The position numbers and the translations under genes were made by a program. A DNA stretch of 64,000 nucleotides, taken from Gordonibacter sp. An230 (GTDB lineage Bacteria > Actinomycetota > Coriobacteriia > Coriobacteriales > Eggerthellaceae). The stretch lies in contig NZ_NFJP01000007.1 in assembly GCF_002159915.1 (NCBI RefSeq), positions 1-64,000 on the forward strand, read 5' to 3'. This document shows positions 1 through 64,000 of this stretch, one piece after another. The number at the start of each line of letters is the position of its first letter. Position 1 is the stretch's first letter. The notes under the pieces were generated by a model. The model saw only the letters and a program-made list of their open reading frames with translations, was not told the DNA's origin and searched no databases.

Positions 1-119
1 TCTATCTCCTTGGAGATGATGGCGTCCAAGATGGCGTCCGATATCTGGTCGCACATCTTGTCGGGATGCCCCTCGGTAACCGATTCGGACGTGAACAGGT
101 ACGACGATGCTTCGGCCAT
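1..119 (-). CDS. metK: S-adenosylmethionine synthetase, N-terminal part (runs off the left edge)
   Basis: Thirty-nine codons of the N-terminus are visible. They contain the MetK hallmark [20 protein letters not shown] near residues 10-28, which supplies ATP- and methionine-binding residues. MetK makes S-adenosylmethionine from ATP and methionine in the cytoplasm. The ATG at 119 lies 5 bases after a strong AAGGAGG ribosome binding site at 125-131. The gene is led by a SAM-sensing riboswitch, so it is probably repressed by its own product. The rest lies outside the window, so integrity cannot be judged. Confidence 0.96.
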
Positions 120-128
120 GAGTTCCTC

Positions 129-219
129 CTTCATCGCTGTAGGCCGGACCACCTTGGCGTATCCGCCAGGTTGGTGTCGGGATCCCAGAGCCAACTCTCT
201 CCCCCGACTCTCGATAAAA
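129..219 (-). promoter_or_regulatory. SAM riboswitch (SAM-I/IV clan) in the metK leader
   Basis: Read on the minus strand, the leader carries the SAM-I-like core: a GAGAG-type junction, a long P2 arm closed by TCGGG/CCCGA with an internal TTGGCTCT segment, CACCAACC in place of the usual CGGCAACC, a short GGCG-GATA-CGCC hairpin, and AAGGTGGTCCGGCC. The closing P1 helix pairs 212-219 with 129-136 over 8 bp including G-U pairs. Its 3' strand overlaps the metK Shine-Dalgarno at 129-131, which suggests translational control: SAM-bound P1 hides the ribosome binding site. The clan call is firm; the exact subclass (SAM-I, SAM-IV or a variant) is not. Confidence 0.82.
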
Positions 220-264
220 CAGAGGATGCCGCGAAGCGGCCGAAACCCCTGCGAAACCTTGCCG

Positions 265-293
265 ATGGTACCTTGAAACCTTTCCCCGCGCAA
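265..293 (-). promoter_or_regulatory. candidate sigma70 promoter for metK
   Basis: On the minus strand TTGCGC (288-293) and TACCAT (265-270) are separated by exactly 17 bp. The start of transcription would be about 40 bases upstream of the riboswitch P1 helix. The boxes are imperfect, so this is an inference from spacing and position. Confidence 0.4.
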
Positions 294-549
294 TACCGGG
301 CGCGCCGCGCGCACAACCCCCACGAGCTGCCGCGTGAACGCGCGGAACGGTCCGACAGCGCGAGCTCCCGCCTGCTCCCAGCCGCGGGCCGACGCCGACC
401 CGCACGGCCCCGCACCAGCAGCATCCGCGCATACACCCGCATGCGGAAGCGCCGCGCGCCTCCCGCCGCCCGAAACGCCGCCGCGCATGTCGTCCAAAAC
501 GCGCGCCGACCGCCGCGCCCGAAGCCAAGCAGCGCGGGGGAGGGCGACC
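294..549. other. intergenic, no gene seen
   Basis: Extremely GC-rich sequence between the metK promoter and the end of the NYN-domain gene. Open frames exist on both strands, but their translations are Arg/Ala/Pro-rich, lack ribosome binding sites and resemble no family, so I see no gene here. Confidence 0.5.
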
Positions 550-1053
550 CTATCCGACCCGCTCTACCTCGTCCCTAATGTCCGCGAAATCCACGTAATG
601 CATGCCGCAGACGGAGCGGATCTCCTTCGCCACGAGTCCCGCCGTGGCGATGACCTTGAACTTCTTCCCGCGCGCCCGCAAAAGCTCCAGCGCCCGCTCG
701 AAGTCGCCGTCCCCGCTCACCAGAACCGCCATGTCGTAGGTGTCGATGGTGTTGAACAGATCGAGCACGATCTCTACGTCGAGGTTGGCCTTCTGCTTGG
801 AATCGCCGGTGTGGGGGTCGAAGATCGTCTTGATCTGCTTGGTCACGAGCGAGTAGCCGATGTGCGAGAGGGCGCTCAGATACGCCTGCTGCTGAGCCTC
901 GGGAGGCGCGCCCGTCCCGATGTAGTAGTAGGCGTCCTGCACGTCCCCGAAGCTCCGGCAATAATCCAGAAGCTTGCAAGCGTCGATATGCCAGCCAAGC
1001 TTCTTCTGCATGTAAAAGTAGTTCGCCCCGTCGACGAAAACGGCCACCCTCAT
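550..1053 (-). CDS. NYN-domain (DUF88/LabA-like) protein, PIN-fold
   Basis: A 167-residue protein that opens directly with the NYN/PIN signature [12 protein letters not shown] (residues 3-14), then has [14 protein letters not shown] with a conserved Asp, and [13 protein letters not shown], the second acidic site. NYN domains are PIN-like metal-dependent RNases; the three Asp clusters that would bind metal (D9, the Asp of NLDVEIVLD and the DGDF pair) are all present, so an active nuclease is plausible. The ATG at 1053 is preceded by GGAGG at a suitable distance; upstream in-frame sequence is Arg-rich and unlike the family. It stands alone, divergent from the ATP-grasp gene. The substrate is unknown. 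Confidence 0.8.
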
Positions 1054-1291
1054 CGTCGTCCTCCGCCCCTGCTCGCATGCTCGATCTTGGACAGGATACC
1101 ACAAGCAACCGGCCAGATGCGGCGCGGAGACGCGCCTGCGCGGCCGAAGGCAGGTTCCGGGGCTTCGCCGTTCATGTGGCGATACCGCAACCGAACCCGC
1201 GGCGAGAGTTCGGCCATGATACACTTTTCGAAAAACTCCCTTCGTCCGACACCGCCGCACAAGGGCGCGGACCACCCGAAAGGACCGTACC

Positions 1292-2656
1292 ATGACCTCA
1301 AACGCCGACTACACCAGCGAGTACTTCGCCATCATGGACTCCCTCGACGGCGACGTCGCCGGACGGCGCGCCGCTTGCGACTACATGCAAGGGTCGACCG
1401 CCATCGTGCATCACCAGGTGGTGGCCAGCACGTTCGTTCCCCGCCTATTCGACCGCGAAACGCGCAAGGCCATGAAGGAGACGGCGGAGACGGCGCACCG
1501 CATCCTCGTCAAGGTCATCGAGCATTACCTGGCCGATCCCGAGTACCGTCGCGCCTTCGACTTCGACCCGCGCCTCGAGGAGCTCATCCTGCTGCCGCGC
1601 GGATACGACTCGGTGCTGCCGTTCGCGCGCGTTGACACGTTCTTCGACGAGGACGACCTGCGCGTGAGGTTCTGCGAGTTCAACGCCGACGGCTCGTCGG
1701 GCATGAACGAGAACCGCGAGATCACCGCGTCGATTGCGCAGTCCGAGACGTACAAAGAGTTCGCGCGCCGCCACCGCGTGGAGGGCTGCGAGCTGTTCGA
1801 GCCGTGGGTCGACGCCTTCCTCGACATCTACGCCACCTACGACCGCCGCGTGGAGAACCCGCGCATCGCCATCTGCGACTACCTGGAGAACGGCGTGGTG
1901 GACGAGTTTCACGTGTTCGCAGAGCTGTTCCGCAAGCGCGGCGTGGAGTGCGTCGTCGCCGACGTGCGCGAGCTCTCGTTCGACGGCGAGGCGCTGCGCG
2001 ACAAAGAGGGCGGGCGCATCGACGCCATCTGGCGGCGCTGCGTCACCAACGACGTCATTGACCATTGGGACGAATCCCAGCAGCTCATCGAAGCCGTGCG
2101 CGCCGAGAAGGTGGCGCTCATCGGCAGTTTTGCCGGCCATATCGTGCACGACAAGCAGATATTCAAGGCGCTGTTCGACGAGCGCACGACCGCCTTCCTC
2201 GACGCCGACGAGGTGTCGTTCATCGAGCAGACCGTGCCCCTGACCGCGTTTCTGGACGAGAGCCACGTCAACCTGCCGCAGATCCGCGAGAACCGCTGCG
2301 AGTGGATCATCAAGCCGACGGACCATTACGGCGCCGACGACGTTTACGCCGGCGAGTCGGTGACGCAGGAGATGTGGGAGCGGCTCATCGACCGGTTCGC
2401 CAACGGACGCGCAGGCCACCCCTTCATCGTGCAGCGCTACATCCGCCCCTACAAGACCGAGACGCTACCGCCCGATACGGGAATCGACGGACTGGCTGAC
2501 AGCGAGGTGCGCCGCGAACCGGCGCTCTACAACAACCTGAACGGGCTTTACCTGTACGACGGCGAATTCGCGGGCGTGTTCAGTCGTCTGGGGCCGCTGC
2601 CGACGATCTCGAAGGACATGCAGGGCATGACGGCCGCCACTATCTGGGTGGATTAG
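1292..2656 (+). CDS. glutathionylspermidine synthase-like / circularly permuted ATP-grasp protein
   Basis: A soluble 454-residue protein. Residues about 110-150 (VRFCEFNADGSSGMNEN) and 335-385 (WIIKPTDHYGADDVYAG and FIVQRYIRPYKTE) match the ATP-grasp core of the glutathionylspermidine-synthase-like/circularly permuted ATP-grasp superfamily: a Lys before the Gly-rich loop and an FN-x-DG acidic site for Mg-ATP. Such enzymes join a carboxylate to an amine through an acyl phosphate. No amidase domain or partner peptide gene is adjacent, so the substrate is unknown. AAAGGA precedes the ATG. A possible extended -10 element, TGATACACT, sits at 1217-1225. A hairpin terminator follows. Confidence 0.75.
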   Translation: MTSNADYTSEYFAIMDSLDGDVAGRRAACDYMQGSTAIVHHQVVASTFVPRLFDRETRKAMKETAETAHRILVKVIEHYLADPEYRRAFDFDPRLEELILLPRGYDSVLPFARVDTFFDEDDLRVRFCEFNADGSSGMNENREITASIAQSETYKEFARRHRVEGCELFEPWVDAFLDIYATYDRRVENPRIAICDYLENGVVDEFHVFAELFRKRGVECVVADVRELSFDGEALRDKEGGRIDAIWRRCVTNDVIDHWDESQQLIEAVRAEKVALIGSFAGHIVHDKQIFKALFDERTTAFLDADEVSFIEQTVPLTAFLDESHVNLPQIRENRCEWIIKPTDHYGADDVYAGESVTQEMWERLIDRFANGRAGHPFIVQRYIRPYKTETLPPDTGIDGLADSEVRREPALYNNLNGLYLYDGEFAGVFSRLGPLPTISKDMQGMTAATIWVD

Positions 2657-2671
2657 GAGCCGACAGGCCGC

Positions 2672-2699
2672 ACCGCTTGCAGCGCGGTCTTTTTCTTTC
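2672..2699 (+). terminator. intrinsic terminator after the ATP-grasp gene
   Basis: ACCGC (2672-2676) pairs with GCGGT (2684-2688) across a 7-base loop and is followed by CTTTTTCTTTC. The stem is short (5 bp), but it stands 16 bases after the stop codon. Confidence 0.5.
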
Positions 2700-2826
2700 G
2701 CACGCTCGGTCGGCGTCGCTCCACGCGCCGACCTCGAGGATTCGGGGGATTGCTTTGCCGACGTGCGGAGTGCCGTCGGCCTGCGTGCCGACTAGGCGCG
2801 CCATGAGAGCTCGGGAGAGGAACGTT

Positions 2827-3564
2827 ATGCCCAACTTGATCAACAAGGCGGCAGCTGCCGTGGCCGTCGTATCGCTTGCGGTCACGCTCGTGGCGGCAGG
2901 GTTCGCAGCGTGCGCAGCCTTCCCGCAGACCACGGAGATGCTTGCGGAAGCGTTCTCCGGCGATGGCAACCCGGACACGCCGTTCTCGCATGACGAGCTC
3001 GTGCACGCGGCCGTGGCAGCTCGCGAATACACGGTGGGTTCGAACGACCGCGAGGCCGTGCTCGCCGCGATCCGCTCCATCAACGAAAGCGCGGACACGC
3101 CCTACGCGGACGCCGACGACGACGAGCTCGCCGCCGCCCCCGAGGAGTACACGCTCACCTCCGATGCGCTGTCGCACCTTGACGACGTCTACCGCGTCGT
3201 GGCGGGCGCGCGCATCGTGCTCGCCGCCATCGCGATTCTGGCCGTTGCGGCCTGCGCCCACGTTGCCATCCGCGTCGGACGGCGCGCCCTCGGCGGCGTG
3301 CTGCTGGCGGCTGGCATCGCGGTGGTCGCCGTGTTCGCGCTCTTGGCCGCCTGGGTGGTCGTGGACTTTAACGGCTTCTTCGCCGCCTTCCACTCGCTGT
3401 TCTTCGCGAACGGCACCTGGACCTTCTCCTACGACTCGCTGCTCATCACCATGTACCCGCCCGCTTTCTGGATGGGGATGGGAGCGGTGTGGCTCGCGGC
3501 CACGGGCTTGCTGTCGATCGCGACCGTCGTCGTCGGCATGTTCTTGCGTCGCAAAGGCGCGTAG
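2827..3564 (+). CDS. DUF1461/TIGR01906 family integral membrane protein
   Basis: A 245-residue protein with a membrane segment at residues 8-30, a long extracytoplasmic stretch of about 95 residues rich in Asp/Glu, then three further hydrophobic segments (about 128-146, 152-175 and 212-240). The layout and the patterns YTVGSNDREAVL and FHSLFFANGTWTF match the TIGR01906/DUF1461 family of four-helix membrane proteins of unknown function, found mainly in Gram-positive bacteria. I chose ATG 2827 because an AG-rich ribosome binding site (GGGAGAGG) lies just upstream and the protein then begins next to the first helix. The function is not known. Confidence 0.8.
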   Translation: MPNLINKAAAAVAVVSLAVTLVAAGFAACAAFPQTTEMLAEAFSGDGNPDTPFSHDELVHAAVAAREYTVGSNDREAVLAAIRSINESADTPYADADDDELAAAPEEYTLTSDALSHLDDVYRVVAGARIVLAAIAILAVAACAHVAIRVGRRALGGVLLAAGIAVVAVFALLAAWVVVDFNGFFAAFHSLFFANGTWTFSYDSLLITMYPPAFWMGMGAVWLAATGLLSIATVVVGMFLRRKGA

Positions 3565-3737
3565 AGCGCATCTCCCACCTGCGAAGCCGCGCGGAACCGA
3601 CGCGGACCGGGCGGAAAATCTACGCGGATCTAGCCAAAACCCAGCGCGCTTCCAGCGCTCAAATTGGTGTACTTTTAGCGTTTGAACTGGTAAGATGTCA
3701 TTTGTTTCCCCAGTCGGCCCTACCGGGAGGGAGCGAC

Positions 3738-4697
3738 ATGACTTTGTACCTTACCAATGCGTCGGCCGTCGAATACTGGAGAAAGACCGCCCCGAGCGCG
3801 AAGGCGTTCACGAGAGCGGCCACGCCGTTCGGACGGGATTTCGCGACATCGCCGTTCAGCGCTTCGGATCTCGCAGCCCTCGAGGAGGCGGGGGCCGGAT
3901 GGCTCTCCGAGCCAATCCACCTCCTCGTACCCGATGCGTCTTCGCGCAGGCGATGCAAGAGGGCGAGGCTCCACGTGTGCTCACACCGATTGCCGGAGCG
4001 ATCCTTCGTCAAGCTGTCGCGTCGCGTGATGGTCGCCTCGCCCGAGCTCACCTGTCTGTCGATCGCGCCGTCGACGTCGTTCCCCCTGCTCGTCGAATTC
4101 CTGTACGAGCTCTGCGGCCGCTACCGTCTGCCCAACGGCCGAGGAGGCGACGCCGTCGAGTTTCCGCCCGCGACGACCGTGGTCGGCATCGAGCGTTTCG
4201 TCGACAAGGCCCGGGGAGTGCGCGGAGCCGCCGAGGTGAAGCGGGCCTTGCGCTACGCGTGCGACAACTCATTGTCGCCGATGGAGACCGATATCGCGGA
4301 AACCATGGTATTCGATCCGCGCATGGGAGGCTTCGGTCTGGAGAAGCCTCAGTTGAACCCTCGTTTCGTGGTGGCACGGAAAAATCGCCGCGCACTGCCG
4401 CAGTCGGCATACCTCCCCGATCTGTACTGGCCCCGCGCGAACATCTCCGTGGAATACGACAGCGACAAGCACCACCGCAGCAACCGAAAGGCATCCGAGG
4501 ATGCCATTCGTCGTAACGGCATCGAGCATCTGGGCACCCGGGTTGTGACCCTCACTTGGGGACAAGCTCGAAATTACTACGAATTCGAGCGCGTCGCACT
4601 GCTTGTGGCCAGCGCCCTGGGCAAGAAGTTCGGACCGGGCTGGAACGCATGGGCGCCTCGGCGCATCGCGCTCCACCGCTTGCTGGTTCAGCGATAG
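3738..4697 (+). CDS. AbiEi-like protein with C-terminal DUF559/PD-(D/E)XK-like domain
   Basis: A 319-residue soluble protein. The middle part (PIHLLVPD near residue 60; VMVASPELTCLSIA near 100) follows the pattern of AbiEi-family proteins from Actinobacteria. The C-terminal third (LPDLYWPRANISVEYDSDKHH, then an Arg/Lys-rich helix with ED and VVTLTW) closely follows DUF559, a Vsr-like member of the PD-(D/E)XK nuclease fold, with the Asp of PDLYW and the Glu of VEYD as candidate metal ligands. ATG 3738 has GGGAGG eight bases upstream. No cognate AbiEii toxin is adjacent, so this may be an orphan regulator or nuclease of type IV toxin-antitoxin origin. The domain assignment is by motif recall only. 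Confidence 0.6.
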   Translation: MTLYLTNASAVEYWRKTAPSAKAFTRAATPFGRDFATSPFSASDLAALEEAGAGWLSEPIHLLVPDASSRRRCKRARLHVCSHRLPERSFVKLSRRVMVASPELTCLSIAPSTSFPLLVEFLYELCGRYRLPNGRGGDAVEFPPATTVVGIERFVDKARGVRGAAEVKRALRYACDNSLSPMETDIAETMVFDPRMGGFGLEKPQLNPRFVVARKNRRALPQSAYLPDLYWPRANISVEYDSDKHHRSNRKASEDAIRRNGIEHLGTRVVTLTWGQARNYYEFERVALLVASALGKKFGPGWNAWAPRRIALHRLLVQR

Positions 4698-5154
4698 GCG
4701 AAACGAGCGCTCAGACGGAATCAGCCATCCTCACGGTGTTCCTTGCGCGACGCGCGGAAACCGAAGCGGGGGAAAGTCTTTGAGTTATGCGCGCTCGCGT
4801 TATCGAAAAGGACAGGAAAGCACCATGTGCCCGACTTATGCGCACCTCACAAGGAACCGAAAAGGAAAAAGTGTGTTTTGGTTAATTTCTGACCTGCGGT
4901 TTTCTTTAACGAAGGATCGCATCGCCTTCCACAAAAGGCGTTTTCCCACGACGAAGGTGCGCATAAGTCCGGCACACGGGAGAAAGCGCGGCTTTTCGCG
5001 GCAGGGGCCAATCGAGCGACTCCCCTGCCACCCGGAAGACGGGGTTCCGACATCGACGCGGCTGAAGTTCGGCACCCAACGTAGAAAGCGCGCGACGCCA
5101 ACGCACCGCGAACGCATTGGTCGAGCATTTTGATGAGGATGCGGCGCATGCGGT
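4698..5154. other. intergenic stretch holding a long inverted repeat
   Basis: About 450 bases between the AbiEi-like gene and the gltX promoter. Apart from the inverted-repeat element at 4823-4979 I find no gene: frames on both strands lack ribosome binding sites and recognisable motifs. The core is unusually AT-rich for the window. Confidence 0.5.
4823..4979. repeat. 157-bp element bounded by 23-bp inverted repeats
   Basis: The 23 bases at 4823-4845 are the reverse complement of 4957-4979 with two mismatches. Each arm contains the sequence GACTTATGCGCAC or its complement. The 111-base interior is AT-rich. As RNA it would form a 23-bp stem with a long loop; as DNA it looks like a small mobile or repeat element. 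A second element of the same architecture, with unrelated arms, lies at 18958-19108; both interiors contain GACCTGCG. No transposase is present. Confidence 0.65.
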
Positions 5155-5182
5155 TTGCGGCTTGAGCTAGGTTGTCTATACT
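5155..5182 (+). promoter_or_regulatory. promoter for gltX
   Basis: TTGCGG (5155-5160), a 16-bp spacer and a near-consensus TATACT (5177-5182). It lies 74 bases before the gltX start, giving a leader of about 65 nt. Confidence 0.6.
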
Positions 5183-5196
5183 GGCATTCGTCCCCG

Positions 5197-5216
5197 AAGC
5201 CCTGCTTCGAGGGCTT
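5197..5216 (+). other. hairpin in the gltX leader
   Basis: AAGCCCT (5197-5203) pairs perfectly with AGGGCTT (5210-5216) around a GCTTCG loop. No U-run follows, so it is not a standard terminator. I see no T-box or specifier loop here. Confidence 0.45.
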
Positions 5217-5255
5217 GAAACGAGAAATCATCCAATCCGGAGGATCGCCGCAACC

Positions 5256-6797
5256 ATGACTGACGAGAACAAGAAAGTGCGCGTGCGCTTCGCGCCTTCC
5301 CCTACCGGCCGCCTGCACGTGGGCGGCGCCCGCACGGCCATCTACAACTGGGCGTTCGCGCGCGCCATGGGCGGCGACTTCATCCTGCGCATCGAGGACA
5401 CCGACCCCGAGCGCTCCACCGAGGAGAACGTGCAGGTCATCTTGAACGCCATGAAGTGGCTGGGGCTCGATTGGGACGAAGGTCCCGAGGTGGGCGGGGG
5501 CGCCGGCCCCTACTTCCAGACCCAGCGCATGGACACGTACGCCGAGGCGCTCGAGCGCCTGCGCAAGCGCGGAAGCGTATACCCCTGCTTCTGTACGAAG
5601 GAGGAGCTCGACGCCAAGCGCGCGAAGGCCGAGGCCGAAGAGGGCGGCTATGCGGGCTACGACCGCACCTGCCGCGACCTCGACCCCGCCGAGGCGGTCG
5701 CGCGCATCGAGGCCGGCGAGCCCCACGTGTGGCGCCTGCGCGTGCCCGAGGGCCGCGGCGCCATCGAGTTCGACGACGCCGTGTACGGCCACGTCAGCTT
5801 TCCCGCCGAGGTCATGGACGACATGATCGTCGTGCGCACGGACGGCTCCCCCACCTACAACTTCGCCGTGGTGTGCGACGACGCGAACATGGGCGTCACG
5901 CACGTCATCCGCGGCGACGACCACCTGTCCAACACGCCGCGCCAGATCCTCATCTACGAGGCGCTCGGATTCGACGTGCCCACCTTCGCGCACCTGTCGA
6001 TGATCCTGGGCCCCGACGGCAAGAAGCTCTCGAAGCGCCACGGCGCGGCCTCGGTGGAGGAGTTCTTCGAGCGCGGCTACCTGCCCGACGCCATGGTGAA
6101 CTTCCTGGCGCTTTTGGGCTGGTCGCTCGACGGCGAGACCACCCTCATCGACCGCGAGACCCTCTGCCGCGAGTTCAGCCTCGAGCGCGTGACCAAGAAG
6201 GACGCCGTGTTCGACGAGACGAAGCTCGACTGGATGAACGGCCAGTACATCAAGGACATGGGCGCGAACGCGTGGGTGCAGGCGTCAACGCCGTGGCTCT
6301 TCCGCGCGCATGCGGGCGTCGCGGCCGACGGCGAGCTTACGTGTGAAGCGCGCGACGCGGCAGCGGCCGACCTGAGCGCGCGTCCTGACTTCTACCTGGG
6401 GCTCTACCCGCTCGTGGCCGAGCGCCTCGTGCGCCTCGACGAGATCCCCGCGAAGCTGGCGTTCATGTTCTGGGGACCCGAGGTGCGCGAGCTCGACGAG
6501 AAGAGCGTCGCCAAGGTGCTGAAGAAGGAGGGCGCGCGCGCCGACGAAGCGCTCGCCGCGTGCCGCACGGTGCTGGCCGACGAGGATCGGGCGTGGAAGG
6601 CTGCACCGCTCGAGGAGGCGTGCCGCGCGCTGTCCGAGAAGCTGGACATGAAGCTCAAGCTCGTACTGCAGCCTTTGCGCGTGGCCGTATGCGGCAACAT
6701 GGTGTCGCCGCCGCTCTTCGAGAGCATCGAGCTTTTGGAGCGCGCCGACGTGCTGGCCCGCATCGACCATGTGACGAAAGAGGTGTTCGGTGGCTGA
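5256..6797 (+). CDS. gltX: glutamyl-tRNA synthetase (class I, GluRS)
   Basis: A 513-residue class I synthetase that charges tRNA-Glu and, in organisms with GatCAB, may also charge tRNA-Gln. VRFAPSPTGRLHVGGART near residues 8-25 carries the HIGH-type motif (HVGG), and KKLSKRHG near 255 is the KMSKS loop. The length is normal. Start ATG 5256 follows CCGGAGG and places the signature at the usual distance from the N-terminus. The last 8 bases overlap the start of the ferredoxin gene, so the two are translationally coupled. Expression comes from the TATACT promoter at 5177. Confidence 0.97.
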   Translation: MTDENKKVRVRFAPSPTGRLHVGGARTAIYNWAFARAMGGDFILRIEDTDPERSTEENVQVILNAMKWLGLDWDEGPEVGGGAGPYFQTQRMDTYAEALERLRKRGSVYPCFCTKEELDAKRAKAEAEEGGYAGYDRTCRDLDPAEAVARIEAGEPHVWRLRVPEGRGAIEFDDAVYGHVSFPAEVMDDMIVVRTDGSPTYNFAVVCDDANMGVTHVIRGDDHLSNTPRQILIYEALGFDVPTFAHLSMILGPDGKKLSKRHGAASVEEFFERGYLPDAMVNFLALLGWSLDGETTLIDRETLCREFSLERVTKKDAVFDETKLDWMNGQYIKDMGANAWVQASTPWLFRAHAGVAADGELTCEARDAAAADLSARPDFYLGLYPLVAERLVRLDEIPAKLAFMFWGPEVRELDEKSVAKVLKKEGARADEALAACRTVLADEDRAWKAAPLEEACRALSEKLDMKLKLVLQPLRVAVCGNMVSPPLFESIELLERADVLARIDHVTKEVFGG

Positions 6798-7902
6798 CGC
6801 CCCAGAGACAACCGAGGGCGTCGCTCCCACTCGGGAGCGACCGAGCCAGATCGTGGTGCTGCGCGATTTCTGCATCCGCACGCGCGGCGCCGCATGCGAG
6901 CGGTGCGCGGTTGCCTGCCCGCATGCGGCCATCGCGTTCGACGAGGACGGCCGCCCCGGCATCGACGAGAACTCCTGCACGCATTGCGGTATCTGCCTGG
7001 GCATCTGCGACGCGTTCTCGTCAACGCGCGTGACCATGCACGACCTGCACGCGCGCATCCGCCGCATCGCCCTGCGCGGAGAAGATGTGATGCTCACCTG
7101 CAAGGAAAACGTGTTCCCTGGCCTCGAGCCCGCGGCGAACGTCGTGGTCCTGCCCTGCCTGGCCATGCTCTCTCCCGAATTCTGGACGCTCGTGCTGGCC
7201 GAGAATGTGCCCGTGAAGGTGACCGCCGACCTGGCCTACTGCGCCGACTGCGAGCGTGCGGGCGAGATGGGCGAGATGCTGTACTCCCACGCCATCGAGA
7301 CGGCCGAGGCGTGGAGCGGGCGCAAAGTGGGCTACGTGGACGTGATCCCCGAGAAGGAGAGTCTGGTCAAGGATTTGGCCGATCCCACGGGAGTCGACCG
7401 GCGCAGCGCCTTCGCGAACCCCGTGGGCGACGTGAGCGACATCGCCACGGGCAAGCGCCGTCTGCGCAACTCCGAAGTGCTCCAGCAGTTCTACGAGCGC
7501 AAGGAGCGTGCTCGCGCGCTCGCGCGCCTCAACTTGACCGACGGCATCCAGTTCAACGATTTCGTGCCCGAGGGACGCACGAGGAAGACGATGCATCCCA
7601 AGCGCCAGCTTTTGCTGGAGGCCATCGACCGCGACCCGGACATCGCCGCTCGTGTACCCGTGGCGGTGTCGGCCACCGACTGCGAGCTCTGCGCGAACGC
7701 GCTCGACTGCGCAGCCGCCTGCCCCACGGGGGCCCGTTTCCCTGATCCGGCCGACGGGACGCTCGCCTTCGACGCGCGTTACTGCATCGGCTGCGGTCTG
7801 TGCGTTGGGGCGTGCCCGGAAGGCGCCGTCACGCTCGTCGAGGCAACGGCTCGGCTGTTTCTGCCTGGAGAAGGCGAAAGAGGCAGCGAAAGCCGGAACT
7901 AG
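6790..7902 (+). CDS. multi-cluster 4Fe-4S ferredoxin-domain protein
   Basis: A 370-residue soluble protein starting at GTG 6790, inside the end of gltX, behind AAAGAGG. It has two pairs of cluster-binding segments. The N-terminal pair is CERCAVACP (residues about 37-45, with an extra upstream Cys) and CTHCGICLGICD (66-77). The C-terminal pair is CELCANALDCAAACP (about 300) and CIGCGLCVGACPEG (about 335). The central domain has additional Cys residues (TCKENVF, LPCLAM, CADCERAG), resembling the middle domain of HdrA/NapF-type or TorY-like electron-transfer proteins. It probably shuttles low-potential electrons; partner unknown. There is no signal peptide, so it is cytoplasmic. Confidence 0.8.
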   Translation: MADAPETTEGVAPTRERPSQIVVLRDFCIRTRGAACERCAVACPHAAIAFDEDGRPGIDENSCTHCGICLGICDAFSSTRVTMHDLHARIRRIALRGEDVMLTCKENVFPGLEPAANVVVLPCLAMLSPEFWTLVLAENVPVKVTADLAYCADCERAGEMGEMLYSHAIETAEAWSGRKVGYVDVIPEKESLVKDLADPTGVDRRSAFANPVGDVSDIATGKRRLRNSEVLQQFYERKERARALARLNLTDGIQFNDFVPEGRTRKTMHPKRQLLLEAIDRDPDIAARVPVAVSATDCELCANALDCAAACPTGARFPDPADGTLAFDARYCIGCGLCVGACPEGAVTLVEATARLFLPGEGERGSESRN

Positions 7903-7944
7903 ACCGGATCATCCGGTGAGCGAACCAGAGAGAGGAAGAAACCC

Positions 7945-8991
7945 ATGAACGACCCCGAGCGCCCCACCACCGAAAATGACGGCCCCCAGTGGTCGGCGCA
8001 CCAGGGCCCGACGCCTCCGCCACCCCCCGGTCAGCCGACCCCGCAGGCGCCCACGCCCTACGCCGGCCCCCCGGCACCGCCGCCATACGGTTCCCAACCG
8101 CCTTATCCCGGCAACGTCCAGCCGCCGTATCCGCAGCAGCCTTACGGCGCTTACCCGCCGCCGCCCATTCCGACTCCCCCCGCTCCGCCTCAGGCAAAGC
8201 GCAAGGTATGGCCTTGGGTGCTCGGCGGCTGCCTGATCGCGCTCGTGCTCGGCTTGGGAGGCTGCGTGGGATGCATGTCGTGCGCCGCCATGCTCGACCA
8301 CGCCTACGAGAGGGGACACGCCTACGACTACCGTTTCGACGGAGGTTCGGAAACCTATCCGTACGACGGGTACTACGACGGCTATGGCGGAAGCCCCGAT
8401 CCGTACGGATCGGGCACCTTGGGCGGATTCACTCGCCAAGACATCGAGAGGGCCTTCGGCGGAGGCGTCGGGACGATCGAGAACGGGCGATGCTCGTCCG
8501 GCGTCTACGAAGTGGGAGTCGACATCATGCCAGGACGCTACTTTCTCGACGGCAGCCCGAGCGCCGAAAGCTACCTCTATGTCTTCAAAGGCGAGAACGG
8601 AGGCACCTACCGCACCGACAAGTCCCTGGTGTATTTCGGCAATTACTACGCCGACCTCGAAACGGGCGACCTCGTGGTGTTCGAGGCCCCCGACGAGAAC
8701 GCGCGCATGTATCCGGAGAGCGAAGCGACGTTCGAACCGCAGGCGCCTTACAAGAGCGGCCTGTACCTTGCGGGCAAGGACATACCCGCCGGCACTTACA
8801 CCATCACGGTCGACGAAGATGCCGAGGGCATGGCCGAGCAGGAGTGCGCCGCATACGTGATGAGCGACCTCGCATTCGACACCGATTCCATCACCGACAC
8901 GAAATACGTCGTGCGCGGCGGAACGCAGACCGTCACGATCAAGGACGGGGAATGGCTCGAGCTGTACGCCGCCACGGCAACGCCCGCTTGA
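7945..8991 (+). CDS. proline-rich single-pass membrane protein with duplicated extracellular motif
   Basis: A 348-residue protein. Residues 1-85 are a Pro/Gln/Tyr-rich cytoplasmic tail with poly-Pro runs, followed by KRK and one membrane helix (about 89-110) holding a GCVGCMSC cysteine cluster. A Tyr/Gly/Asp-rich linker and an extracellular region follow. That region holds two related modules: SGVYEVGVDIMPGRYFLDG (about 186-204) and SGLYLAGKDIPAGTYTITV (about 272-290), each ending in a beta-rich stretch. The architecture resembles actinobacterial proteins with Pro-rich tails and repeated 'vGxDIpxGxY' modules. The function is unknown. The ATG is preceded by GAGGAAG. It follows the ferredoxin gene after 42 bases and may share its transcript. 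Confidence 0.7.
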   Translation: MNDPERPTTENDGPQWSAHQGPTPPPPPGQPTPQAPTPYAGPPAPPPYGSQPPYPGNVQPPYPQQPYGAYPPPPIPTPPAPPQAKRKVWPWVLGGCLIALVLGLGGCVGCMSCAAMLDHAYERGHAYDYRFDGGSETYPYDGYYDGYGGSPDPYGSGTLGGFTRQDIERAFGGGVGTIENGRCSSGVYEVGVDIMPGRYFLDGSPSAESYLYVFKGENGGTYRTDKSLVYFGNYYADLETGDLVVFEAPDENARMYPESEATFEPQAPYKSGLYLAGKDIPAGTYTITVDEDAEGMAEQECAAYVMSDLAFDTDSITDTKYVVRGGTQTVTIKDGEWLELYAATATPA

Positions 8992-9005
8992 GGACAGGCG
9001 GCCCC

Positions 9006-9407
9006 GTGCTTTCCGACAACCCGACGCTAACCGAGATAGAAGCGGTCTTCGGAAAGGACCGCTTCGCCACCGAGGCCGCTGGCTGCCGCATCGTGTCCGC
9101 CGAGCGCGGACGCGCGGTCGCCGAGATGGAGCTTTCCGACATCCACCGCAACGCCATGGGCAACGTTATGGGCGGCGCCATCTTCACGCTGGCCGACTTC
9201 GCGCTGGCCGTCTGCTGCAACATCGGCGAGGAGCCCACCGTGTCGGTGGACTCCTCCATCAGCTTCCTCCGCTCCACGCAAGGCTCGCGGCTTATCGCCA
9301 CCGCAGCATGCGACAAGCCGGGCCGTCACTTGGGATTCTACACGGTCGCAGTCGAGGACGACCTGAGCAAACCCATCGCCCGCATGACCGCCACCTGTTA
9401 TCGCTAG
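9006..9407 (+). CDS. PaaI-type hotdog-fold acyl-CoA thioesterase
   Basis: A 133-residue hotdog protein with the PaaI signature HRNAMGNVMGGAIFTLADFA (about residues 46-65), containing the HxN...GG...AD pattern that holds the CoA thioester and catalytic acid. The later VSVDSSISFLR strand also fits. It would hydrolyse acyl-CoA esters in the cytoplasm. The GTG start at 9006 is chosen because AGGACAGGCGG lies just upstream and no ATG precedes the domain. The stop codon overlaps the stop of the convergent dipeptidase gene in a shared CTAG. Confidence 0.85.
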   Translation: MLSDNPTLTEIEAVFGKDRFATEAAGCRIVSAERGRAVAEMELSDIHRNAMGNVMGGAIFTLADFALAVCCNIGEEPTVSVDSSISFLRSTQGSRLIATAACDKPGRHLGFYTVAVEDDLSKPIARMTATCYR

Positions 9408-10528
9408 CACGACCGCACGTCAACCCGGCCGCCCTCTTCCAGCCGTTCGAAGAACGCGCGAGCGTTGCCGAAAAGCGCCTTGTCGGCCACCTCCCGGCCG
9501 AACCGGCTCGCGATGAGCGCGTGCAGGCCGCCCACCTGGTCGCACGGGTCGAGCCAGCTGGGCACGTCGCAGCCGTCGTAGTCGCTGCCGAGCGCGAGCA
9601 CGTCCTCGCCGGCGGCTTCCAGCACGTGGTCCACGTGCCGCAGCACGTCGTCGGGGGTCGGGTCGGCGTGCGTCTCGGACAGGAAGTCGCGGCAGAAGTT
9701 CAGGCCCGCCACGCCGCCCGCGTCGGCCAGCTCGCGCAGCTGCCAGTCGGCGAGGTTGCGCGGGTGGCCGCACACGGCGCGTGCGTTGGAGTGCGAGGCG
9801 GCGAAGGGTCGCGTCGCGGCCGCGCACACGTCTTTGAAGCCGGCGTCGTTCAGGTGCGACACGTCCACGGCGATGCCGCGCAGCTCCAGCTCGCGCACGC
9901 AGGAGCGGCCGAAGCCGGTGAGCCCGTCGGCCGTGTCGTTGCCGCTGCCGAGCGCGTTGCGCCCGTTCCACGTGAGCGTGACCATGCGCACGCCCGCCTC
10001 TGCGAGCGCGTCGAGGCGGCCCTCGGCAGCCGCGTCGTCCTCGAGGAACGACGCGCCCTCAACGGTGAGGAGGCCCGCCGTCCTGCCGACGGCCAGCGCC
10101 GCGTCGACATCGGCCATCGAGCGCGCCGGCGCGAGCCGGTCAGGCCAGCGGCCCAGCTCGCGCTCCCACACACGCCGCACGCGCTCGAACAGCGCCCAAG
10201 CCGCGTCGCCGTGCACCTCGTCGGGGACGAACGCCGCGAAGCACTGGCACCAGGCGAACGCCGCTGTGCGCGCGAGCGAGATATGCGCGTCGTTGTCCGC
10301 GAGCGAGCTCATGCGCGCGGCCGGGATAGGCGCGTCGTGCGCGGCGAACCCTCCCGGCACCGACGCATCGCCGTGGAACGCCAGCCGGTCGAGTGTGTCG
10401 CAGTGCAGGTCGAACACCCGCAGGCGCCCCCCGGCCGCCCCGTCCGGCGCCTCCTCGGGCAGCACGCCCTCCCGCAGCAGCGCCGCCTCCTCGGCCGACG
10501 CGTCCTCCAACGTCATGAACAGCCCCAC
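9404..10528 (-). CDS. membrane dipeptidase (peptidase M19, renal dipeptidase family)
   Basis: A 374-residue zinc dipeptidase. FDLHCDTLDRL near residue 38 holds the HxD metal ligands, LTVEGASFLED gives the bridging Glu, SHSNARAVCGHPRNL the second His pair and VLALGSDYDG the catalytic Asp region. M19 enzymes cleave dipeptides, including D-residues at the C-terminal position. No signal peptide or lipobox is visible, so it is probably cytoplasmic. GTG 10528 is favoured because AGGAGG (10535-10540) is 6 bases upstream; an in-frame ATG at 10516 is the alternative. It follows the isochorismatase-like gene after 13 bases, probably as one operon. Confidence 0.88.
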   Translation of the reverse strand: MGLFMTLEDASAEEAALLREGVLPEEAPDGAAGGRLRVFDLHCDTLDRLAFHGDASVPGGFAAHDAPIPAARMSSLADNDAHISLARTAAFAWCQCFAAFVPDEVHGDAAWALFERVRRVWERELGRWPDRLAPARSMADVDAALAVGRTAGLLTVEGASFLEDDAAAEGRLDALAEAGVRMVTLTWNGRNALGSGNDTADGLTGFGRSCVRELELRGIAVDVSHLNDAGFKDVCAAATRPFAASHSNARAVCGHPRNLADWQLRELADAGGVAGLNFCRDFLSETHADPTPDDVLRHVDHVLEAAGEDVLALGSDYDGCDVPSWLDPCDQVGGLHALIASRFGREVADKALFGNARAFFERLEEGGRVDVRSC

Positions 10529-10541
10529 GGCCGCCCTCCTC

Positions 10542-11081
10542 TCACACGCCGCGCCCGATCGCGCCCAGCGCCTCTTCCAGCGGGACCACCTGCGCATAGC
10601 GGCCATCCCAGATGCAGTCCTCGAAGTACGTCGTCAGATCCCCGCCCGGGGCGAACGCGCAGTCGAACGTCGTCACCGCGCCCCTCGGCACCGTCACGTC
10701 GAAGCCCAGCTCGAAGGCCACCTTGACCGACGCGTCAAAGCAGAACTCCGTCTGCATGCCGCACATCAGCAAACGATGCAGGCCGCGGCGCTCGAGGTGC
10801 TCCTGCAGGCCCGTTTGACGAAACGCGCTGTTGAAACGCTTGTCGAACACGGGCTCGCCTTCCTGCGGCGCAAGCGGCGCGCAGATCCGCCAACCGTCCG
10901 TGCCCGCCTCCAGCTCGTCGCCAGGCCCGCCGTCGTGGCGCACGTACAAGACCGGCACGCCGCTTTCGCGGCACGCACCGACAAGCCTCGCGATCGCGCC
11001 CACCGTCCCATCCGCCCCGCAGGGCCGCCGCCCAACGAGGGCCTCCTGCATGTCGATCACGATCAAAGCGTCGAACTCCAT
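10542..11081 (-). CDS. isochorismatase-family cysteine hydrolase
   Basis: A 179-residue cysteine hydrolase. ALIVIDMQEAL near the N-terminus gives the catalytic Asp, DKRFNSAF the Lys region and LLMCGMQTEFCFDASVKVA the active-site Cys with its cis-peptide neighbourhood. The Cys aligned to the nucleophile is in TEFCFDAS (about residue 118). The family includes nicotinamidases, isochorismatases and N-carbamoyl amidases; the substrate cannot be read from sequence. ATG 11081 follows GGAAAGGA. It heads a short operon with the M19 dipeptidase. Confidence 0.85.
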   Translation of the reverse strand: MEFDALIVIDMQEALVGRRPCGADGTVGAIARLVGACRESGVPVLYVRHDGGPGDELEAGTDGWRICAPLAPQEGEPVFDKRFNSAFRQTGLQEHLERRGLHRLLMCGMQTEFCFDASVKVAFELGFDVTVPRGAVTTFDCAFAPGGDLTTYFEDCIWDGRYAQVVPLEEALGAIGRGV

Positions 11082-11519
11082 CCACACATCCTTTCCGTCT
11101 CGTGTAGGCACTCCGCCATTGTACCGCGGCGCAGGGGGCAATCCCGATCGTCTCGGCAACGTGCGAAAAACACCGAAGGGTGCGCATACGACGGCACCTG
11201 ATCGAACCGTCTTCGTCCCATCTGCGAAAGCGCACGCAAATCGCAGCCGACACCCAGGAACGATCCTTTTACACACGAGAAAACGCAACATTCCGTCGCT
11301 TTTCGCTCATTCACGACAAGCGAGATTCGTATATTATACGAATTGCAAAGCGCCCGAACGGTGAGTCATCGCCTACCTCCGGCGCTTTAGCTTTTCTTGC
11401 GGCCGTTTTCCTGACGCGTCGCCTCTTTCCGAAGCCCCTTCCCAGACGCCTCTCCAACAACCCGCACAGCCGAAAATCCCAGCGCATCCCAGCCAAGAAG
11501 CGAGCGGAGCACTTACCCC
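11082..11519. other. intergenic region with a 19-bp palindrome
   Basis: A 440-base gap between divergent genes. It contains the perfect palindrome ATTCGTATATTATACGAAT at 11325-11343 (9+1+9), the most AT-rich symmetric site in this part, about 245 bases before arsR and the same distance from the isochorismatase-like gene. It looks like an operator for an unknown dimeric regulator. I see no small gene with a credible ribosome binding site. Confidence 0.45.
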
Positions 11520-11570
11520 TTGCACGCGCTCTCTCGATATGTAACAATTAACTTAAATGTTAATCGTTAT
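11520..11570 (+). promoter_or_regulatory. promoter with overlapping inverted repeat for the arsR/sdpI pair
   Basis: TTGCAC (11520-11525), a 16-bp spacer and TAACAA (11542-11547) form a plausible promoter. An inverted repeat, GTAACAATTAAC (11541-11552) and GTTAATCGTTAT (11559-11570), 10 of 12 positions symmetric, covers the -10 and start region. ArsR/SdpR-type regulators usually bind such AT-rich palindromes over their own promoter, so autorepression is likely. Confidence 0.6.
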
Positions 11571-11588
11571 GCGAAGGAAGGGTGCGCC

Positions 11589-11897
11589 ATGGGCATCCAG
11601 GAGACGCTGAAGGCCTTGTCGGACCCGGTTCGCCGGGATATCCTCGAGCACCTGAAGCGCGGCCGCCTTCCGGCCGGGCAGATCGCCGAGCTGTTCGACA
11701 TCTCCGCCCCCGCCGTGTCGCGGCACCTCTCGGTGCTCAAGGACGCCGGGCTCGTGCGCGACTACCGCGAGGGGAAGTTCGTGTTCTACGAGCTGAAGGC
11801 GTCGGTGCTGGAGGAGACCCTGCTGTGGATGATGAACTTGAAGGAGGCAGGCGATGAAGAGGCTCTACGCAGCCACGTACATCCTGATGGCGCTTGA
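11589..11897 (+). CDS. ArsR-family autorepressor (SdpR-like)
   Basis: A 102-residue winged-helix regulator: LSDPVRRDILEHLK, QIAELFDISAPAVSRHLSVLKDAGLVRDYREGKFVFYEL. It lacks the CxC metal-binding motif of metal-sensing ArsR proteins and, like SdpR, is followed by an SdpI-type membrane protein. In Bacillus, SdpI binds a toxic peptide and sequesters SdpR at the membrane, relieving autorepression; the same logic may hold here, but no SdpC toxin gene is visible. ATG 11589 follows GGAAGGG. The last 44 bases overlap the sdpI-like gene, an unusually long overlap. Confidence 0.85.
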   Translation: MGIQETLKALSDPVRRDILEHLKRGRLPAGQIAELFDISAPAVSRHLSVLKDAGLVRDYREGKFVFYELKASVLEETLLWMMNLKEAGDEEALRSHVHPDGA

Positions 11898-12504
11898 CGT
11901 CCTCGTGGCGTCCGTGCTCATCCACCTCATGCCCGACCAGGTGCCGGTGCACTTCAACGCGGCGAACGAGCCGGACCGCCTGGGCAGCAAGTACGAGTTT
12001 CTCGTGGCGCTCATCTTCCCGCTCTGCGGAGTGTTCGGCGTGATGGGTTCCAAGAACGCGCCGATCGGCAAGGAGCGCCGCTGGGCGTGGGGCGCCGTGG
12101 CCTTCGAGGTGTTCGTGCTGGGCTGGATACTGCTCTACCTCACGAAGGCGCTCCTCTACGACGGCGCGCCCTTCCCCGAGCCCGACCCGGACGCGAGCCG
12201 CTGGGCCGCCGTCATCGGCGGCGCGCTCTGCGTCGTGGCGGGGAACCTCATGCCGAAGGCGGACCGCAACCCCTTCTTCGGCCTGCGCACGACGCAGAGC
12301 GAGGCCAGCCCGGAGACGTGGCGGCGCAGCCAGCGCCTCGGCGGGTACGCGGGCGTCGCAACGGGCTTCGCCATGATCGTGCTCGGCCTCGTGCTTCCCG
12401 CGCGCCTCGTGACCCTGGCGGTGCTGCTGGTGCTGCTAGCAGGGTTCGCCGCCGCCATCGTCGGCTCCTACGTCATCTACCGCCAGGAGCTGGGCAAGCA
12501 GTAG
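11854..12504 (+). CDS. SdpI/DUF1648-family membrane protein
   Basis: A 216-residue protein with about six membrane segments. The N-terminal DUF1648 motif is present (PDQVPVHFNAANEPDRLGSK, residues about 29-48), as is the SdpI C-terminal motif NPFFGLRTTQSEASPETWRRSQRLGG (about 140-165). SdpI proteins confer immunity to a cannibalism toxin and act as the signal receptor for SdpR. The start overlaps arsR by 44 bases, so translation is coupled. AAGGAGGCAGGCG precedes the ATG within arsR. Confidence 0.85.
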   Translation: MKRLYAATYILMALDVLVASVLIHLMPDQVPVHFNAANEPDRLGSKYEFLVALIFPLCGVFGVMGSKNAPIGKERRWAWGAVAFEVFVLGWILLYLTKALLYDGAPFPEPDPDASRWAAVIGGALCVVAGNLMPKADRNPFFGLRTTQSEASPETWRRSQRLGGYAGVATGFAMIVLGLVLPARLVTLAVLLVLLAGFAAAIVGSYVIYRQELGKQ

Positions 12505-12518
12505 CCGCATGGCCGCCC

Positions 12519-13028
12519 CTATCCCTCGATCTCGCGGGCGTACTCGGCGGGCACGGGGATGCCGAAGCGCTCGCAGAGGAGGCGCACGTCGTGGACATCG
12601 CCCTCGTCGTGGTCGTAGCCGCAGCGGAAGGCCACCTGCTCGGCCAGCGGGATGCAGCGCACGGCGCGCCCCGCGATGCGGCCCTCGCCGTCGAAGGTGC
12701 TTGACGGGTAGGCCTCGCCCTCGAACAGGAGCGACCCGTCGGCCGCGCGCTCGAACACGTGCAGGTCAACCTCGCGATCCTCGTCGTCGGCCCAGGCCGT
12801 GTGCGCCTCGGTGGTGAACGCGCGCCCCACCGGCGCGAAGCCGCGCTCGCGCAGCAGGGCGACGAGCGCGTCCTCGTCGCGGCGTTCTGAGAACAGGTCG
12901 AGGTCGTTGTGTTCGCGCGTCTGCCTGCCCAGCAGCGCGTCCACGCCCCAGCCGCCGTCGAGCCTCACGTCGATGCCGCGCTCGGCGAGCGCGTCGAGCA
13001 GCCCGGCCGCGTCCTCTTCCCGCATCAT
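12519..13028 (-). CDS. aminoglycoside/lincosamide-type nucleotidyltransferase
   Basis: A 169-residue protein with the antibiotic nucleotidyltransferase signature DGGWGVDALLGRQTREHNDLDLF (residues about 24-46; GGW followed by DxD) and a downstream acidic site, DREVDLHVF. This pattern is shared by ANT(2'')-I and the Lnu proteins, which adenylylate aminoglycosides or lincosamides. All catalytic acids appear intact. It could be an intrinsic resistance gene or an enzyme on an unknown metabolite. It is the last gene of the mfd operon: its ATG overlaps the hydrolase stop (ATGA), and it converges on the sdpI-like gene across 14 bases. Confidence 0.75.
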   Translation of the reverse strand: MMREEDAAGLLDALAERGIDVRLDGGWGVDALLGRQTREHNDLDLFSERRDEDALVALLRERGFAPVGRAFTTEAHTAWADDEDREVDLHVFERAADGSLLFEGEAYPSSTFDGEGRIAGRAVRCIPLAEQVAFRCGYDHDEGDVHDVRLLCERFGIPVPAEYAREIEG

Positions 13029-14020
13029 CGGACCGCCTCCGCCGCCGGCGTGCTTGCGCCCAGAAAGTCGGCCATGCGCGCGAACAGCAGGTCCATGCCG
13101 GCCGTGCCGGGCATGTGGCCGCTGCGCGGGGCCTCAGCGTAGCGCAGGTTGGGGTTGCCGCATTCCGCGACGAACGCTCGGATGGCGCGGGTGGACGTGA
13201 CGATGTCCGTCTCGCCCTGCACGATGAGGTACGGCACCTGCATGTTCGCGAGCTCGTCGGACAGGTCGACGGCGAAGATCTCCGCGAACAGGCGCTCGCT
13301 GCGCGAGAAGTCGTTCGACACGGCCGCCACCAGGTCGCGCAGAGTGTAGTCGGGGCTCGCCAGCAGGCCGCGCACGAACGTGCCGACGGGCATCATGCCT
13401 CCGCCCTGCGCCTGGTAGCCCTCGGTGTACTTCCGAACCCACCCCGCCAGTCGCATGCCCGACTTCAGGTCGCGCACGCCGGACCCGCGGATCGCATGCA
13501 GCTCGTTTTTCAGCTTCCCGGGCATCGCCGAGCGCTCGAGCGCCTCGAACACCTCTTCGTTGAAGCCGAGCTGCTTGAGCACCTGGCCGTACGTCACCAC
13601 GTGGTCGATGAGCTCCGGCTCGCGCGTGGCCGCCCGAGCCGCCAGGATGGAGCCCCACGACACGCCCAGCAGGTTCACCTCGTTGCCGGGGAAGTCGCGC
13701 CGCACCGCGCGCACCAGGTCGAGCGTCATGTCCACGTAGCGCTCGATGCACGCGTCGTCGCCGAGCGCGCAGCGGTTCGCGCCGCATCCCAGCTGGTCCC
13801 ACGCGACCAGCACGTAGCGGTCCGCAAGCTCGGGGAACATGCCGCGCGTGCCCACCGAGATGGGCAGCGGCGAGCCCGGCCCGCCGTGCAGGAAGATCAC
13901 CACCGGCGCGTCCGCGCGGCGGCCTTCCAGCGTCACCTTCTGCTCCACGCCGCCCAGCTCGTAGCGGACGAGCCGCGACACCTCGCACGACTCTATGCAG
14001 CGCTTGCGCTCCTCATTCAC
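13025..14020 (-). CDS. alpha/beta hydrolase, proline iminopeptidase-like
   Basis: A 331-residue alpha/beta hydrolase. VVIFLHGGPGSPLP (about 40-53) is the oxyanion-hole HGGPG motif of the S33 family, NLLGVSWGSILAARAA (about 114) holds the nucleophile Ser in GxSxG form, and the late YLIVQGETDIVTSTRA and RSGHMPG supply Asp and His. S33 enzymes are proline iminopeptidases or small-molecule hydrolases. The start is GTG 14020 with GGGGAGG upstream; it overlaps the end of the EamA gene by 8 bases. The operon position makes it translationally coupled. Confidence 0.8.
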   Translation of the reverse strand: MNEERKRCIESCEVSRLVRYELGGVEQKVTLEGRRADAPVVIFLHGGPGSPLPISVGTRGMFPELADRYVLVAWDQLGCGANRCALGDDACIERYVDMTLDLVRAVRRDFPGNEVNLLGVSWGSILAARAATREPELIDHVVTYGQVLKQLGFNEEVFEALERSAMPGKLKNELHAIRGSGVRDLKSGMRLAGWVRKYTEGYQAQGGGMMPVGTFVRGLLASPDYTLRDLVAAVSNDFSRSERLFAEIFAVDLSDELANMQVPYLIVQGETDIVTSTRAIRAFVAECGNPNLRYAEAPRSGHMPGTAGMDLLFARMADFLGASTPAAEAVR

Positions 14021-15212
14021 GAGAGGCCTCCCCGTCCGCACGGCCTTGCGCGCCGCCTGCCGCCTCGGCAAGCGCCCTGCGCCCGCCAGCCGCCTCAGCA
14101 TCGGATTCCGGTTGAGGCTTCTCGCCCGTGACCAGGAATATCATGGCTATCATGAGCACGAAGCCCACCCAGTCGGCCCCGGAGAACGCCGTGCCCAGCC
14201 ACAGTGCGGAGAACGCCGTGGCGCTCACCGGCTCGATAGCGCCGAGCAGGCTCCCCTTCACCGAGCCCACGATGGACACGCCGTGCAGGTACAGCGCGAA
14301 TGCGGCGAACGTGCCCACGACGATGATCAGCCCGAACACGAGGAATCCCGCCGCGTCGAGCGTCGGCAGCGCAAGCCCCGTGCCGTCCGCGGCACCGCCT
14401 GCCAGCCACACGAGCGCGGCCGCCACGCCGCCCACGAGCATGCCGATGCCCGTGACCGCGAAGCTGCCCCATTCGGCGAACAGCTTCTTCGGATATACGA
14501 TGTAGAACGCCACCGACAACCCGTTCGCGATGCCCCACAAAAGGCCCGGCAGCGGCAGCGACAGCGCCGACGGGTCGCCCTGCGTGGCGATGAGCCAGGT
14601 GGCGAACAGGGCCGCCACCAGCCCGACGAACTCCTTCGCCCGCGGCAGCTTCCTCCCGACGACGCACGTGAACAGCATGACGAACGCGATGCCCGTGCAC
14701 TGCAGCACCGTGGCAGTGCCCGCGTTCGTATAGTCGATGACGATGGCGTACGTGATCTGGCAGAGGTAGAGTCCCACCGCGCCGAACACCACGAGGCGCC
14801 CGAACGTGCGCCGGTCGCGCAGCATCGCGGCCAGCCGCTCCCGCTGGCGCGCTGCGAGCACGACGAGGAACAGGAGGCCCGCCCCCAGCATGCGCACCGC
14901 CGTGACGAAGGAGGGCTCGATGTCGTAGTTCGACAGCAAAAACTGCGCGCAGGCCCCCGAGAAGCCCCAGAGCCCCGCGCCCACGAGCGCGCAGACGACT
15001 CCGCGCCAGAACCGCCGCCTGAAAAAGGCATCTCCCGCCGCGACGCCCGCACCGGGAGCGGAGCCGAACTGGCGCCGCGAGCTCCCCGGATCCGCCGCCG
15101 CACATGCGACGGCCCCTTGCGCCCCGCCTCGCGACGTTCGAGACCCACCGGTCAACTCGGCCGTTGGGGACCCGGGGCGGCGAAACGGCGCGCGCTGCTT
15201 TCCCGCGCTCAT
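14013..15212 (-). CDS. EamA/DMT-family transporter
   Basis: A 399-residue protein with ten predicted membrane helices between residues about 73 and 360 and two EamA repeats; GAGLWGFSGACAQFLLS begins the first and PGLLWGIANGLSVAFYI the second. DMT transporters export amino acids, nucleotides or drugs. The N-terminus carries an unusual 65-70 residue polar, Arg/Gly-rich extension and the C-terminus an Ala/Glu tail of about 30. ATG 15212 overlaps the mfd stop as ATGA, which supports this start even though the extension is atypical. A shorter start before RRRFWRG is possible. Confidence 0.8.
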   Translation of the reverse strand: MSAGKQRAPFRRPGSPTAELTGGSRTSRGGAQGAVACAAADPGSSRRQFGSAPGAGVAAGDAFFRRRFWRGVVCALVGAGLWGFSGACAQFLLSNYDIEPSFVTAVRMLGAGLLFLVVLAARQRERLAAMLRDRRTFGRLVVFGAVGLYLCQITYAIVIDYTNAGTATVLQCTGIAFVMLFTCVVGRKLPRAKEFVGLVAALFATWLIATQGDPSALSLPLPGLLWGIANGLSVAFYIVYPKKLFAEWGSFAVTGIGMLVGGVAAALVWLAGGAADGTGLALPTLDAAGFLVFGLIIVVGTFAAFALYLHGVSIVGSVKGSLLGAIEPVSATAFSALWLGTAFSGADWVGFVLMIAMIFLVTGEKPQPESDAEAAGGRRALAEAAGGAQGRADGEASRE

Positions 15213-18200
15213 CCCGCCAGCTCTTTCAGGAACTCGGCCACAGGTCCGAGCAGGTTGTCGCCCTCGTCCAGCTTGAAGTAGCGCAGGGGCAGCGACAGCT
15301 TCCGCTTGTCGGCCAGGTAGCGTCCGCCCGCGCGGCGCAGACCCGTCATCAAGGTGCGCGGCACGTCGATGGGTTCCACCACCAACTTGCCGGCCGTCAC
15401 CGAGACGGTCTTAATGCGATGCTCGTTCGCATAGGCTTTAATGCGCGCCTTCTCGATCAGGTTCTTCGCCGCCTGAGGCATGTCAGGACGCTTCTCGGCC
15501 AGATCGGAGGCCACGTCTTCGACAGCCTGCTCAGTGGCGGCGCCCGCGATCTTGCGGTACCACAGCACCCGCTCGTCGGCATCGGGCACGTAGTCCTCGG
15601 AAAGGTAGGTGTGCCCCGGCACGTTCACCGTAATGTCGGAGAGCGCGGGGGGCAGCTGGTCCACGGCCTTGAGATCGCCTTCGCGCGTGGCGGAAACCGC
15701 CTGCGCGAGCATCTGAGCGAACAGGTCGAAGCCCACAGCTGACATGTTGCCCGACTGCTCCGCGCCGAGCAGGCTGCCCGCGCCGCGAATCTCCAGGTCG
15801 CGCATCGCGATGCGCATGCCGCTGCCCAGATCGGTGTGCTCGTTCAACGCCGTCAGGCGCGCGGTGGCCTCTTCGGTCAGCTCCTTGTGCTCGGGGAACA
15901 TGAAGTAGGCGTAAGCCTGCGTGGACGAGCGGCCCACGCGGCCCTTCAGCTGGTACATCTGCGCCAAGCCGTAGCGCTGCGCATCCTCGATGATGAGCGT
16001 GTTGGTGTGCGGGTTGTCGATGCCGCTCTCGATGATGGTGGTGGCCACGAGCACGTCCAGCTCGCCGGCACTGAAGTCCTCCATCACGCGCTCGAGCTCC
16101 TCCTTCGACATCTGCCCGTGCGCCACGCCCACGCGCGCCTCGCCGGCGGCCGCCGCCACGCGGCCCACGGCCTCCTCCATGGTGCGCACGCGGTTGGACA
16201 CGTAGTACACCTGCCCGCCGCGCGCCAGCTCGCGGCGGATGGCAGCGCTCACGAGGTCCGGGTCCCACTCGCCCACGTGCACCTCGACGGGGCGGCGCTC
16301 GTCGGGCGGCGTGAGGATGAGGCTCATGTCGCGCACGCCCGACAGGCTCATCTGCATGGTGCGCGGTATGGGCGTGGCCGAGAGCGTGAGCACGTCGATG
16401 GACTCGCGCAGGTTCTTCAGCTGCTCCTTGTGCCCCACGCCGAAACGCTGCTCCTCGTCGATGATCACCAGGCCCAAATCGTGCGGGTTCACGTCGCGCG
16501 AGAGCAGTCGATGCGTGCCCACGAGGATGTCCACGTCGCCCTCTTGGAACCCTTTGAGCGCCTCGGCCTGCTGGGCGGGCGTGCGGAAGCGCGAGAGCAC
16601 CTCCACGCGCACGCCGAAAGGCTCGCAGCGCTCCTTGAAGTTCGTGAAGTGCTGCTGCGCGAGGATGGTGGTGGGGCACAGCACCATCACCTGCTTGGAA
16701 TCCTGCGTGGCCTTGAACGCTGCTCGGATGGCCACCTCGGTCTTGCCGAAGCCCACGTCGCCGCAGACCAGCCGGTCCATGGGCTTGGCGGACTGCATGT
16801 CGGCCTTCACGTCGGCGATGGCGGCCAGCTGGTCGGGCGTCTCCTGGTAGGGGAACGCCTCCTCCATCTCGCGCTGGGCCGGCGTGTCGGGCCCAAAGCG
16901 GTAGCCCTGCGTGGCGGCGCGGCGGGCGTACACGTCCACCAGGTCGAACGCGAGCTTCTTCGTGGCCGCGCGCGCCTTGCCCATCGCACGCGACCAGTCG
17001 GCGGTGTTCAGGCGCGTGAGCCGGGGCGACGCGCCCTCCGGCCCCACGTAGCGCGTCACGCGATCGAGCTGCTCCACCGGCACGTAGAGCTTGTCGCCCT
17101 CGGCGTACTCGAGCAGGAGGTAGTCGCGCGCGGTGCCGTCCACGTCGCGGCGCACGAGCTCCTTGAAGTGCGCCACTCCATGGGCGGCGTGGACCACGTA
17201 GTCGCCCGGTTTATAGGGGAAGGTGATCTCGGTGATGTCGACGCTCCTGGCAGGACGCGAGGACGAGGACGCCCCCTGCGTGTCCGACACGCTCACGAGC
17301 GCGAGCAACGCCTGCGGGATGATCATGCCGAGCGGGATGTCCACGTCCACCACGTTCACCACCCCGCGCCGCAAGCGGCGCTTGGCGGCGCCCTCGGTCT
17401 CGTCAGCTTCGGCCTGCGCGTCCAGCGTCTCCTGTATCGGCAGCCCCCGATCCACGAAGGCGAGCTTCATGTCCTGGCGGGCGCGGAAGTTCGGCGCGCT
17501 AAACACCACGGTGTAGTCGCCGTCCACGAGCGTGCGCAAACGTCCGAACAGCTTGTCGGGATGCCCCGCCACCTCCACGCGCTTCACCGGCAGCTCGTCG
17601 TCCACCTGCCCGCCCACGCGCATGATGGACACGTAGGTGGCGCGCTGCCCCTCGCCGAAGCTCACGTTCGAAGGCTCGACGTACAGGCCTTGCGGTGGGA
17701 TGCTCGAGCCCGCTGCCCGCCCGCGCACGTCATCGTAGGCGTGCGCCATGTCGTCGAAGAGCGATCGCGGTTCGATGAGCGCCGTGAGAGAGCCAGCCCG
17801 CACATAGTCGCCGAGCGTCGCCGTCTTGTTGTACAGGTAGGGCAGAAGCGCGTCCGAGCCGTCGAAGCGCAGGCCTCCGTCGAGCTTCTCCAGGATGTCG
17901 CGCAGCACGGGGTTGGTCTCGGCAGGCCGCTCGAGCTTCTTGCGGGCACGGGCGAGACCCGACTTCGAACACGAGAACTCCACCACCGGGTAGATGTCCA
18001 CATGCTCTAGCGAGGCGATTGTCTGCCCTGTGGAGGGTACGATGCGGCGAATCTCGTCCAACTCGTCGCCGAAGAAGTCCAGGCGCACCGGGTACACGAG
18101 GTTGCCGGGAAACACGTCAACGGTGCCGCCGCGCACGGCGAACGTGCCGGGGCCGTCCAGCTCGCCGGTGTTCTGGTAGCCGCGTTCCTCGAAGGCGCGC

Positions 18201-18697
18201 GTGAGGTCGCCGAGCTCGGCGACGCTCGCCCTTTGCGCACCGGGCATGTCCGCAAGCTCGCAGCCTGCGTCGAGCGCGATCGGCAGGAACGCGCCCGAAC
18301 CCGCCGGCGGCAGCGCTCGCACGAGCGAACGGGCGCTCGCCACCACCACGGCCTCGCGGCCGGTCGCGAGCGCGTGCACGGCCTGCATGCGCCGCGCCAC
18401 CTGGGCCGGGTCGCTCGGCTTGGGGGCGAAGGGGAAATCCGAGCGCTCGGGGAAGCGCATGACGCGCTCCTCGCCCAGATAGGCCGCCAAGCTTCGCGCG
18501 AACGCGACGGCGGCGTCCTCGCCGGCCACCACGACGAGCGTGGCCTGCGGCCGGTGCGCGAACCGTGCCGCCACGAGGAACGGCCGCGCGGAGTTCGCCA
18601 CGCCGAGCGCACCGTCCTCCCCCGCGTCCAGCTTGCCCCAGAACGCGTCAAGACAGCCCGATTTCTCCAGGGTGAACGTGAGCGAGTCGATGAGCAT
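15209..18697 (-). CDS. mfd: transcription-repair coupling factor Mfd
   Basis: A 1162-residue SF2 translocase. The N-terminal UvrB-like domain is followed by the RNA-polymerase-interaction CarD-like domain (FPYKPGDYVVHAAHGVAHFKEL, about 505-525). Then come helicase motifs Walker A in CGDVGFGKTEVA, DEEQRFGV, LSATPIPRT and the TRG-like VATTIIESGIDNPHTNT, and a C-terminal TRCF domain. Mfd removes RNA polymerase stalled at lesions and recruits UvrA. Length is normal. ATG 18697 follows ATAGGA. It is the first gene of a four-gene overlapping operon with a transporter, a hydrolase and a nucleotidyltransferase. Confidence 0.96.
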   Translation of the reverse strand: MLIDSLTFTLEKSGCLDAFWGKLDAGEDGALGVANSARPFLVAARFAHRPQATLVVVAGEDAAVAFARSLAAYLGEERVMRFPERSDFPFAPKPSDPAQVARRMQAVHALATGREAVVVASARSLVRALPPAGSGAFLPIALDAGCELADMPGAQRASVAELGDLTRAFEERGYQNTGELDGPGTFAVRGGTVDVFPGNLVYPVRLDFFGDELDEIRRIVPSTGQTIASLEHVDIYPVVEFSCSKSGLARARKKLERPAETNPVLRDILEKLDGGLRFDGSDALLPYLYNKTATLGDYVRAGSLTALIEPRSLFDDMAHAYDDVRGRAAGSSIPPQGLYVEPSNVSFGEGQRATYVSIMRVGGQVDDELPVKRVEVAGHPDKLFGRLRTLVDGDYTVVFSAPNFRARQDMKLAFVDRGLPIQETLDAQAEADETEGAAKRRLRRGVVNVVDVDIPLGMIIPQALLALVSVSDTQGASSSSRPARSVDITEITFPYKPGDYVVHAAHGVAHFKELVRRDVDGTARDYLLLEYAEGDKLYVPVEQLDRVTRYVGPEGASPRLTRLNTADWSRAMGKARAATKKLAFDLVDVYARRAATQGYRFGPDTPAQREMEEAFPYQETPDQLAAIADVKADMQSAKPMDRLVCGDVGFGKTEVAIRAAFKATQDSKQVMVLCPTTILAQQHFTNFKERCEPFGVRVEVLSRFRTPAQQAEALKGFQEGDVDILVGTHRLLSRDVNPHDLGLVIIDEEQRFGVGHKEQLKNLRESIDVLTLSATPIPRTMQMSLSGVRDMSLILTPPDERRPVEVHVGEWDPDLVSAAIRRELARGGQVYYVSNRVRTMEEAVGRVAAAAGEARVGVAHGQMSKEELERVMEDFSAGELDVLVATTIIESGIDNPHTNTLIIEDAQRYGLAQMYQLKGRVGRSSTQAYAYFMFPEHKELTEEATARLTALNEHTDLGSGMRIAMRDLEIRGAGSLLGAEQSGNMSAVGFDLFAQMLAQAVSATREGDLKAVDQLPPALSDITVNVPGHTYLSEDYVPDADERVLWYRKIAGAATEQAVEDVASDLAEKRPDMPQAAKNLIEKARIKAYANEHRIKTVSVTAGKLVVEPIDVPRTLMTGLRRAGGRYLADKRKLSLPLRYFKLDEGDNLLGPVAEFLKELAG

Positions 18698-18727
18698 GGC
18701 GTGTCCTATCCGTATGCGAACAGCACG

Positions 18728-18746
18728 AAAAGCCGCGATTCGCGGC
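18728..18746 (-). terminator. terminator-like hairpin in the mfd leader
   Basis: On the minus strand GCCGCG-AAT-CGCGGC (18732-18746) is followed by TTTTCG. It lies 31 bases upstream of the mfd ATG, with no minus-strand gene before it. It could be an attenuator or a weak terminator of upstream transcription; the U-run is short. Confidence 0.35.
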
Positions 18747-18900
18747 CTCGTGCAAGGTTTCTGCCTGCCGCCCGCGCAGGCGCGAACAGCGCAGACGATT
18801 CTACCACCCGAGCGCGCCCTGCACGATGCCCGAAGGCGCGCATGAAGGAGAAACCACAGGCGGGCGGAGCGCGCCGATGCATCGAAGGAGCGGAGCATCC

Positions 18901-18930
18901 GGCGCACGTTCCGGAGGCGCACGTTCCGGA
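18901..18930. repeat. 15-bp perfect tandem duplication
   Basis: GGCGCACGTTCCGGA occurs twice head to tail (18901-18915 and 18916-18930). It lies just upstream of the inverted-repeat element. Confidence 0.85.
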
Positions 18931-18957
18931 AGTCCCTTCCGTATCCAAGGGTCCTCG

Positions 18958-19108
18958 GTCACCGTTTTGGCCGCTGTGAAGCGTTTCGGCGGCAAAAAGG
19001 GGCTCGGTGAGGTTCGCGACCTGCGCAAACGCGCAGAGGACAAGCAATCCGCCGCCGAAATCAGACTCTGAGCACGCGAGAAGCCTTCACAGCGGCCAAA
19101 ACGGTGAC
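18958..19108. repeat. 151-bp element bounded by perfect 24-bp inverted repeats
   Basis: Bases 18958-18981 are the exact reverse complement of 19085-19108; the arm includes GTTTTGGCCGCTGTGAAG. The 103-base interior contains the hairpin CTGCGCAAACGCGCAG and the octamer GACCTGCG shared with the element at 4823-4979. A perfect 24-bp stem closing a loop of about 100 nt is well beyond a normal terminator, and no U-run follows. It may be a non-autonomous repeat (MITE- or REP-like) or a structured RNA. Confidence 0.75.
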
Positions 19109-19266
19109 TTTCGGAATGCTTTTCGTCGTTGTTTCGAGGCGAAGGAGGATTCCGCGCCTCGGATACCGTGTGGCGACAACCAGCCGCGACCTCCTCGGCT
19201 ATCGCCGCGCGGGCTCCTTTCACCCCGGCGCTTCGCGCTCCTTCGAGGATGACAAAAGGGAATCCC

Positions 19267-20091
19267 CTACCAGACGCCGGCCGCGGCCACGACCTCGTCC
19301 CACGGCTCGAAGGCAGGATCGTCCGCGCCGGCCACGACCTCCACGCGGCCGTCCTCGACGAGCAGCATGCCGCCGTCGCCGATGGGGCGCATGCGGCTCG
19401 TGAGCGAGAACGTGTCGCACAGCCACAGCTCCTCGCCCGCGTCGACCCGCGCCCAGGCGGACGCGGGCGGCATCCGCTCGCAGGCGGCGACCGGCGTGTG
19501 CCCGACGATCTGGTCGATGCCGGGGTAGGCGTCCTCCCACAGCTCCGAGCGGTCGGCCCACAAAGGGCTCGGCTCGTCCCAACCGCCACGCCCGGCGCCG
19601 CAGGACGACAGCGCGCGCAGGTCGTTCCAGGTTCCGCGCTCGAGCATTGCGTTCAACTGCGATTTCGCCTCCTCCGCCCCGCTCGGCGCATCGAGATGCA
19701 GCCGCGCCCACTCCGCCGTGAGCCCCGCGTGCGTGAGCAGGAAGCCGTCTGCCGTCTCGGCCATCGTCGCGCCGAGGCCCCGAAGCAGCGCCGCGACATC
19801 GCCCATGATGAGGACCTGGGTGCCGGGCCCCTCCTCGCCCAGCAGGTACTGGAAGTCGTGGTTGCCCAGCAGCAGGTCGACCCGCACGCCCGCTGCACGC
19901 GCGTCTTCCACCCAGCCGGCGAGCAGCTCGAGCGCCGCGAGCAGCTGCCGGCCCGTCGACCTCCACTCGTCGCAGTAATCGCCCAGGAACACGACGCGCT
20001 CCGCCCCGCAGCGCTCGACCGACGCGTCGACCCGCGGCAGGATGATCTCCTGCTTCACATGGGTGTCCCCCACAACCAACGTCCCTCCCAC
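19267..20091 (-). CDS. calcineurin-like metallophosphatase
   Basis: A 274-residue phosphoesterase with the full metal site: GDTHVKQ (residues 8-14), FLGDYCDEW (about 36), LLGNHDF (about 75), LLTHAGL (about 118) and IVGHTPV (about 203). These are the ordered motifs of the PPP/ApaH-like superfamily (GDxH, GDxxD, GNHD, H, GHT). The protein substrate or nucleotide substrate is unknown. The start is a GTG at 20091 behind an AAAGGCGGGAAG sequence; no ATG precedes the first motif. It diverges from nth. Confidence 0.85.
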   Translation of the reverse strand: MGGTLVVGDTHVKQEIILPRVDASVERCGAERVVFLGDYCDEWRSTGRQLLAALELLAGWVEDARAAGVRVDLLLGNHDFQYLLGEEGPGTQVLIMGDVAALLRGLGATMAETADGFLLTHAGLTAEWARLHLDAPSGAEEAKSQLNAMLERGTWNDLRALSSCGAGRGGWDEPSPLWADRSELWEDAYPGIDQIVGHTPVAACERMPPASAWARVDAGEELWLCDTFSLTSRMRPIGDGGMLLVEDGRVEVVAGADDPAFEPWDEVVAAAGVW

Positions 20092-20131
20092 GCTTCCCGC
20101 CTTTCATCGCAGCAGCTTCCCTTCCGCACCC

Positions 20132-20168
20132 AGTATACCCGAGAAGCGCCCGGGAAGTTCGCTATACT
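20132..20168. promoter_or_regulatory. back-to-back -10 elements of divergent promoters (metallophosphatase / nth)
   Basis: AGTATA (20132-20137, TATACT on the minus strand) and TATACT (20163-20168, plus strand) form an inverted pair embedded in the repeat CCAGTATA...TATACTGG. They point away from each other with 25 bases between them, so the -35 regions overlap. No good -35 hexamer is seen on either strand. Confidence 0.45.
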
Positions 20169-20207
20169 GGAAGCCGAACCCGTCCACACGACCCGACAGG
20201 AGACCCT

Positions 20208-20870
20208 ATGCCGCGCGAGACCATGACCGCCAAGCGGGAGCGCGCGCTCGAGGTGGCGCGCCGCATGAACGAGCACTACCCGGCCGCCGAGTGCGCGCTG
20301 CACTACTGGGGCGACCCGTTCCGCCTGACCATCGCCGTGCTGCTGTCCGCGCAGACCACCGACAAGGGCGTGAACAAGGTCACGCCCAAGCTGTGGGAGC
20401 GCTACCCCACGCCGGCCGACCTCGCCTCCGCCGACGTGCGCGACGTGGAAGATATCATCCGCACCATCGGCTTTTTCCACACGAAGGCGGCGAACGTCAT
20501 CAAGTGCGCCCAGATGGTGGTGGCCGACTACGCAGGCGAGATCCCGCGCGACATCGACGAGCTGCAGAAGCTGCCGGGCGTGGGCCGCAAGACGGCGAAC
20601 GTGGTGCTCAACGAGGCGTTCGGCATCGTGGAGGGCATCGCGGTGGACACGCACGTGTTTCGCATCGCGCACCGGCTGAAGTTCGCGGGCCCCTCCGCCG
20701 ACACGCCGGCGAAAACCGAGACGGCGCTGCTCAAGCTCTACCCGCGGGAATACTGGGGGCCCATCAACCACCAGTGGGTGCTGTTCGGCCGCGAGACGTG
20801 CATCGCGCGCAGCCCGAAGTGCGGCGAGTGCTTCATCTGCGACCTGTGCCCCAGCTGCGGCAAGGTGTAG
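20208..20870 (+). CDS. nth: endonuclease III (DNA glycosylase/AP lyase)
   Basis: A 220-residue base-excision repair enzyme for oxidised pyrimidines. LLSAQTTDKGVN, the helix-hairpin-helix LPGVGRKTANVVLN (about 121-134) with the catalytic Lys, and IAVDTHVFR with the catalytic Asp (about 144) are present, followed by a C-x6-C-x2-C-x5-C Fe-S loop starting in CIARSPKC. Length is standard. ATG 20208 follows AGGAGA at 5 bases; ATG 20223 is less well placed. It is followed after 37 bases by the UvrA-like ATPase, giving a repair-flavoured pair. Confidence 0.95.
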   Translation: MPRETMTAKRERALEVARRMNEHYPAAECALHYWGDPFRLTIAVLLSAQTTDKGVNKVTPKLWERYPTPADLASADVRDVEDIIRTIGFFHTKAANVIKCAQMVVADYAGEIPRDIDELQKLPGVGRKTANVVLNEAFGIVEGIAVDTHVFRIAHRLKFAGPSADTPAKTETALLKLYPREYWGPINHQWVLFGRETCIARSPKCGECFICDLCPSCGKV

Positions 20871-20907
20871 GGTTCCCCCGATTCCCCTTCGGCGAAAGGA
20901 CCCCGTT

Positions 20908-23373
20908 TTGGACACCCTCACCATCGTCGGCGCGCGCGAGGGCAACCTGCGCGACGTCACGCTCGCCATCCCCAAAAACAAGATCACCGTGTTCACGGGC
21001 GTGTCGGGCTCGGGCAAGTCCACCCTGCTCGTGGACGTACTGGCCACCGAGTGCCAGCGCCTGCACCTGGAGGCCCTCTCGATGCAGGGCATCCCCAAGC
21101 CCGCCGTCGAGCGCGTGCGGGGCGCCTCCCCTGCCATCGCCATCCTGCAGGACGGCGCGAACCGCAACCCGCGCTCCACCGTGGGCACGGCGACCGACGT
21201 GTACACGGCGCTGCGCATGGTGTTCGAGAAGCTGGGCGAGTACCCCTGCCCGCACTGCGGCCAGATGCTCTGCGCGGCCGACTGCGCAGAGGAGACGGAG
21301 CACGTGGGCGACGACTTCCACGTGTACCAGTTCTGCCCCTCGTGCGGCGAGCGCATGGACAAGGTCACGCGCACGGAGTTCTCGTTCAACACGCACGAGG
21401 GCGCCTGCCCCGCATGCGAGGGCATGGGCGACGTGCTCGCGGTGGACCGCGCGGCCGCCGTGGACGAGTCCCGGTCGCTCGAGGACGGCGCCGTGGCCTT
21501 CTGGCAGGCGAGGTACCGGGAATATCAGATAGGCGTGTTCCGCGCCGCGTGCCGGCATTTCGGCCTGCCTGACCCCGCGCACGTGCCCGTGGCGGCGTTC
21601 GACGCGCTGCAGAAGGCGCTCTTGTACGAGGGGTCCGAGGCGCCCGCGCTCGAGCGCGCGCTGCCGCAGGTCGAGCCGCCCCGGAAGGTGGCCGACGGGC
21701 GCTTCGAGGGCGTGGTTCCGCTGCTCATGCGTCGGCTGGGCGAGCAGGGGCCCGACGCGAAGGGCGTGCGCGCTTTCATCATGCGCACCCCCTGCCCCGC
21801 CTGCGGCGGCGAGCGCCTGGGCCCGCGGGGCCGCGACGTGGTCGTGGCGGGCACGCGGCTGCCCCAGCTGGCAGGCCGGTCGCTGCGCGAGCTCGCGGCG
21901 TGGGTGCGCCGGGTGGGCGCGCAGCTGGACGGACCGCGCCGCGCGGTGGTGAAGGACTACCTGCTGGACATGGAGACGAAGCTCGCGCGCATCGGTGCCG
22001 TGGGCCTGGACTACCTGACGCTCGACCGCGCAACCACCACGCTCTCGGGCGGCGAGCTGCAGCGGCTGCGCCTGTCCGCCGTGCTGGACTCGGAGCTCTC
22101 CGGCGTCGTCTACATCCTGGACGAGCCCACCGCGGGGCTCCACCCCTGCGACACGGAGGGCCTCGTGGGCATCCTGCGGCGCCTGCGCGACCTGGGCAAC
22201 ACCGTGCTCGTCATCGAGCACGACCCGGACATCATGCGCGCGGCCGACCACCTGGTGGACCTGGGCCCCGGCGCGGGCGCGCACGGCGGGCGCGTGGTGG
22301 CCGAGGGGTCGCTCGCCGACCTCGCGGCCGCGCCCGACTCCGCCACGGGGCGCTTCCTCGCGCGCCCGCTCGCGCCCAAGGCGGCGCCGCGCGCACCCCA
22401 GGGCGCTCCGATCAAACTGCGCAACGCCACCCGGTTCAACCTCGACCATCTGGATGCGGACATCCCCGCCGGGTGCCTCGTGGCGGTGACGGGCCCGTCC
22501 GGCTCGGGCAAGTCCACGCTCGTGTTCGACATCCTGGCCCGCGGCGACGCGCCCGGCCCCGAGAACGCGGTGTCCGGCTGCACGCAGTTCGACCGCATCG
22601 TCTCCGTAGGGCAGGCGCCCATCGCGCGCATGAAGCGCTCGAACGTGGCCACGTATGCGGACGTATGGACGCCCATCCGCGCGGCCTTCGCCGCCACCGG
22701 GGAGGCGCGTTCGCACGGGCTCTCGGCGAAGGCGTTCTCGTTCAACACGCCCAGCGGCCGCTGCGAGACGTGCGAGGGCATGGGCACCGTCACGAGCAAC
22801 CTGCTGTTCTTCCAGGACGTGCAGGTTCCCTGCCCCACCTGCCGCGGCCGCCGCTTCCACGACGAGGTGTTGGAAGCGACGCTCGACGGACGCTCCATCG
22901 CCGACGTGCTGGCGCTGTCGGTGGACGAGGCGCAGGACGCCTTCGCCGCTTATCCCAAGGTCGCCCGCGCGCTCGGCCTCCTGTCCGATGTGGGCCTGGG
23001 CTACCTGGAGCTGGGACGTCCGCTCACCACGCTCTCGGGCGGCGAGGGCCAGCGGCTGAAGCTGGCGCGGGAGCTCCTCGGCGGCGGCCGCGGGCGCACG
23101 CTCTACCTGCTGGACGAGCCCACGCGCGGCCTGCACCCGCAGGACGTGGAGCACTTCCTCGCGCTGCTCGACCGCCTGGTCGATGCCGGCAACACGGTCG
23201 TGGCGGTGGAGCACGACCACCGGGTGCTGTGCGCGAGCGACTGGGTGGTCGACCTCGGCCCCGAGGGAGGCGAGCGCGGCGGCCGCCTCGTGTTCGCGGG
23301 AACCCCCGCCGAGCTCGCCGCGCACGGCGAGGGCGCCACGGCCGCCTGCCTGCGCCGGGCGCTCGGAAGGTAG
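20908..23373 (+). CDS. short UvrA-like ABC ATPase
   Basis: An 821-residue protein, about 120 shorter than canonical UvrA. It has two ABC modules: Walker A in GVSGSGKSTL (about 32-41) and GPSGSGKSTL (about 530), signatures LSGGELQRLRL and LSGGEGQRLKL, and Walker B regions before DEPTAGLHP and DEPTRGLHP. Zinc modules CPHC...CPSC, CPAC and CETC...CPTC are present. The shortened first half suggests loss of part of the UvrB-binding or insertion domain, so this is probably a UvrA paralogue (class UvrA2/UvrA-like) tied to drug tolerance or DNA protection rather than the main NER protein. The start is TTG 20908 behind GAAAGGA. Confidence 0.85.
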   Translation: MDTLTIVGAREGNLRDVTLAIPKNKITVFTGVSGSGKSTLLVDVLATECQRLHLEALSMQGIPKPAVERVRGASPAIAILQDGANRNPRSTVGTATDVYTALRMVFEKLGEYPCPHCGQMLCAADCAEETEHVGDDFHVYQFCPSCGERMDKVTRTEFSFNTHEGACPACEGMGDVLAVDRAAAVDESRSLEDGAVAFWQARYREYQIGVFRAACRHFGLPDPAHVPVAAFDALQKALLYEGSEAPALERALPQVEPPRKVADGRFEGVVPLLMRRLGEQGPDAKGVRAFIMRTPCPACGGERLGPRGRDVVVAGTRLPQLAGRSLRELAAWVRRVGAQLDGPRRAVVKDYLLDMETKLARIGAVGLDYLTLDRATTTLSGGELQRLRLSAVLDSELSGVVYILDEPTAGLHPCDTEGLVGILRRLRDLGNTVLVIEHDPDIMRAADHLVDLGPGAGAHGGRVVAEGSLADLAAAPDSATGRFLARPLAPKAAPRAPQGAPIKLRNATRFNLDHLDADIPAGCLVAVTGPSGSGKSTLVFDILARGDAPGPENAVSGCTQFDRIVSVGQAPIARMKRSNVATYADVWTPIRAAFAATGEARSHGLSAKAFSFNTPSGRCETCEGMGTVTSNLLFFQDVQVPCPTCRGRRFHDEVLEATLDGRSIADVLALSVDEAQDAFAAYPKVARALGLLSDVGLGYLELGRPLTTLSGGEGQRLKLARELLGGGRGRTLYLLDEPTRGLHPQDVEHFLALLDRLVDAGNTVVAVEHDHRVLCASDWVVDLGPEGGERGGRLVFAGTPAELAAHGEGATAACLRRALGR

Positions 23374-23394
23374 CCGCGCTCCGGACGGAGGCTC

Positions 23395-23425
23395 TTGACT
23401 TGGAGCAGGCTCCAGGAAGTATCGT
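23395..23425 (+). promoter_or_regulatory. MerR-type promoter with 19-bp spacer and internal palindrome
   Basis: TTGACT (23395-23400), a 19-bp spacer and TATCGT (23420-23425). The spacer contains the dyad CTTGGAGC-AG-GCTCCAGG (7 of 8 pairs). An over-long spacer with a central dyad is the hallmark of MerR-family activated promoters, especially the AdhR/NmlR type (CTTGGAGT...ACTCCAAG). No MerR gene is within the window. Confidence 0.8.
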
Positions 23426-23461
23426 GGAAAGGACGATCCACTGCGAACCAAGGAGGCATCC

Positions 23462-23878
23462 ATGAGCGACAGTCCAGCGCCCCTCGAACACGAGACGTTC
23501 CCGCGCGGCGAGGAGAACCCTTTCGGGCGACATTTCACCGGAAAGAGCTATTTGCACCTGCTCTCCACCGACCAGGCGACCATCGGCAACGTGACGTTCG
23601 AACCGGGCTGCCGTAACCACTGGCACGTCCACCGCGCAACATCGGGCGGCGGACAGATCTTGCTGATCACAGGCGGTCGCGGCTGGTACCAGGAATGGGG
23701 CCGGCCAGCCCGCGCGCTGAAAGCAGGCGACGTGGTGAACGTCCCCGCCGATGTGAAGCACTGGCACGGAGCCGCAGCCGACAGCTGGTTCGCCCATCTG
23801 GCCGTCGAGGTGCCCGCCGAGAACGGCTCGACCGAATGGTGCGAACCCGTGTCCGACGAAGAGTACGCGGCACTCTAG
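23462..23878 (+). CDS. cupin-domain protein
   Basis: A 138-residue single-domain cupin. Motif 1 is CRNHWHVHRATSGGGQILLITGG (residues about 51-73; H-x-H-x-n-E-like with His ligands) and motif 2 is LKAGDVVNVPADVKHWHGA (about 87-105). It resembles the cupins found beside carboxymuconolactone-decarboxylase and aldo/keto reductase genes in anaerobes, which are commonly MerR-regulated. A role in handling quinone, aldehyde or electrophile stress is likely but the reaction is unknown. It is transcribed from the MerR-type promoter 37 bases upstream, with an AAGGAGG ribosome binding site. Confidence 0.85.
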   Translation: MSDSPAPLEHETFPRGEENPFGRHFTGKSYLHLLSTDQATIGNVTFEPGCRNHWHVHRATSGGGQILLITGGRGWYQEWGRPARALKAGDVVNVPADVKHWHGAAADSWFAHLAVEVPAENGSTEWCEPVSDEEYAAL

Positions 23879-23955
23879 GCGCGACGAACGGCACCTGTGT
23901 TCGGGCTCGTCCGTTGGCGCCATCGACACGCGAAGAAGCATGCAGGAGGACAACC

Positions 23956-25098
23956 ATGCGCTATCGGGAACTGGGCCGCACCGGCCTTGAGGTGAGCGAG
24001 ATCGGCTTCGGGGCCGAGTGGATGGAGAAGAAGACGGCATCCGAGGTGAAGGCCGTGGCGGACGCGTGCGCCGCGTCAGGCATCAACGTCCTGGACTGCT
24101 GGATGGCCGAGCCCGAGGTGCGCAGCAACCTGGGCGCCGCCATCGCGGGAGAGCGCGACCGCTGGATCGTCCAGGGGCACATCGGCTCCACCTGGCAGAA
24201 CGGCCAGTACACGCGCACGCGCGACCTCGACGCGGTGCGCCCCGCGTTCGAGGACCTGCTCGCGCGCCTGGGAACCGACCACGTGGAGCTCGGCATGATC
24301 CACTACGTGGACGACGTGGAGGAGTTCGAGGCCATCATGGCCGGCGAGTTCATCGCCTACGTGCGCTCGCTCAAGGAGGCGGGAACGATAGGCCATATCG
24401 GCCTGTCCACCCACGCGCCCGAGGTGGCGCGCCGCGCGGCACTCTCCGGCGAGGTGGAGGCCATCATGTTCAGCGTGAACCCCGCCTTCGACCTCCTGCC
24501 CGCCACGGCCAGCCTCGACGACGCGTTCACGTTCGACTACGCCGACGAGCTGGGCGGCATGGACCCGGCGCGGACGGAGCTCTACGCGCTCTGCGAGCGC
24601 GAGGGCGTGGGCCTCACCGTCATGAAGGGCTATGCCGGAGGCCGCCTGTTCAGCGCCGAGGCGTCGCCGTTCGGCGTGGCGATGACGCCCGTGCAGTGCA
24701 TCCACTACGCGCTCACGCGCCCCGCCGTGGCCAGCATCATGGCCGGTTTCGGCGAGCCGTCCCACGTGGCCGACGCCTGCGCCTACGAGACCGCCGACGA
24801 CGCGGCGAGGGACTACGCGAGCGTGCTGGCCGGCGCCCCGAGACACGCCTACTTCGGCCAGTGCACGTACTGCGGGCACTGCGCGCCCTGCCCGTCCGGC
24901 ATCGACATCGCGCTCGTGAACAAGTTCTACGACCTGGCCACGATGCAGGACGAGGTCCCCGCTGGCGTGCGCGCCCATTACGGGTCGCTCGACGCCGCGG
25001 CCGCCGACTGCATCGCCTGCCGGGCGTGCGAGCCGCGCTGCCCCTTCGGCGTGCCGGTGGCCGAGCGCATGGAGAGGGCCGCCGCGCTATTCGCGTAG
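23956..25098 (+). CDS. aldo/keto reductase with C-terminal 4Fe-4S domain
   Basis: A 380-residue protein. The N-terminal AKR barrel begins MRYRELGRTGLEVSEIGFG and retains the family pattern, but the usual Asp-Tyr-Lys-His tetrad looks altered: where DxxxxY is expected the sequence reads NVLDCWMAEPEVR, and the His region is VELGMIHYVDD. The C-terminus has CTYCGHCAPCPSG (about 308-320) and CIACRACEPRCPFGVP (about 358-373), a two-cluster ferredoxin-like tail. Such Fe-S AKRs may take electrons from ferredoxin. It lies 77 bases after the cupin with its own AGGAGG, probably in the same MerR-controlled transcript. Confidence 0.88.
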   Translation: MRYRELGRTGLEVSEIGFGAEWMEKKTASEVKAVADACAASGINVLDCWMAEPEVRSNLGAAIAGERDRWIVQGHIGSTWQNGQYTRTRDLDAVRPAFEDLLARLGTDHVELGMIHYVDDVEEFEAIMAGEFIAYVRSLKEAGTIGHIGLSTHAPEVARRAALSGEVEAIMFSVNPAFDLLPATASLDDAFTFDYADELGGMDPARTELYALCEREGVGLTVMKGYAGGRLFSAEASPFGVAMTPVQCIHYALTRPAVASIMAGFGEPSHVADACAYETADDAARDYASVLAGAPRHAYFGQCTYCGHCAPCPSGIDIALVNKFYDLATMQDEVPAGVRAHYGSLDAAAADCIACRACEPRCPFGVPVAERMERAAALFA

Positions 25099-25507
25099 CG
25101 GCCCTCGCCCCGTCCGATGAACGCATTACGCGACAAGGCGGCGCTCCGTCCGTGATCGGTGCCGATCACCTGAGACGACGCCGAAGCGTATCGAATCCAA
25201 CACCGCCTCTCGTCCACCCGGGAGACGCGTCCACAACAGGTCGCAGGGAAGCAACGAAAGCGCGTCGCTCTCAACCGCCGTTGTGCGCGCAGACGCCTTC
25301 CGACAAAGGACCGCACCCTGAACCCGATGCTGCCGCAGACCGCGACCGTTTGATCGCGGGAACACCCTCGTCCCGACAGGACGCGCGGAACGCACGTCGG
25401 CAGCGACCATCCTGCCGAGAACGGCCTCATGCGGCACGCCGCTCCCGCGCGCCGCCGCTAGGAGCGTCCGGCCCGGCAGGCGATGCGGCGGCTTCCCCGC
25501 CCATCCG
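25099..25507. other. intergenic region with an 18-bp palindrome, no gene seen
   Basis: About 410 bases between convergent genes. A perfect dyad GTGATCGG-TG-CCGATCAC lies at 25152-25169, 54 bases after the aldo/keto reductase stop; it may act as a Rho-assisted terminator or an operator. The rest contains open frames with no recognisable protein; part of it is read as an artificial tail by the frameshifted flavodoxin. Confidence 0.45.
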
Positions 25508-26061
25508 TCAGGCTTGCTCCGCGCCCTTCGCGGCCGCCAGCTCGCGCACCCGGGCGACCACCGGCGCGATGGCGGCGCGGTCGGTGCCGTCGAAGCCGCC
25601 GCGCATGCCCGAGAGCATCTCGGCGCATGCGGGTCGGTGGCCGCCTGCTTCTCCTGCATCTTGAAGAACATCTTCATGGCCAGCTTGTTCGGCAGGCTCA
25701 AGCGCTCGTAGGCGAACCCGCCGCGCAGGTAGAAGCGCTCCACGCTGTCGAACTCCGGCGAGGGGAACTCCCGCGCCATCGCCTCGTCCACCATGTCAGC
25801 CCACTCGGGCGGCGTCGCGCCCACCGCGAAGGCGACGAACGGGGTGTGCGGATGCGCGGCGCGGGCGCGCGCGAGCCACTTCTTCCCCACAAGCCCGCCC
25901 GCATGGAACCAGCCGCCGAACACGACCGCGTCGTAGGCGCCCGCGTCGATCCCGTCTGCCCGCTCCACCGGCACGGCCTCGCAGCCCAGCTCCTCCGCGA
26001 TCCATTCCGCATAGCGCCTCGTAAAACCCGTTTGCGATGCGTACACCACGACAGCCCTCAT
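25508..26061 (-). pseudogene. flavodoxin-domain protein, frameshifted near its C-terminus
   Basis: The first about 145 codons encode a flavodoxin: VVVYASQTGFTRRYAEWIAEEL gives the FMN phosphate loop, then AVVFGGWFHAGGL and FVAFAVGATPP. Around 25625-25633 the frame slips: the zero frame continues as a Cys/Arg/Ser-rich tail to 25126, whereas the -1 frame reads AEMLSGMRGGFDGTDRAAIA and ends at TGA 25508-25510, which looks like the real C-terminus. One missing base explains this. It could be a true mutation, a sequencing error or phase variation. Its ATG overlaps the tetR stop as ATGA. Likely role: an FMN-binding redox partner or protoporphyrinogen-oxidase-like flavodoxin. Confidence 0.7.
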
Positions 26062-26699
26062 CGCGCACCCCCTTCCGTTGCGGCGCCCGCGGGCACCCCG
26101 ATTACATGCGCGGAGAAGAACCGCCCCAGGTGGCCGCGCACGAGCGGCTCCGCATCCCCCCAGGAGACGTCCGAGAGCAGAAGCAGGAACACCGGCCCGT
26201 AGAACTCGCGCGCGAGCACCGCCGCATCGTCGAGTGCGAACTGCCCGACGGCCATCAGATGCTCGAACACCGCGCGTTGGATGGCCAGGGGCTGCTCCAC
26301 GAACACGAAGCGGAACGCCTCCGCGGCATGCTCGTCGGCATAGCGGCTCGCAGCCAGCAACCGGCGCAACCGAACCATGTCCCCGTCCGCGAAGAAATGG
26401 CGGAACCCCGCCAGCACCCGCCGCTCCGTCTCCTCGAATGCGCCCGCATACCCGGCTGGGTCCTCGGCCGGCGCGGTCATGACGCCCTGCTCCGCGAACA
26501 CCGCGCGCGTGCGCTCCAGCTGCGCGGCCAGCACCGCGTCGAAGATGGCCTGCTTACCCGCGAAATGGTTGTAGAGCGACGCGTCCTTGACGCCCACCGC
26601 CGCCGCGATGTCGCGCACGGAGACGGCATGGTACCCCCGCTCCGCGAACAGCCCGAACGCCGCCTCGACGATCAGAGCCTTCGTGCCCCTGTCCCTCAT
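26058..26699 (-). CDS. TetR-family transcriptional regulator
   Basis: A 213-residue regulator with the TetR DNA-binding domain at residues about 5-50 (ALIVEAAFGLFAERGYHAVSVRDIAAAVGVKDASLYNHFAGKQAIF read in segments), followed by an all-helical ligand domain. The HTH recognition stretch VKDASLYNHF is typical. It precedes and overlaps the flavodoxin gene by 4 bp, so it probably controls it. Two palindromes over its own promoter indicate autorepression. The inducer is unknown. Confidence 0.88.
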   Translation of the reverse strand: MRDRGTKALIVEAAFGLFAERGYHAVSVRDIAAAVGVKDASLYNHFAGKQAIFDAVLAAQLERTRAVFAEQGVMTAPAEDPAGYAGAFEETERRVLAGFRHFFADGDMVRLRRLLAASRYADEHAAEAFRFVFVEQPLAIQRAVFEHLMAVGQFALDDAAVLAREFYGPVFLLLLSDVSWGDAEPLVRGHLGRFFSAHVIGVPAGAATEGGAR

Positions 26700-26712
26700 G
26701 CACCCTCCTTAA

Positions 26713-26756
26713 CTAGCGAACGCTAGCTATTATACTAGCACTTGCTAGTTTTGCAA
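26713..26756 (-). promoter_or_regulatory. tetR promoter with two palindromic operators
   Basis: On the minus strand TTGCAA (26751-26756), a 16-bp spacer and a consensus TATAAT (26729-26734). Operator 1, ACTAGCA-CT-TGCTAGT (26734-26749), fills the spacer; operator 2, CTAGCG-AA-CGCTAG (26713-26726), lies just downstream of the -10. Their centres are about 22 bp apart, two helical turns, allowing two TetR dimers to bind the same face. Confidence 0.85.
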
Positions 26757-26778
26757 GCAAGTCAAACGATCGTACAGA

Positions 26779-26794
26779 TGTTTCACATGAAACA
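26779..26794. other. parS-like ParB-binding site
   Basis: TGTTTCACATGAAACA matches the 16-bp bacterial parS consensus TGTTTCACGTGAAACA at 15 of 16 positions and sits inside a 20-bp palindrome GATGTTTCA-CA-TGAAACATC. ParB loads on such sites for chromosome segregation, usually near the origin. No parA/parB or dnaA gene lies in the window. Confidence 0.6.
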
Positions 26795-26865
26795 TCCGGC
26801 CAAGAGGTGCGGAATCGGGGCTGGAGACGTGCGCGCAGGGAGCGGGACCGCGGTGCGCGGACGCA

Positions 26866-26994
26866 CGCGCGGACGGAACGCGCGAATTGCATGCGCGAAC
26901 GGAATGCGTTGACTTCATGCGAATGGAACGCGCGGACGGAATGCATGGACCGCGCGCGGGATGGGATACGCGGACCGCGCGCGAATGGAACCGC
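26866..26994. repeat. degenerate 26-28 bp tandem repeat
   Basis: Related units built on GCGCGxACGGAAxGCG follow each other with a period of about 26-28 bases; the first two copies match at 18 of 26 positions. The region has no credible gene. Together with the parS-like site it fills the 465-base gap between tetR and the DUF488 gene. Confidence 0.5.
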
Positions 26995-27164
26995 CATCCA
27001 GCCGAACTGAACCGCCGCCCGGCGGAGCCGCACGCAATCGAAATCACCGCCCGCGAAGCCGCAGGCGCGGACGGGGCCGCCGTCCGGCGGAAAGCAAGGC
27101 CGACTCAGCGCGCGACCCGGCGCGGGCGTGAAAGCGAGCGCTCGACGTCGGCAGCTCGAGAACG

Positions 27165-27587
27165 CTAGCCCCTCGCTGCGGCCTCGAGCATCTGCTGGAG
27201 CACTTCCACGTGGCTGCGACGCTTATGGGTGGCGGTGCCCAGGAGGCAGACGCTTTTGTACTCGCCGTAGCGGTCGTAAAACCGCGGCACGGCCTCGCGC
27301 TCGCGAATGTCCTCGCGGTAGGCATCGGCGAAGGCATCCCAATCGATGTTGCCGTTCAGATAGCGCTCGAACATGGTGGGCGCCGGTGCGAACAGCGTGT
27401 CGTGCACGTAGCGGGCATGCGCGACGCGGCTCACGAAGAACGCCAAGTCGTCGCGCTTCGTGAATCCGGCCAGCTGGTTCGTGTTCCTGAGACGCGCATC
27501 CAGCACGAGATCGGCCCCCCACTCCTCGAGGCGGCCGAAGAACCGTTCGGCCGAGGTCTCGTACGCGCTGATGGTGTGGATGTCCAT
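27165..27587 (-). CDS. DUF488-family protein
   Basis: A 140-residue soluble protein that begins MDIHTISAYETSAERFFGRL and shows the DUF488 pattern: VLDARLRNTNQLAGFTK (residues about 27-43) and the late Cys motif YKSVCLLGTATHKRRSHVEVL (about 110-130), where the CLLGTATHxRxH-type cluster resembles a phosphatase- or nuclease-like active site conserved in the family. Its biochemical activity is not established. ATG 27587 follows AGAAGGAG at an ideal distance. Confidence 0.8.
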   Translation of the reverse strand: MDIHTISAYETSAERFFGRLEEWGADLVLDARLRNTNQLAGFTKRDDLAFFVSRVAHARYVHDTLFAPAPTMFERYLNGNIDWDAFADAYREDIREREAVPRFYDRYGEYKSVCLLGTATHKRRSHVEVLQQMLEAAARG

Positions 27588-27780
27588 GGACGAATCTCCT
27601 TCTGCGGAAGCGGCGCACTCGGGCGGCACCGTGCTTTGTCGCCAAGAGTAGCGCATGATCCCCTATGGAAAGCGGCCGCGATTCGAATGTGGAGGAGCCG
27701 AAGCAACCGCGTCACCTCCGCGCCATGCGGAAGGTTCGAGCCGGCCGCGACCTGACGGCAGGCGGCAGCTCGACCGCCCC

Positions 27781-28269
27781 TTACGACCGAAGCCGCAGGG
27801 GCGCGCCGAAACGGGCCAGCTCCCCAGCTACGGTGTCCACGAGCAACGGCAGCGCCTCGTACACCTTCGGCGTGAGGCCGATGGTCGCTACGACAGGCGA
27901 GGCGTTCTCCACCTGCACGCCAAGGCACAGACCCTCGGCTTCGTAGCCCAGGAGCAAAGCCGCATCGAACAGGTCGACGAGCTTCAGATCGTGAAGCGAC
28001 GCTGTGGCACCCGCGCGACGAGCCATCGCATCGGGTGCGAAACGCAGCACCGTCCCCGGTTGAGCGCCGGTTCCGTCGACCGCGTCCACGGTGATCAGAA
28101 GGTCGTAGTCGCGAACGGCTCCGATCATGTCGAGGCTCAGGCAGCCGAGGTCGAACGCGTCAACGTTCGGGGGCAGCTCATAGCGCTCGAGCAGCTCTTC
28201 GTAAGCCGCCGGACCCACGCCGTCATCGAGCATGAGCCTGTTCCCTACGAACAGAACCGCGATTCGCAC
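27781..28269 (-). CDS. hyaD: NiFe-hydrogenase maturation protease
   Basis: A 162-residue HyaD/HycI-type endopeptidase. VLFVGNRLMLDDGVGPAAYEEL gives the GN-x-LxxDDG(V)G motif with the first nickel-binding acid, VDAVDGTG the second Asp region and ASLHDLKLVDL the His. It removes the C-terminal peptide of the hydrogenase large subunit after nickel insertion, here presumably from the HyaB encoded at 30689-32335. The start is GTG 28269 behind AGGAGG. It is separated from hyaABC by an FMN reductase on the other strand and follows a small membrane protein gene. Confidence 0.88.
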   Translation of the reverse strand: MRIAVLFVGNRLMLDDGVGPAAYEELLERYELPPNVDAFDLGCLSLDMIGAVRDYDLLITVDAVDGTGAQPGTVLRFAPDAMARRAGATASLHDLKLVDLFDAALLLGYEAEGLCLGVQVENASPVVATIGLTPKVYEALPLLVDTVAGELARFGAPLRLRS

Positions 28270-28393
28270 AGGCGCCTCCTGCGCGTCCTCGGACCGCGAT
28301 CCCTCGCCCACGCCCTGCGGTTCCCGAATCCTCGGCGCTTCCTTCGAAGCGACGACCCCCTCGCGCCGCTCCCCCGCGCCCCGCGCCGCCACG

Positions 28394-28822
28394 CTACGCC
28401 CCCGCCGTCGGACGCAGGACCAGGTTGTAGTACGTGGCAAGCGCCACCACCGCAAGCGCCACCACCGCACCGACAACCGCCCAAACGCGCTCGCGGCGAA
28501 GGTACTCTTCCTTGCCACGGCCCATGCTTGCGGCGCGATGCGCGGCGAAAGGCTGGCCTATCAAGGAAAACGCAACCGTACCCGCCAAAAGCGTGGCGAA
28601 CACCGCGACGGCCAAAACGATGGATAGCGGCGTACGCTCCGTCACAGCGGCATAGAAGATATTGTCAGCGAACAACCACACTGGATAGAACAGGATGGAA
28701 GCCCAAAATCCATGCGCAGGCCCCCAGATGGGAGGGATGAGCAGCGCGCCTATATTGATGCGAGGGATGCCTTCGAGAAACTCCCTCTCGCGAGCGATCT
28801 GCTCGTCGGTCAGTTCAGCCAC
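28394..28822 (-). CDS. small multi-pass membrane protein, unrecognised
   Basis: A 142-residue protein. A short polar N-terminus (ELTDEQIAREREFLEGIPR) is followed by INIGALLIPPIWGPAHGFWAS and two or three further hydrophobic stretches, with a polar KEEYLRRERVW loop before the last helix. I do not recognise the family; the PPIWGPxHG segment recalls small membrane proteins of the DUF2628 kind. GTG 28822 is chosen because AAAAAGGA lies 9 bases upstream, and because a TATAAT box (28863-28868, minus strand) overlaps the only upstream ATG (28864). It may be co-transcribed with hyaD. Confidence 0.6.
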   Translation of the reverse strand: MAELTDEQIAREREFLEGIPRINIGALLIPPIWGPAHGFWASILFYPVWLFADNIFYAAVTERTPLSIVLAVAVFATLLAGTVAFSLIGQPFAAHRAASMGRGKEEYLRRERVWAVVGAVVALAVVALATYYNLVLRPTAGA

Positions 28823-28921
28823 AATACGCCATCCTTTTTCGAAACATGCGAGAATCTCTGCCATTATAGACAAGGTTCCCCCCGATGCGAGAGGGACTTT
28901 TCCCAACGGAAGGAGATGGGC

Positions 28922-29503
28922 ATGCACGTGCTCGCCATCGCAGGATCGCTGCGCGCGGGAAGCTACAACCGGCAACTGGCAGAGACTGCCCAAGACGTCG
29001 TGAGAAAAGCACGCCCCGACGTCGGCTTCACGATCCTTGCCTGGAATGATGTGCCCTTCATGAACGAAGACGCCGAAGATCCTCCCCCTGCCGCCGTGAC
29101 GCGCGTGCGCACCGCCGTGCGCGAAGCCGACGGCCTATGGTTGTTCAGCCCCGAATACAACCACGCCATCCCCGGGCCGTTCAAGAACCTTCTCGACTGG
29201 CTCTCGCGACCGGAGGGACCGACGCGCCCTTCGGTCCTCGTTCGAAAGCCCATCGCGCTTGCGGGGGCGAGCGTGGGCATGAGCGGCGCATCCCATGCGC
29301 AGGACCAGATCGTCGGCATGTTGAGCTTCATCGACGCGAACGTCATGAACAAACCGCGCCTCTCCATCCCGCACGTCGCCTCGCAAGCAAAGGACGGTGT
29401 GCTGGAACTCACCGCATCCGCTCCCCATCTCGAAGCGCAGGCCGAGGCCTTCATTCGCTTCCTCGAAATCACCCGAGAGGGAGGCTGGAGGCAAAACGCC
29501 TGA
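28922..29503 (+). CDS. NADPH-dependent FMN reductase
   Basis: A 193-residue flavoprotein of the SsuE/YLQF/azobenzene-reductase fold. VLAIAGSLRAGSYNRQLAE (residues 3-21) is the FMN phosphate loop (GSLRxxSxN) and FSPEYNHAIPGPFKNLLDWLSR (about 80-101) is the second hallmark, SPEYNxxxPGxLKNxxDW. It reduces FMN, quinones or azo/nitro compounds with NAD(P)H in the cytoplasm. ATG 28922 has AAGGAG six bases upstream. It diverges from the small membrane protein gene. Confidence 0.9.
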   Translation: MHVLAIAGSLRAGSYNRQLAETAQDVVRKARPDVGFTILAWNDVPFMNEDAEDPPPAAVTRVRTAVREADGLWLFSPEYNHAIPGPFKNLLDWLSRPEGPTRPSVLVRKPIALAGASVGMSGASHAQDQIVGMLSFIDANVMNKPRLSIPHVASQAKDGVLELTASAPHLEAQAEAFIRFLEITREGGWRQNA

Positions 29504-29920
29504 CCGGCGTCGATATCGAATCTGCGAAAAAAAAAGGGGGGGGGTCATCGTCGAACGGTGCCACTCGGCGCGGCGTGCAGCCCACGCCGCGCTTGAAAAG
29601 ACCGCTCCCAGCCCGTCCCGCAACGACCCCCGATGCCGGATATGGAAAACGGGGGAAGGCCGGCGAGCCGAATCCGGAGCCGAAGCATCGGCCGGCGGGC
29701 ACGAGGCCGAGGAGCCTAAATGGGCTCGCCTCTTTTCCGCACGACGGGAGCGTGTTCCGCACGCGAAACCGGGTTTCGACGTGGTAAAGAGAAGGGCCTC
29801 GAGAGCCGCCCATGCAACGAAGGGAAGCGTCGAGATCGCGCGGCGCCTCCTGGAGGGAAACGAGCGCCCGGCCCCTTCTCGCCTCGGGACCGCCCCTCCG
29901 AGGTAGTCGACAACCGAACG
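29504..29920. other. intergenic region with an A9G9 tract
   Basis: About 415 bases between convergent transcripts. A homopolymer pair A9 (29527-29535) followed by G9 (29536-29544) begins 23 bases after the FMN reductase stop. A hairpin GAGGAGCC...GGGCTCGCCTC followed by TTTTCC near 29708-29735 could end plus-strand transcription. No gene is recognised. Confidence 0.45.
29527..29544. repeat. homopolymer tract A9G9
   Basis: Nine A then nine G, ending in GTC. A near copy, A8G9 followed by GTC, lies at 53955-53971. Such tracts are rare in GC-rich DNA and prone to slippage. Confidence 0.9.
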
Positions 29921-29959
29921 AGAAAGGGCCCGCGGACCGAGTTGACGATCCGCGGGCCC
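29921..29959 (-). terminator. terminator of the hydrogenase operon
   Basis: GGGCCCGCGGA (29926-29936) pairs perfectly with TCCGCGGGCCC (29949-29959), an 11-bp GC stem with a 12-base loop. On the minus strand it is followed by TTTCTCGTT. It lies 42 bases after the cytochrome b stop codon. Confidence 0.85.
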
Positions 29960-30000
29960 GAGAAGGCCGGAGCTTCCTCGTGCGGCAAGGCCGCCGAGCC

Positions 30001-30687
30001 TCAGTGCTTGAGGTCGTCCTCGCCTACGATCGCGTGCTTCTCAGGATCGTAGACCAAGCCGCCGTGCTCCTTGTGGAAGAACATGAGCAGCGTCGGGGAG
30101 ATGCCCTCGATGTTCGCCAGGTACACGTGGATGAGCATGAAGCAGATGAAGATGTACATCATGAAGTAATGGATGATGCGCATCGACATGAGGCCGCCCA
30201 CCAGATCGGTGCCCGCCGCGAAGAACCCGAGGTTCATCGTGGGGTTCCAGAGAGCCAGACCCGTGTAGAACATCACGATGATGAGGACGGGAATGGCAAG
30301 GTAGCTGATCTTCTGGGGCACGCCGAGTTTGGCGGACAGCGGATGGTCCTTCTTGAGGAACAGATAGTACCTGATCCAGTGAATGCCCTGATGACGGTTG
30401 TCAGCCTGCGGCAGCCACGTCTTGTAGTCCGTCACCTGCACACGCGTGCCGCCGGTAGGCGACGACTTCACGAAGAAGGCCATGACCACGCGGGCGATGC
30501 AGTTGATGAACAGCACGAACCCGCAGAACACGTGCACGCCACGGGCAATGCCCATGAAGTACGGCCAAAACGGGAAGTGGATGCAGAAGCCGGTGACGAT
30601 GAGCAGGATCATCGCCACAAGGTTGATCCAGTGCGTGATGACGAAGGGCATCGGATGCGCTTCGCGGTAGTGTGCCAAATGCGCCAT
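30001..30687 (-). CDS. hyaC: NiFe-hydrogenase b-type cytochrome subunit
   Basis: A 228-residue membrane protein with four or five helices. HWINLVAMILLIVTGFCIHFPFW (residues about 19-41), GVHVFCGFVLFINCIARV, then IRYYLF, YLAIPVLIIVMFYTGL and IIHYFMMYIFICFMLIHVYL supply several His positions for two b haems, matching the HyaC/HupC family. It takes electrons from the HyaAB dimer on the outer face and passes them to menaquinone. It is the last gene of the operon, one base after the hyaB stop, followed by the strong terminator at 29921-29959. Confidence 0.93.
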   Translation of the reverse strand: MAHLAHYREAHPMPFVITHWINLVAMILLIVTGFCIHFPFWPYFMGIARGVHVFCGFVLFINCIARVVMAFFVKSSPTGGTRVQVTDYKTWLPQADNRHQGIHWIRYYLFLKKDHPLSAKLGVPQKISYLAIPVLIIVMFYTGLALWNPTMNLGFFAAGTDLVGGLMSMRIIHYFMMYIFICFMLIHVYLANIEGISPTLLMFFHKEHGGLVYDPEKHAIVGEDDLKH

Positions 30688-30688
30688 G

Positions 30689-32335
30689 TTACTTCACCCC
30701 CCAGGGGCTCGTGACCGTCTCGAAGCTCTTGCCCGTGGCCGGCTCGGTGATGTGGACGGCGCACGCCGTGCACGGATCGAAGCTGTGAACCGTGCGCAGA
30801 GCGTTGATCGGCTTCTCGATATCGCCGACCGGCACGCCGACGAGCGCCTGCTCGAGCGGGCCCGGGACCCCTTGCGCATCGCGCGGAGCGAGGTTCCAGG
30901 TGGAGGGGATGATGATCTGATAGCCCGTGATCTTCCCGTCCTTGACCTCCTCGCTGTGGTAAAGCGCTCCGCGAGGAGCCTCCCAGAAGCCGGTGCCGGC
31001 CCCCGTGATCCCCTCAGGCTTGCGGAAGTACTCGCCATCTCCGCTCTTGACAGCCTCGATAAGCTCGTCAACCCACTCTTTCATGAGACCGGCGATGTAG
31101 AGCGTCTCGATCTGGCGGATGGCGGTGCGGCCAAGCGTCGACTGCGCGATGCTTATCTGGCCGGGAGCGCCAAGGGCCTCGAGGAGGGAGTCCACCTGCT
31201 CCACGACGAACGGGACGTTTCGCTTGTAAGCAACGAGGATGCGGGACAAGCTGGTCGCCTCGTAAGGTTTTCCATCATAGGAAGGGCACTTGACCCATGT
31301 GTAGCGATCGTTCACATCGTAGGACGTGTACTCCGGCTCCGTCGTGAAATACGGAGCGTTGTAGCTATCGCTTCCTTTGTACCACGAGCGACCGACGTAT
31401 TCCGTTATGAGGCTTTCCTGCGCGTCGGACAGCGAAAGGGAGTCGTCCAAAACGCCCATGGGAAGGTAACGGTCCACCATCTCCATGCTCTGATTCTCGA
31501 AGACGCCCCAGGCCAGGTAGCGACCGCAGCCCTTGCCCCAATCGAAGGCATCAGCGTAATGGGGGGCGAGCGCCAACGTGTCGGGGATCATCGTGGAGGC
31601 AACCCACGTGTACAGCTCGTCGACGAGTCCCTTTAGATCATCGAGCTTCTGATCGGTCGGAACGAAGGAAGTGCCTCCCGGAACGAGCGTCATGATATGG
31701 GGCATTTTCCCGCCGAGCAAAGCCGATATCTCGGAAGCCTTCGCCTGCATGGTGAGCGCCTCGAGGTAATGCGCCGTGCAGATGAGGTCGAGCTCGGGCG
31801 GCAGCGTATAAGCCGTGCCGTCCTCGGCGTCGAACCAGTTGCCGGAGAAGATGGACAGCTGGCCGTTATCGGCGAAAGCAGACAGGCGCTCCTTGAGTGC
31901 CACGAAATCGCTGTTCGTGGACGTTCCCGCCTCGAGCGCCAGCGCATAGGCGTCGGCCGGATCGGCCTTGAGGGCGTTCAAGGGGTTCACGTAATCGAGA
32001 GCGGCCAAGTTGTAGAACCACAGGATGTTGCTATGCAGGAACTGGGATCCCTCGAGAAGGTTGCGGATGATGCGCGCGTTGTTGGAAATCTTGATGCCGT
32101 AGGCCTTTTCGGCCGCAATGGAGGACGCATGGGCATGAGAGACCGGGCACACGCCGCAGATGCGCTGCACGATTTGCGCAGCGTCTTCGGGCGTGCGGTT
32201 CTCCACGACCATCTCCATGCCTCGGAAGCAGCCGCCGGACACCCAAGCGTCGGAGACCTTGCCGTTCTCTACTTCCATCTCCACGCGCAGATGGCCCTCG
32301 ATGCGGGTGATCGGATCGATGACTGAACGGGTCAT
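30689..32335 (-). CDS. hyaB: NiFe-hydrogenase large (catalytic) subunit
   Basis: A 548-residue group 1-type NiFe subunit. DPITRIEGHLRVEMEVE opens the protein; RICGVCPVSHAHAS (about 58-71) is the N-terminal CxxC nickel pair and DPCTACAVH (about 518-526) the C-terminal pair. About 22 residues follow the final His; they form the peptide removed by the maturation protease HyaD after metal insertion. It oxidises or evolves H2 as a dimer with HyaA and is carried across the membrane on HyaA's Tat signal. It sits 6 bases after hyaA. Confidence 0.96.
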   Translation of the reverse strand: MTRSVIDPITRIEGHLRVEMEVENGKVSDAWVSGGCFRGMEMVVENRTPEDAAQIVQRICGVCPVSHAHASSIAAEKAYGIKISNNARIIRNLLEGSQFLHSNILWFYNLAALDYVNPLNALKADPADAYALALEAGTSTNSDFVALKERLSAFADNGQLSIFSGNWFDAEDGTAYTLPPELDLICTAHYLEALTMQAKASEISALLGGKMPHIMTLVPGGTSFVPTDQKLDDLKGLVDELYTWVASTMIPDTLALAPHYADAFDWGKGCGRYLAWGVFENQSMEMVDRYLPMGVLDDSLSLSDAQESLITEYVGRSWYKGSDSYNAPYFTTEPEYTSYDVNDRYTWVKCPSYDGKPYEATSLSRILVAYKRNVPFVVEQVDSLLEALGAPGQISIAQSTLGRTAIRQIETLYIAGLMKEWVDELIEAVKSGDGEYFRKPEGITGAGTGFWEAPRGALYHSEEVKDGKITGYQIIIPSTWNLAPRDAQGVPGPLEQALVGVPVGDIEKPINALRTVHSFDPCTACAVHITEPATGKSFETVTSPWGVK

Positions 32336-32341
32336 GTGGGC

Positions 32342-33586
32342 TTACCTCCCTTCCTTCTTGTCGTTGGGAACGTCGGCGGCGTCGTACTTGCCGATGGATT
32401 TGTCGGGATGCTTCGCGTCCCAGCTGCGGACCTTCTCGAAATCGGCGCCGCCGTCCATGCGGCCCGTGATCTTCATGCCGAAGCCGTGCACGACGAGCGC
32501 GGCGGCCAGAATGCCGGTGATGCCGAGCGCGATGGTTCCCGGCTGCACCATCCAGTCGCCGATGCGCAGGTCGCGATGGCGCTTGTAGAACGGGGTGTTC
32601 ACCTCGACCCAGTTGTGGCCGGGGTCGTTCGGGTTCGCCTCGCAGCATCCAATGCAGGGAGCTCCGGCCTGGACGCACCAGCTGCGACGATTGTTATAAA
32701 GAACGACGCCGCAATTGGCCTTCGTCTGCGGACCGCGGCAGCCGAGCGGGTAGAGGCAGTAGCCAAGGGCCTCCTCCTTGCTGCCGAACTCGTAGACGAA
32801 CTCTCCGTTCTCGAAATGGCCGCGACGCTCGCAGTTGTCATGCACGGTCTGGCCGAAGATGCCGGCGGGCTTGCCTTCGCTCGTCAGGTCGAGCTCGGAA
32901 GGAGCAAGGCTCAGAAGCACGACGTCGGCAAGAACGGCGACGAGCCACTCGGGGTTCGCCGGGCATCCCGGGACGTTCACGACCGGCGTGCCGACGCCCT
33001 GCTTCTTCAGGTACTCCTGCACGCCGAGCGCGCCCGCCTGGTTGGGATGCGCGCCCATCCAGCCGCCGTTGACCGCGCACGAGCCGAGCGCGACCACCAC
33101 CGCGGCGGACTCGGCCGCTTCATACAGATGCTCCGTGCCCGGCTTGTCGGCGACGCGCAGCGCCTGGCCGCCCCAGCCTTCGAGCACGGCCCCCTCGTAC
33201 ACGAGGATGTAGTTTCCGGCGCACTCCTTGATGGTCTGCTCTTTGGCCAGCTCCATCGACTCACCGGCCGCGGCCGACAAGGTTTCCGAATAGTTCAGCG
33301 AGATCATTTCCAGCACGATCGACGCGGCATCAGGAGCCTCGAGCTTCGCGAACGCCTCCGTGCAGCCCGTGCACGACGCTCCTTCGATCCAGATGACCGG
33401 GTACAGCTTGCCTTTCGCTGCGCCGATCACGGACGACTCAAGGGCCTGCGCCACGCGGGGCGCTGCGAGCTCGGACAGCCCCGCTGCGACCGCGACCGCG
33501 CCACAGAGCTTCATGAAACTGCGTCGGCTGACGCCGCGTGCGGAAAGCATCTGCTGAAACTCCGAAACCGTGGCCTCTGTTTCCAT
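32342..33586 (-). CDS. hyaA: NiFe-hydrogenase small subunit, Tat-exported
   Basis: A 414-residue Fe-S subunit. The Tat signal SRRSFMKLCGAVAVAAGL (twin Arg 21-22) is followed by WIEGASCTGCTEAF (proximal cluster), GCPANP, CERRGHF with CLYPLGCRGPQTKANC, and CVQAGAPCIGCCE (distal clusters). A single C-terminal helix (LGITGILAAALVVHGFGM) anchors it in the membrane. It passes electrons from the NiFe site to HyaC. ATG 33586 is preferred to GTG 33592, because GAGGAGGT directly abuts the GTG. A 28-bp dyad upstream (33709-33736) may control the operon. Confidence 0.94.
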   Translation of the reverse strand: METEATVSEFQQMLSARGVSRRSFMKLCGAVAVAAGLSELAAPRVAQALESSVIGAAKGKLYPVIWIEGASCTGCTEAFAKLEAPDAASIVLEMISLNYSETLSAAAGESMELAKEQTIKECAGNYILVYEGAVLEGWGGQALRVADKPGTEHLYEAAESAAVVVALGSCAVNGGWMGAHPNQAGALGVQEYLKKQGVGTPVVNVPGCPANPEWLVAVLADVVLLSLAPSELDLTSEGKPAGIFGQTVHDNCERRGHFENGEFVYEFGSKEEALGYCLYPLGCRGPQTKANCGVVLYNNRRSWCVQAGAPCIGCCEANPNDPGHNWVEVNTPFYKRHRDLRIGDWMVQPGTIALGITGILAAALVVHGFGMKITGRMDGGADFEKVRSWDAKHPDKSIGKYDAADVPNDKKEGR

Positions 33587-33708
33587 GTGCACACCTCCTC
33601 AGGTGCTCTCGTCTTCCCTTTTCTCTGGTCACGTATTCTCCACGACGTGCGAAACAAACGGGAGAACATGCGCGCGAGCGCAACGTTTGGCCCGCCAATG
33701 GCATGAAA

Positions 33709-33736
33709 ATGTTACGATTTCCGCCAGTCGTAACAT
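33709..33736. promoter_or_regulatory. inverted repeat upstream of the hydrogenase operon and pheA
   Basis: ATGTTACGA (33709-33717) and TCGTAACAT (33728-33736) are perfect complements spaced by 10 bases, so half-site centres are 19 bp apart, about two helical turns. It lies 123 bases upstream of hyaA and 240 upstream of pheA, on the typical scale of an activator or repressor site. The regulator is unknown. Confidence 0.6.
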
Positions 33737-33973
33737 GATCTATGCACTCTCGACGCCATTTCCCGCGATTTCATGCAAAACGGCCCGGAAAATCGCACCG
33801 CGTATACAGACGGCGCCCGTCAAGAAACGCACGAAAGCTGGTCGACCCTCTCGCTTGCCGGCCTCTCGTATGTTTCTTGTCGCGCGCCGCTTCTCCCGTC
33901 CCGTCTCGTCGCGAAGACCGGTATCATACCACAAGCAAGAACAAACGAGAATCATGAGCCAAAGGATGAACCC

Positions 33974-34825
33974 ATGCCTGCTGACGGAACCGTATTCGCC
34001 TTCCTCGGCCCCGCCGGAACCTACACCCACGAGGCCGCTCGCGCCTTCGCCGCGCGACTCGGCATCGACGATCCCGCCTTCCTGGAATGCGCGTCGTTCG
34101 ACGAGGTGTTCGACGCCGTCGACCGCGGCAAGTGCGAGTTCGGCGTGGTGGCGAAGGAGAACTCGCTCGAGGGGTCGGTCACGGCCACGCTCGACAACTT
34201 CGCATTCAAAAGCCAGGCCTCCATCCTGGGCGAGCACGTGCTCGACATCCACCACTGCCTCGTGCTGCACCCCGACGCGAAGCTCGAGGACGTGACCTGC
34301 GTGGCCTCGCACGCGCAGGGGCTCGCGCAGTGCCGGCGCTTTTTGGCCGAGCGCCTGCCGGGGCGCGCGACCGTCACCACGTCGTCCACCGCCGAGAGCG
34401 CCCGCATGGCCGCCGAGGACGTCCATGTGGCCGGCATCGCGAACGCGTTCGCCGCCGAGCTGCACGGTGCGCGCGTGGCCGAACACGACATCGAGGACCA
34501 TTTCGGCAACCAGACGCTGTTCGCGCTCATCGGCCGCCAGGGGCACCCCGCCGTGTTCCACGGCGAGCGTTACAAGACCTCGATCGCGCTTTTTCTGCAG
34601 GTGAACCGCGCGGGAACTTTGAACATGATACTGTCTGAGTTCGCCTACGCGGGCATCGACCTGTCCATGATCCAGTCGCGGCCCACCAAGCAGCAGCTGG
34701 GCGACTACATGTTCTTCATCGAGTTCGAGGAGGACGCCAACGCCCTGCCCGTGCAGACGGCCCTCAATTGCCTGAGGCTGAAGCTGCGCGAGGTGAAGGT
34801 GCTGGGCAGCTACCCGGTGGGATAG
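33974..34825 (+). CDS. pheA: prephenate dehydratase
   Basis: A 283-residue monofunctional prephenate dehydratase of phenylalanine biosynthesis. It begins VFAFLGPAGTYTHEAA and has GVVAKENSLEGSVTATLDN, where ENS(LEG)S is the substrate-binding region, and HFGNQTLFALIG with the catalytic-domain FxxxTRF-like position altered to GNQTLF. The C-terminal ACT domain starts near residue 200 (KTSIALFLQVNRAGTLNMILSEFA...SRPTKQQLGDYMFFIEFE) with the SRP(T/S) phenylalanine-binding motif, so feedback inhibition is likely. ATG 33974 follows AAAGGATG. No chorismate mutase domain is fused. Confidence 0.93.
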   Translation: MPADGTVFAFLGPAGTYTHEAARAFAARLGIDDPAFLECASFDEVFDAVDRGKCEFGVVAKENSLEGSVTATLDNFAFKSQASILGEHVLDIHHCLVLHPDAKLEDVTCVASHAQGLAQCRRFLAERLPGRATVTTSSTAESARMAAEDVHVAGIANAFAAELHGARVAEHDIEDHFGNQTLFALIGRQGHPAVFHGERYKTSIALFLQVNRAGTLNMILSEFAYAGIDLSMIQSRPTKQQLGDYMFFIEFEEDANALPVQTALNCLRLKLREVKVLGSYPVG

Positions 34826-35237
34826 CGCATCAACCTACGAGAGCCGGAGTCGGGGGAAGAGGCCCGACCATTCGGGCGACCCTCGCCTCGCCGCGAGACC
34901 CGCATGGCGGATCCCCTCCCCACCTGGTTGCCGGTTGGGGCGATCCATTGGCAGCTCCTCGCTCGAGCAGGAGCCTTCCGAAAAAGCGGCCATTCCGACG
35001 CAACGAGCCTCAAACCAGCGTGTTTTGCGCCATGGGGAGCGTAGTTGGAGCGCTTCCCGCCATCGCCGTGCGGAACATTTCAACTCCGGCGCTCCACGCT
35101 TCCGCCAAGGCGGCGAAATTCCCAGGCTGGCTAGACGCATCGGGTGCAGCGTTTTTGCGATTTGCACGAAAATATTTGACGACGCGCCTTTCGAAAGGAC
35201 GACGAGCCGAACGCTTCCTGCATTGCGGACCCCTCTC
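34826..35237. other. intergenic region, no gene seen
   Basis: About 410 bases between convergent pheA and mntP. A 6-bp hairpin GCCCGA-CCAT-TCGGGC occurs near 34863-34878 and a CCTTTCGAAAGG palindrome near 35185; both could contribute to termination, but U-runs are missing. No coding frame is convincing. Confidence 0.4.
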
Positions 35238-35816
35238 CTATAGGGCCAGCACCCCTAAATGCTCCAAAAGTATTTTCATTCCGATGAGCACGAGCACGAC
35301 GCCGCCGACGACGGTGGCGGCCTTCTCGTAGCGCGCGCCGAAACGGTGGCCGACGGCTACGCCGACGAGCGCGAGCACGAACGTCGTCGCGCCGATGAGG
35401 CCCACGGACATGACGACGTCCATGCGCAAGAACGCGAACGTGATGCCCACGGCCAGGGCGTCGATGCTCGTGGCGATGGCGAGCATGACGAGCTCGCGCA
35501 GGTCGAGCTTGCCGTCGGCCGGGCAGGACAGCTCCTCGTCGTCCTCATGGAAGGCGTCCCACAGCATTTTGCCGCCGATGAGCGCCAGCAGCGCGAAGGC
35601 GATCCAGTGGTCCACCGGCGTGATGTACTTCTCGAACTGGGTGCCCAGCGCCCAGCCGACGAGCGGCATGAGCGCCTGGAAGCCGCCGAAGAACAGCGCG
35701 ATGACCGCTGCTTGGCGCAGGTTGAGCCGCTTCATGCACAGCCCCTTGCACACCGAGACGGCGAACGCGTCCATCGACAACCCTACCGCGATCAAGAACA
35801 ACTCCATGAGTCCCAT
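35238..35816 (-). CDS. mntP: manganese efflux pump MntP
   Basis: A 192-residue protein of six membrane helices made of two repeats, each with an acidic motif: GLSMDAFAVSVCKGL (residues about 12-26) and ATSIDALAVGITFAFL (about 113-128). These Asp pairs line the Mn2+ path in the MntP family. It exports excess Mn2+. Start ATG 35816 follows GGGAGGAAG; an alternative ATG is at 35807. It is controlled by an upstream yybP-ykoY riboswitch with an in-leader terminator, consistent with induction by manganese. Confidence 0.95.
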   Translation of the reverse strand: MGLMELFLIAVGLSMDAFAVSVCKGLCMKRLNLRQAAVIALFFGGFQALMPLVGWALGTQFEKYITPVDHWIAFALLALIGGKMLWDAFHEDDEELSCPADGKLDLRELVMLAIATSIDALAVGITFAFLRMDVVMSVGLIGATTFVLALVGVAVGHRFGARYEKAATVVGGVVLVLIGMKILLEHLGVLAL

Positions 35817-35882
35817 GGTCGTCTTCCTCCCGTCTTTCGCGCGGCACGTCGGCCGCTCCGCGGCCCATCCCCAGCCGCAGGC

Positions 35883-35909
35883 AAAAAAACACCGGCGCAT
35901 GCGCACCGG
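35883..35909 (-). terminator. intrinsic terminator of the mntP riboswitch (expression platform)
   Basis: On the minus strand CCGGTGC...GCGCCGG (35892-35909) forms a 7-bp stem with a GCAT loop and is followed by TG and seven T (35883-35889). It stands between aptamer and mntP, so it acts as a conditional terminator. Confidence 0.85.
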
Positions 35910-35944
35910 CTGCATAAGCAAGCGGTGCGACGTCGAGCGCCACA

Positions 35945-36038
35945 CCGCGAGTCTTGTCGTTTCAGGTTGCGCCAGCTTCGAGAAGAAGCAGCATGTTGAC
36001 GCAGCCGCGCCTTGCCAGCGCCGACTACTCCCCCACGG
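35945..36038 (-). promoter_or_regulatory. yybP-ykoY manganese riboswitch
   Basis: On the minus strand the aptamer shows the defining segments in order: GGGGAGTAG (36025-36033), CGTCAACATGC (35991-36001) and GACAAGAC, closed by a P1 helix CCGTG (36034-36038) with CGCGG (35945-35949). This class binds Mn2+ directly and activates mntP-type exporters. The downstream hairpin and T7 run give transcriptional control. Confidence 0.9.
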
Positions 36039-36047
36039 GATTCGGCT

Positions 36048-36056
36048 ATTCTAGCA
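36048..36056 (-). promoter_or_regulatory. extended -10 promoter of mntP
   Basis: TGC-TAGAAT on the minus strand, an extended -10 element (TGn next to the hexamer) placed about 10 bases before the aptamer begins. No -35 hexamer is seen. Confidence 0.6.
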
Positions 36057-36242
36057 CAGGTTTCGCAAACCATGGGGAAAAGAGCGCGCCGAAGCCTGGC
36101 GTGCCGGTACCGCCCTTGCCAGAAGGCACCGACGGTCGCACGACGCGTGTTTTTTACAAGCCTCTGAACAGGTGAAATCATAAGTTTTACCCGATCTGAC
36201 AGCCTGTTTAGCTCTGCACGAAAAATGGCTTCACGCGACGAC
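36057..36242. other. short intergenic stretch upstream of mntP and downstream of torD-like gene
   Basis: Contains GGTTTCGCAAACC (near 36059) and an ACAGG...CCTGT pair (about 36168-36210) that could form part of a terminator for the molybdoenzyme operon. No gene is seen. Confidence 0.35.
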
Positions 36243-36863
36243 CTACCCGACGAGAGCCCCCAGGAATGCGGCAGCGTCGCGGTAGAAGGGGATGCGGGTC
36301 TTTGCGGCGACGGCCTCGGCGAAGCGGGGCATCCAGGCCAAGGCGTGCTCGGCGAGGAAGGCGTCGTGGGCAGCTTCGGGCGAGCCTCCGGGGAGGCCGT
36401 CGTCCGCAGGAGCGCCCTCGGGCGGCTCGGCGCCTGCGGCGCGCAGGGCGAGGCGCTCCAGGAGCTCGCATTCGGTGGCGACATGGTCGAGCGGCTCGTT
36501 CGTGCCCTCGGGGCGGCCGAGGCCGCAGGATTTCATGAAGCGCTCGACGGCCATGGAGTGCGGGTTGACGAAGAGGAGCGCCTGAACCCCGTCGTCGGAG
36601 GCGCGCCACACGCCCTCGTAGGGCGAGACCGCCGGCTCCGGCGCGCCGACGAAGAGGCGCGTCGCCTCGGGGCGCAATCCCTCGGCGGAGAGCTCGGAGC
36701 CGAAGCCCTCCGGCAGCGCGAGGCCGAGCGCGGCCGCCACCTCACGGGCGGCCTCGGCCCACTCGCCGGACGCGACGGCACCGGCGAGCTCCGCGCCCGG
36801 GTAGCGGAAGGAGAGGGCGGCCAGCTCCCAGGCGGTCGCGACGACCTGCCAGTCCCTATTCAT
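36243..36863 (-). CDS. TorD/DmsD-family molybdoenzyme chaperone
   Basis: A 206-residue all-helical cytoplasmic protein. YEGVWRASDDGVQALLFVNPHSMAVERFMKSCGL and EPLDHVATECELLERLAL (E-P-x-D-H motif, about residues 124-128) are the TorD-family hallmarks. It would bind the Tat signal of the catalytic subunit encoded at 39585-42146 and hold it for cofactor insertion before export. The start overlaps the DUF4405 gene by 8 bases; ATG 36863 follows AAGGGAAGGG. It is the last gene of the six-gene operon. Confidence 0.88.
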   Translation of the reverse strand: MNRDWQVVATAWELAALSFRYPGAELAGAVASGEWAEAAREVAAALGLALPEGFGSELSAEGLRPEATRLFVGAPEPAVSPYEGVWRASDDGVQALLFVNPHSMAVERFMKSCGLGRPEGTNEPLDHVATECELLERLALRAAGAEPPEGAPADDGLPGGSPEAAHDAFLAEHALAWMPRFAEAVAAKTRIPFYRDAAAFLGALVG

Positions 36864-37296
36864 GATCCCTTCCCTTCTTCAAGAAACGGGCGATCCACTT
36901 CCAATGTACGACGACGTGCACCAGCAGCAAGGCCAGCAGCGCCTTGGCCGACATCGCGTGCAGGGGATCCCAGAAGTAGTACCCCTCCGCGTAGAGCCCC
37001 AGCGCCGGCAGCACCGCGCCGGACACCATGACACCGGAGACCGTGGCCGCCATGAAGACCAAGACGATCAGCAGGTCGAGCGCCAGGTTGCCCGTGCGGC
37101 CCCACGACGGATGCGAGAACGACCCCCGCAGGGCCTCAACCGCCCAGTCCGCGTGCAACAACAGGTGCACGAAGAACGCGACGAAGACGCCCAGCCCCAG
37201 CCACTCGTGGAGGCCGATCCCCGTGAGCGCGGGGTTCGCGACGACGAGGTAGGCCGCCAGCGCCGCAATGTCGACGATCAGGTTGCGCCTGTCCAT
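36856..37296 (-). CDS. DUF4405 b-type cytochrome-like membrane protein
   Basis: A 146-residue protein of four membrane helices with paired His positions: GLHEWLGLGVFVAFFVHLLLHADW (residues about 28-51), then DPLHAMSAKALLALLLVHVVVHWKWI (about 108-133). This is the DUF4405 (cytochrome b561/FdnI-like) pattern of haem-ligating His on two helices. It could take electrons from quinol or from the neighbouring CX4CH protein. The operon already has an NrfD anchor, so a second membrane electron carrier is unusual. It begins 3 bases after the preceding stop. Confidence 0.8.
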   Translation of the reverse strand: MDRRNLIVDIAALAAYLVVANPALTGIGLHEWLGLGVFVAFFVHLLLHADWAVEALRGSFSHPSWGRTGNLALDLLIVLVFMAATVSGVMVSGAVLPALGLYAEGYYFWDPLHAMSAKALLALLLVHVVVHWKWIARFLKKGRDHE

Positions 37297-37299
37297 GGC

Positions 37300-37656
37300 T
37301 CACCCCACCTTCCGCACGATCAAGACCAAGCCCACCACGAGGGCCACCGGCGCGAGAAGCCACAAGTTGAGGCTCGCGTCGCTCGCCTGGTGGTAGCGCG
37401 TCGTGAGCGAGTCCCACGCGTGGCACTCGACGCTCGCGCACAAGGCCTCGGGGCACTTCATCTCGTGCACGCCGCCCGGCTCGGGCACGGCGTCGAAGCC
37501 GTGGCACTCCCCGTTCGCGCAGCCGACGGCCGGGCAGGGAGACTCCGCCGTTATCGGCGAGACCCCCGTGGACGGCTCCGCAGCAAAGCCCGCAGCCAGC
37601 ACCACGCCGCCCGCGAGCAGGAAGACGGCGAGCGTTACCAGGATTCTTCTCAGCAT
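37300..37656 (-). CDS. small membrane-anchored protein with two CX4CH motifs (putative c-type cytochrome)
   Basis: A 118-residue protein: N-terminal signal helix (MLRRILVTLAVFLLAGGVVLAAGF), a short extracytoplasmic domain and a C-terminal anchor helix (NLWLLAPVALVVGLVLI) with a positive end. The domain contains an internal duplication, CPAVGCANGECHGFD and CPEALCASVECHAWD, that is CPx3CAx2ECHx(F/W)D twice. Each copy contains CX4CH, a haem-c attachment variant known from Desulfovibrio cytochrome c3. Two covalent haems or a metal site are possible. I do not recognise a family. It lies between the NrfD anchor and a b-type cytochrome, so an electron-transfer role is likely. GGAAGGGGAG precedes the ATG. 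Confidence 0.7.
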   Translation of the reverse strand: MLRRILVTLAVFLLAGGVVLAAGFAAEPSTGVSPITAESPCPAVGCANGECHGFDAVPEPGGVHEMKCPEALCASVECHAWDSLTTRYHQASDASLNLWLLAPVALVVGLVLIVRKVG

Positions 37657-37719
37657 GGCTCCCCTTCCGCAGCCGCGACGAGGCGGGGCCGGTAGCGGGC
37701 CCCGCCTAGAACATGGAGC

Positions 37720-38946
37720 CTAACGAGACTCCTCCGCCGGCTTCAGCGGCAGGTACTTGAGTCCCACGAGCAGCAGAAACGCCCCCAGGCCCACCACTCC
37801 CAGCGCCACACCGAACTCAAGCGGCGTCGGCCAGTACACGAGCCCCTGATAGGCACCCGACATGCCGGATTCCCAATTGGTAACCGTGTGCTGCGCCATC
37901 ACGCCCGGATCGGCGATGTTCGCAAGCTGGAAGCCGCCCACCAGCAGCTGCACGCGCTTGCAGAAGATAGCGGCGATACCGGCGACCGAGGCGGCCACGA
38001 TCAGCCCGTTCCTCCTGAGGGCCGGCACGAACGCCACCACGGCTGCGAAGGCGCACAGCACGATCTCACCCCAGAAGAACGGCGCGAGGGACCCGGTGGT
38101 GAGCATCGTCACCACCTCGACGCCCGGGCCGCCCGGAAAGCCCTCGGTCAACAGATCGCAGCCGAAGAAGTACAGGTCCACTAGCACGAACGCGCCGAGC
38201 ATCTTCAGCATCTTCACGACCTTGGCCTGCGCGACGTCCAGGTAGCTGGCCTTGCGCAAGGCCACCACCACGATCAGCACGAGGGCCGTGCCGCACACGA
38301 GCGCCGAGGACACGAACCACGGGGCCATGAGCGCCGTGTGCCACATCTCGCGCCCCTGCTGCAGGCTGAAGATCCAGGCGGTCACGGAATGCACGAGCAC
38401 GGCGCATACGAGGGCCACCACGCTGATGACGCGCAAAGCCTTACCCGACACCTTGCCGGCCTCGTTCTTGAGCGTCGCCCATAGGTACACGATGGACAGG
38501 ATCAGGTACGCGCCCAAGACCAGGATGTCCCACATGAGGGGGCTTCCCAGGTTCGAGTACGCGAACAGCTCCCAGAGGCGAAGGGGCTGGCCCAAGTCCA
38601 CGACCACGAACCCGATGGCGAGCACCGTGCAGCAGATCGACGTCCACACGGCCACCTTCGAGATGCCGCCGAAGCCGGCCATGCCGAACGCGCGCGGCAC
38701 CGACGAGATGATGAGCCCGCCGGCTGACAGCCCTACCAGGAACATGAACATCGTGATGTACAAGCCCCACGAGTCGAGGTTCCTCATGCCCGTCTGCACC
38801 ATGCCGCCGGACAGCTGCGCGAACCACAGCGCCAAACCTGCGACGGTCACCAAGGCCGCCACAACGATGGCGACGTTCAATCCCCTGCCCCCGAATTTGG
38901 CAGCAGGAGCCTTGGGCGACGACGTCGCCCGCGTGTTCTCAGACAT
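37720..38946 (-). CDS. NrfD/PsrC-family membrane anchor of the molybdoenzyme
   Basis: A 408-residue protein with about ten membrane helices, starting MRNLDSWGLYITMFMFLVGLSAGGLIISSV (about 53-82), the NrfD signature. Conserved WGLY, GLSAGG and LVDLGQPLR are present. It connects the Fe-S subunit with the quinone pool without haem. It lies 15 bases after the ferredoxin subunit gene. ATG 38946 follows AAAGGGGG. Confidence 0.93.
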   Translation of the reverse strand: MSENTRATSSPKAPAAKFGGRGLNVAIVVAALVTVAGLALWFAQLSGGMVQTGMRNLDSWGLYITMFMFLVGLSAGGLIISSVPRAFGMAGFGGISKVAVWTSICCTVLAIGFVVVDLGQPLRLWELFAYSNLGSPLMWDILVLGAYLILSIVYLWATLKNEAGKVSGKALRVISVVALVCAVLVHSVTAWIFSLQQGREMWHTALMAPWFVSSALVCGTALVLIVVVALRKASYLDVAQAKVVKMLKMLGAFVLVDLYFFGCDLLTEGFPGGPGVEVVTMLTTGSLAPFFWGEIVLCAFAAVVAFVPALRRNGLIVAASVAGIAAIFCKRVQLLVGGFQLANIADPGVMAQHTVTNWESGMSGAYQGLVYWPTPLEFGVALGVVGLGAFLLLVGLKYLPLKPAEESR

Positions 38947-38961
38947 TGTTCCCCCTTTCTG

Positions 38962-39582
38962 CTAGACGAGGTAGTAGACGGAGGGCTCGGTGCCCTTCTC
39001 CGGAAGCAGCTGCATAACCTCGCGCTCGCGGATCAAGCGCGACACTTCGGACTCGGGATCGTCCAAATCGCCCCAGAAACGCGCTCTTTCGGGGCATAAG
39101 CGTATGCACGCGGGCTCCTCGTCCTTGGCCAGCCGATGCCAGCACATCGTGCACTTCTCCACCACGTGCTTCTGATGCCGAGGGACGTCTGAACCGCCGA
39201 TGGAAAAATCGATCACATACTTCGGCTCCTCCCAGTTGAACGAGCGCACGCCGGTGTAGGGGCACGCCGCCATGCACATGCGGCAACCGATGCACTTGTC
39301 GTAGTCCTGGCGCACGACGCCCGTTTCAGAGTCGACGTAGGTCGCACCCACCGGACACACCTTCACGCATGCGGGATTGGCGCAATGCTGGCACGAAACC
39401 GCGATGTAGGACATGGCGACATCCGGAAAGAGGCCTTCGGGCGTGTCCATCTCCTCGCCGCCGTCGGTGAGGATCCTGTTCCACCATGTCCCCTTCGGCA
39501 AGTTGTTCTCCATGCGGCAGCTCACCGAGCAGGTATGGCAGCCGATGCATCGCTGCGTGTCTATCGCAAATCCGTAACGCAT
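38962..39582 (-). CDS. DmsB-like four-cluster 4Fe-4S electron-transfer subunit
   Basis: A 206-residue ferredoxin subunit with four Cys groups: CIGCHTCSVSC (residues 12-22), CQHCANPACVKVCP (about 64-77), CIGCRMCMAACP (about 97-108) and CTMCWHRLAKDEEPACIRLCP (about 143-163). This is the DmsB/PsrB/NrfC architecture. It shuttles electrons between the NrfD anchor and the catalytic subunit on the outside of the membrane. No own signal peptide: it travels with the catalytic subunit. ATG 39582 is supported by GGAGGG. Confidence 0.94.
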   Translation of the reverse strand: MRYGFAIDTQRCIGCHTCSVSCRMENNLPKGTWWNRILTDGGEEMDTPEGLFPDVAMSYIAVSCQHCANPACVKVCPVGATYVDSETGVVRQDYDKCIGCRMCMAACPYTGVRSFNWEEPKYVIDFSIGGSDVPRHQKHVVEKCTMCWHRLAKDEEPACIRLCPERARFWGDLDDPESEVSRLIREREVMQLLPEKGTEPSVYYLV

Positions 39583-39584
39583 GA

Positions 39585-42146
39585 TCAGCCCTCCCACTTC
39601 TTGAAATCGACGCGCGTGTCGTAAGGCGCGATCGAATCAGAGTACTTGTCCGTCTTAGGATTGGTCATCTCCTGGTAGCAACCGGCTTTGAACTGGTCAC
39701 GTTGCCAACCCTTGGGAATGGAGACGATGCCCGGGGCGATCGATTCGTCGATCAGGCATTTGACCACCGCGAAACCGCGATCGTTGAACACCTCGATGTA
39801 ATCGCCGTTTGCAACGCCCCGCGCCTCGGCATCCGCCCCGTTGACCTTGCCGAGAGGCTCGGGGTCGAGCTCGCGCAGGACGGGAGTCTCGTACCATTGA
39901 GTGTGGACGCGGAAGCGGGAATGCTCCTGCAAGTAGACGAGCGGGTATTTCTCGGCCATGGGGCTGTCGATTCCGCACTCGTCTGGCTCGCGGAAGTAGA
40001 CGATGTGCTCGTCGGGATCGCGATCGGCAAGGTCCTGCCCATAGCTTAAACGCGGCGCGACCGCCTCATAATACAGCTGAACGCGTCCGGATTGGGTCGG
40101 CCAGGGAGCGCTTTTTCCACGAATCCAGGGCTTTCCCTCCTCTTGGCCGGTGTAGTTGATGACCTTCTCCTTGCGCAACCTTTCCTCAGAATAGCCGGCA
40201 TCCTGCGAAACCTTGTCCGAGAACAGGAGTTTGAGCCAAAGCGACGTGTCGTTCCAAGTGTCCTCCGGGAAAGAGGCTTCGTACCCCAAGGCGCGGCCGA
40301 GCATCCCGATGATCTCCAGGTCGCTTTTCGTGTCATGCAAAGGCTCGATGGCCTTCTCGCTCAAAGTCATGTACGGGTTGTTGTAAGCCGTGCGCAGATC
40401 TTCCTTCTCGTACCAAGAAGCCACCGGTAGGATCAGGTCGCAATAACGGCACGAGTCGTTCATCTCCATATCGAGCACGATCCAATACTCCACGTTAGGA
40501 AGCACCTTGCTGATCCACTCGTTCTGCCCAACCATGTTGCTCATGGGGTTGTGGCAGTAGGATACGAGCACCTTCGCAGGATAGTCCTTGCCTTCGAGTT
40601 TCTGCGTCTCGAACATCTCAGGCAGACGAACGTTGGGGACGTTGGTGTTGTACTCCTTGAATTCCGGCGTGTTGAACCAGTAGGTTGTCAACGCGGGCGT
40701 GTAGGTCTGGGTGAACACTCCCGTGAAGCCCGCTCCATCGCGCTCGAACTGCCCGCACAGCGCCAGCAAGATGGCGACGGCCCACGTGTTGAGGTAGCCG
40801 TTCACGTAATGATCCAACCCGTAGGTGATGTTGACGGAGACGGCGCGCTCGGTTGCGAACTCCTTGGCCAAAGAGACGATACGGTCCTCGGGAACCCCAG
40901 TGAGTCGCGACGCCTCGGCAATGCTGTATTGGGTGAGCTGCTCCTTGAGCAAGCTGAAGGCCGTCGTCACCTTGACGCCGTCGGGCGTGGTGAACGTGCC
41001 TTCGAGCACCGGATTCGCAGCCTCTTCAACGAGAACGGGCGCGTTCACATCTGCATCCCACACATAGTATTTGTTGGGTACGGCAGCTGCTGCGGCGGCC
41101 ATGGCAGCTGCCCCGCTGGCCTTGGCGGCCTCTTTCGCCGCACCGACGGCCGACGCGTACGCCGCGGCGCTTTCGGCCGGCCAGTTGCTCGTGCGCAAAT
41201 GCGCTTTCGTGTCTTCCCTGACGAGGAAGGGGCCCGTCGATTCGGACATGATGTAGTCAGTGTTCTGCAGATCGTTCTCGATCAGGTAGTTCGCCATAGC
41301 GAGCGCTAGGTACCCGTCGTATCCGGGCTTCACGCAGATCCATTCGTCAGAGCGATGCGCAGTGGCCGACTTGATCGGATCGATGGTGATGACACGCGTA
41401 CCCCGCTCTTTCGCCCACTGGATCCATCGCCAATTCTGCGGCGCAGTGAAAACGGGGTTGGTGCCCCACACCACCACGAGCGACGAGTCCAGCACCGAAT
41501 TGGGCTCGTTGCAGTACGCCCAGTCGCCCGTTCCGAGAACGCGGTTGATGCCGTAGCCTGCGGCATAGTCGTAGCAAACAGCCGTTTTGGTCGCGCCCAT
41601 GACGCCAGCCAACCGTGCGAACTGATTGTACACGCCGTTGAAGTAGCCGTACTGCCCCGACGCGCAATCGAATATGATCGATTTCGGACCGAACTGGTCG
41701 GCTGCCGCCTTGATCTTCTCGGCCGCCTCCGTCATGGCTTCGTCCCAGCTGATGGCCTCCCATTCGCCCGCGCCGCGCTCCGAGCCGGCGACGCGCCTCA
41801 GGGGCTGTTTGATGCGCGTCGGGCTGTAGACGCGCTCAATGTACGCGGAGCCTTTCAAGCAGCCGCCGCGATACCCCTCGTTGGGATAATCTCCCGGCTC
41901 AAGCTTGACCAGCTTGCCGTCTTTAACGTGTGCGAGCCAGCGGCACGATCCCATACAGTTGGAACGGCACATCACGCTGAAGATCTCCTCGTTTTCCCCC
42001 GCACGAGAGTTGTCGTCGAGAGATGAGGCAACCGCAAGCCCTCCTCCCAGCAAGCCGCTGCAAGCCGCAATGCCGGCCGTCGCCCCCGTCGTCTTCAAAA
42101 AGCTCCTGCGAGTCAGCCCGGTATGCGGACTGCTTGTTCCTGACAT
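39585..42146 (-). CDS. Tat-exported molybdopterin oxidoreductase, DMSO-reductase family catalytic subunit
   Basis: An 853-residue enzyme. Tat signal TRRSFLKTTGATAGIAACSG (twin Arg 13-14). The [4Fe-4S] site is CRSNCMGSCRW...GGCLKG (about residues 59-98). Molybdopterin motifs VVWGTNPVFTAPQNWRWIQWAKERG and HRSDEWICVKPGYDGYLALAMANYLIE follow, and a C-terminal cofactor-binding domain (EHSRFRVHTQW). An Ala-rich insert occurs near 350-370. The substrate is not readable; Eggerthellaceae use this family for DMSO-like, catechol and other acceptors. It is the first gene of the operon, with GAGGAGGAG before ATG 42146 and a dyad-containing promoter upstream. Confidence 0.93.
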   Translation of the reverse strand: MSGTSSPHTGLTRRSFLKTTGATAGIAACSGLLGGGLAVASSLDDNSRAGENEEIFSVMCRSNCMGSCRWLAHVKDGKLVKLEPGDYPNEGYRGGCLKGSAYIERVYSPTRIKQPLRRVAGSERGAGEWEAISWDEAMTEAAEKIKAAADQFGPKSIIFDCASGQYGYFNGVYNQFARLAGVMGATKTAVCYDYAAGYGINRVLGTGDWAYCNEPNSVLDSSLVVVWGTNPVFTAPQNWRWIQWAKERGTRVITIDPIKSATAHRSDEWICVKPGYDGYLALAMANYLIENDLQNTDYIMSESTGPFLVREDTKAHLRTSNWPAESAAAYASAVGAAKEAAKASGAAAMAAAAAAVPNKYYVWDADVNAPVLVEEAANPVLEGTFTTPDGVKVTTAFSLLKEQLTQYSIAEASRLTGVPEDRIVSLAKEFATERAVSVNITYGLDHYVNGYLNTWAVAILLALCGQFERDGAGFTGVFTQTYTPALTTYWFNTPEFKEYNTNVPNVRLPEMFETQKLEGKDYPAKVLVSYCHNPMSNMVGQNEWISKVLPNVEYWIVLDMEMNDSCRYCDLILPVASWYEKEDLRTAYNNPYMTLSEKAIEPLHDTKSDLEIIGMLGRALGYEASFPEDTWNDTSLWLKLLFSDKVSQDAGYSEERLRKEKVINYTGQEEGKPWIRGKSAPWPTQSGRVQLYYEAVAPRLSYGQDLADRDPDEHIVYFREPDECGIDSPMAEKYPLVYLQEHSRFRVHTQWYETPVLRELDPEPLGKVNGADAEARGVANGDYIEVFNDRGFAVVKCLIDESIAPGIVSIPKGWQRDQFKAGCYQEMTNPKTDKYSDSIAPYDTRVDFKKWEG

Positions 42147-42283
42147 AGCTCCTCCTCGAACTCGTCAGAGATCCCCTGGCGATCCTCCATGCGCCATGGC
42201 TGCGCAACCAATACGCACGTCACACCACGAAAGGCACCCCCATTGAACCATAAGCAGAATCGGCCAGATCCCTTGTTTGACAT

Positions 42284-42311
42284 ATTATCATATTGAACTA
42301 GTTCAATGCAA
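42284..42311 (-). promoter_or_regulatory. promoter of the molybdoenzyme operon with a 16-bp palindrome in the spacer
   Basis: On the minus strand TTGCAT (42306-42311), a 16-bp spacer and GATAAT (42284-42289). The perfect palindrome ATTGAACTAGTTCAAT (42292-42307) fills the spacer and touches the -35. This places a dimeric regulator in direct competition or contact with RNA polymerase. The leader is about 130 nt. Confidence 0.75.
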
Positions 42312-42370
42312 TTAAATGAATTGTTCTATATGAGGGATAATCTACGCGGGCGACGGCGCAGCCGATACGC

Positions 42371-42399
42371 AGAAGGCGCTCGACAAGCGAGCGCCTTCT
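42371..42399 (-). terminator. 12-bp hairpin terminator after the SPFH gene
   Basis: AGAAGGCGCTCG (42371-42382) pairs perfectly with CGAGCGCCTTCT (42388-42399) around ACAAG. It lies 47 bases past the SPFH stop and may act in both directions; the U-runs are only partial. Confidence 0.7.
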
Positions 42400-42445
42400 C
42401 GTGACGAACGGCGGGAATGAGACGATATGCCCCCGTCCCTTTGCC

Positions 42446-43381
42446 TCACTCCCCCTTGAACAGCTTGCTCACGTCGAAGCCGTCAGCCAGGCTGCTGGGC
42501 GCCAGCAGCACGCCCTTGCCGTCCTTCGCGCCCTCATAGGCCAGGTTCATCGCGCGCAGCTGCATGGCCTTGGGGTTCTTGTCGTACACCTCGGCCGCCT
42601 CGACGAACATCTCGGAGATGTCCTTCTCCACCTCGGCCAGGATGACGCGCGCGTTGCGCTCGCGCTCCGCCTGGGCCTCCTTCGACAGCGCGTCCTGCAG
42701 CTCGCGCGGCACCTTGATGTCGCGGATCTCCACGCTCATCACCGTGATCCCCCACTGCTCGCACTTCGCGCCCATCACCTCTTGCAGCTCGCGGTCGATC
42801 TGCTTGCGCCTTAGCGACAGGTCGGCCAGGTTCAGCTGCCCGATGGCGTCGCGCATGGCCGTCTGCGCCGACCACAGCACGGCCTTCGGGTAGTTCTCCA
42901 CCTCCAGGCACGCCTTCTCGGCATCCCACACCATCCAGAAGAGGATCGCGTCCACATCCACCGGCACGAGGTCGGCCGTGAGCGCGGCCTCAGCGGAGAA
43001 CGACGAGGTCATCGTGCGATGATCGATATGGATGGCGGTGTACTCCGCGAACGGGACGAGCACGTAGAGCCCCGGCCCCGCGACGCGATGGAATCGCCCG
43101 AACCGCAGCACGGCCACGCGCTCCCATTGCGGCGCGACGCGGATGCAGCTCGCGCACAGCAATCCCGCCGCAGCCGCCGCGACCACGGTGCCCGCCGACA
43201 GCCACGGCAGCGTGGCCGCGAACACGACGCCGAACCCCAGCGCGAACACCACGAGCGCGAACAGGTACACGCCCGCCCGCGTCGCCTCGTTCGGCTCGAG
43301 TTCGGTGGACGCCACCGAGCGCCGCTCGTCGTCCTTCGCCTTCGACACCTTGGTCTTCTCGCTTCTCAGGCTGAACTTCAT
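42446..43381 (-). CDS. SPFH/band-7 (slipin-like) membrane protein
   Basis: A 311-residue protein. A charged N-terminal tail of about 35 residues precedes two hydrophobic segments (about 37-57, 62-82). The SPFH domain follows: PQWERVAVLRFGRFHRVAGPGLYVLVPFAEY, then VPVDVDAILFWMVWDAEKACLEVENY, and a C-terminal helical stretch (KEAQAERERNARVILAEVEKD). Slipins oligomerise at the membrane and organise or protect protein complexes. It is preceded by a GntR gene 3 bases away, so the pair forms an operon. Confidence 0.9.
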   Translation of the reverse strand: MKFSLRSEKTKVSKAKDDERRSVASTELEPNEATRAGVYLFALVVFALGFGVVFAATLPWLSAGTVVAAAAAGLLCASCIRVAPQWERVAVLRFGRFHRVAGPGLYVLVPFAEYTAIHIDHRTMTSSFSAEAALTADLVPVDVDAILFWMVWDAEKACLEVENYPKAVLWSAQTAMRDAIGQLNLADLSLRRKQIDRELQEVMGAKCEQWGITVMSVEIRDIKVPRELQDALSKEAQAERERNARVILAEVEKDISEMFVEAAEVYDKNPKAMQLRAMNLAYEGAKDGKGVLLAPSSLADGFDVSKLFKGE

Positions 43382-43384
43382 ACC

Positions 43385-43783
43385 CTACCCTTCCAACGCT
43401 TCCAAGCGCCGCTCGACCAGCTTGGCGATGTCCGCCCTGGGCACGCCGAGCTCGCGGCACTGCTGGATGAACACGTCGGCCAAGGACTCGACGGCGTTGT
43501 CGGCCGTCTCCTCGGCACTTTTGTACCTGTCGTGCACGAACGTCCCGCGGCCCCGCTTCGAGACGATGTAGCCGTCCCGCTCGATGTCCTGGTACACCTT
43601 GCTCACCGTGTTGTAGTTGATCCCCAGATCGACCGCCATCTCGCGCACGGTGGGCAGCTTGTCGCCCGTTCGGTAATGCCCCGAGGTGATCAGGTAGATC
43701 AGGCGGTTGCGCAGCTGCAGCCAAATGGGGATGCCGCTGTCGTCGTCGATGGTGATCTGCATGGTTTTGCTTTCGGTAGTCAC
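43385..43783 (-). CDS. GntR-family regulator (YtrA type)
   Basis: A 132-residue regulator. The winged helix occupies residues about 12-80 (IPIWLQLRNRLIYLITSGHY, DKLPTVREMAVDLGINYNTVSKVYQDIERDGYIVSKRGRGTFV), with a short helical tail and no large effector domain, as in the YtrA subgroup, which usually represses adjacent membrane-protein genes. GTG 43783 has GCAGGA upstream; an ATG at 43762 is a credible alternative start (126 residues). It likely controls the SPFH gene and perhaps the orphan NrfD gene 49 bases upstream. Confidence 0.85.
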   Translation of the reverse strand: MTTESKTMQITIDDDSGIPIWLQLRNRLIYLITSGHYRTGDKLPTVREMAVDLGINYNTVSKVYQDIERDGYIVSKRGRGTFVHDRYKSAEETADNAVESLADVFIQQCRELGVPRADIAKLVERRLEALEG

Positions 43784-43832
43784 GCTATCCTGCAATCATG
43801 TCGTCCGAACCCGTATCTGCGTTGCGCGCTCA

Positions 43833-44711
43833 TCATACCGCACTGAGCACGAGCGGCGAAAAGCTCGCCGCGGCCACGATGCAATACCTCAGAAGAAGTC
43901 CACCGACCAGCACGCCGAGCGATGCGGCCAACATGGCAGCGCGCCCGGGAAGCGCCCGCTCGAACGCATGCGCGGCCAGCGGCAGGGCGAGCCCCGTCGC
44001 GACCACGCCGCCCCAGAACATCGGGGCGAGCCGACCTTCGAGCAGCAGTTCGCACGAGGCGCGCGCCGAGTCCGTGAACCCGCTCTGCACGACGACGAAC
44101 GCCGCGAGCACCGCGGCCTCGACGCAGCCGAGCGCCGCACCCGCCTTCCACAGCCCTCGCGAAACCTCGTACGACGGCGGCGCGAGGGCCGCGTCGAGCG
44201 CCACGATGACCGCGACGCCGCACGACAGAGACGACGCGACGAACAGCGCGACGAGCCACGGCGTGCGCCAGAAGTCGATCGACACCATGTCCGACAGCAA
44301 CAGCCCCGTGTAGCCCATCACGCCGAGCGCGCAGGGAGCCCCGACGACGCAGCACGTCCATAAAAGCGCGCGCGGGACCGAGCCGAGCGCCGCGCTTGCC
44401 GCCACGGCGCACGACGCCGCGGCCAGCAGCGCCACGAGCCATGCGCCTGCCGACATCACCGACTGGAACGGCGAGAGGACGACGAGCCATGCGCGCTGGG
44501 CGTTGCCTAGGTCGAGCAGTAGGAAGAGCGCCGCGAGCACCACGAGGCAGGGCGCGGCGTAGAACCCCGCCTGACAGGTGCGCAGCATCCGCTCGCTCGC
44601 ATCGCTGCGGACCGCGGCGTCCCACATGCTCGCGCAGGAGGCCGCGAAGAACGCGCCGGCGCCCGCCCCCGCCAAAAACAGGTACGCCACGATGTACCAG
44701 CCGAACACCAC
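43833..44711 (-). CDS. orphan NrfD-family membrane protein
   Basis: A roughly 292-residue protein with about eight membrane helices that begins VVFGWYIVAYLFLAGAGAGAFF, the NrfD first-helix pattern. LLLDLGNAQRAWLVVLSPFQSVMSAGAW matches the second. No ferredoxin or catalytic subunit lies beside it. Start: GTG 44711 or 44708, with GGGGAG upstream; an upstream GTG at 44741 would leave almost no leader from the extended -10 at 44751-44759. It may dock with a remote Fe-S subunit such as the DmsB-like one, or form a new quinone-linked unit with the SPFH protein. Confidence 0.75.
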   Translation of the reverse strand: MVFGWYIVAYLFLAGAGAGAFFAASCASMWDAAVRSDASERMLRTCQAGFYAAPCLVVLAALFLLLDLGNAQRAWLVVLSPFQSVMSAGAWLVALLAAASCAVAASAALGSVPRALLWTCCVVGAPCALGVMGYTGLLLSDMVSIDFWRTPWLVALFVASSLSCGVAVIVALDAALAPPSYEVSRGLWKAGAALGCVEAAVLAAFVVVQSGFTDSARASCELLLEGRLAPMFWGGVVATGLALPLAAHAFERALPGRAAMLAASLGVLVGGLLLRYCIVAAASFSPLVLSAV

Positions 44712-44750
44712 CGCACTCCCCTTTGACGCGACGATTTTCACGCTGCTGCC

Positions 44751-44759
44751 AGTATAGCA
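44751..44759 (-). promoter_or_regulatory. extended -10 promoter of the orphan NrfD gene
   Basis: TGC-TATACT on the minus strand. A short dyad CTATGACATAG lies just upstream. No convincing -35 is seen, which fits an extended -10 promoter. Confidence 0.6.
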
Positions 44760-45099
44760 TCTATGTCATAGAATATTAGTACAAGTTATGAAGAAAGCGA
44801 TGCGCCGAGCGCGAGCCAGTCGAGATGGGAAGCCGTAGACTTATGCGCTCTTCGCAGGATGTCAAGCGAGCTTTTCCTGATCCCAAGAGGACATCGAACG
44901 AGAAAGGCGCAACTAGCGATTCCAGCAATCGCCGAGCGATCGCAGCTAGCGAACGCACGCCACGAGCACTTCGCGGTTTCGAAGCGGTCTCGACGATGCA
45001 GCGATACGAAGATCGAGGACCTTGAGGCTATTGCCGCCGAGAGCCTTCGACCGCAACCTCACCTTGCCAACCCGCCGCTTAGCCGCCCAAGTGCTCCCG
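44760..45099. other. intergenic region, no gene seen
   Basis: About 340 bases between the NrfD promoter and the end of the MutY-like gene. It contains imperfect inverted repeats around CTAGCGAT...ATCGCAGCTAG (about 44915-44960) and CTTCGCGGTTTCGAAG (about 44970), which may end mutY transcription. No coding frame is convincing. Confidence 0.45.
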
Positions 45100-45975
45100 T
45101 TAGGCCCAGAACCGCTCCCCCTCTCTGCGAAAAAACCCTTCAGAGACCAGATCGTCCACGATGGAGCGGAACGTATCGCCGTCCACGCCGTCGCGACCAG
45201 CGGCCCGCTCGAAGGCATCGAGACGCCGCGCCAGCTCATCTTGGCCGATGCCAGGCTCGGCGAGCACAACGCGCACGAGCTCAGCGCGCTTCTGGCGCCG
45301 CGAGCCCTCGAAGACGCTCTGCCGCGCGTGGTGCGCGCTTCTGCGCGAAGGATTCGCCATGACGGTCTTCAGATGTGCTCCGTAATCGAGAAGGGCATAG
45401 TACCAAGCCCGCGCCCCGTTCTCGGGGCACGTGGCCTCTACGAGCGGCACGAGCTCCTTGTCCGTCACGCCTTCGCATCCTGGAAACAGCTCGTGCAAGA
45501 ACACCGCGCGCACGTTTGTCTCAAGGTACACGCCCGGCTTATCGAAGGCGAACGCCATGACGCCCGCCGCGGTGGCGGGTCCGATGCCCGGCAGCTTCAC
45601 CAACTCCTCAGCCGTCTCAGGCAGCCTCCCCCCTCGAGAGGCCGCGCACGTCTCGCAAGAGCGTTTGAGCGCGAGAGCGCGACGGTTGTAGCCGAGCCCT
45701 TGCCATTGGGCGAGCACGTCCGACGTCGAGGCCGCCGCGAGGGCGTCAACCGTGGGAAACATCGCCATCCAGCGGCTCCAGTGCTTGAGCACGCGAGCCA
45801 CCTGCGTCTGCTGTAGCATGACCTCGGACACGAGCACGGCGTAAGGATCGTCGACGTTGCGCCATGGCAGATCGCGATACAAGCGCCTTCCCTCCGAACG
45901 CACCTTCTCTTCGAAGGCTTTGCGCGGCGGCACGCCCGAAGGCCATGCGAGAGGGCGGGCGTCGTCTAGGCGCAC
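45100..45975 (-). CDS. MutY-like adenine glycosylase lacking the Fe-S cluster
   Basis: A 291-residue HhH-GPD glycosylase. LPWRN, SEVMLQQTQVARVLKHW (catalytic Glu, about 51), LGYNRRALAL and the hairpin LPGIGPATAAGVMAFAF (about 128-144) mark MutY. Two departures: the usual catalytic Asp (DGNVxR/DTNVxR) reads LETNVRAVF, and the four-Cys Fe-S loop is absent after LLDYGAHLKTVM. The C-terminus ends in a winged-helix-like segment (IGQDELARRLDAFE). It may be a diverged A/G glycosylase. GTG 45975 overlaps the rrf2-like gene by 10 bases. Confidence 0.82.
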   Translation of the reverse strand: MRLDDARPLAWPSGVPPRKAFEEKVRSEGRRLYRDLPWRNVDDPYAVLVSEVMLQQTQVARVLKHWSRWMAMFPTVDALAAASTSDVLAQWQGLGYNRRALALKRSCETCAASRGGRLPETAEELVKLPGIGPATAAGVMAFAFDKPGVYLETNVRAVFLHELFPGCEGVTDKELVPLVEATCPENGARAWYYALLDYGAHLKTVMANPSRRSAHHARQSVFEGSRRQKRAELVRVVLAEPGIGQDELARRLDAFERAAGRDGVDGDTFRSIVDDLVSEGFFRREGERFWA

Positions 45976-46502
45976 GGATCGCAGACGTCCTTGCGCGCCG
46001 CCGACGCACGGGCTTTGCCCCTTGCAACGTCAAGGGCTGCGCAGATCGGGCGATGCCCCTCGGGAGCCCTGGCCATGGCCGCCTCCACCACGGGATGCGA
46101 CGCCCCTTGATCGATGAGCTCTTTAAGGGTTATGGACGAGAAGTACTCATTGAGCAAGGCGTCAGCACCCTGCCATAGCTTGTTGTAGGCGCAGCTCTCC
46201 TGCTTTGCGCAAAAGCCGGGGTCGACAGAGCACAATGCGACGCTCACCGGCCCCTGCACCGCCTCGAGCACATCGAGCAGGGTGGTTTTTGTCGGATCGC
46301 AGTTGAGCGCAAGTCCTCCTCGGGCGCCGCGTACCGTTTTGATGAGGCCACCCTTCACCAGATCGTGCTGGATGCTGCGTGCGAAGGCGTAAGGTATATC
46401 CTCGACCTCGGCGATGTCCGATACGGACACATAGGAATCGCCGTTGCGATAAGCGGCTCGAAGGATCCGGCAGGCGTAATCGCAGCGTCGCGTGATATCC
46501 AT
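45966..46502 (-). CDS. Rrf2-family regulator with IscR-like cysteines
   Basis: A 178-residue regulator. The winged helix is MDITRRCDYACRILRAAY...SVSDIAEVEDIPYAFARSIQHDLVKGGLIKTVRGARGGLAL. Three Cys in LCSVDPGFCAKQESCAYNKLW (about 91-111; spacing x6, x5) are where IscR and NsrR bind an Fe-S cluster, so it probably senses Fe-S status, oxygen or NO. It lies 3 bases after the AAA-type gene and overlaps the MutY-like gene, linking redox sensing with repair. Additional Cys at the very C-terminus (DVCDPCA) are unusual. Confidence 0.88.
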   Translation of the reverse strand: MDITRRCDYACRILRAAYRNGDSYVSVSDIAEVEDIPYAFARSIQHDLVKGGLIKTVRGARGGLALNCDPTKTTLLDVLEAVQGPVSVALCSVDPGFCAKQESCAYNKLWQGADALLNEYFSSITLKELIDQGASHPVVEAAMARAPEGHRPICAALDVARGKARASAARKDVCDPCA

Positions 46503-46505
46503 CGG

Positions 46506-48104
46506 TTAGCTCTCCTCCTTTTTCAAAAGATCGTCCACATGTTCAAGCTCGCGACGAAACCCGCTCACGACGGCCTCTTCGAGCGCACGGTACTCGTCGG
46601 AATCAAGCGGCTGGTAAGCCGCCAGCTTGTCGAACAGGTTGTCGGCCGTCACCGGCACGTAGCGGCGCGATACGAGGCTGGCCTTATAGGCTTCCTCTAT
46701 GGCTTCGCGCGCAGCCATGTACATGTCATAGCGAGGCATTTGCGCCGAATAGCGCACGAGAACCGCGCGGTCGACTCCTCGGACGGAAGGATGATCGCGG
46801 GCGATCTCCATCCAGATGTCGGCCCGCTCGGACTCGCTAGGATAGTCGATATCGATGAACGACAGGGGCTCGAGCAGCTCATAGAAAAACGGATCGATTT
46901 CACTTGACTCCGCTGCGGAAGCCAACACGTGCACGTCGGGGTTCTCCACCGCCGAGCGGATCAAGCCGATAGCCTCGCGCGCACCACGGGATAGACTAGC
47001 CATGAGAAATCCGCCGAGGTCGTCGGCGGCGACGTCGACGAGGGGCGACACCCACAGATCGATATCCTCGAGAACGAGCACGCCCGCGCCTTCGAAGGCC
47101 GTGCGGGACGCGTTGAGTCGAGGCTGGCGATCAGCTTGCGCCATGACGCACAAAACCGGCACGCCCTGAAGGTTCTCCTCCATGCGCATGCGAATGGCCG
47201 GCAGACCGAGCTCGCCAAGCGTGGCGGCAACGAAGCGGTTCGCGTCCTCGCGCGCCGGCGAACGGAATAGAAGCGCGTCGGAAGCCGGCATCCGATCAAG
47301 CCCATGGCGGTCGTTGAGCATGCTGACGAGCTCCTGGAAGCGCTCGTCATGCTGCATGCCAACACCGAAGTCGCGCATGAGGGCCACCGTCTCGTCGTAA
47401 CCGACGAGATCTTTGTACGATATGGTCTCCATCGCAGGCGCAGTCGACCGGAGACCGGCCATGGCGTCAGCTTCGCGCGGGATGGTTCTGCGAGCGCCGG
47501 GATCGGAAGGACGCGCGGAATCGGCAGCCTCGCCAACCAACGAGGATCCGGCATCTGCCGACGCCGCATCCTCGGCAACAGCGGGCTTCGCATCCGCCTC
47601 GGACGATCCGTCTTTCCCGCCGGGCGGGCGCTTCGCCTCCGCAGGGCGCCCCAAAGCCGTTACATGCTCAACGCGCATGAGACGAGCCCCGCCAGCTCCT
47701 AGGAAGTCCTGGGAGATCATGTCGGTCATGTCCTCGAGATCTTCGCGCGAAAGCCCGAACTCCTCGAGCTTGTCGAGCGCAAGGCTCTGCAGTTGGTCGG
47801 CGCAAGCGGCCACCTCCTCCTGCGTGAGGTACGGCTCGAGCCGCTCGAAGGCGTATTCGGCAATGGAGCGCTCTTTGAGAGTGCACGCGAGACTCCACGC
47901 CTGTTTGAGGCCTGCAAGCGCGTCCTCGTCCGGCGGCGTGCCGTCGCTGTGCTGGGCTCTCTCGAACGCCGCCAAGTACAGATGCATGCCAAGCACAGCG
48001 TCGCCCGATGCGCACGCAGCGGCAGCGCGGCGCAAATACTCGTCAGACGAGTTCGCCTGCCCGTCATTGTGGCTGGGCGAGTTGTTCGCGTCGTTCTCAA
48101 ACAT
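46506..48104 (-). CDS. AAA-type ATPase-like protein with degenerate P-loop
   Basis: A 532-residue protein. An N-terminal helical domain (about 20-140, possibly TPR-like) and an Ala/Ser/Glu-rich low-complexity linker (about 150-215) precede an AAA-like core. YKDLVGYDETVALMRDFGVG starts it; where GPPGTGKT is expected the sequence reads FRSPAREDANRF, so the Walker A Lys/Thr are lost. GVLVLEDIDLW keeps a Walker B-like form, and VHVLASAAESSEIDPFFYELLEPLSFIDIDYPSESERADIW resembles the sensor-1/second region. It may be a non-hydrolysing scaffold. ATG 48104 follows AAGGAGGT; an upstream ATG at 48125 is less likely. It leads the operon with rrf2 and mutY. Confidence 0.65.
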   Translation of the reverse strand: MFENDANNSPSHNDGQANSSDEYLRRAAAACASGDAVLGMHLYLAAFERAQHSDGTPPDEDALAGLKQAWSLACTLKERSIAEYAFERLEPYLTQEEVAACADQLQSLALDKLEEFGLSREDLEDMTDMISQDFLGAGGARLMRVEHVTALGRPAEAKRPPGGKDGSSEADAKPAVAEDAASADAGSSLVGEAADSARPSDPGARRTIPREADAMAGLRSTAPAMETISYKDLVGYDETVALMRDFGVGMQHDERFQELVSMLNDRHGLDRMPASDALLFRSPAREDANRFVAATLGELGLPAIRMRMEENLQGVPVLCVMAQADRQPRLNASRTAFEGAGVLVLEDIDLWVSPLVDVAADDLGGFLMASLSRGAREAIGLIRSAVENPDVHVLASAAESSEIDPFFYELLEPLSFIDIDYPSESERADIWMEIARDHPSVRGVDRAVLVRYSAQMPRYDMYMAAREAIEEAYKASLVSRRYVPVTADNLFDKLAAYQPLDSDEYRALEEAVVSGFRRELEHVDDLLKKEES

Positions 48105-48346
48105 GGACCCAACCTCCTTCGTCATGGGAAATGTCCTTGCCTCGAGTACAATTTGCCTATGAGCAAGTCCCATTTTAGCGGAGAAGCCGACAAAGAGAGC
48201 GACGCACCGCAAAAATCCCAAAACGTAGGAAAACCGAAGCCCCATCGCCCTCCGCGCGGACCCGTTCGCCTGCCGGAGCATCGGTTCCTCGCCCGCTTGC
48301 GCAAAACGCCGCGGCAAGCTCGCAGACGAGCCGAAAACGCACGATG

Positions 48347-49066
48347 CTACCAGTCGAGCACGTCCCATCCCCGCGCCCGCGCCGTGCGGGAAAGAGGGCG
48401 ATCAGGCGAAACGGCATGAGCATGCTCGGCCGCAGAGAGCACGGCGCGATCGGAGTGATGGTCGCCGTAGGCATGGGCGAGTCGCCATCCCCCCGGGCCG
48501 AAGCGAGCGTCACCAAAGCGCTGGACGGCGGCGAGCTTCTCCTCCCCCTCCACGGGAAGCCCATCCACCTGACGCGTGTAGGTGCCGTCGGGAGCCACCC
48601 GCATACGCGTTGATATCTGGTTCTCGAAAGGATGATGCTCCCGCGCACGCAAGATGATAGGCTCGAACGTGGCCGATATCACCACGACAACGTCGCCGGC
48701 CGCAGCGTGCGCTCGCATGGCCGCATCGGCTTCAGGCCGAAACAGCGGCGCTACGCGCTCATCGTAGAACCTCGCCAGGAACGCATCCACTTCGCAGGCA
48801 GGCTTGCCCTCAAACGCGGTGAACACAAGGCCGCGCACCCAGCTCTCGTTCTGCGGAAGGCGGAACTTGTAGGCCGCCGCCCACAAGAGGATGCGCGCGA
48901 GAACGCGCTTTTTGAGCATCTTCTTGCTCATGAGGTAGGACACGAGCAGAACCGGCGAGTTACCGTCGATGCTCGTTCCATCGAAGTCGAACACGGCGAG
49001 CCGCGCCGGCTCGCCCGGCGCGGCCTCTTCGCGCTCGCTCGTCAATCCGGTCCCCGTCTGGGACAT
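48347..49066 (-). CDS. HAD-superfamily phosphatase (HAD-IB, SerB-like)
   Basis: A 239-residue hydrolase. LAVFDFDGTSIDGNS (residues about 23-37) is motif I with the nucleophile Asp; VVVISATFEPII is motif II; the late HAYGDHHSDRAVLSAAEHAHAV is motif III/IV, where GDHHSD replaces the usual GDSxxD. The helical cap fits the HAD-IB group. A phosphoserine- or lipid-phosphate-type substrate is possible. It sits 49 bases after the second ABC gene, so it may belong to that operon. The start is uncertain; ATG 49081 is an alternative. Confidence 0.8.
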   Translation of the reverse strand: MSQTGTGLTSEREEAAPGEPARLAVFDFDGTSIDGNSPVLLVSYLMSKKMLKKRVLARILLWAAAYKFRLPQNESWVRGLVFTAFEGKPACEVDAFLARFYDERVAPLFRPEADAAMRAHAAAGDVVVVISATFEPIILRAREHHPFENQISTRMRVAPDGTYTRQVDGLPVEGEEKLAAVQRFGDARFGPGGWRLAHAYGDHHSDRAVLSAAEHAHAVSPDRPLSRTARARGWDVLDW

Positions 49067-49115
49067 GCGCCGCCACCCCATCCTGTTCGAACGGAAAGGC
49101 GGCGCCTGAACGACG

Positions 49116-50996
49116 CTAGCCTTCCGTCCCGTCCATCGTCTCTGCGAACTGTGAATTATACAGCTCCGCATAGAAACCGCCAAGCGCGAGCAGTTCCTCG
49201 TGCGTGCCCTGCTCCACGATGTCGCCGTCGCGGATGACGAGGATGAGGTCCGCATTTCTGATGGTGGACAGGCGGTGCGCGATGACGAACGAGGTGCGCC
49301 CGGCCATGAGGTTGTCCATGGCCTTCTGGATACGCTCCTCGGTGCGCGTGTCCACCGAGCTCGTGGCCTCGTCGAGGATGAGCATGCGGCGGTCGGCCAA
49401 GATGGCGCGCGCGATGGTGAGCAGCTGGCGTTGACCTTGGCTGATGTTGCTCGCGTCCTCGTTGATCTCGGTATCGAAGCCTTGCGGAAGCGTCTGGATG
49501 AAGTGGTGCGCATAGGCCGCCTTCGCCGCCTCCTCCACCTCCTCGTCGGTGGCGTCCAGCTTGCCGTAGCGGATGTTGTCGCGGATGGTGCCGTGGAAGA
49601 GCCACGTGTCCTGCAGCACCATGCCGAACATCGAGCGCAGGTCGTCGCGCGCGAAGTCGCGGATGTCGTGGCCGCCTATCTTGATCGAGCCCGACTGCAC
49701 GTCGTAGAACCGCATGAGCAGCTTCACCATCGTGGTCTTGCCGGCACCGGTGGGGCCCACGAGCGCCACGGTCTGGCCCTCGGTCACGCGCGCGGAGAAA
49801 TCTTTGATGACGGGCTTGGCCGGATCGTAGCCGAAGTGCACATGGTCGAACGCCACCTCGCACTCCACCTGCGACGACGTGATCGTCGCGTGGTCCGGCT
49901 CCTCCTCGGGCTCGTCCAAAAACTCGAAGATGCGCTCGGCGGCGGCGGCCATCTGCTGCAACACGTTCGACACCTGCGTGAGCTGCGTGATGGGCTGCGT
50001 GAAGTTCTTCACGTACTGGATGAACGCCTGGATGTCTCCAACCGTGATGGTCCCTTGCACGGCCAAAAAGCTGCCCGTGACAGCCACGGCAACATATCCT
50101 AGGTTGCCCACAAAGTTCATGATGGGCTGCATGAGGCCGGACACGAACTGCGACTTCCACGCCGATTCATAGAGACGCGCGTTCGTTTCTCCGAAGCGCT
50201 CGACCGTATCGTCTTCCCGGTTGAACGCGCGCACGACGGCATGACCCGAGAACGTTTCCTCCACAAGGCCGTTGATCTCGCCGAGCGTGTTTTGCTGCGC
50301 CAAAAAGAACTTCTGCGAGCGTTTCACCACCACCGCGATGAGCGCAAAGGAGATCGGCAGGATGACCACGGTCACAAGGGTCATGAGAGGGTTGATGGAC
50401 AGCATCATGGCGAGCACGCCAACGATGGTAACCGTGGACGTAACAAGCTGCGTCACGCCTTGGTTGAGGCTCTGCCCGAGCGTGTCCACATCGTTAGTGA
50501 TGCGGGAGAGCACGTCCCCTGTGCTCGCACGCTCGAAGTAGCCCATGGGCATGCGGTCTATCTTCTCGGCGATGCTCTTTCTCAGCTCGTAGCATGTGCG
50601 CTGCGACACCGAGGACATCACCCAACCCTGCACGAACGAGCAGGCCGCCGACAGCAGGTACAGCCCGAGTGCGAACAGGAGAATCCGCGCGATCGAGTCG
50701 AAGTCGATGCCGCCCGTCCCTCCGATCTTCGCCACGATTCCGTTGAACAGCTCCGTCGTCGCCGTGGACAGCACTTTCGGCCCCACGATCAAAAACACCG
50801 TTGAGCCGACGGCGAACGCGAGCACCACCGCGACCGACGTCTTGAAACGGCCCATGAAGGCGATCATCTTCTTGAGCGTGCCCTTGAAGTCCTTGGCCTT
50901 CTCGCCAGGCATCATGCCATGCCCGGGTCCGTGGCCACCCATGGGGCCGCGGCGCGGTGGGCGGCGCGCGGCCACCTCGTTCTCCTGAGCGCTCAT
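49116..50996 (-). CDS. ABC exporter half-transporter (permease-ATPase), second of a pair
   Basis: A 626-residue type IV ABC half-transporter. A Gly/Pro/His/Met-rich N-terminal tail (GPMGGHGPGHGMMPG) precedes six helices (about 55-330). The nucleotide-binding domain has Walker A in GPTGAGKTTM, signature SNISQGQRQL, Walker B in MLILDEATSSVDTRT and H-loop AHRLST. It likely forms a heterodimer with the upstream ABC gene, as MarR-led exporter pairs do. The start overlaps that gene's stop as ATGA. Confidence 0.95.
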   Translation of the reverse strand: MSAQENEVAARRPPRRGPMGGHGPGHGMMPGEKAKDFKGTLKKMIAFMGRFKTSVAVVLAFAVGSTVFLIVGPKVLSTATTELFNGIVAKIGGTGGIDFDSIARILLFALGLYLLSAACSFVQGWVMSSVSQRTCYELRKSIAEKIDRMPMGYFERASTGDVLSRITNDVDTLGQSLNQGVTQLVTSTVTIVGVLAMMLSINPLMTLVTVVILPISFALIAVVVKRSQKFFLAQQNTLGEINGLVEETFSGHAVVRAFNREDDTVERFGETNARLYESAWKSQFVSGLMQPIMNFVGNLGYVAVAVTGSFLAVQGTITVGDIQAFIQYVKNFTQPITQLTQVSNVLQQMAAAAERIFEFLDEPEEEPDHATITSSQVECEVAFDHVHFGYDPAKPVIKDFSARVTEGQTVALVGPTGAGKTTMVKLLMRFYDVQSGSIKIGGHDIRDFARDDLRSMFGMVLQDTWLFHGTIRDNIRYGKLDATDEEVEEAAKAAYAHHFIQTLPQGFDTEINEDASNISQGQRQLLTIARAILADRRMLILDEATSSVDTRTEERIQKAMDNLMAGRTSFVIAHRLSTIRNADLILVIRDGDIVEQGTHEELLALGGFYAELYNSQFAETMDGTEG

Positions 50997-53155
50997 GCCG
51001 CATCACCCCCGTTCAGCTCAGCCTCGGACAGCTGGGACATCGCGATCTCCCGATATTCCTCGCACGTTTCCATAAGCTCCCCATGCGTTCCCTGGCCGAC
51101 GACGCGTCCCTCGTCAAGCACGACGATCTTGTCGGCGTGCAGCACGGTCGAAATGCGCTGCGCCACGATGACAACGGTCTTGTCGGAGAGGCGCGCATGG
51201 AGTTCGCGGCGCAAGGCAGCGTCGGTCTTGTAATCGAGCGCCGAGAAGCTGTCGTCGAACAGGTACGCGCGCGCATCCGTCGCCAGTGCGCGCGCGATGG
51301 CAAGACGCTGGCGTTGGCCGCCCGAGACGTTCGTGCCGCCCTGCGACACCGGAGAGGCGAGCCCCTCCTCCTTCGAAGCTACGAGCTCGGAGGCCTGCGC
51401 GATGTCGACGGCTTCCTCGACGCGTTCCCGCGGCATGCCCTCGTCCGCGTACGCCACGTTCGACTCGATGGTCCCGCTGAATAGGAACGACTTCTGCGGC
51501 ACGTAGCCCAGCTGTCCGCGCAGCGCGCCCTGCGTCACCTCGCGCACGTCCACGCCGTCGATGGTGATCGAACCGCACGTCACATCGTAGAACCGCTCGA
51601 TGAGCTTCACCACCGTTGACTTTCCCGAGCCGGTTGAGCCGATGATGGCCGTGGTCTTTCCTGGCTCAGCTGTGAAGTCGACGTGCTCGAGCACGCATTC
51701 CTTGGAGCCCGCGTACCTGAAGCTCACGTCGTGAAAGGCGATTGCCGCTCCACCCGTGCATGCGGCAAGCTCGGCGTCACGCGCTCGGGTGGGATCGGGA
51801 TCGCAGATCGAAGGCCTCGCCGCCAAGACCTCGTTCACACGCTGCGCGGCCACATCGGCGCGCGGCAGCATGATGGAGATCATGCCGATCACGAGAAAGC
51901 CCATGATGATGACCATAGAGTAGGTGATGAACGCGATGAGGTCTCCGGTCTGGATGGCCCCCGAATCGATGTAGCGACCGCCCACCCACACGATGAGGAC
52001 CGACACGCCGTTCATAACGAGCATCATGAGTGGCATCATGAACGTCATGACGCGGTTCGTGAACAGCTGCGTCCTCATAAGGCTTGCGTTCGCCTCGTCG
52101 AAACGAGCCTCCTCGCGAGATTGCCGGTCGAACGCCCTGATGACGGGCAGGCCGTTCAGCATCTCGCGCGACACGAGGTTCACCCGATCGATGAGTTTCT
52201 GCACGATCTTGAACTTGGGCATGGCGACCTTCATGAGCACGGCGATGATCACGCCGAGCACCGCAACGGCCAGCGCGATAACCCAGCTCATGGACAAGTT
52301 GGTGCGCGACACCATGATGATGCCGCCGATGGCAAGTATGGGCGCGTAGAGCACCATGCGCAACAGCATGACCACGACCATCTGGATGAGCTGGACGTCG
52401 TTGGTGCCGCGCGTGATGAGGGAGGCTGCGGAAAACCCCTGCACTTCGGCATCGGAGAACGACACCACCCGCCTGAATAGCTTGGCGCGCAGTCCAGCAC
52501 CTACTTTCGCGGCCGTGCGCGCGGCGATGAGGCCCACGAGCACCGAAACGGCCATGCCGAGCGCCGCGAGGCCGAGCATGGTCAAACCAACGTGGAAGAG
52601 GTAGGACATCTGCATATCCGACATGTTGTAGCCGAGCTGCTCGTACTCCGCGCGGGCTGCGGAGATCGCTTGCTGCTCCACGATGGAGCCGCCTCCGGCG
52701 CCCAGCTTATCCCTCGCCTCCGCGAGCATGTCGACAATCTGGCCCTTCGAGACCGCTCCGGCCTGATAGGCCTGCAATGCCTGATCGAGATCGATATCGG
52801 GCACCTGTTGGGAAAAATGGACGGCTACTAGCGGCAGCGCCATCATCGCATCGAGAGCATCAACCTCTTTTCGACCCTGATCGTTGAGACGGTAGGTGCC
52901 CTCGGGGGTTTCATCGTAGGCGTCCCGAAAAGTTCGCTCATCGGCCTCGGGCAGCATCATGGCGACAAGATCGTGGGTGCGGGTCGACATCTCGTCGACG
53001 GCGGCATGCTCGACGCCCGATTGCTGAATGCCCACGTCAACGATCTTCGACGTATAGTTAGGAAGCGCCAAATCGGTTGCCGCCTGCACCACGAGCAGGC
53101 ACACGACGAGCGCCACTGCCAGCTTGCAGTCTTTGAGGTAGCGTATTATGCGCAC
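50993..53155 (-). CDS. ABC exporter half-transporter (permease-ATPase), first of a pair
   Basis: A 720-residue half-transporter, longer than usual because about 160 residues of polar, mostly acidic sequence sit between helix 1 (about 10-30) and helix 2 (SYLFHVGLTMLGLAALG). The NBD holds Walker A GSTGSGKST, signature NVSGGQRQRLA and FDDSFSALD, where the Walker B Glu position reads Asp-Ser. It suggests a degenerate ATP site in one half of the heterodimer, a common trait. GTG 53155 overlaps the marR stop by 10 bases, behind AAGGAGG. Confidence 0.93.
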   Translation of the reverse strand: MRIIRYLKDCKLAVALVVCLLVVQAATDLALPNYTSKIVDVGIQQSGVEHAAVDEMSTRTHDLVAMMLPEADERTFRDAYDETPEGTYRLNDQGRKEVDALDAMMALPLVAVHFSQQVPDIDLDQALQAYQAGAVSKGQIVDMLAEARDKLGAGGGSIVEQQAISAARAEYEQLGYNMSDMQMSYLFHVGLTMLGLAALGMAVSVLVGLIAARTAAKVGAGLRAKLFRRVVSFSDAEVQGFSAASLITRGTNDVQLIQMVVVMLLRMVLYAPILAIGGIIMVSRTNLSMSWVIALAVAVLGVIIAVLMKVAMPKFKIVQKLIDRVNLVSREMLNGLPVIRAFDRQSREEARFDEANASLMRTQLFTNRVMTFMMPLMMLVMNGVSVLIVWVGGRYIDSGAIQTGDLIAFITYSMVIIMGFLVIGMISIMLPRADVAAQRVNEVLAARPSICDPDPTRARDAELAACTGGAAIAFHDVSFRYAGSKECVLEHVDFTAEPGKTTAIIGSTGSGKSTVVKLIERFYDVTCGSITIDGVDVREVTQGALRGQLGYVPQKSFLFSGTIESNVAYADEGMPRERVEEAVDIAQASELVASKEEGLASPVSQGGTNVSGGQRQRLAIARALATDARAYLFDDSFSALDYKTDAALRRELHARLSDKTVVIVAQRISTVLHADKIVVLDEGRVVGQGTHGELMETCEEYREIAMSQLSEAELNGGDAA

Positions 53156-53604
53156 GCGCCGTCCCCCTCCTTCCCATCGTGGAAATCGGCCACCTTGCGA
53201 AGTATGCGCACAAGGCAACGCACATCTTCCTCGCCAACATAAGCCATGACCTCGCCCATGTGCTCGCTGTACAGCCTCCTCACCTCGGCGGCAAGCCGCT
53301 CGCCTTCGGGCGTGAGGGCGACGGCGACGCCTCGCCAGTCTCCGGCCGCCCGGTGTCGCTCGATGAACCCTTTCCCTTCAAGCGACCTGAACGTCTGGGA
53401 CAGAGCGCTTGGCGCGATGTGAGAGAGCTCAGCGATACGGCCGGGACGCGTTTCGCCTGCGCGGTGCGCTTCGGCCACGGCAAGCGCCGTTCGAGCCTCG
53501 AGGGGCGTCACCCCCTCGGGAATCGGAAGCGCGACGCGAGAGCCCCTCATGCGCTGCATGAGGTCGTACAGCTCGTGTTTGAGTTCTGCGAACGAATCCT
53601 CCAT
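53146..53604 (-). CDS. MarR-family regulator
   Basis: A 152-residue winged-helix regulator: VTPLEARTALAVAEAHRAGETRPGRIAELSHIAPSALSQTFRSLEGKGFIERHRAAGDWRGVAVALTPEGERLA. It controls the ABC exporter pair to which it is translationally coupled. ATG 53604 follows AAGGAGAG. The promoter seems to lie far upstream, in an AT-rich tract near 53849-53866, leaving a leader of over 200 bases. Confidence 0.9.
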   Translation of the reverse strand: MEDSFAELKHELYDLMQRMRGSRVALPIPEGVTPLEARTALAVAEAHRAGETRPGRIAELSHIAPSALSQTFRSLEGKGFIERHRAAGDWRGVAVALTPEGERLAAEVRRLYSEHMGEVMAYVGEEDVRCLVRILRKVADFHDGKEGDGACA

Positions 53605-53892
53605 ACCTCTCTCCTTTTCCACTTGCGACCGGCGCGTCCCGCATCCGTCCGCACTTCTCGCCTTGCCCTTGCTCCCACGTGATCGTCTGCGTCGTCCACG
53701 CCATTCGCGTTCGATTGCGACAAGCTCGTCGGCTTTCGCCCTGACGAGCGTTGCACAACCCGCAACGGTCGGAGCCGCGGAGGGCGTCGACACGGACGAG
53801 AAGCGCTCGCGCAAGGACGATTCCTCCAAAATCCAACAATAACAGAACTTATAATTTAGTTTATAAAATGTTTTATTAATCACAGAACTTTC
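53605..53892. other. long leader/intergenic tract with AT-rich operator-like site
   Basis: About 290 bases upstream of marR. The sequence near 53826-53885 is the most AT-rich of the window; it contains TTATAA twice (53849-53854, 53861-53866), each a palindrome, 12 bp apart, and is the probable MarR promoter/operator. The stretch 53605-53825 has no gene with a ribosome binding site. Confidence 0.45.
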
Positions 53893-53954
53893 TCAAGCGC
53901 CAATCGAAGGCTCGCAAAAAACCATGAGTCGAGAAAGGCCAGTCATCGCGTCGT

Positions 53955-53971
53955 AAAAAAAAGGGGGGGGG
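53955..53971. repeat. homopolymer tract A8G9
   Basis: Eight A followed by nine G then TC, matching the A9G9 tract at 29527-29544. Confidence 0.9.
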
Positions 53972-54321
53972 TCGAAGCGCCGCATTCCTGCGTCATAAGC
54001 TCGGAAGGCGCATTCGCCCTCGAAAACGGAAGCAAGATGGAAACCCCTCTCGATGTCTTTCTCGCAATCCGCATCGCCTCTAGAAACCACGCTTGGGTCG
54101 GCATAATGGTCGCAGATAGGGAGATACCGGAATGCCTCGCGCCCTGTCAGGCGGTTTTCGTCAAAAAGCATCCGAGCTTTCCGCATCCACGACCATGGGA
54201 GGCGGATGATCGCAGCCGCGCTCCATGCTCCAACTCGAGGCTTTGCGCAGCAGCGGCTCGCGGCGCAACGCGAAGATCGGAAGGAGCGCACAGCATTCAT
54301 CGTTTTTCTTCAAAATAAGTA

Positions 54322-54350
54322 TTGCGCGCTCGCGCGACACCCGGTAGAAT
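54322..54350 (+). promoter_or_regulatory. promoter of tRNA-Asp
   Basis: TTGCGC (54322-54327), a 17-bp spacer and TAGAAT (54345-54350), 20 bases before the mature tRNA 5' end. Confidence 0.75.
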
Positions 54351-54370
54351 AATCCGCGCTGCTGAAGCAT

Positions 54371-54447
<77 letters not shown>

Positions 54448-54459
54448 TCGAAAAGCCTA

Positions 54460-54482
54460 GCCCGCCGTATGGCGGGCTTTTT
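54460..54482 (+). terminator. terminator after tRNA-Asp
   Basis: GCCCGCC (54460-54466), GTAT loop, GGCGGGC (54471-54477) and TTTTT. A textbook intrinsic terminator. Confidence 0.92.
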
Positions 54483-54604
54483 CGTTGATCAGACGACCGC
54501 GGACGAAGCGTTATGCCGCCCGAATCGGCTTTAGAGCGGCACCGCGCGTCTTCGGCTATGAGGGATCGTCCGACGACCTTCCGCCCCCCTCCCCTGCACC
54601 GAAA

Positions 54605-55300
54605 TCACTCTGCGCGCGAAGCCTGGGAGATGCGCGTCACGGAAAGCGCACGCAACGGCGCCGTCGGAGCATCGCCTTCGACGGACGAAGGAGATGCGTT
54701 CTCCACGAACAAGAGCAACGGCAGATCGTCCGCCTCGTCAAGGCAGGCGCGCAGAAGCACGTCCGGGCGCAGGCTTCCCGTGGGCTTCGACTCGAGCGAG
54801 AACGTGAGCACCGCTCCGGAGAGCTCAGGCTCGCCGACAAGGAACTCCGCGACGGAAAGCTCCTTCTCCTTTCTCTTGCGCACCACCGTCACGGTCTCTG
54901 GCACGGACAGCGCGCGGACGGCGCGCGAAAGAAGAGCGCGGTACGTGCTCAGAGGATAGGCCGCCGACGCCGCGGGCGCATGCGGTTCTATGTAGGCGCA
55001 CGACTTCACCATGAGGTCGGGCACGCTCGCTTTTTGAAGCGCTTCGAGAACCGTTTCGGGAGGGACGTAGCGCGTCATCTGCAAATCGAAGAGCTCGCCG
55101 GTTCCCCCGACACCCACGGGAAGCGCCGATCCGAAGGATATTTTCATATGAGGAGAGAAGCCCCGGCTCACCGCAAACGGCAGCCCTGCGCGGCGCACGG
55201 CGCGCTCGAGAGCGCGAGCCACTTCGAGATGGGACAACAACGCGAGGCGTCCCTGCTTGCAGAACGTCGCACGCAGGCGGAACAGGCTCGGATCAGGCAT
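54605..55300 (-). CDS. TIGR03936/DUF2344 radical-SAM-associated protein
   Basis: A 231-residue protein. FRLRATFCKQGRLALLSHLEVARALERAVRRAGLPFAVSRGFSPHMKISFGSALPVGVGGTGE is the DUF2344 opening. It is regularly fused to or encoded after the TIGR03960 radical-SAM protein and is thought to act with it on an unknown, probably RNA or ribosome-linked, substrate. It overlaps the TIGR03960 gene by 8 bases, with GGAAAGGAGG upstream of ATG 55300. Confidence 0.9.
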   Translation of the reverse strand: MPDPSLFRLRATFCKQGRLALLSHLEVARALERAVRRAGLPFAVSRGFSPHMKISFGSALPVGVGGTGELFDLQMTRYVPPETVLEALQKASVPDLMVKSCAYIEPHAPAASAAYPLSTYRALLSRAVRALSVPETVTVVRKRKEKELSVAEFLVGEPELSGAVLTFSLESKPTGSLRPDVLLRACLDEADDLPLLLFVENASPSSVEGDAPTAPLRALSVTRISQASRAE

Positions 55301-57308
55301 GCGAGACCTCCTTTCCAAAGTCTTCGCGCCTCGCGGATCCCTCCGGCTCCACAGCCTCGCCGCCGCAGCCGGGATAGCGGAAAAGGTCCGCGTCCGTGCC
55401 GGGTGCGACCTGATCGGCATTCCCTTTCGCGTTCGGACCAGCGGCCACCCGGGGCCGCGCAAGCTCGTTGTCGACGCCGAGCGCAGGGCACGCACCGCAC
55501 GCGGAGCAGCGCTCGAACGTGCAGTCCGGCGTGGTGCTCCCTTCCCCCGCCAGCTTCCGCTCGCGCGCGAGCCAGCGCGTCGACACGCCAGTGGAAATGT
55601 GCGCCCACGGCATCACGCGCTCAACCGGATAGGCCGTCTGCGCGATGGCCTCCGGATCGATGCCCGTCTCGGCGGCCGCCTGCCGCCACGCCTCCTCGTC
55701 GAAGCACTCCGTCCATGCGTCAAAGCGCGCACCGCGACGCCATGCGGCCTCCACCCACGCGGCCGCCTCGCGCCCCGCGCGGCTCATCACGGCCTCCACG
55801 AAGCTTGTGGCAGGATCGTGCCAATGCACGTCCACCGCCTTGTACTTCACCGAGCGACGCAGCAGGTTCACACGACGAAGGGCCTCTTCGGGTGGGATCT
55901 GCCCGTCCCATTGAAACGGCGTCTGCGCCTTCGGCACGAACAGCGCGCACGACACGCTCACACGCACGCTGCCGCGCTGCTCGGGCGCCACGGCGGCCTT
56001 CGCGCGATCGTAGGCGCGCTGCGCGAGGCTCGCGATGCCCTTGACATCGTCATCTGTCTCGGTGGGAAGCCCTATCATGAAATACAGTTTGCAGCGACGC
56101 CACCCGGCGGCAAACGCTGCGTCGATGGCGCCGAACAGGTCGTCCTCGGTGACGTTTTTGTTGATGACGTCGCGCAGCCGTTGCGTACCGGCCTCGGGGG
56201 CGAACGTGAGGCCTCCCTTCTTCTGTCCGGCCACAAGGCCAGCCATTTCCACCCCGAACGCGTCGAGGCGCTGCGAGGGCACCGAGATGCGAATGCCCTT
56301 GCCCTCGCAGGCGCGGTTCAGGCGCGCAAGTATCTCGGCGATCTGCGAATGGTCGGTCGACGAGAGCGAGGTGAGACTCACCTCGTCGTAGCCCGTCTCG
56401 GCGAGGCCGCGCAACACGGATTCCACCACGTTGTCGGCCGAGCGCTCGCGCACGGGACGGTACATCATGCCCGCTTGGCAGAAGCGGCAGCCCCGCGCGC
56501 ACCCGCGCAACACCTCCACGTTCAGCCTATCGTGCACCACCTCGGTGAACGGCACGATGCACGGTTCCCATCCGCTGCTTCGCGAGAATCCTTCGAACAG
56601 GCGCTTCTCGATGCACGCAGGAACGCCCTCCTCGGCCGGCACCGCCCATGTTCCCGCACGCTGAGCCTCGTCCTCGGAGAGCCAGCGGTAGAGCCCGGGC
56701 ACGTACCAGCCCTTCTCGCGCGAAAGCGCCAGCAAGACGTCGGCGCGGCAAGCCCCTTCGGCACGCATCCGCCTGATGAGCGCGAGGCCTTCCGGTACGG
56801 CCTCCTCCCCCTCTCCGATGGACAGCGCGTCGAAGAAAGGGGCGTACGGCTCGGGATTGAACGCGCACGGGCCTCCGCCCAGAACGAGAGGATCGTTCTC
56901 GGCACGCGCATCCGCATGCAGCGGGATGCCCGCCAGATCGAGCGTCTCGAGCACGTTCGTGGCCGCCAGCTCATGCGGCAGCGTGATCCCCACCGCATCG
57001 AACTCGCGCACAGGCGCGCAGCTTTCGATGGAGAACAGCGGGATGCCTTCTGCGCGCAGCGTGTCGCAGAAGGCAGGAGCGGGCAAAAACGCGCGCTCAG
57101 CTGCCATGCCGTCTTGGGCGTTCACCGCGTTCACGAGGATGCGCAGCGCCTGGTTCGCCTGCCCCAGCTCGTAGGTGTCGGGATACACCATGCAGAAGCG
57201 GAAGGACGCATCGGGCTTGCGCACGCAACCGCACTCGTGGTTGAGGTAACGCGCAGGACGCTCCGCTTCGGACAGCAGAGGCTCGAGGCGCGGCCAGAGA
57301 TCGGTCAT
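55293..57308 (-). CDS. TIGR03960-family radical SAM protein with B12-binding-like N-terminus
   Basis: A 671-residue protein. The radical-SAM motif is RGCARGCRFCQAGMMYRPVRER (CxxxCxxC, about residues 267-288), followed by EVSLTSLSSTDHSQI and RISVPSQRLDAF. The first 200 residues form a B12-binding-like domain (MVYPDTYELGQANQALRIL, AVGITLPHELAATNVLETLDL). The C-terminal region holds CSACGACP. It resembles MiaB/RimO-type methylthiotransferase relatives but its reaction is not known. It lies with its partner TIGR03936 downstream of the rodA cluster, a conserved Gram-positive arrangement. Confidence 0.92.
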   Translation of the reverse strand: MTDLWPRLEPLLSEAERPARYLNHECGCVRKPDASFRFCMVYPDTYELGQANQALRILVNAVNAQDGMAAERAFLPAPAFCDTLRAEGIPLFSIESCAPVREFDAVGITLPHELAATNVLETLDLAGIPLHADARAENDPLVLGGGPCAFNPEPYAPFFDALSIGEGEEAVPEGLALIRRMRAEGACRADVLLALSREKGWYVPGLYRWLSEDEAQRAGTWAVPAEEGVPACIEKRLFEGFSRSSGWEPCIVPFTEVVHDRLNVEVLRGCARGCRFCQAGMMYRPVRERSADNVVESVLRGLAETGYDEVSLTSLSSTDHSQIAEILARLNRACEGKGIRISVPSQRLDAFGVEMAGLVAGQKKGGLTFAPEAGTQRLRDVINKNVTEDDLFGAIDAAFAAGWRRCKLYFMIGLPTETDDDVKGIASLAQRAYDRAKAAVAPEQRGSVRVSVSCALFVPKAQTPFQWDGQIPPEEALRRVNLLRRSVKYKAVDVHWHDPATSFVEAVMSRAGREAAAWVEAAWRRGARFDAWTECFDEEAWRQAAAETGIDPEAIAQTAYPVERVMPWAHISTGVSTRWLARERKLAGEGSTTPDCTFERCSACGACPALGVDNELARPRVAAGPNAKGNADQVAPGTDADLFRYPGCGGEAVEPEGSARREDFGKEVSHA

Positions 57309-57354
57309 CGGAAGGCTTCCCCTTTCTCGAAGCGAAAACGAGGCGACGCGACGG

Positions 57355-58437
57355 CTAGCGACGCCCTCTTACGAGGCGCGACGCAGCCGCCCGGCGCATG
57401 CCTCCCGCGACCCGCACCGCGCAGTCACGCGCATGCACAGCCGCAGCTGCGCCCGCATCCTGCGCTTTGGCCGTCACTCGGGAAGCGGCCGCCTGCACCG
57501 CCCGATCGCGCGCCCTCGCCACCGCGTCGACGAGGCGACCAGCCGTCACCCCGCCCTCATAGTACTCGATGGCCGCGCGTCCCATGGCCTGAGTCCCCGT
57601 GTACCCGATGGCGGCCTTTACGGCCCAGCCGAGGGCAGGGACAAATGCCACGAGCTGGCGTGCGACGGCTCTACATGCAAAAGCGCCTCCCACAAGCGCC
57701 GCAAGCTCCTTCACACGCGCAAGGCCAAGCTCCTCGCCATAGGCAGCCGCTATCTGCAGCAGCATTTTCGCCTGATTGAGCGTCATGACGGGCAGATCGG
57801 CCCCGGGAATGATGACGAGCAGCCCCACGCCTGCGTTTTGCAGAGCCGTGGCGTTCACGGCTTCGAGCGCGAGCGGCTTGCGAACGAACGGAAACGCGAG
57901 CGCGAACGCGAGACGCTTGTCCGCGCATGCGTCTATCACCCAATCCCCCATGCGCTCGGAGAGGGATGCGGCCGCGAAGGCGTCGAGCGCATAGGGCTCG
58001 GCGCCGAGATCCCCATCGTCGGCTGCCACGGCGGGAAGATCGCGTGGCGCTTTCGGCGCGACGAGATCCCCGCAGGGGATGGCGTGTCCGGACGCCTGGG
58101 CGATGTCGGACACAAGCTCGGGCAGCGTGGTCGCCACCATTACGGGCACGCCCGCCTCGCGCAGCCGTTTCGCGCACTCCCCCACCCGCTCGTCGAGGCC
58201 CGCCACGATCACGGCCATGTCGTCGCCCGCATAGGGCGCGAACGGTCGGCCTTCCAGATACATGAGCGACACGCGAGCGTGAGGGGACGCGCTGGCGAAC
58301 GCCTGACGCACGTGAGCCTGCACGTCGCCGGGCGCGGTATCGTCCACGTACACGCTCACCGACAGCGGAGTCCGCCGTGCCTCGTCGATGCTGGCAGCCT
58401 CTTCGACAACTGCTTTGATGTCAACGGGTAGCTGCAT
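57355..58437 (-). CDS. DUF697-family protein
   Basis: A 360-residue protein. The C-terminal half carries DUF697: GVGLLVIIPGADLPVMTLNQAKMLLQIAAAYG (residues about 205-236), then ELAALVGGAFACRAVARQLVAFVPALGWAVKAAIGYTGTQAMGRAAIEYYEGG, with two or three hydrophobic segments and the NQ-x-KM motif. DUF697 proteins are often linked to Era-like GTPases; none is present here. The N-terminal half is a soluble domain resembling a P-loop-less GTPase-like fold (VSLMYLEGRPFAPYAGDDMAVIVAG). ATG 58437 follows GGAAGAAGGG. It is 14 bases after rodA. Confidence 0.8.
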   Translation of the reverse strand: MQLPVDIKAVVEEAASIDEARRTPLSVSVYVDDTAPGDVQAHVRQAFASASPHARVSLMYLEGRPFAPYAGDDMAVIVAGLDERVGECAKRLREAGVPVMVATTLPELVSDIAQASGHAIPCGDLVAPKAPRDLPAVAADDGDLGAEPYALDAFAAASLSERMGDWVIDACADKRLAFALAFPFVRKPLALEAVNATALQNAGVGLLVIIPGADLPVMTLNQAKMLLQIAAAYGEELGLARVKELAALVGGAFACRAVARQLVAFVPALGWAVKAAIGYTGTQAMGRAAIEYYEGGVTAGRLVDAVARARDRAVQAAASRVTAKAQDAGAAAAVHARDCAVRVAGGMRRAAASRLVRGRR

Positions 58438-58451
58438 AACCGCCCTTCTTC

Positions 58452-59654
58452 CTAATGCTGTTTCTGGGCATTGCGGGCCCACACTGAGCCGATAAAGCCG
58501 AGTACGATGAAATTGAGCACCATGCCCGACGAGCCGTAGGTCATGAACGGCAGGGGGATGCCCGTGATCGGCATGAGTCCGAGATCCATGCCGATGTTCT
58601 CGAGTATCTGGAATAGCCACATGCCGACGCCGCACATGACGACAAGCGCGCCGAACAGGTCGCTTGACGCGCTGGCGATGCGAAAGCATATCAAAACAAG
58701 GGCGGCGTACAACGCCATCAGCACCATTACACCGAAAAACCCCAGTTCCTCGGCAAGCACGCAGAAGATGAAGTCGGTCGGCGCCTCAGGCAGGAGACCG
58801 AGGGAATGCTGCGTTCCTTGGAACAGCCCTTTGCCGAACAACCCCCCCGATCCGATGGCGATCTGCGCCTGGCGCAGGTTGTAGCCGTCGCCCGTGATGT
58901 CGGCGTCAGGATCGAGGAATACGGTGAGGCGCGAGCGCTGGTAGTTCTTGAGCAGCTTGTACTCCACGGTCCCGTCGGGGTTTCGCGTGGCCAGCACCTC
59001 ATCGAGAGCGAAGACCGCCGCCACAGCCAGCAAGCCGACAAGGAGCGTCACCAGCAAAAATTTCGGACGAGCCCCTCCGACGACTAAGGCCGTCGCCGCG
59101 ATGGCGAGGTACACGAGGCCCGTGCCGAGGTCGGGCTGGGTCATGATGCAGAAAAACGGCACGAGCATGATGCCGAGGGCCTTCGCGTACTCGCGCGCAT
59201 CGTCGAGCCGTCCGCCGTAGCGAGCCATGACGCTCGCATCAAGAAGAATGACCGTGACCTTGGCGAACTCGCCCGGCTGTATCTGCATGCCGAGCTTGAT
59301 CCACGACTGGGCCCCTTTCGCCTCCACGCCAAGGCCCGGTATGTGCGGCGAGAGGATGAGCACCACGTTCACGATGAGGAACAGCGTCGTGAAGTCCGAC
59401 AGGCGCCGGTAGTCGAAGCGCCATGCGACGATCATGGCCACGATGCCCGCGGCCACGCCCGCTAGCTGGCGGGAGAACGAGTAGTCGGGGTCGTTCGCAA
59501 CCGCAGACATCACGATCACGAGGCCGTAGCACACGATGAGCGCGATCACGACGACGAACGGAAGGTTCAGCCAGGGGAAGCGCCGCGCGCGCGTGGCCTG
59601 CGCCACGGCGCGGTCGGGCGTCTTGAGCGAGTCGATCTGCGGCAGTTGCGGCAT
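58452..59654 (-). CDS. rodA: peptidoglycan polymerase RodA (SEDS family)
   Basis: A 400-residue SEDS protein with ten membrane helices. It carries GAQSWIKLGMQIQPGEFAKVTVIL (the W-x-QPSE-like motif, here QPGEF), MTQPDLGTGLVYLAI with the conserved Asp, NLRQAQIAIGSGGLFGKG, LPEAPTDFIFCVLAEELGF and LPLPFMTYGSSGM. It polymerises lipid II glycan strands for cell elongation together with the PBP2 encoded just upstream. ATG 59654 follows AAGGAGG. Confidence 0.96.
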   Translation of the reverse strand: MPQLPQIDSLKTPDRAVAQATRARRFPWLNLPFVVVIALIVCYGLVIVMSAVANDPDYSFSRQLAGVAAGIVAMIVAWRFDYRRLSDFTTLFLIVNVVLILSPHIPGLGVEAKGAQSWIKLGMQIQPGEFAKVTVILLDASVMARYGGRLDDAREYAKALGIMLVPFFCIMTQPDLGTGLVYLAIAATALVVGGARPKFLLVTLLVGLLAVAAVFALDEVLATRNPDGTVEYKLLKNYQRSRLTVFLDPDADITGDGYNLRQAQIAIGSGGLFGKGLFQGTQHSLGLLPEAPTDFIFCVLAEELGFFGVMVLMALYAALVLICFRIASASSDLFGALVVMCGVGMWLFQILENIGMDLGLMPITGIPLPFMTYGSSGMVLNFIVLGFIGSVWARNAQKQH

Positions 59655-59689
59655 AGGCGGTCCTCCTTCCCTTCGTCCGACCCTCGCGG

Positions 59690-61852
59690 TTAATCGGTGC
59701 GCCCGGTCATAGCCCGTTTGGACGCGTCGGGCAGCGCGCGACCGGTCGAGCCGGCGATCTTGCCCATCTCGTCAAGCGTCCCCGCATCGTAGGACAGCAC
59801 GGCAGCGAGCACCTCGGCACCGAGCGGAGCCGCCGCGGCCGATCCGCCGCCGCCGTGCTCGACCACGCAAGCCACCACGTATTTGGGATCGCTCACCGGA
59901 GCGTAGCATGCGAACCAGCCCGTGTCTCCGTCGTCGGTGTACTCGGCGGTGCCCGTCTTGCACGCCACGACGGCCGGATCGATCCCGAACCTCTCGAGCG
60001 TGCCGGAGACGTCGGCGTTGTCCGTGGCGACGCCGTTCAACGCCTCGCGCACGTACGCCAGATGCTCGGGACTCACATCAGGCTCGTCCACCACCTCCGG
60101 CTCGAAGGTGCGCACCGCCTCGCCCTCGGCGTTGCGCACGTCCTTCAGCACATGCGGCTTGAGCACTTTGCCCGTGGCCACGGCCCCGTAGGACACGGCC
60201 AGCTCGATTGGGGTGACCAAGACGTAGCCTTGCCCGATGCACATATTCACCGTGTCGCCGCCCACCCAGGCCGCCGACTCGGGATAGTCCCGGTAGTTCT
60301 CGGCCTTCCACTCGGGCGTCGGGATGCGCCCGACCGCCTCGCCGGCAAGGTCGATGCCCGTCGGGCTCTCGAGCGGGTACTTCGCAAGGAAGTCCTGCAA
60401 AGCGTTCTGGCCCGCGCGCTCGCGGTTGTCCCAGAACTGCTTGCCGATGTCGTAGAACACCGTGTCGCACGACTGCACGATGCCGCCGCGCAGATCGAGC
60501 GTGCCGTGGCCGCCGTGGTCCCAGCATAGCTTCTCCTCGCCGGAACCCCATCCGTCCCACGATCCGGTGCAGTTCCACGAGCTCGAGGCGGATGCAAATC
60601 CGCTCTCGAGCGCGGCGAGGCCCGTGAACGTCTTGTAGGTGGACGCCGCGGGGTACTGTCCGCCGATCACGCGGTTCATGAGGGGGTTCCACGTTTCCGC
60701 AGACTGGTAGAGATCCCATGTCTCCTGCGAGACAACGCCTTCGAACACCGCAGGGTCGAACGTGGGGTAGCTCGCCATGGCGACGATCCCCCCGTCGGAA
60801 AGGTCCATCACCACCACCGCGCCCGCCACGCCGGTGCCGGTGCCGATGGTGCCGTCCTCGGGCGCGATGAGCGCGGCGAGCGCGCGGTCGCACACGTACT
60901 GCACGGGGCCTTTGAGCGAAAGGCGCACATCGGAGCCTTTCGAAGGCTGCACCTCGCTCACCACCTCCACGATGTTCCCATCGGCGTCGGCCACCACCTT
61001 GCGCTCGCCATGGTCGCCCGCCAAGAGGTCGTCGTAGTACTGCTCGACGCCGGCGCGACCCACCACGTCGTCGAGCTCGATCTCGCGGCCCTCGCCCACC
61101 GAGGCGAGGTCCCCTTCGGTAACGGTGCCGGTGTAGCCTAGCACATGCGCAGCGAGCGCGCCGTACGGATAGTCTCGCACGCTGCGCTCTTCGACTTCGA
61201 CGCCGGGAAACGCATCGGAATGCTCGGCGATGAAGGCCGCGTCGCGCAGGCGCGCGTCGCTCGCCACCACGCGCTGGCTCTGCGCGCCGGACGAGGCGTC
61301 CTGGATGCGCTGGCGCACCACATGGTAGGGCACGCCGAGCAGCGCCGAAAGCCGCAGCACGACATCGCGGTCGTCGGCCACGTCGGGATCGGCCAGAACG
61401 GTGAGCGATGCGCGGTTCTTCACGAGCGGAAGACCATCGGCATCGCAGATGAGGCCGCGCGGTGCGGGTTTGCGCACCGTCGCGTACCTGTTCGCCTCCG
61501 ATGCGCTGCCGAACTCCTCCGACTCGAGGATCTGCATCACCCAAAGCTTGGCGGAAAGCGTGCCGAAGACGGCTGCGGCGAACACCCCCATCGCAACGAA
61601 GCGCGACTTCAATCCGTCGGCGGGGTTCACCGTGGATCGTGCGGGCGCGCCGGAGCGGCCTGCGGCCCGCGGAGCCGCCCCTCCGGTCGACTCGCCGAGC
61701 GATGAGGACACGCCCACTGAGCTGATGGAGCGCACGTCCTTCTTGACGCTCACGTTGGACGTCCTCGCGCGGTCGCGCGCGACGAGCACGGCGACCGCAA
61801 CGGCAACGACGGCGACGAGCGTGACGATGGCTGCGAGGATTGCGACGAGCAT
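59690..61852 (-). CDS. mrdA: penicillin-binding protein 2 (elongasome transpeptidase)
   Basis: A 720-residue class B PBP. One N-terminal helix (about 1-25), a Lys/Ser-rich linker and a second hydrophobic stretch near 90-110 precede the pedestal domain (KPAPRGLICDADGLPLVKNRASLTVLADPD). The transpeptidase domain has GGQYPAASTYKTFTGL (SxxK, STYK), QSCDTVFYDIGKQFW (SxN-like SCD) and CKTGTAEYTDD (KTG). It cross-links the strands made by RodA. The C-terminal helix-like tail ends normally. It lies between mreD and rodA. Confidence 0.95.
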   Translation of the reverse strand: MLVAILAAIVTLVAVVAVAVAVLVARDRARTSNVSVKKDVRSISSVGVSSSLGESTGGAAPRAAGRSGAPARSTVNPADGLKSRFVAMGVFAAAVFGTLSAKLWVMQILESEEFGSASEANRYATVRKPAPRGLICDADGLPLVKNRASLTVLADPDVADDRDVVLRLSALLGVPYHVVRQRIQDASSGAQSQRVVASDARLRDAAFIAEHSDAFPGVEVEERSVRDYPYGALAAHVLGYTGTVTEGDLASVGEGREIELDDVVGRAGVEQYYDDLLAGDHGERKVVADADGNIVEVVSEVQPSKGSDVRLSLKGPVQYVCDRALAALIAPEDGTIGTGTGVAGAVVVMDLSDGGIVAMASYPTFDPAVFEGVVSQETWDLYQSAETWNPLMNRVIGGQYPAASTYKTFTGLAALESGFASASSSWNCTGSWDGWGSGEEKLCWDHGGHGTLDLRGGIVQSCDTVFYDIGKQFWDNRERAGQNALQDFLAKYPLESPTGIDLAGEAVGRIPTPEWKAENYRDYPESAAWVGGDTVNMCIGQGYVLVTPIELAVSYGAVATGKVLKPHVLKDVRNAEGEAVRTFEPEVVDEPDVSPEHLAYVREALNGVATDNADVSGTLERFGIDPAVVACKTGTAEYTDDGDTGWFACYAPVSDPKYVVACVVEHGGGGSAAAAPLGAEVLAAVLSYDAGTLDEMGKIAGSTGRALPDASKRAMTGRTD

Positions 61853-61861
61853 AGCCAGCTC

Positions 61862-62389
61862 CTAGCGCAACCGGGGCGCGCGCGGCCTGCGATCCTGGGT
61901 TCCGTCCGCCACGAGACGCGCGACAAGCGGATAGAGCACCAGTCCCGCGACGCAATCATAGAGCGCGCACGGCAGAGCGCGGTAGAAAAACGCGTCCACC
62001 GGACCGACCGGCAAGCCAAGCGCGATGAGCAGAGCGCCGTAGAGCGTCTCCACGGCAAACGAGGCCGCAACGAGTATGGCGAGCGGCATGAACAGCGTAT
62101 CGTTGTCGAGCACGGCGAACGCACGCGACGCGACGAACGACACGAGCACGAACAAAAGCGCCATGCCCCCCACAGGCCCCGTCCCGAGCAGATCGGCAAG
62201 CAGCCCGAGGACGAAGGGCAGCACGGGGCCCGCACCGAGCGGGTTCGCAATGGCCACCGCCAACACGTACGCGAGGAGGAAGTTGGGCTGGGCCGAGAAG
62301 ATGGCCACGTTCGGCGACACGACCACCTGCAAGACGATGGCAACGACCGCGCCCACGGCGACGACGATGTTCTCGCGGGTTAGGCTCAC
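61862..62389 (-). CDS. mreD: rod-shape protein MreD
   Basis: A 175-residue protein with five to six membrane helices (IVVAVGAVVAIVLQVVVSPNVAIFSAQPNFLLAYVLAVAIANP..., ELGLLADLLGTGPVGGMALLFV-type segment), matching MreD, the integral membrane part of the elongasome. GTG 62389 overlaps the mreC stop by 4 bases (GTGA), so the two are coupled. Confidence 0.9.
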   Translation of the reverse strand: MSLTRENIVVAVGAVVAIVLQVVVSPNVAIFSAQPNFLLAYVLAVAIANPLGAGPVLPFVLGLLADLLGTGPVGGMALLFVLVSFVASRAFAVLDNDTLFMPLAILVAASFAVETLYGALLIALGLPVGPVDAFFYRALPCALYDCVAGLVLYPLVARLVADGTQDRRPRAPRLR

Positions 62390-63279
62390 TCAGCATCGCC
62401 CCCTTCCGCGCCGTTCGCATTTTCACCGTCGTCCCCGTCGGCCTCGAGGGCGCTGAACACCACGAGCACCTCTTCGAGAGCCGAAGCGCTCTCGTTGGGC
62501 GAGACGACTGCGCGTCGGGAGGACTCGCCCTGCTTCGCGTCCACTTTGACCACCGTACCGATGACGAGGCCGCGCGTGTAGCTGCCGCCGAGACCCGAGG
62601 TGACAACGAGGTCGCCCTCCGCAACCTCCGCATCGGCCTCAAGATCCTCCAGATAGAGCAGCCCTTCGAGCGAGCCGCGCACAACGCCCTGCGCACGGCT
62701 CGACTGTACGAGCGCGGCAGCGCCGCTCTTCGGATCGGTGAGCAAGCGGACGGTCGCGGTGCGCGCGTCGGCAGCGACCACCTGACCGATCACGCCGGAC
62801 GTCCCCATGACGGTGAGACCGGCATCCACGCCATCATCCGAGCCTTTGTCGATGGTCACGGTCTGGTCCCACGCTCCCGCAGGGTTGCCGATCACGCGCG
62901 CACCAACGCCTTCGATCCCATAGGTGTCCTTGAGGTCGACAAGCTGGCGCAGGCGCTCGTTCTCTTGCCGGTACTCCTCCATCTGCGCGTACTGCTCGAC
63001 AAGCTGCTCGTTGTAGGCGCGCAGCTCCGACAGCGTGTCCGCGTCAGCTGCAAGGTCGCCGAGCGCCTCGCCGGCCGACTGCGCGCCCGAGCTCGCCGTC
63101 GCGCCGACGAGCTTCAACGGCGCGGCGGCACCCGAGACGGCGGCCTGAGCGCGATGGAGCGCGCCGTCGTCCCCTTCGCGCGCGTACACCGCCGTCATCG
63201 CGAGCGACGCAACGAGGAGAACACCGAACAGGACCCGGCGGACAAGCGCCGAGCCCCTCTGTTGGAAGTTAAGCGCCAT
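62386..63279 (-). CDS. mreC: rod-shape protein MreC
   Basis: A 297-residue protein: one N-terminal helix (VLFGVLLVASLAMTAVYA, about 15-32), a coiled-coil (about 70-115, YNEQLVEQYAQMEEYRQENERLRQLV) and two beta-barrel domains with NPAGAWDQTVTIDKGSDDGV, the MreC hallmark, and DLVVTSGLGGSYTRGLVIGTV. It links the MreB filaments with PBP2 outside the membrane. It follows mreB after 18 bases. Confidence 0.94.
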   Translation of the reverse strand: MALNFQQRGSALVRRVLFGVLLVASLAMTAVYAREGDDGALHRAQAAVSGAAAPLKLVGATASSGAQSAGEALGDLAADADTLSELRAYNEQLVEQYAQMEEYRQENERLRQLVDLKDTYGIEGVGARVIGNPAGAWDQTVTIDKGSDDGVDAGLTVMGTSGVIGQVVAADARTATVRLLTDPKSGAAALVQSSRAQGVVRGSLEGLLYLEDLEADAEVAEGDLVVTSGLGGSYTRGLVIGTVVKVDAKQGESSRRAVVSPNESASALEEVLVVFSALEADGDDGENANGAEGGDAE

Positions 63280-63297
63280 AAGGGGAGGTGTCCGCCT

Positions 63298-64000
63298 TTA
63301 CTTCGAGCGCATGAGCGTCTGCTTGAGGGCCGTGGGCGTCTCGAGCACCTTGAGGCAGCCCATGACCACGTTCGTGAGCGCCGTCTCGCTCACCCACACG
63401 GGAATCTCCAGCTTGTCGGTGAGGTAGCGGTCCAGTCCGGACAGAAGGCCGCCGCCGCCCGTGAGCAGGATGCCGTTCTGTATGATGTCGGAGGCGAGGT
63501 CGGGGTTGGTCTTCTTGAACGTTTCCTTGATGTGCACGACCATCTCCTCGCACGGCTGCACGAGCGCGGCGCGCACGTCCTCGGACTGGATGGTCACTTC
63601 CTTCGGCTGCTCGGTGATGACGTCTTGGCCCGAGATGATCATGTCGCGCTCGCGGCCGTCCTCGAACGGCAGGATGGAGCCGATCTTGATCTTGATGATC
63701 TCGGCCGTGCGCTCGCCGATCTTGATGCCCAAAAGGTCGCGCAGGTGCATGGCGATGGCCTCGTCCATACGGTTTCCGGCTAGGCGAAGCGACGAGGAGG
63801 TGACGATGCCGCCGAGCGAGATGACGGCCACCTCCGTGGTGCCGCCGCCGATATCCACCACCATTGACCCTGTGGGCTCGGTGACGGGCAAGTCGGCGCC
63901 CATCGCCGCGGCCATCGGCTCCTCGATGAGGTAGGCCTGGCGCGCTCCGGCCTGGATGGCGGCCTCGAACACCGCGCGCTTCTCCACCGAGGTGGCGCCG
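63298..64000 (-). CDS. mreB: rod-shape-determining actin homologue MreB (C-terminal part, runs off the right edge)
   Basis: The visible 234 codons cover the second half of MreB: GATSVEKRAVFEAA, AYLIEEPMAAAMGADLPVTEPTGSMVVDIGGGTTEVAVISLGG (phosphate-2 loop) and ILLTGGGGLLSGLDRYLTDKLEIPV (adenosine motif). It polymerises on ATP beneath the membrane and directs elongasome movement. The N-terminal half lies outside the window. It is the first visible gene of the mreBCD-mrdA-rodA operon. Confidence 0.95.
   Translation of the reverse strand, partial: GATSVEKRAVFEAAIQAGARQAYLIEEPMAAAMGADLPVTEPTGSMVVDIGGGTTEVAVISLGGIVTSSSLRLAGNRMDEAIAMHLRDLLGIKIGERTAEIIKIKIGSILPFEDGRERDMIISGQDVITEQPKEVTIQSEDVRAALVQPCEEMVVHIKETFKKTNPDLASDIIQNGILLTGGGGLLSGLDRYLTDKLEIPVWVSETALTNVVMGCLKVLETPTALKQTLMRSK

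Follow-up and report, generated by a model that had tools for sequence, protein, structure and literature searches.

The operon and its two added genes

The window, that is, the whole stretch of 64,000 nucleotides analysed here, holds an operon in which a Pfam scan gave the order molybdopterin catalytic subunit (CAT), ferredoxin subunit (FES), NrfD-type membrane subunit, a small protein (SMALL), a DUF4405 membrane protein and a TorD/NarJ-type chaperone (Table 1). With PF00384/PF01568, PF13247 and PF03916 all over their cut-offs, the subunit set of an NrfD-type molybdoenzyme is complete. The closest PDB sequence relatives of CAT are DMSO-reductase type II enzymes, and its TAT_signal match is weak and below the cut-off (E 0.0075). 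For FES, the ATG at 39582 was taken as the start over a GTG at 39597; its NCBIfam scores lie below cut-off both for ArrB (194.4 against 450 bits) and for DsrO (182.8 against 200 bits), and the top NCBIfam model for NrfD is DsrP, at 147 bits against a cut-off of 350. SMALL is separated by 63 bases from the upstream NrfD gene and by 3 bases from the downstream DUF4405 gene.

Two other groups of genes in the window are of note in their own right. The stretch 30001-33592 (minus strand) encodes the small subunit, the large subunit and the cytochrome b of a [NiFe] hydrogenase, a likely source of electrons for the quinone pool; its cytochrome b (30001-30687, whole protein) passes PF14358, yet PF01292 fits it better. 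A second, distant NrfD-type gene (43833-44741, minus strand, 302 aa) has genes for a GntR regulator and an SPFH protein close by, and no molybdenum subunit was recognised among the scanned neighbours.

Table 1. Genes and protein segments of the operon, and the radical-SAM genes found in other cassettes
Feature	Position	Strand	Basis or remark
CAT, molybdopterin catalytic subunit, Tat-like N-terminus, 853 aa	39585..42146	minus	PF00384 1.9e-38, PF01568 6e-17
FES, DmsB/ArrB-type ferredoxin subunit	38962..39582	minus	PF13247 2.8e-18
NrfD-type membrane subunit, 408 aa	37720..38946	minus	PF03916 2.5e-40
SMALL, putative di-haem c-type protein, 118 aa	37300..37656	minus	ATG start
SMALL, N-terminal signal/anchor segment, residues 1-29	37570..37656	minus	hydropathy; AF2 helix 2-26
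SMALL, motif 1 CPAVGCANGECH, C41-H52	37501..37536	minus	14 diverse members
SMALL, motif 2 CPEALCASVECH, C68-H79	37420..37455	minus	14 diverse members
SMALL, C-terminal membrane segment, residues 92-118	37303..37383	minus	hydropathy; AF2 helix 76-117
DUF4405, putative four-helix membrane cytochrome b	36856..37296	minus	PF14358 2.8e-10
TorD/NarJ-type chaperone	36243..36863	minus	PF02613 2.1e-22; overlaps DUF4405 gene end
Radical-SAM gene in NrfD-SMALL gap	L006:6607-8001, L050:7763-9151, L052:6138-7544

The SMALL ORF reads MLRRIL...CPAVGCANGECHGFD...CPEALCASVECHAWD...VRKVG and contains two CPx3Cx4CH motifs, each holding a CX4CH. The original prediction, made from this DNA alone, had placed a 118-residue ORF between NrfD and DUF4405 genes, given it a signal helix, a C-terminal anchor and a duplicated CX4CH motif, and assigned the standard catalytic, ferredoxin and NrfD subunits to the same operon; all of this is borne out, by the PF03916 and PF14358 neighbours, by hydropathy, by the family sequences described below and by the Pfam matches, respectively. 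Among 14 diverse members, the invariant residues number 10, and every one lies inside the motifs: C41, P42, C46, C51 and H52 in the first, and C68, P69, C73, C78 and H79 in the second (14/14 for each). Each motif thus carries a third invariant cysteine (C41, C68), which comes from the CPx3C part. Both motifs with identical spacing are found in 51 of the 54 distinct sequences of the family, while two are partial and one, from a metagenome-assembled genome (MAG), has a spacing of 5 in repeat 2 (L011); in a further MAG locus (L017), the two repeats are fused into one. Both variants may be assembly errors, since both are MAG-derived. The AF2 model of SMALL has a mean pLDDT of 61.8, and residues 41-91 have no confident fold.

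The protein had been described as unrecognised, and it stays so: searches of Pfam, NCBIfam and PDB sequences by single sequence, by profile and member by member gave no credible relative. Matches dismissed as chance were DUF3040, LAX (0.005, in one of the 14 members), CcmH (0.069, also in one of 14), a riboflavin-binding protein (0.19) and REF6 (1.8). Judged by sequence, the CPx3Cx4CH units define an undescribed protein family.

The partner of SMALL is better defined. DUF4405 scores 41 bits with PF14358 against a cut-off of 26.7, and its AF2 model consists of four long helices (pLDDT 89.9). His30, His44, His113 and His127 are invariant (36/36 and 28/28 sequences); His30 and His44, in helix 27-47, are spaced 14 residues apart, as are His113 and His127 in helix 106-130, which is the arrangement of di-haem membrane cytochromes b. 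The four invariant histidines therefore fit two haems b. In VIA-align, the two top matches for the model were di-haem cytochromes b, first the cytochrome b subunit of formate dehydrogenase-N (1kqf_C, Z 8.7, rmsd 4.1, 142 aligned residues) and then that of hydrogenase-1 (6g94_B, Z 8.0, rmsd 4.5, 118 aligned); for a helical-bundle protein these matches are weak and suggestive only, because unrelated bundles come close behind at Z 7.8. Foldseek gave no match to the model at E <= 0.001. A purified DUF4405 protein contained haem b (PMC11334425) which, together with the invariant histidines, supports the earlier assignment of the neighbour as a b-type cytochrome.

Distribution of the pair and exchange of the catalytic subunit

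SMALL relatives occur in 49 of 138 genomes of the bacterial family (E <= 0.001), 28 of which have two or three matches, partial ones counted; the genome that holds the window has three SMALL genes. A profile search of 396 genomes of the class gave 51 matches, six of them outside the family, and a search of 396 genomes of the phylum gave 11, of which only the eight from family members (our genome included) are credible. The other three phylum matches (G444, G536 and G720, E 0.001-0.005) were rejected as chance: the G536 match holds two TGA codons, and C-x4-C-x(2-6)-CH was not found when L101 and L102, the loci of G536 and G720, were scanned for it. A class match in G134, with two stops inside it, was rejected likewise. 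Those in G153 and G221 (E 3.5e-4 and 0.0044) were retained, because the match holds the motif and adjoins a DUF4405 gene. The loci that were recovered with flanks are a part of the SMALL matches from the 138 family genomes, and the genera of at least 15 loci, from a named genome collection, are presumably Eggerthellaceae; Rubneribacter badeniensis and Paraeggerthella hongkongensis are two of the carriers in that collection.

The synteny search that had been proposed for this gene set reveals a conserved cassette, spread through the family: of the 42 loci compared that span 8 kb or more, 40 have the order CAT-FES-NrfD-SMALL-DUF4405, and contig ends cut the other two. This count leaves out loci under 8 kb, L018, L080-L085 and L089, and it contains repeat records (e.g., L013/L088 and L016/L065); 37 cassettes are left after repeats are removed by sequence. 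Departures within these 37 concern the space between NrfD and SMALL, which exceeds 300 bases in four cassettes. In three, this gap holds a radical-SAM gene (PF04055 over cut-off) some 465 codons long; its highest-scoring NCBIfam models are those of maturases (HxsC, PqqE), at scores far under the cut-offs, and its product might modify SMALL or the enzyme. The fourth (L076) has a chaperone gene in this place. In our genome, three PF14358 matches are over cut-off, one adjoining each SMALL, and each of the three SMALL genes has next to it an NrfD gene from a single clade (77-100% identical), with three further NrfD-type genes (at most 42% identical) lacking SMALL. The same genome also has, at L083:5572-10792 (G000:C23), a CAT-FES-NrfD-chaperone operon without SMALL and DUF4405. 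Its NrfD is only 42% identical, which indicates that the SMALL-DUF4405 pair goes with one NrfD clade only.

Within the cassette, the genes differ widely in how much they vary. Once L011, L017 and L076 had been dropped for broken or partial genes, single-linkage clustering at 50% identity of the 34 intact distinct cassettes gave 16 clusters for CAT, two for FES, one for NrfD, two for SMALL and four for DUF4405. Between the three cassettes of our genome, the CATs are 33-37% identical, the NrfDs 78-81% and the SMALLs 72-88%. Over all 37 cassettes, and with kinship ignored, the rank correlation of pairwise identities with those of SMALL is 0.75 for NrfD, 0.58 for DUF4405, 0.39 for FES and 0.32 for CAT. 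The most direct case is one locus present in two MAGs (L012 and L013, the latter also recorded as L088), in which the surrounding DNA is 92-98% identical, SMALL and DUF4405 are 99% identical, NrfD 84%, FES 68% and CAT 36%. These identities point to replacement of the catalytic genes with the electron-transfer genes largely retained, a natural exchange of the catalytic subunit. As far as sequence comparison goes, the catalytic subunit is exchanged freely on a conserved FES-NrfD-SMALL-DUF4405 base, and the exchanged heads would differ in specificity.

Readings of the SMALL-DUF4405 pair

We consider it moderately probable that SMALL and DUF4405 form a portable b/c cytochrome pair that provides an accessory electron path for NrfD-type molybdoenzymes. 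SMALL would be a c-type cytochrome tethered to the cytoplasmic membrane, with its two CX4CH haem sites on the outer side, and DUF4405 would be a cytochrome b within the membrane whose two haems are stacked to span the bilayer. Together they would make a two-gene b/c electron-transfer pair. In Eggerthellaceae, this pair would be the regular accessory to a single clade of complex iron-sulphur molybdoenzymes of the NrfD type, in which FES, NrfD, SMALL and DUF4405 would constitute a conserved chassis and catalytic subunits of differing specificity would be swapped on top. The likeliest flow would run from menaquinol to the haems b of DUF4405, then to the haems c of SMALL, the FeS subunit and the Mo site, by a route parallel to the usual NrfD quinol site; we infer this direction, as we do haem attachment, topology and the physical association of the two proteins.

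The partners of the pair outside the cassette bear on whether its electrons are meant for the molybdoenzyme of the operon. In three distant genomes, a SMALL-DUF4405 pair occurs without NrfD. At L080:8146-14578 (G156), SMALL and DUF4405 stand at the end of a run of genes that begins with a Tat flavoprotein and continues with a multihaem cytochrome and with NuoL-like and NuoH-like proteins; this run may represent a complex-I-like module linked to a flavin reductase in the periplasm. At L081 (G153) and L082 (G221), the order is reversed to DUF4405-SMALL and no redox gene directly adjoins the pair, and L081 has a multihaem ORF (11 CXXCH) about 5 kb away. The SMALL of L081 has one CPx3Cx4CH unit and then a stop, so that the unit, going by its motif, can occur once or twice per protein. 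The finding of the pair without NrfD suggests that the pair, rather than the NrfD enzyme, is the functional unit. These three loci would also suit a separate quinol oxidase (or reductase) branch made of SMALL and DUF4405 and feeding another extracytoplasmic partner, not the molybdoenzyme of the operon. We regard such a branch as possible but rather doubtful, as the pair always lies downstream of NrfD, FES and CAT where the locus is uncut (40 loci), and the strongest co-variation of SMALL is with NrfD.

Whether SMALL binds haem at all is the second question. The haem reading is supported by the motif, the export signal, the b-type partner and the presence of Ccm genes. Our genome has a Ccm cluster (G000:C16) with ccmE, ccmF, a ccmA-like ABC ATPase, ccmB and a second PF01578 gene (ccmC-like), preceded by genes for two cytochromes, an NrfA-type cytochrome c552 and an NrfH-like PF14537 protein. 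The original prediction was thus right to look for cytochrome c maturation, although the system present is Ccm System I and not the CcsA/ResB that it had named; the PF05140 matches for ResB (System II) reach 16 and 20.5 bits, under the 24.6 cut-off, and the matching protein is CcmF. The CcmE motif is KCPSKY, of the CXXXY type, and Ccm systems of this type carry the label System I*. CcmE of the CXXXY type has been reported in Desulfovibrio and archaea (PMC9084895, PMC3884852). A search of our genome (97% complete) for CcmH gave no match. As a side observation, the ORF at L085:3409-4122 (G000:C16) holds two tandem CcmE domains, with CXXXY once, at the end of the first domain, and CcmE matches number two per genome in the 113 CcmE-bearing family genomes (four in G113) and likewise in five other Coriobacteriia genomes.

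CcmE is common overall (113/138 family genomes), and it is found in 47 of the 49 SMALL-bearing family genomes against 66 of the 89 without SMALL (Fisher p 0.0008, kinship ignored), as well as in five of six SMALL-bearing genomes outside the family. The exception outside the family, G407 (77% complete), has three SMALL copies, with CcmE and PF01578 not found. Those within it are G061 (56% complete), in which CcmE was not found and a PF01578 gene is present, and G018 (98% complete), in which neither was found. The G018 contig, of 11.9 kb, was probably misbinned or recently acquired, because long stretches of it are a 92-98% match to another genus.

The CX4CH spacing was called rare in the original prediction, which does not hold in this lineage. 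The PF14537 protein of our genome (L085) has the haem sites CNAICH, CMGCH, CLNEACH, CSECH and CTQCH, with CX3CH and CX4CH among them, and the multihaem cytochrome of L080 has one CX4CH site. Candidate sixth ligands in SMALL are M66 (M in 51/53), H64 (H in 43/53) and H89 (H in 33/54), and the family alignment (53-54 sequences) contains no invariant His or Met outside the motifs. In the sister family f6 (L075-L079), repeat 1 reads CX6CH in every one of the five sequences, a possible, if unusual, spacing for haem attachment. The haem reading alone gives no explanation for the third invariant cysteine; C41 and C68 could be sixth ligands, form a disulphide or be part of another metal site.

It is on these points that a non-haem SMALL draws, in which the CPx3Cx4CH unit would be another metal site, a thiol/disulphide relay or an enzyme-modified site, with DUF4405 moving electrons to or from it. 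Three invariant cysteines and one histidine per unit, the shift to CX6CH in f6, the missing invariant sixth ligand, the lack of similarity to a known cytochrome family, the single-unit form in L081 and, in 3 of the 37 cassettes, a weakly maturase-like radical-SAM gene immediately ahead of SMALL are all consistent with it. However, CX4CH is kept at both units in all but three of the family sequences, nearly all carriers inside and outside the family have CcmE, SMALL is partnered by a b-type cytochrome, CX4CH also serves in undisputed cytochromes of this lineage, and 33 of 37 cassettes, that of the window included, have no radical-SAM gene in the gap. We therefore judge a non-haem SMALL to be unlikely. 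Still less likely are SMALL and DUF4405 as assembly or protection factors for the enzyme, outside the electron path: their genes do stand between the structural genes and the chaperone gene, and the same genome does have a CAT-FES-NrfD-chaperone operon without them (L083), but the four invariant histidines of DUF4405 are of the haem-ligand type, SMALL follows NrfD more than CAT, while a CAT maturation factor should follow CAT, and the pair is also present in an operon without a molybdoenzyme (L080).

The accessory b/c cytochrome pair on a shared NrfD base, which is the reading that we prefer, can be taken further. FES, NrfD, SMALL and DUF4405 might be a general energy-conserving respiratory base of gut Coriobacteriia with a Q-cycle-like, charge-separating arrangement, a proposal to which we give little credence. 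Quinol would be oxidised at NrfD; one electron would reach the exchangeable molybdenum head by way of FeS, and the second would travel via the haem c of SMALL and the two haems b of DUF4405, recrossing the membrane to a second quinone site; the SMALL haem would possibly be Cys-ligated, explaining the third invariant cysteine, and the bacteria would breathe on organic compounds with parts unrelated to cytochrome bc1.

These readings bear on how exported molybdenum enzymes of this kind are supplied with electrons and on whether they conserve energy. If our preferred reading is true, a haem b/c pair that these enzymes share on the same NrfD base would provide one electron-input point for the whole enzyme class, and new substrates could be gained by swapping one or two genes. 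The question touches on gut Actinobacteria such as Eggerthella, in which molybdenum enzymes act on catecholamines and diet-derived catechols (PMC7028382). NrfD-type complexes would gain a new subunit set as well as an undescribed protein family, that of the CPx3Cx4CH units.

Comparison with known systems

The nearest known systems are the NrfD-anchored molybdoenzymes, namely PsrABC, DmsABC, ArrABC and the catechol dehydroxylases of E. lenta, which share with the window operon the molybdopterin subunit, the four-cluster-type ferredoxin, NrfD and a TorD-type chaperone. The difference lies in the two extra genes, SMALL and DUF4405: no further (haem) subunit appears in the rows for Psr, Dms, Arr and Sre in Table 1 of PMC8076601, and published accounts of the E. 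lenta dehydroxylases give them three subunits, namely a catalytic one, a 4Fe-4S one and a membrane anchor (PMC7028382, PMC11574389). DsrMKJOP consists in part of the NrfD subunit DsrP, the ferredoxin DsrO, the haem c subunit DsrJ (three haems) and the di-haem b subunit DsrM, and a proposal exists that quinone cycles between the two halves of this complex (PMC8076601). It likewise combines NrfD and a ferredoxin with a small haem c and a di-haem b protein, and the NrfD and FES of the window score well on DsrP and DsrO. However, both stay under the cut-offs of these models, a molybdenum subunit takes the place of the cytoplasmic DsrK, the operon genes include no DsrK and no CXXCH tri-haem DsrJ, and SMALL has CX4CH with an extra cysteine and no NCBIfam match. 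QrcABCD and alternative complex III are also NrfD-type complexes with ferredoxin and haem c subunits. Unlike these, the window operon has no multihaem QrcA/ActA and has an added cytochrome b, and its scores are far from those of Qrc (NrfD 53.6 against 570 bits for QrcD; FES 157.5 against 400 bits for QrcC).

The two added genes have relatives or parallels of their own elsewhere. The DUF4405 cytochromes of flavinylation systems are PF14358 membrane proteins with conserved histidines, of which a homologue binds haem b (PMC11334425), but they are partnered by flavinylated proteins and ApbE, and the DUF4405 protein of the window by a CX4CH protein. Cytochromes c3 and the PF14537 membrane cytochromes have CX4CH haem sites; unlike them, SMALL has three cysteines per unit, and none of the 14 members matches PF02085 or PF14537 even with the threshold at E 1. 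DUF4405 and NrfD are both mentioned in PMC8865925. The original prediction that no described enzyme has such a subunit set agrees with the open-licence PMC literature, in which we found no description of the SMALL family or of the NrfD, CX4CH and DUF4405 set. NrfD-type molybdoenzymes are themselves known, and what we rate as new is a molybdenum NrfD enzyme with an added b/c cytochrome pair.
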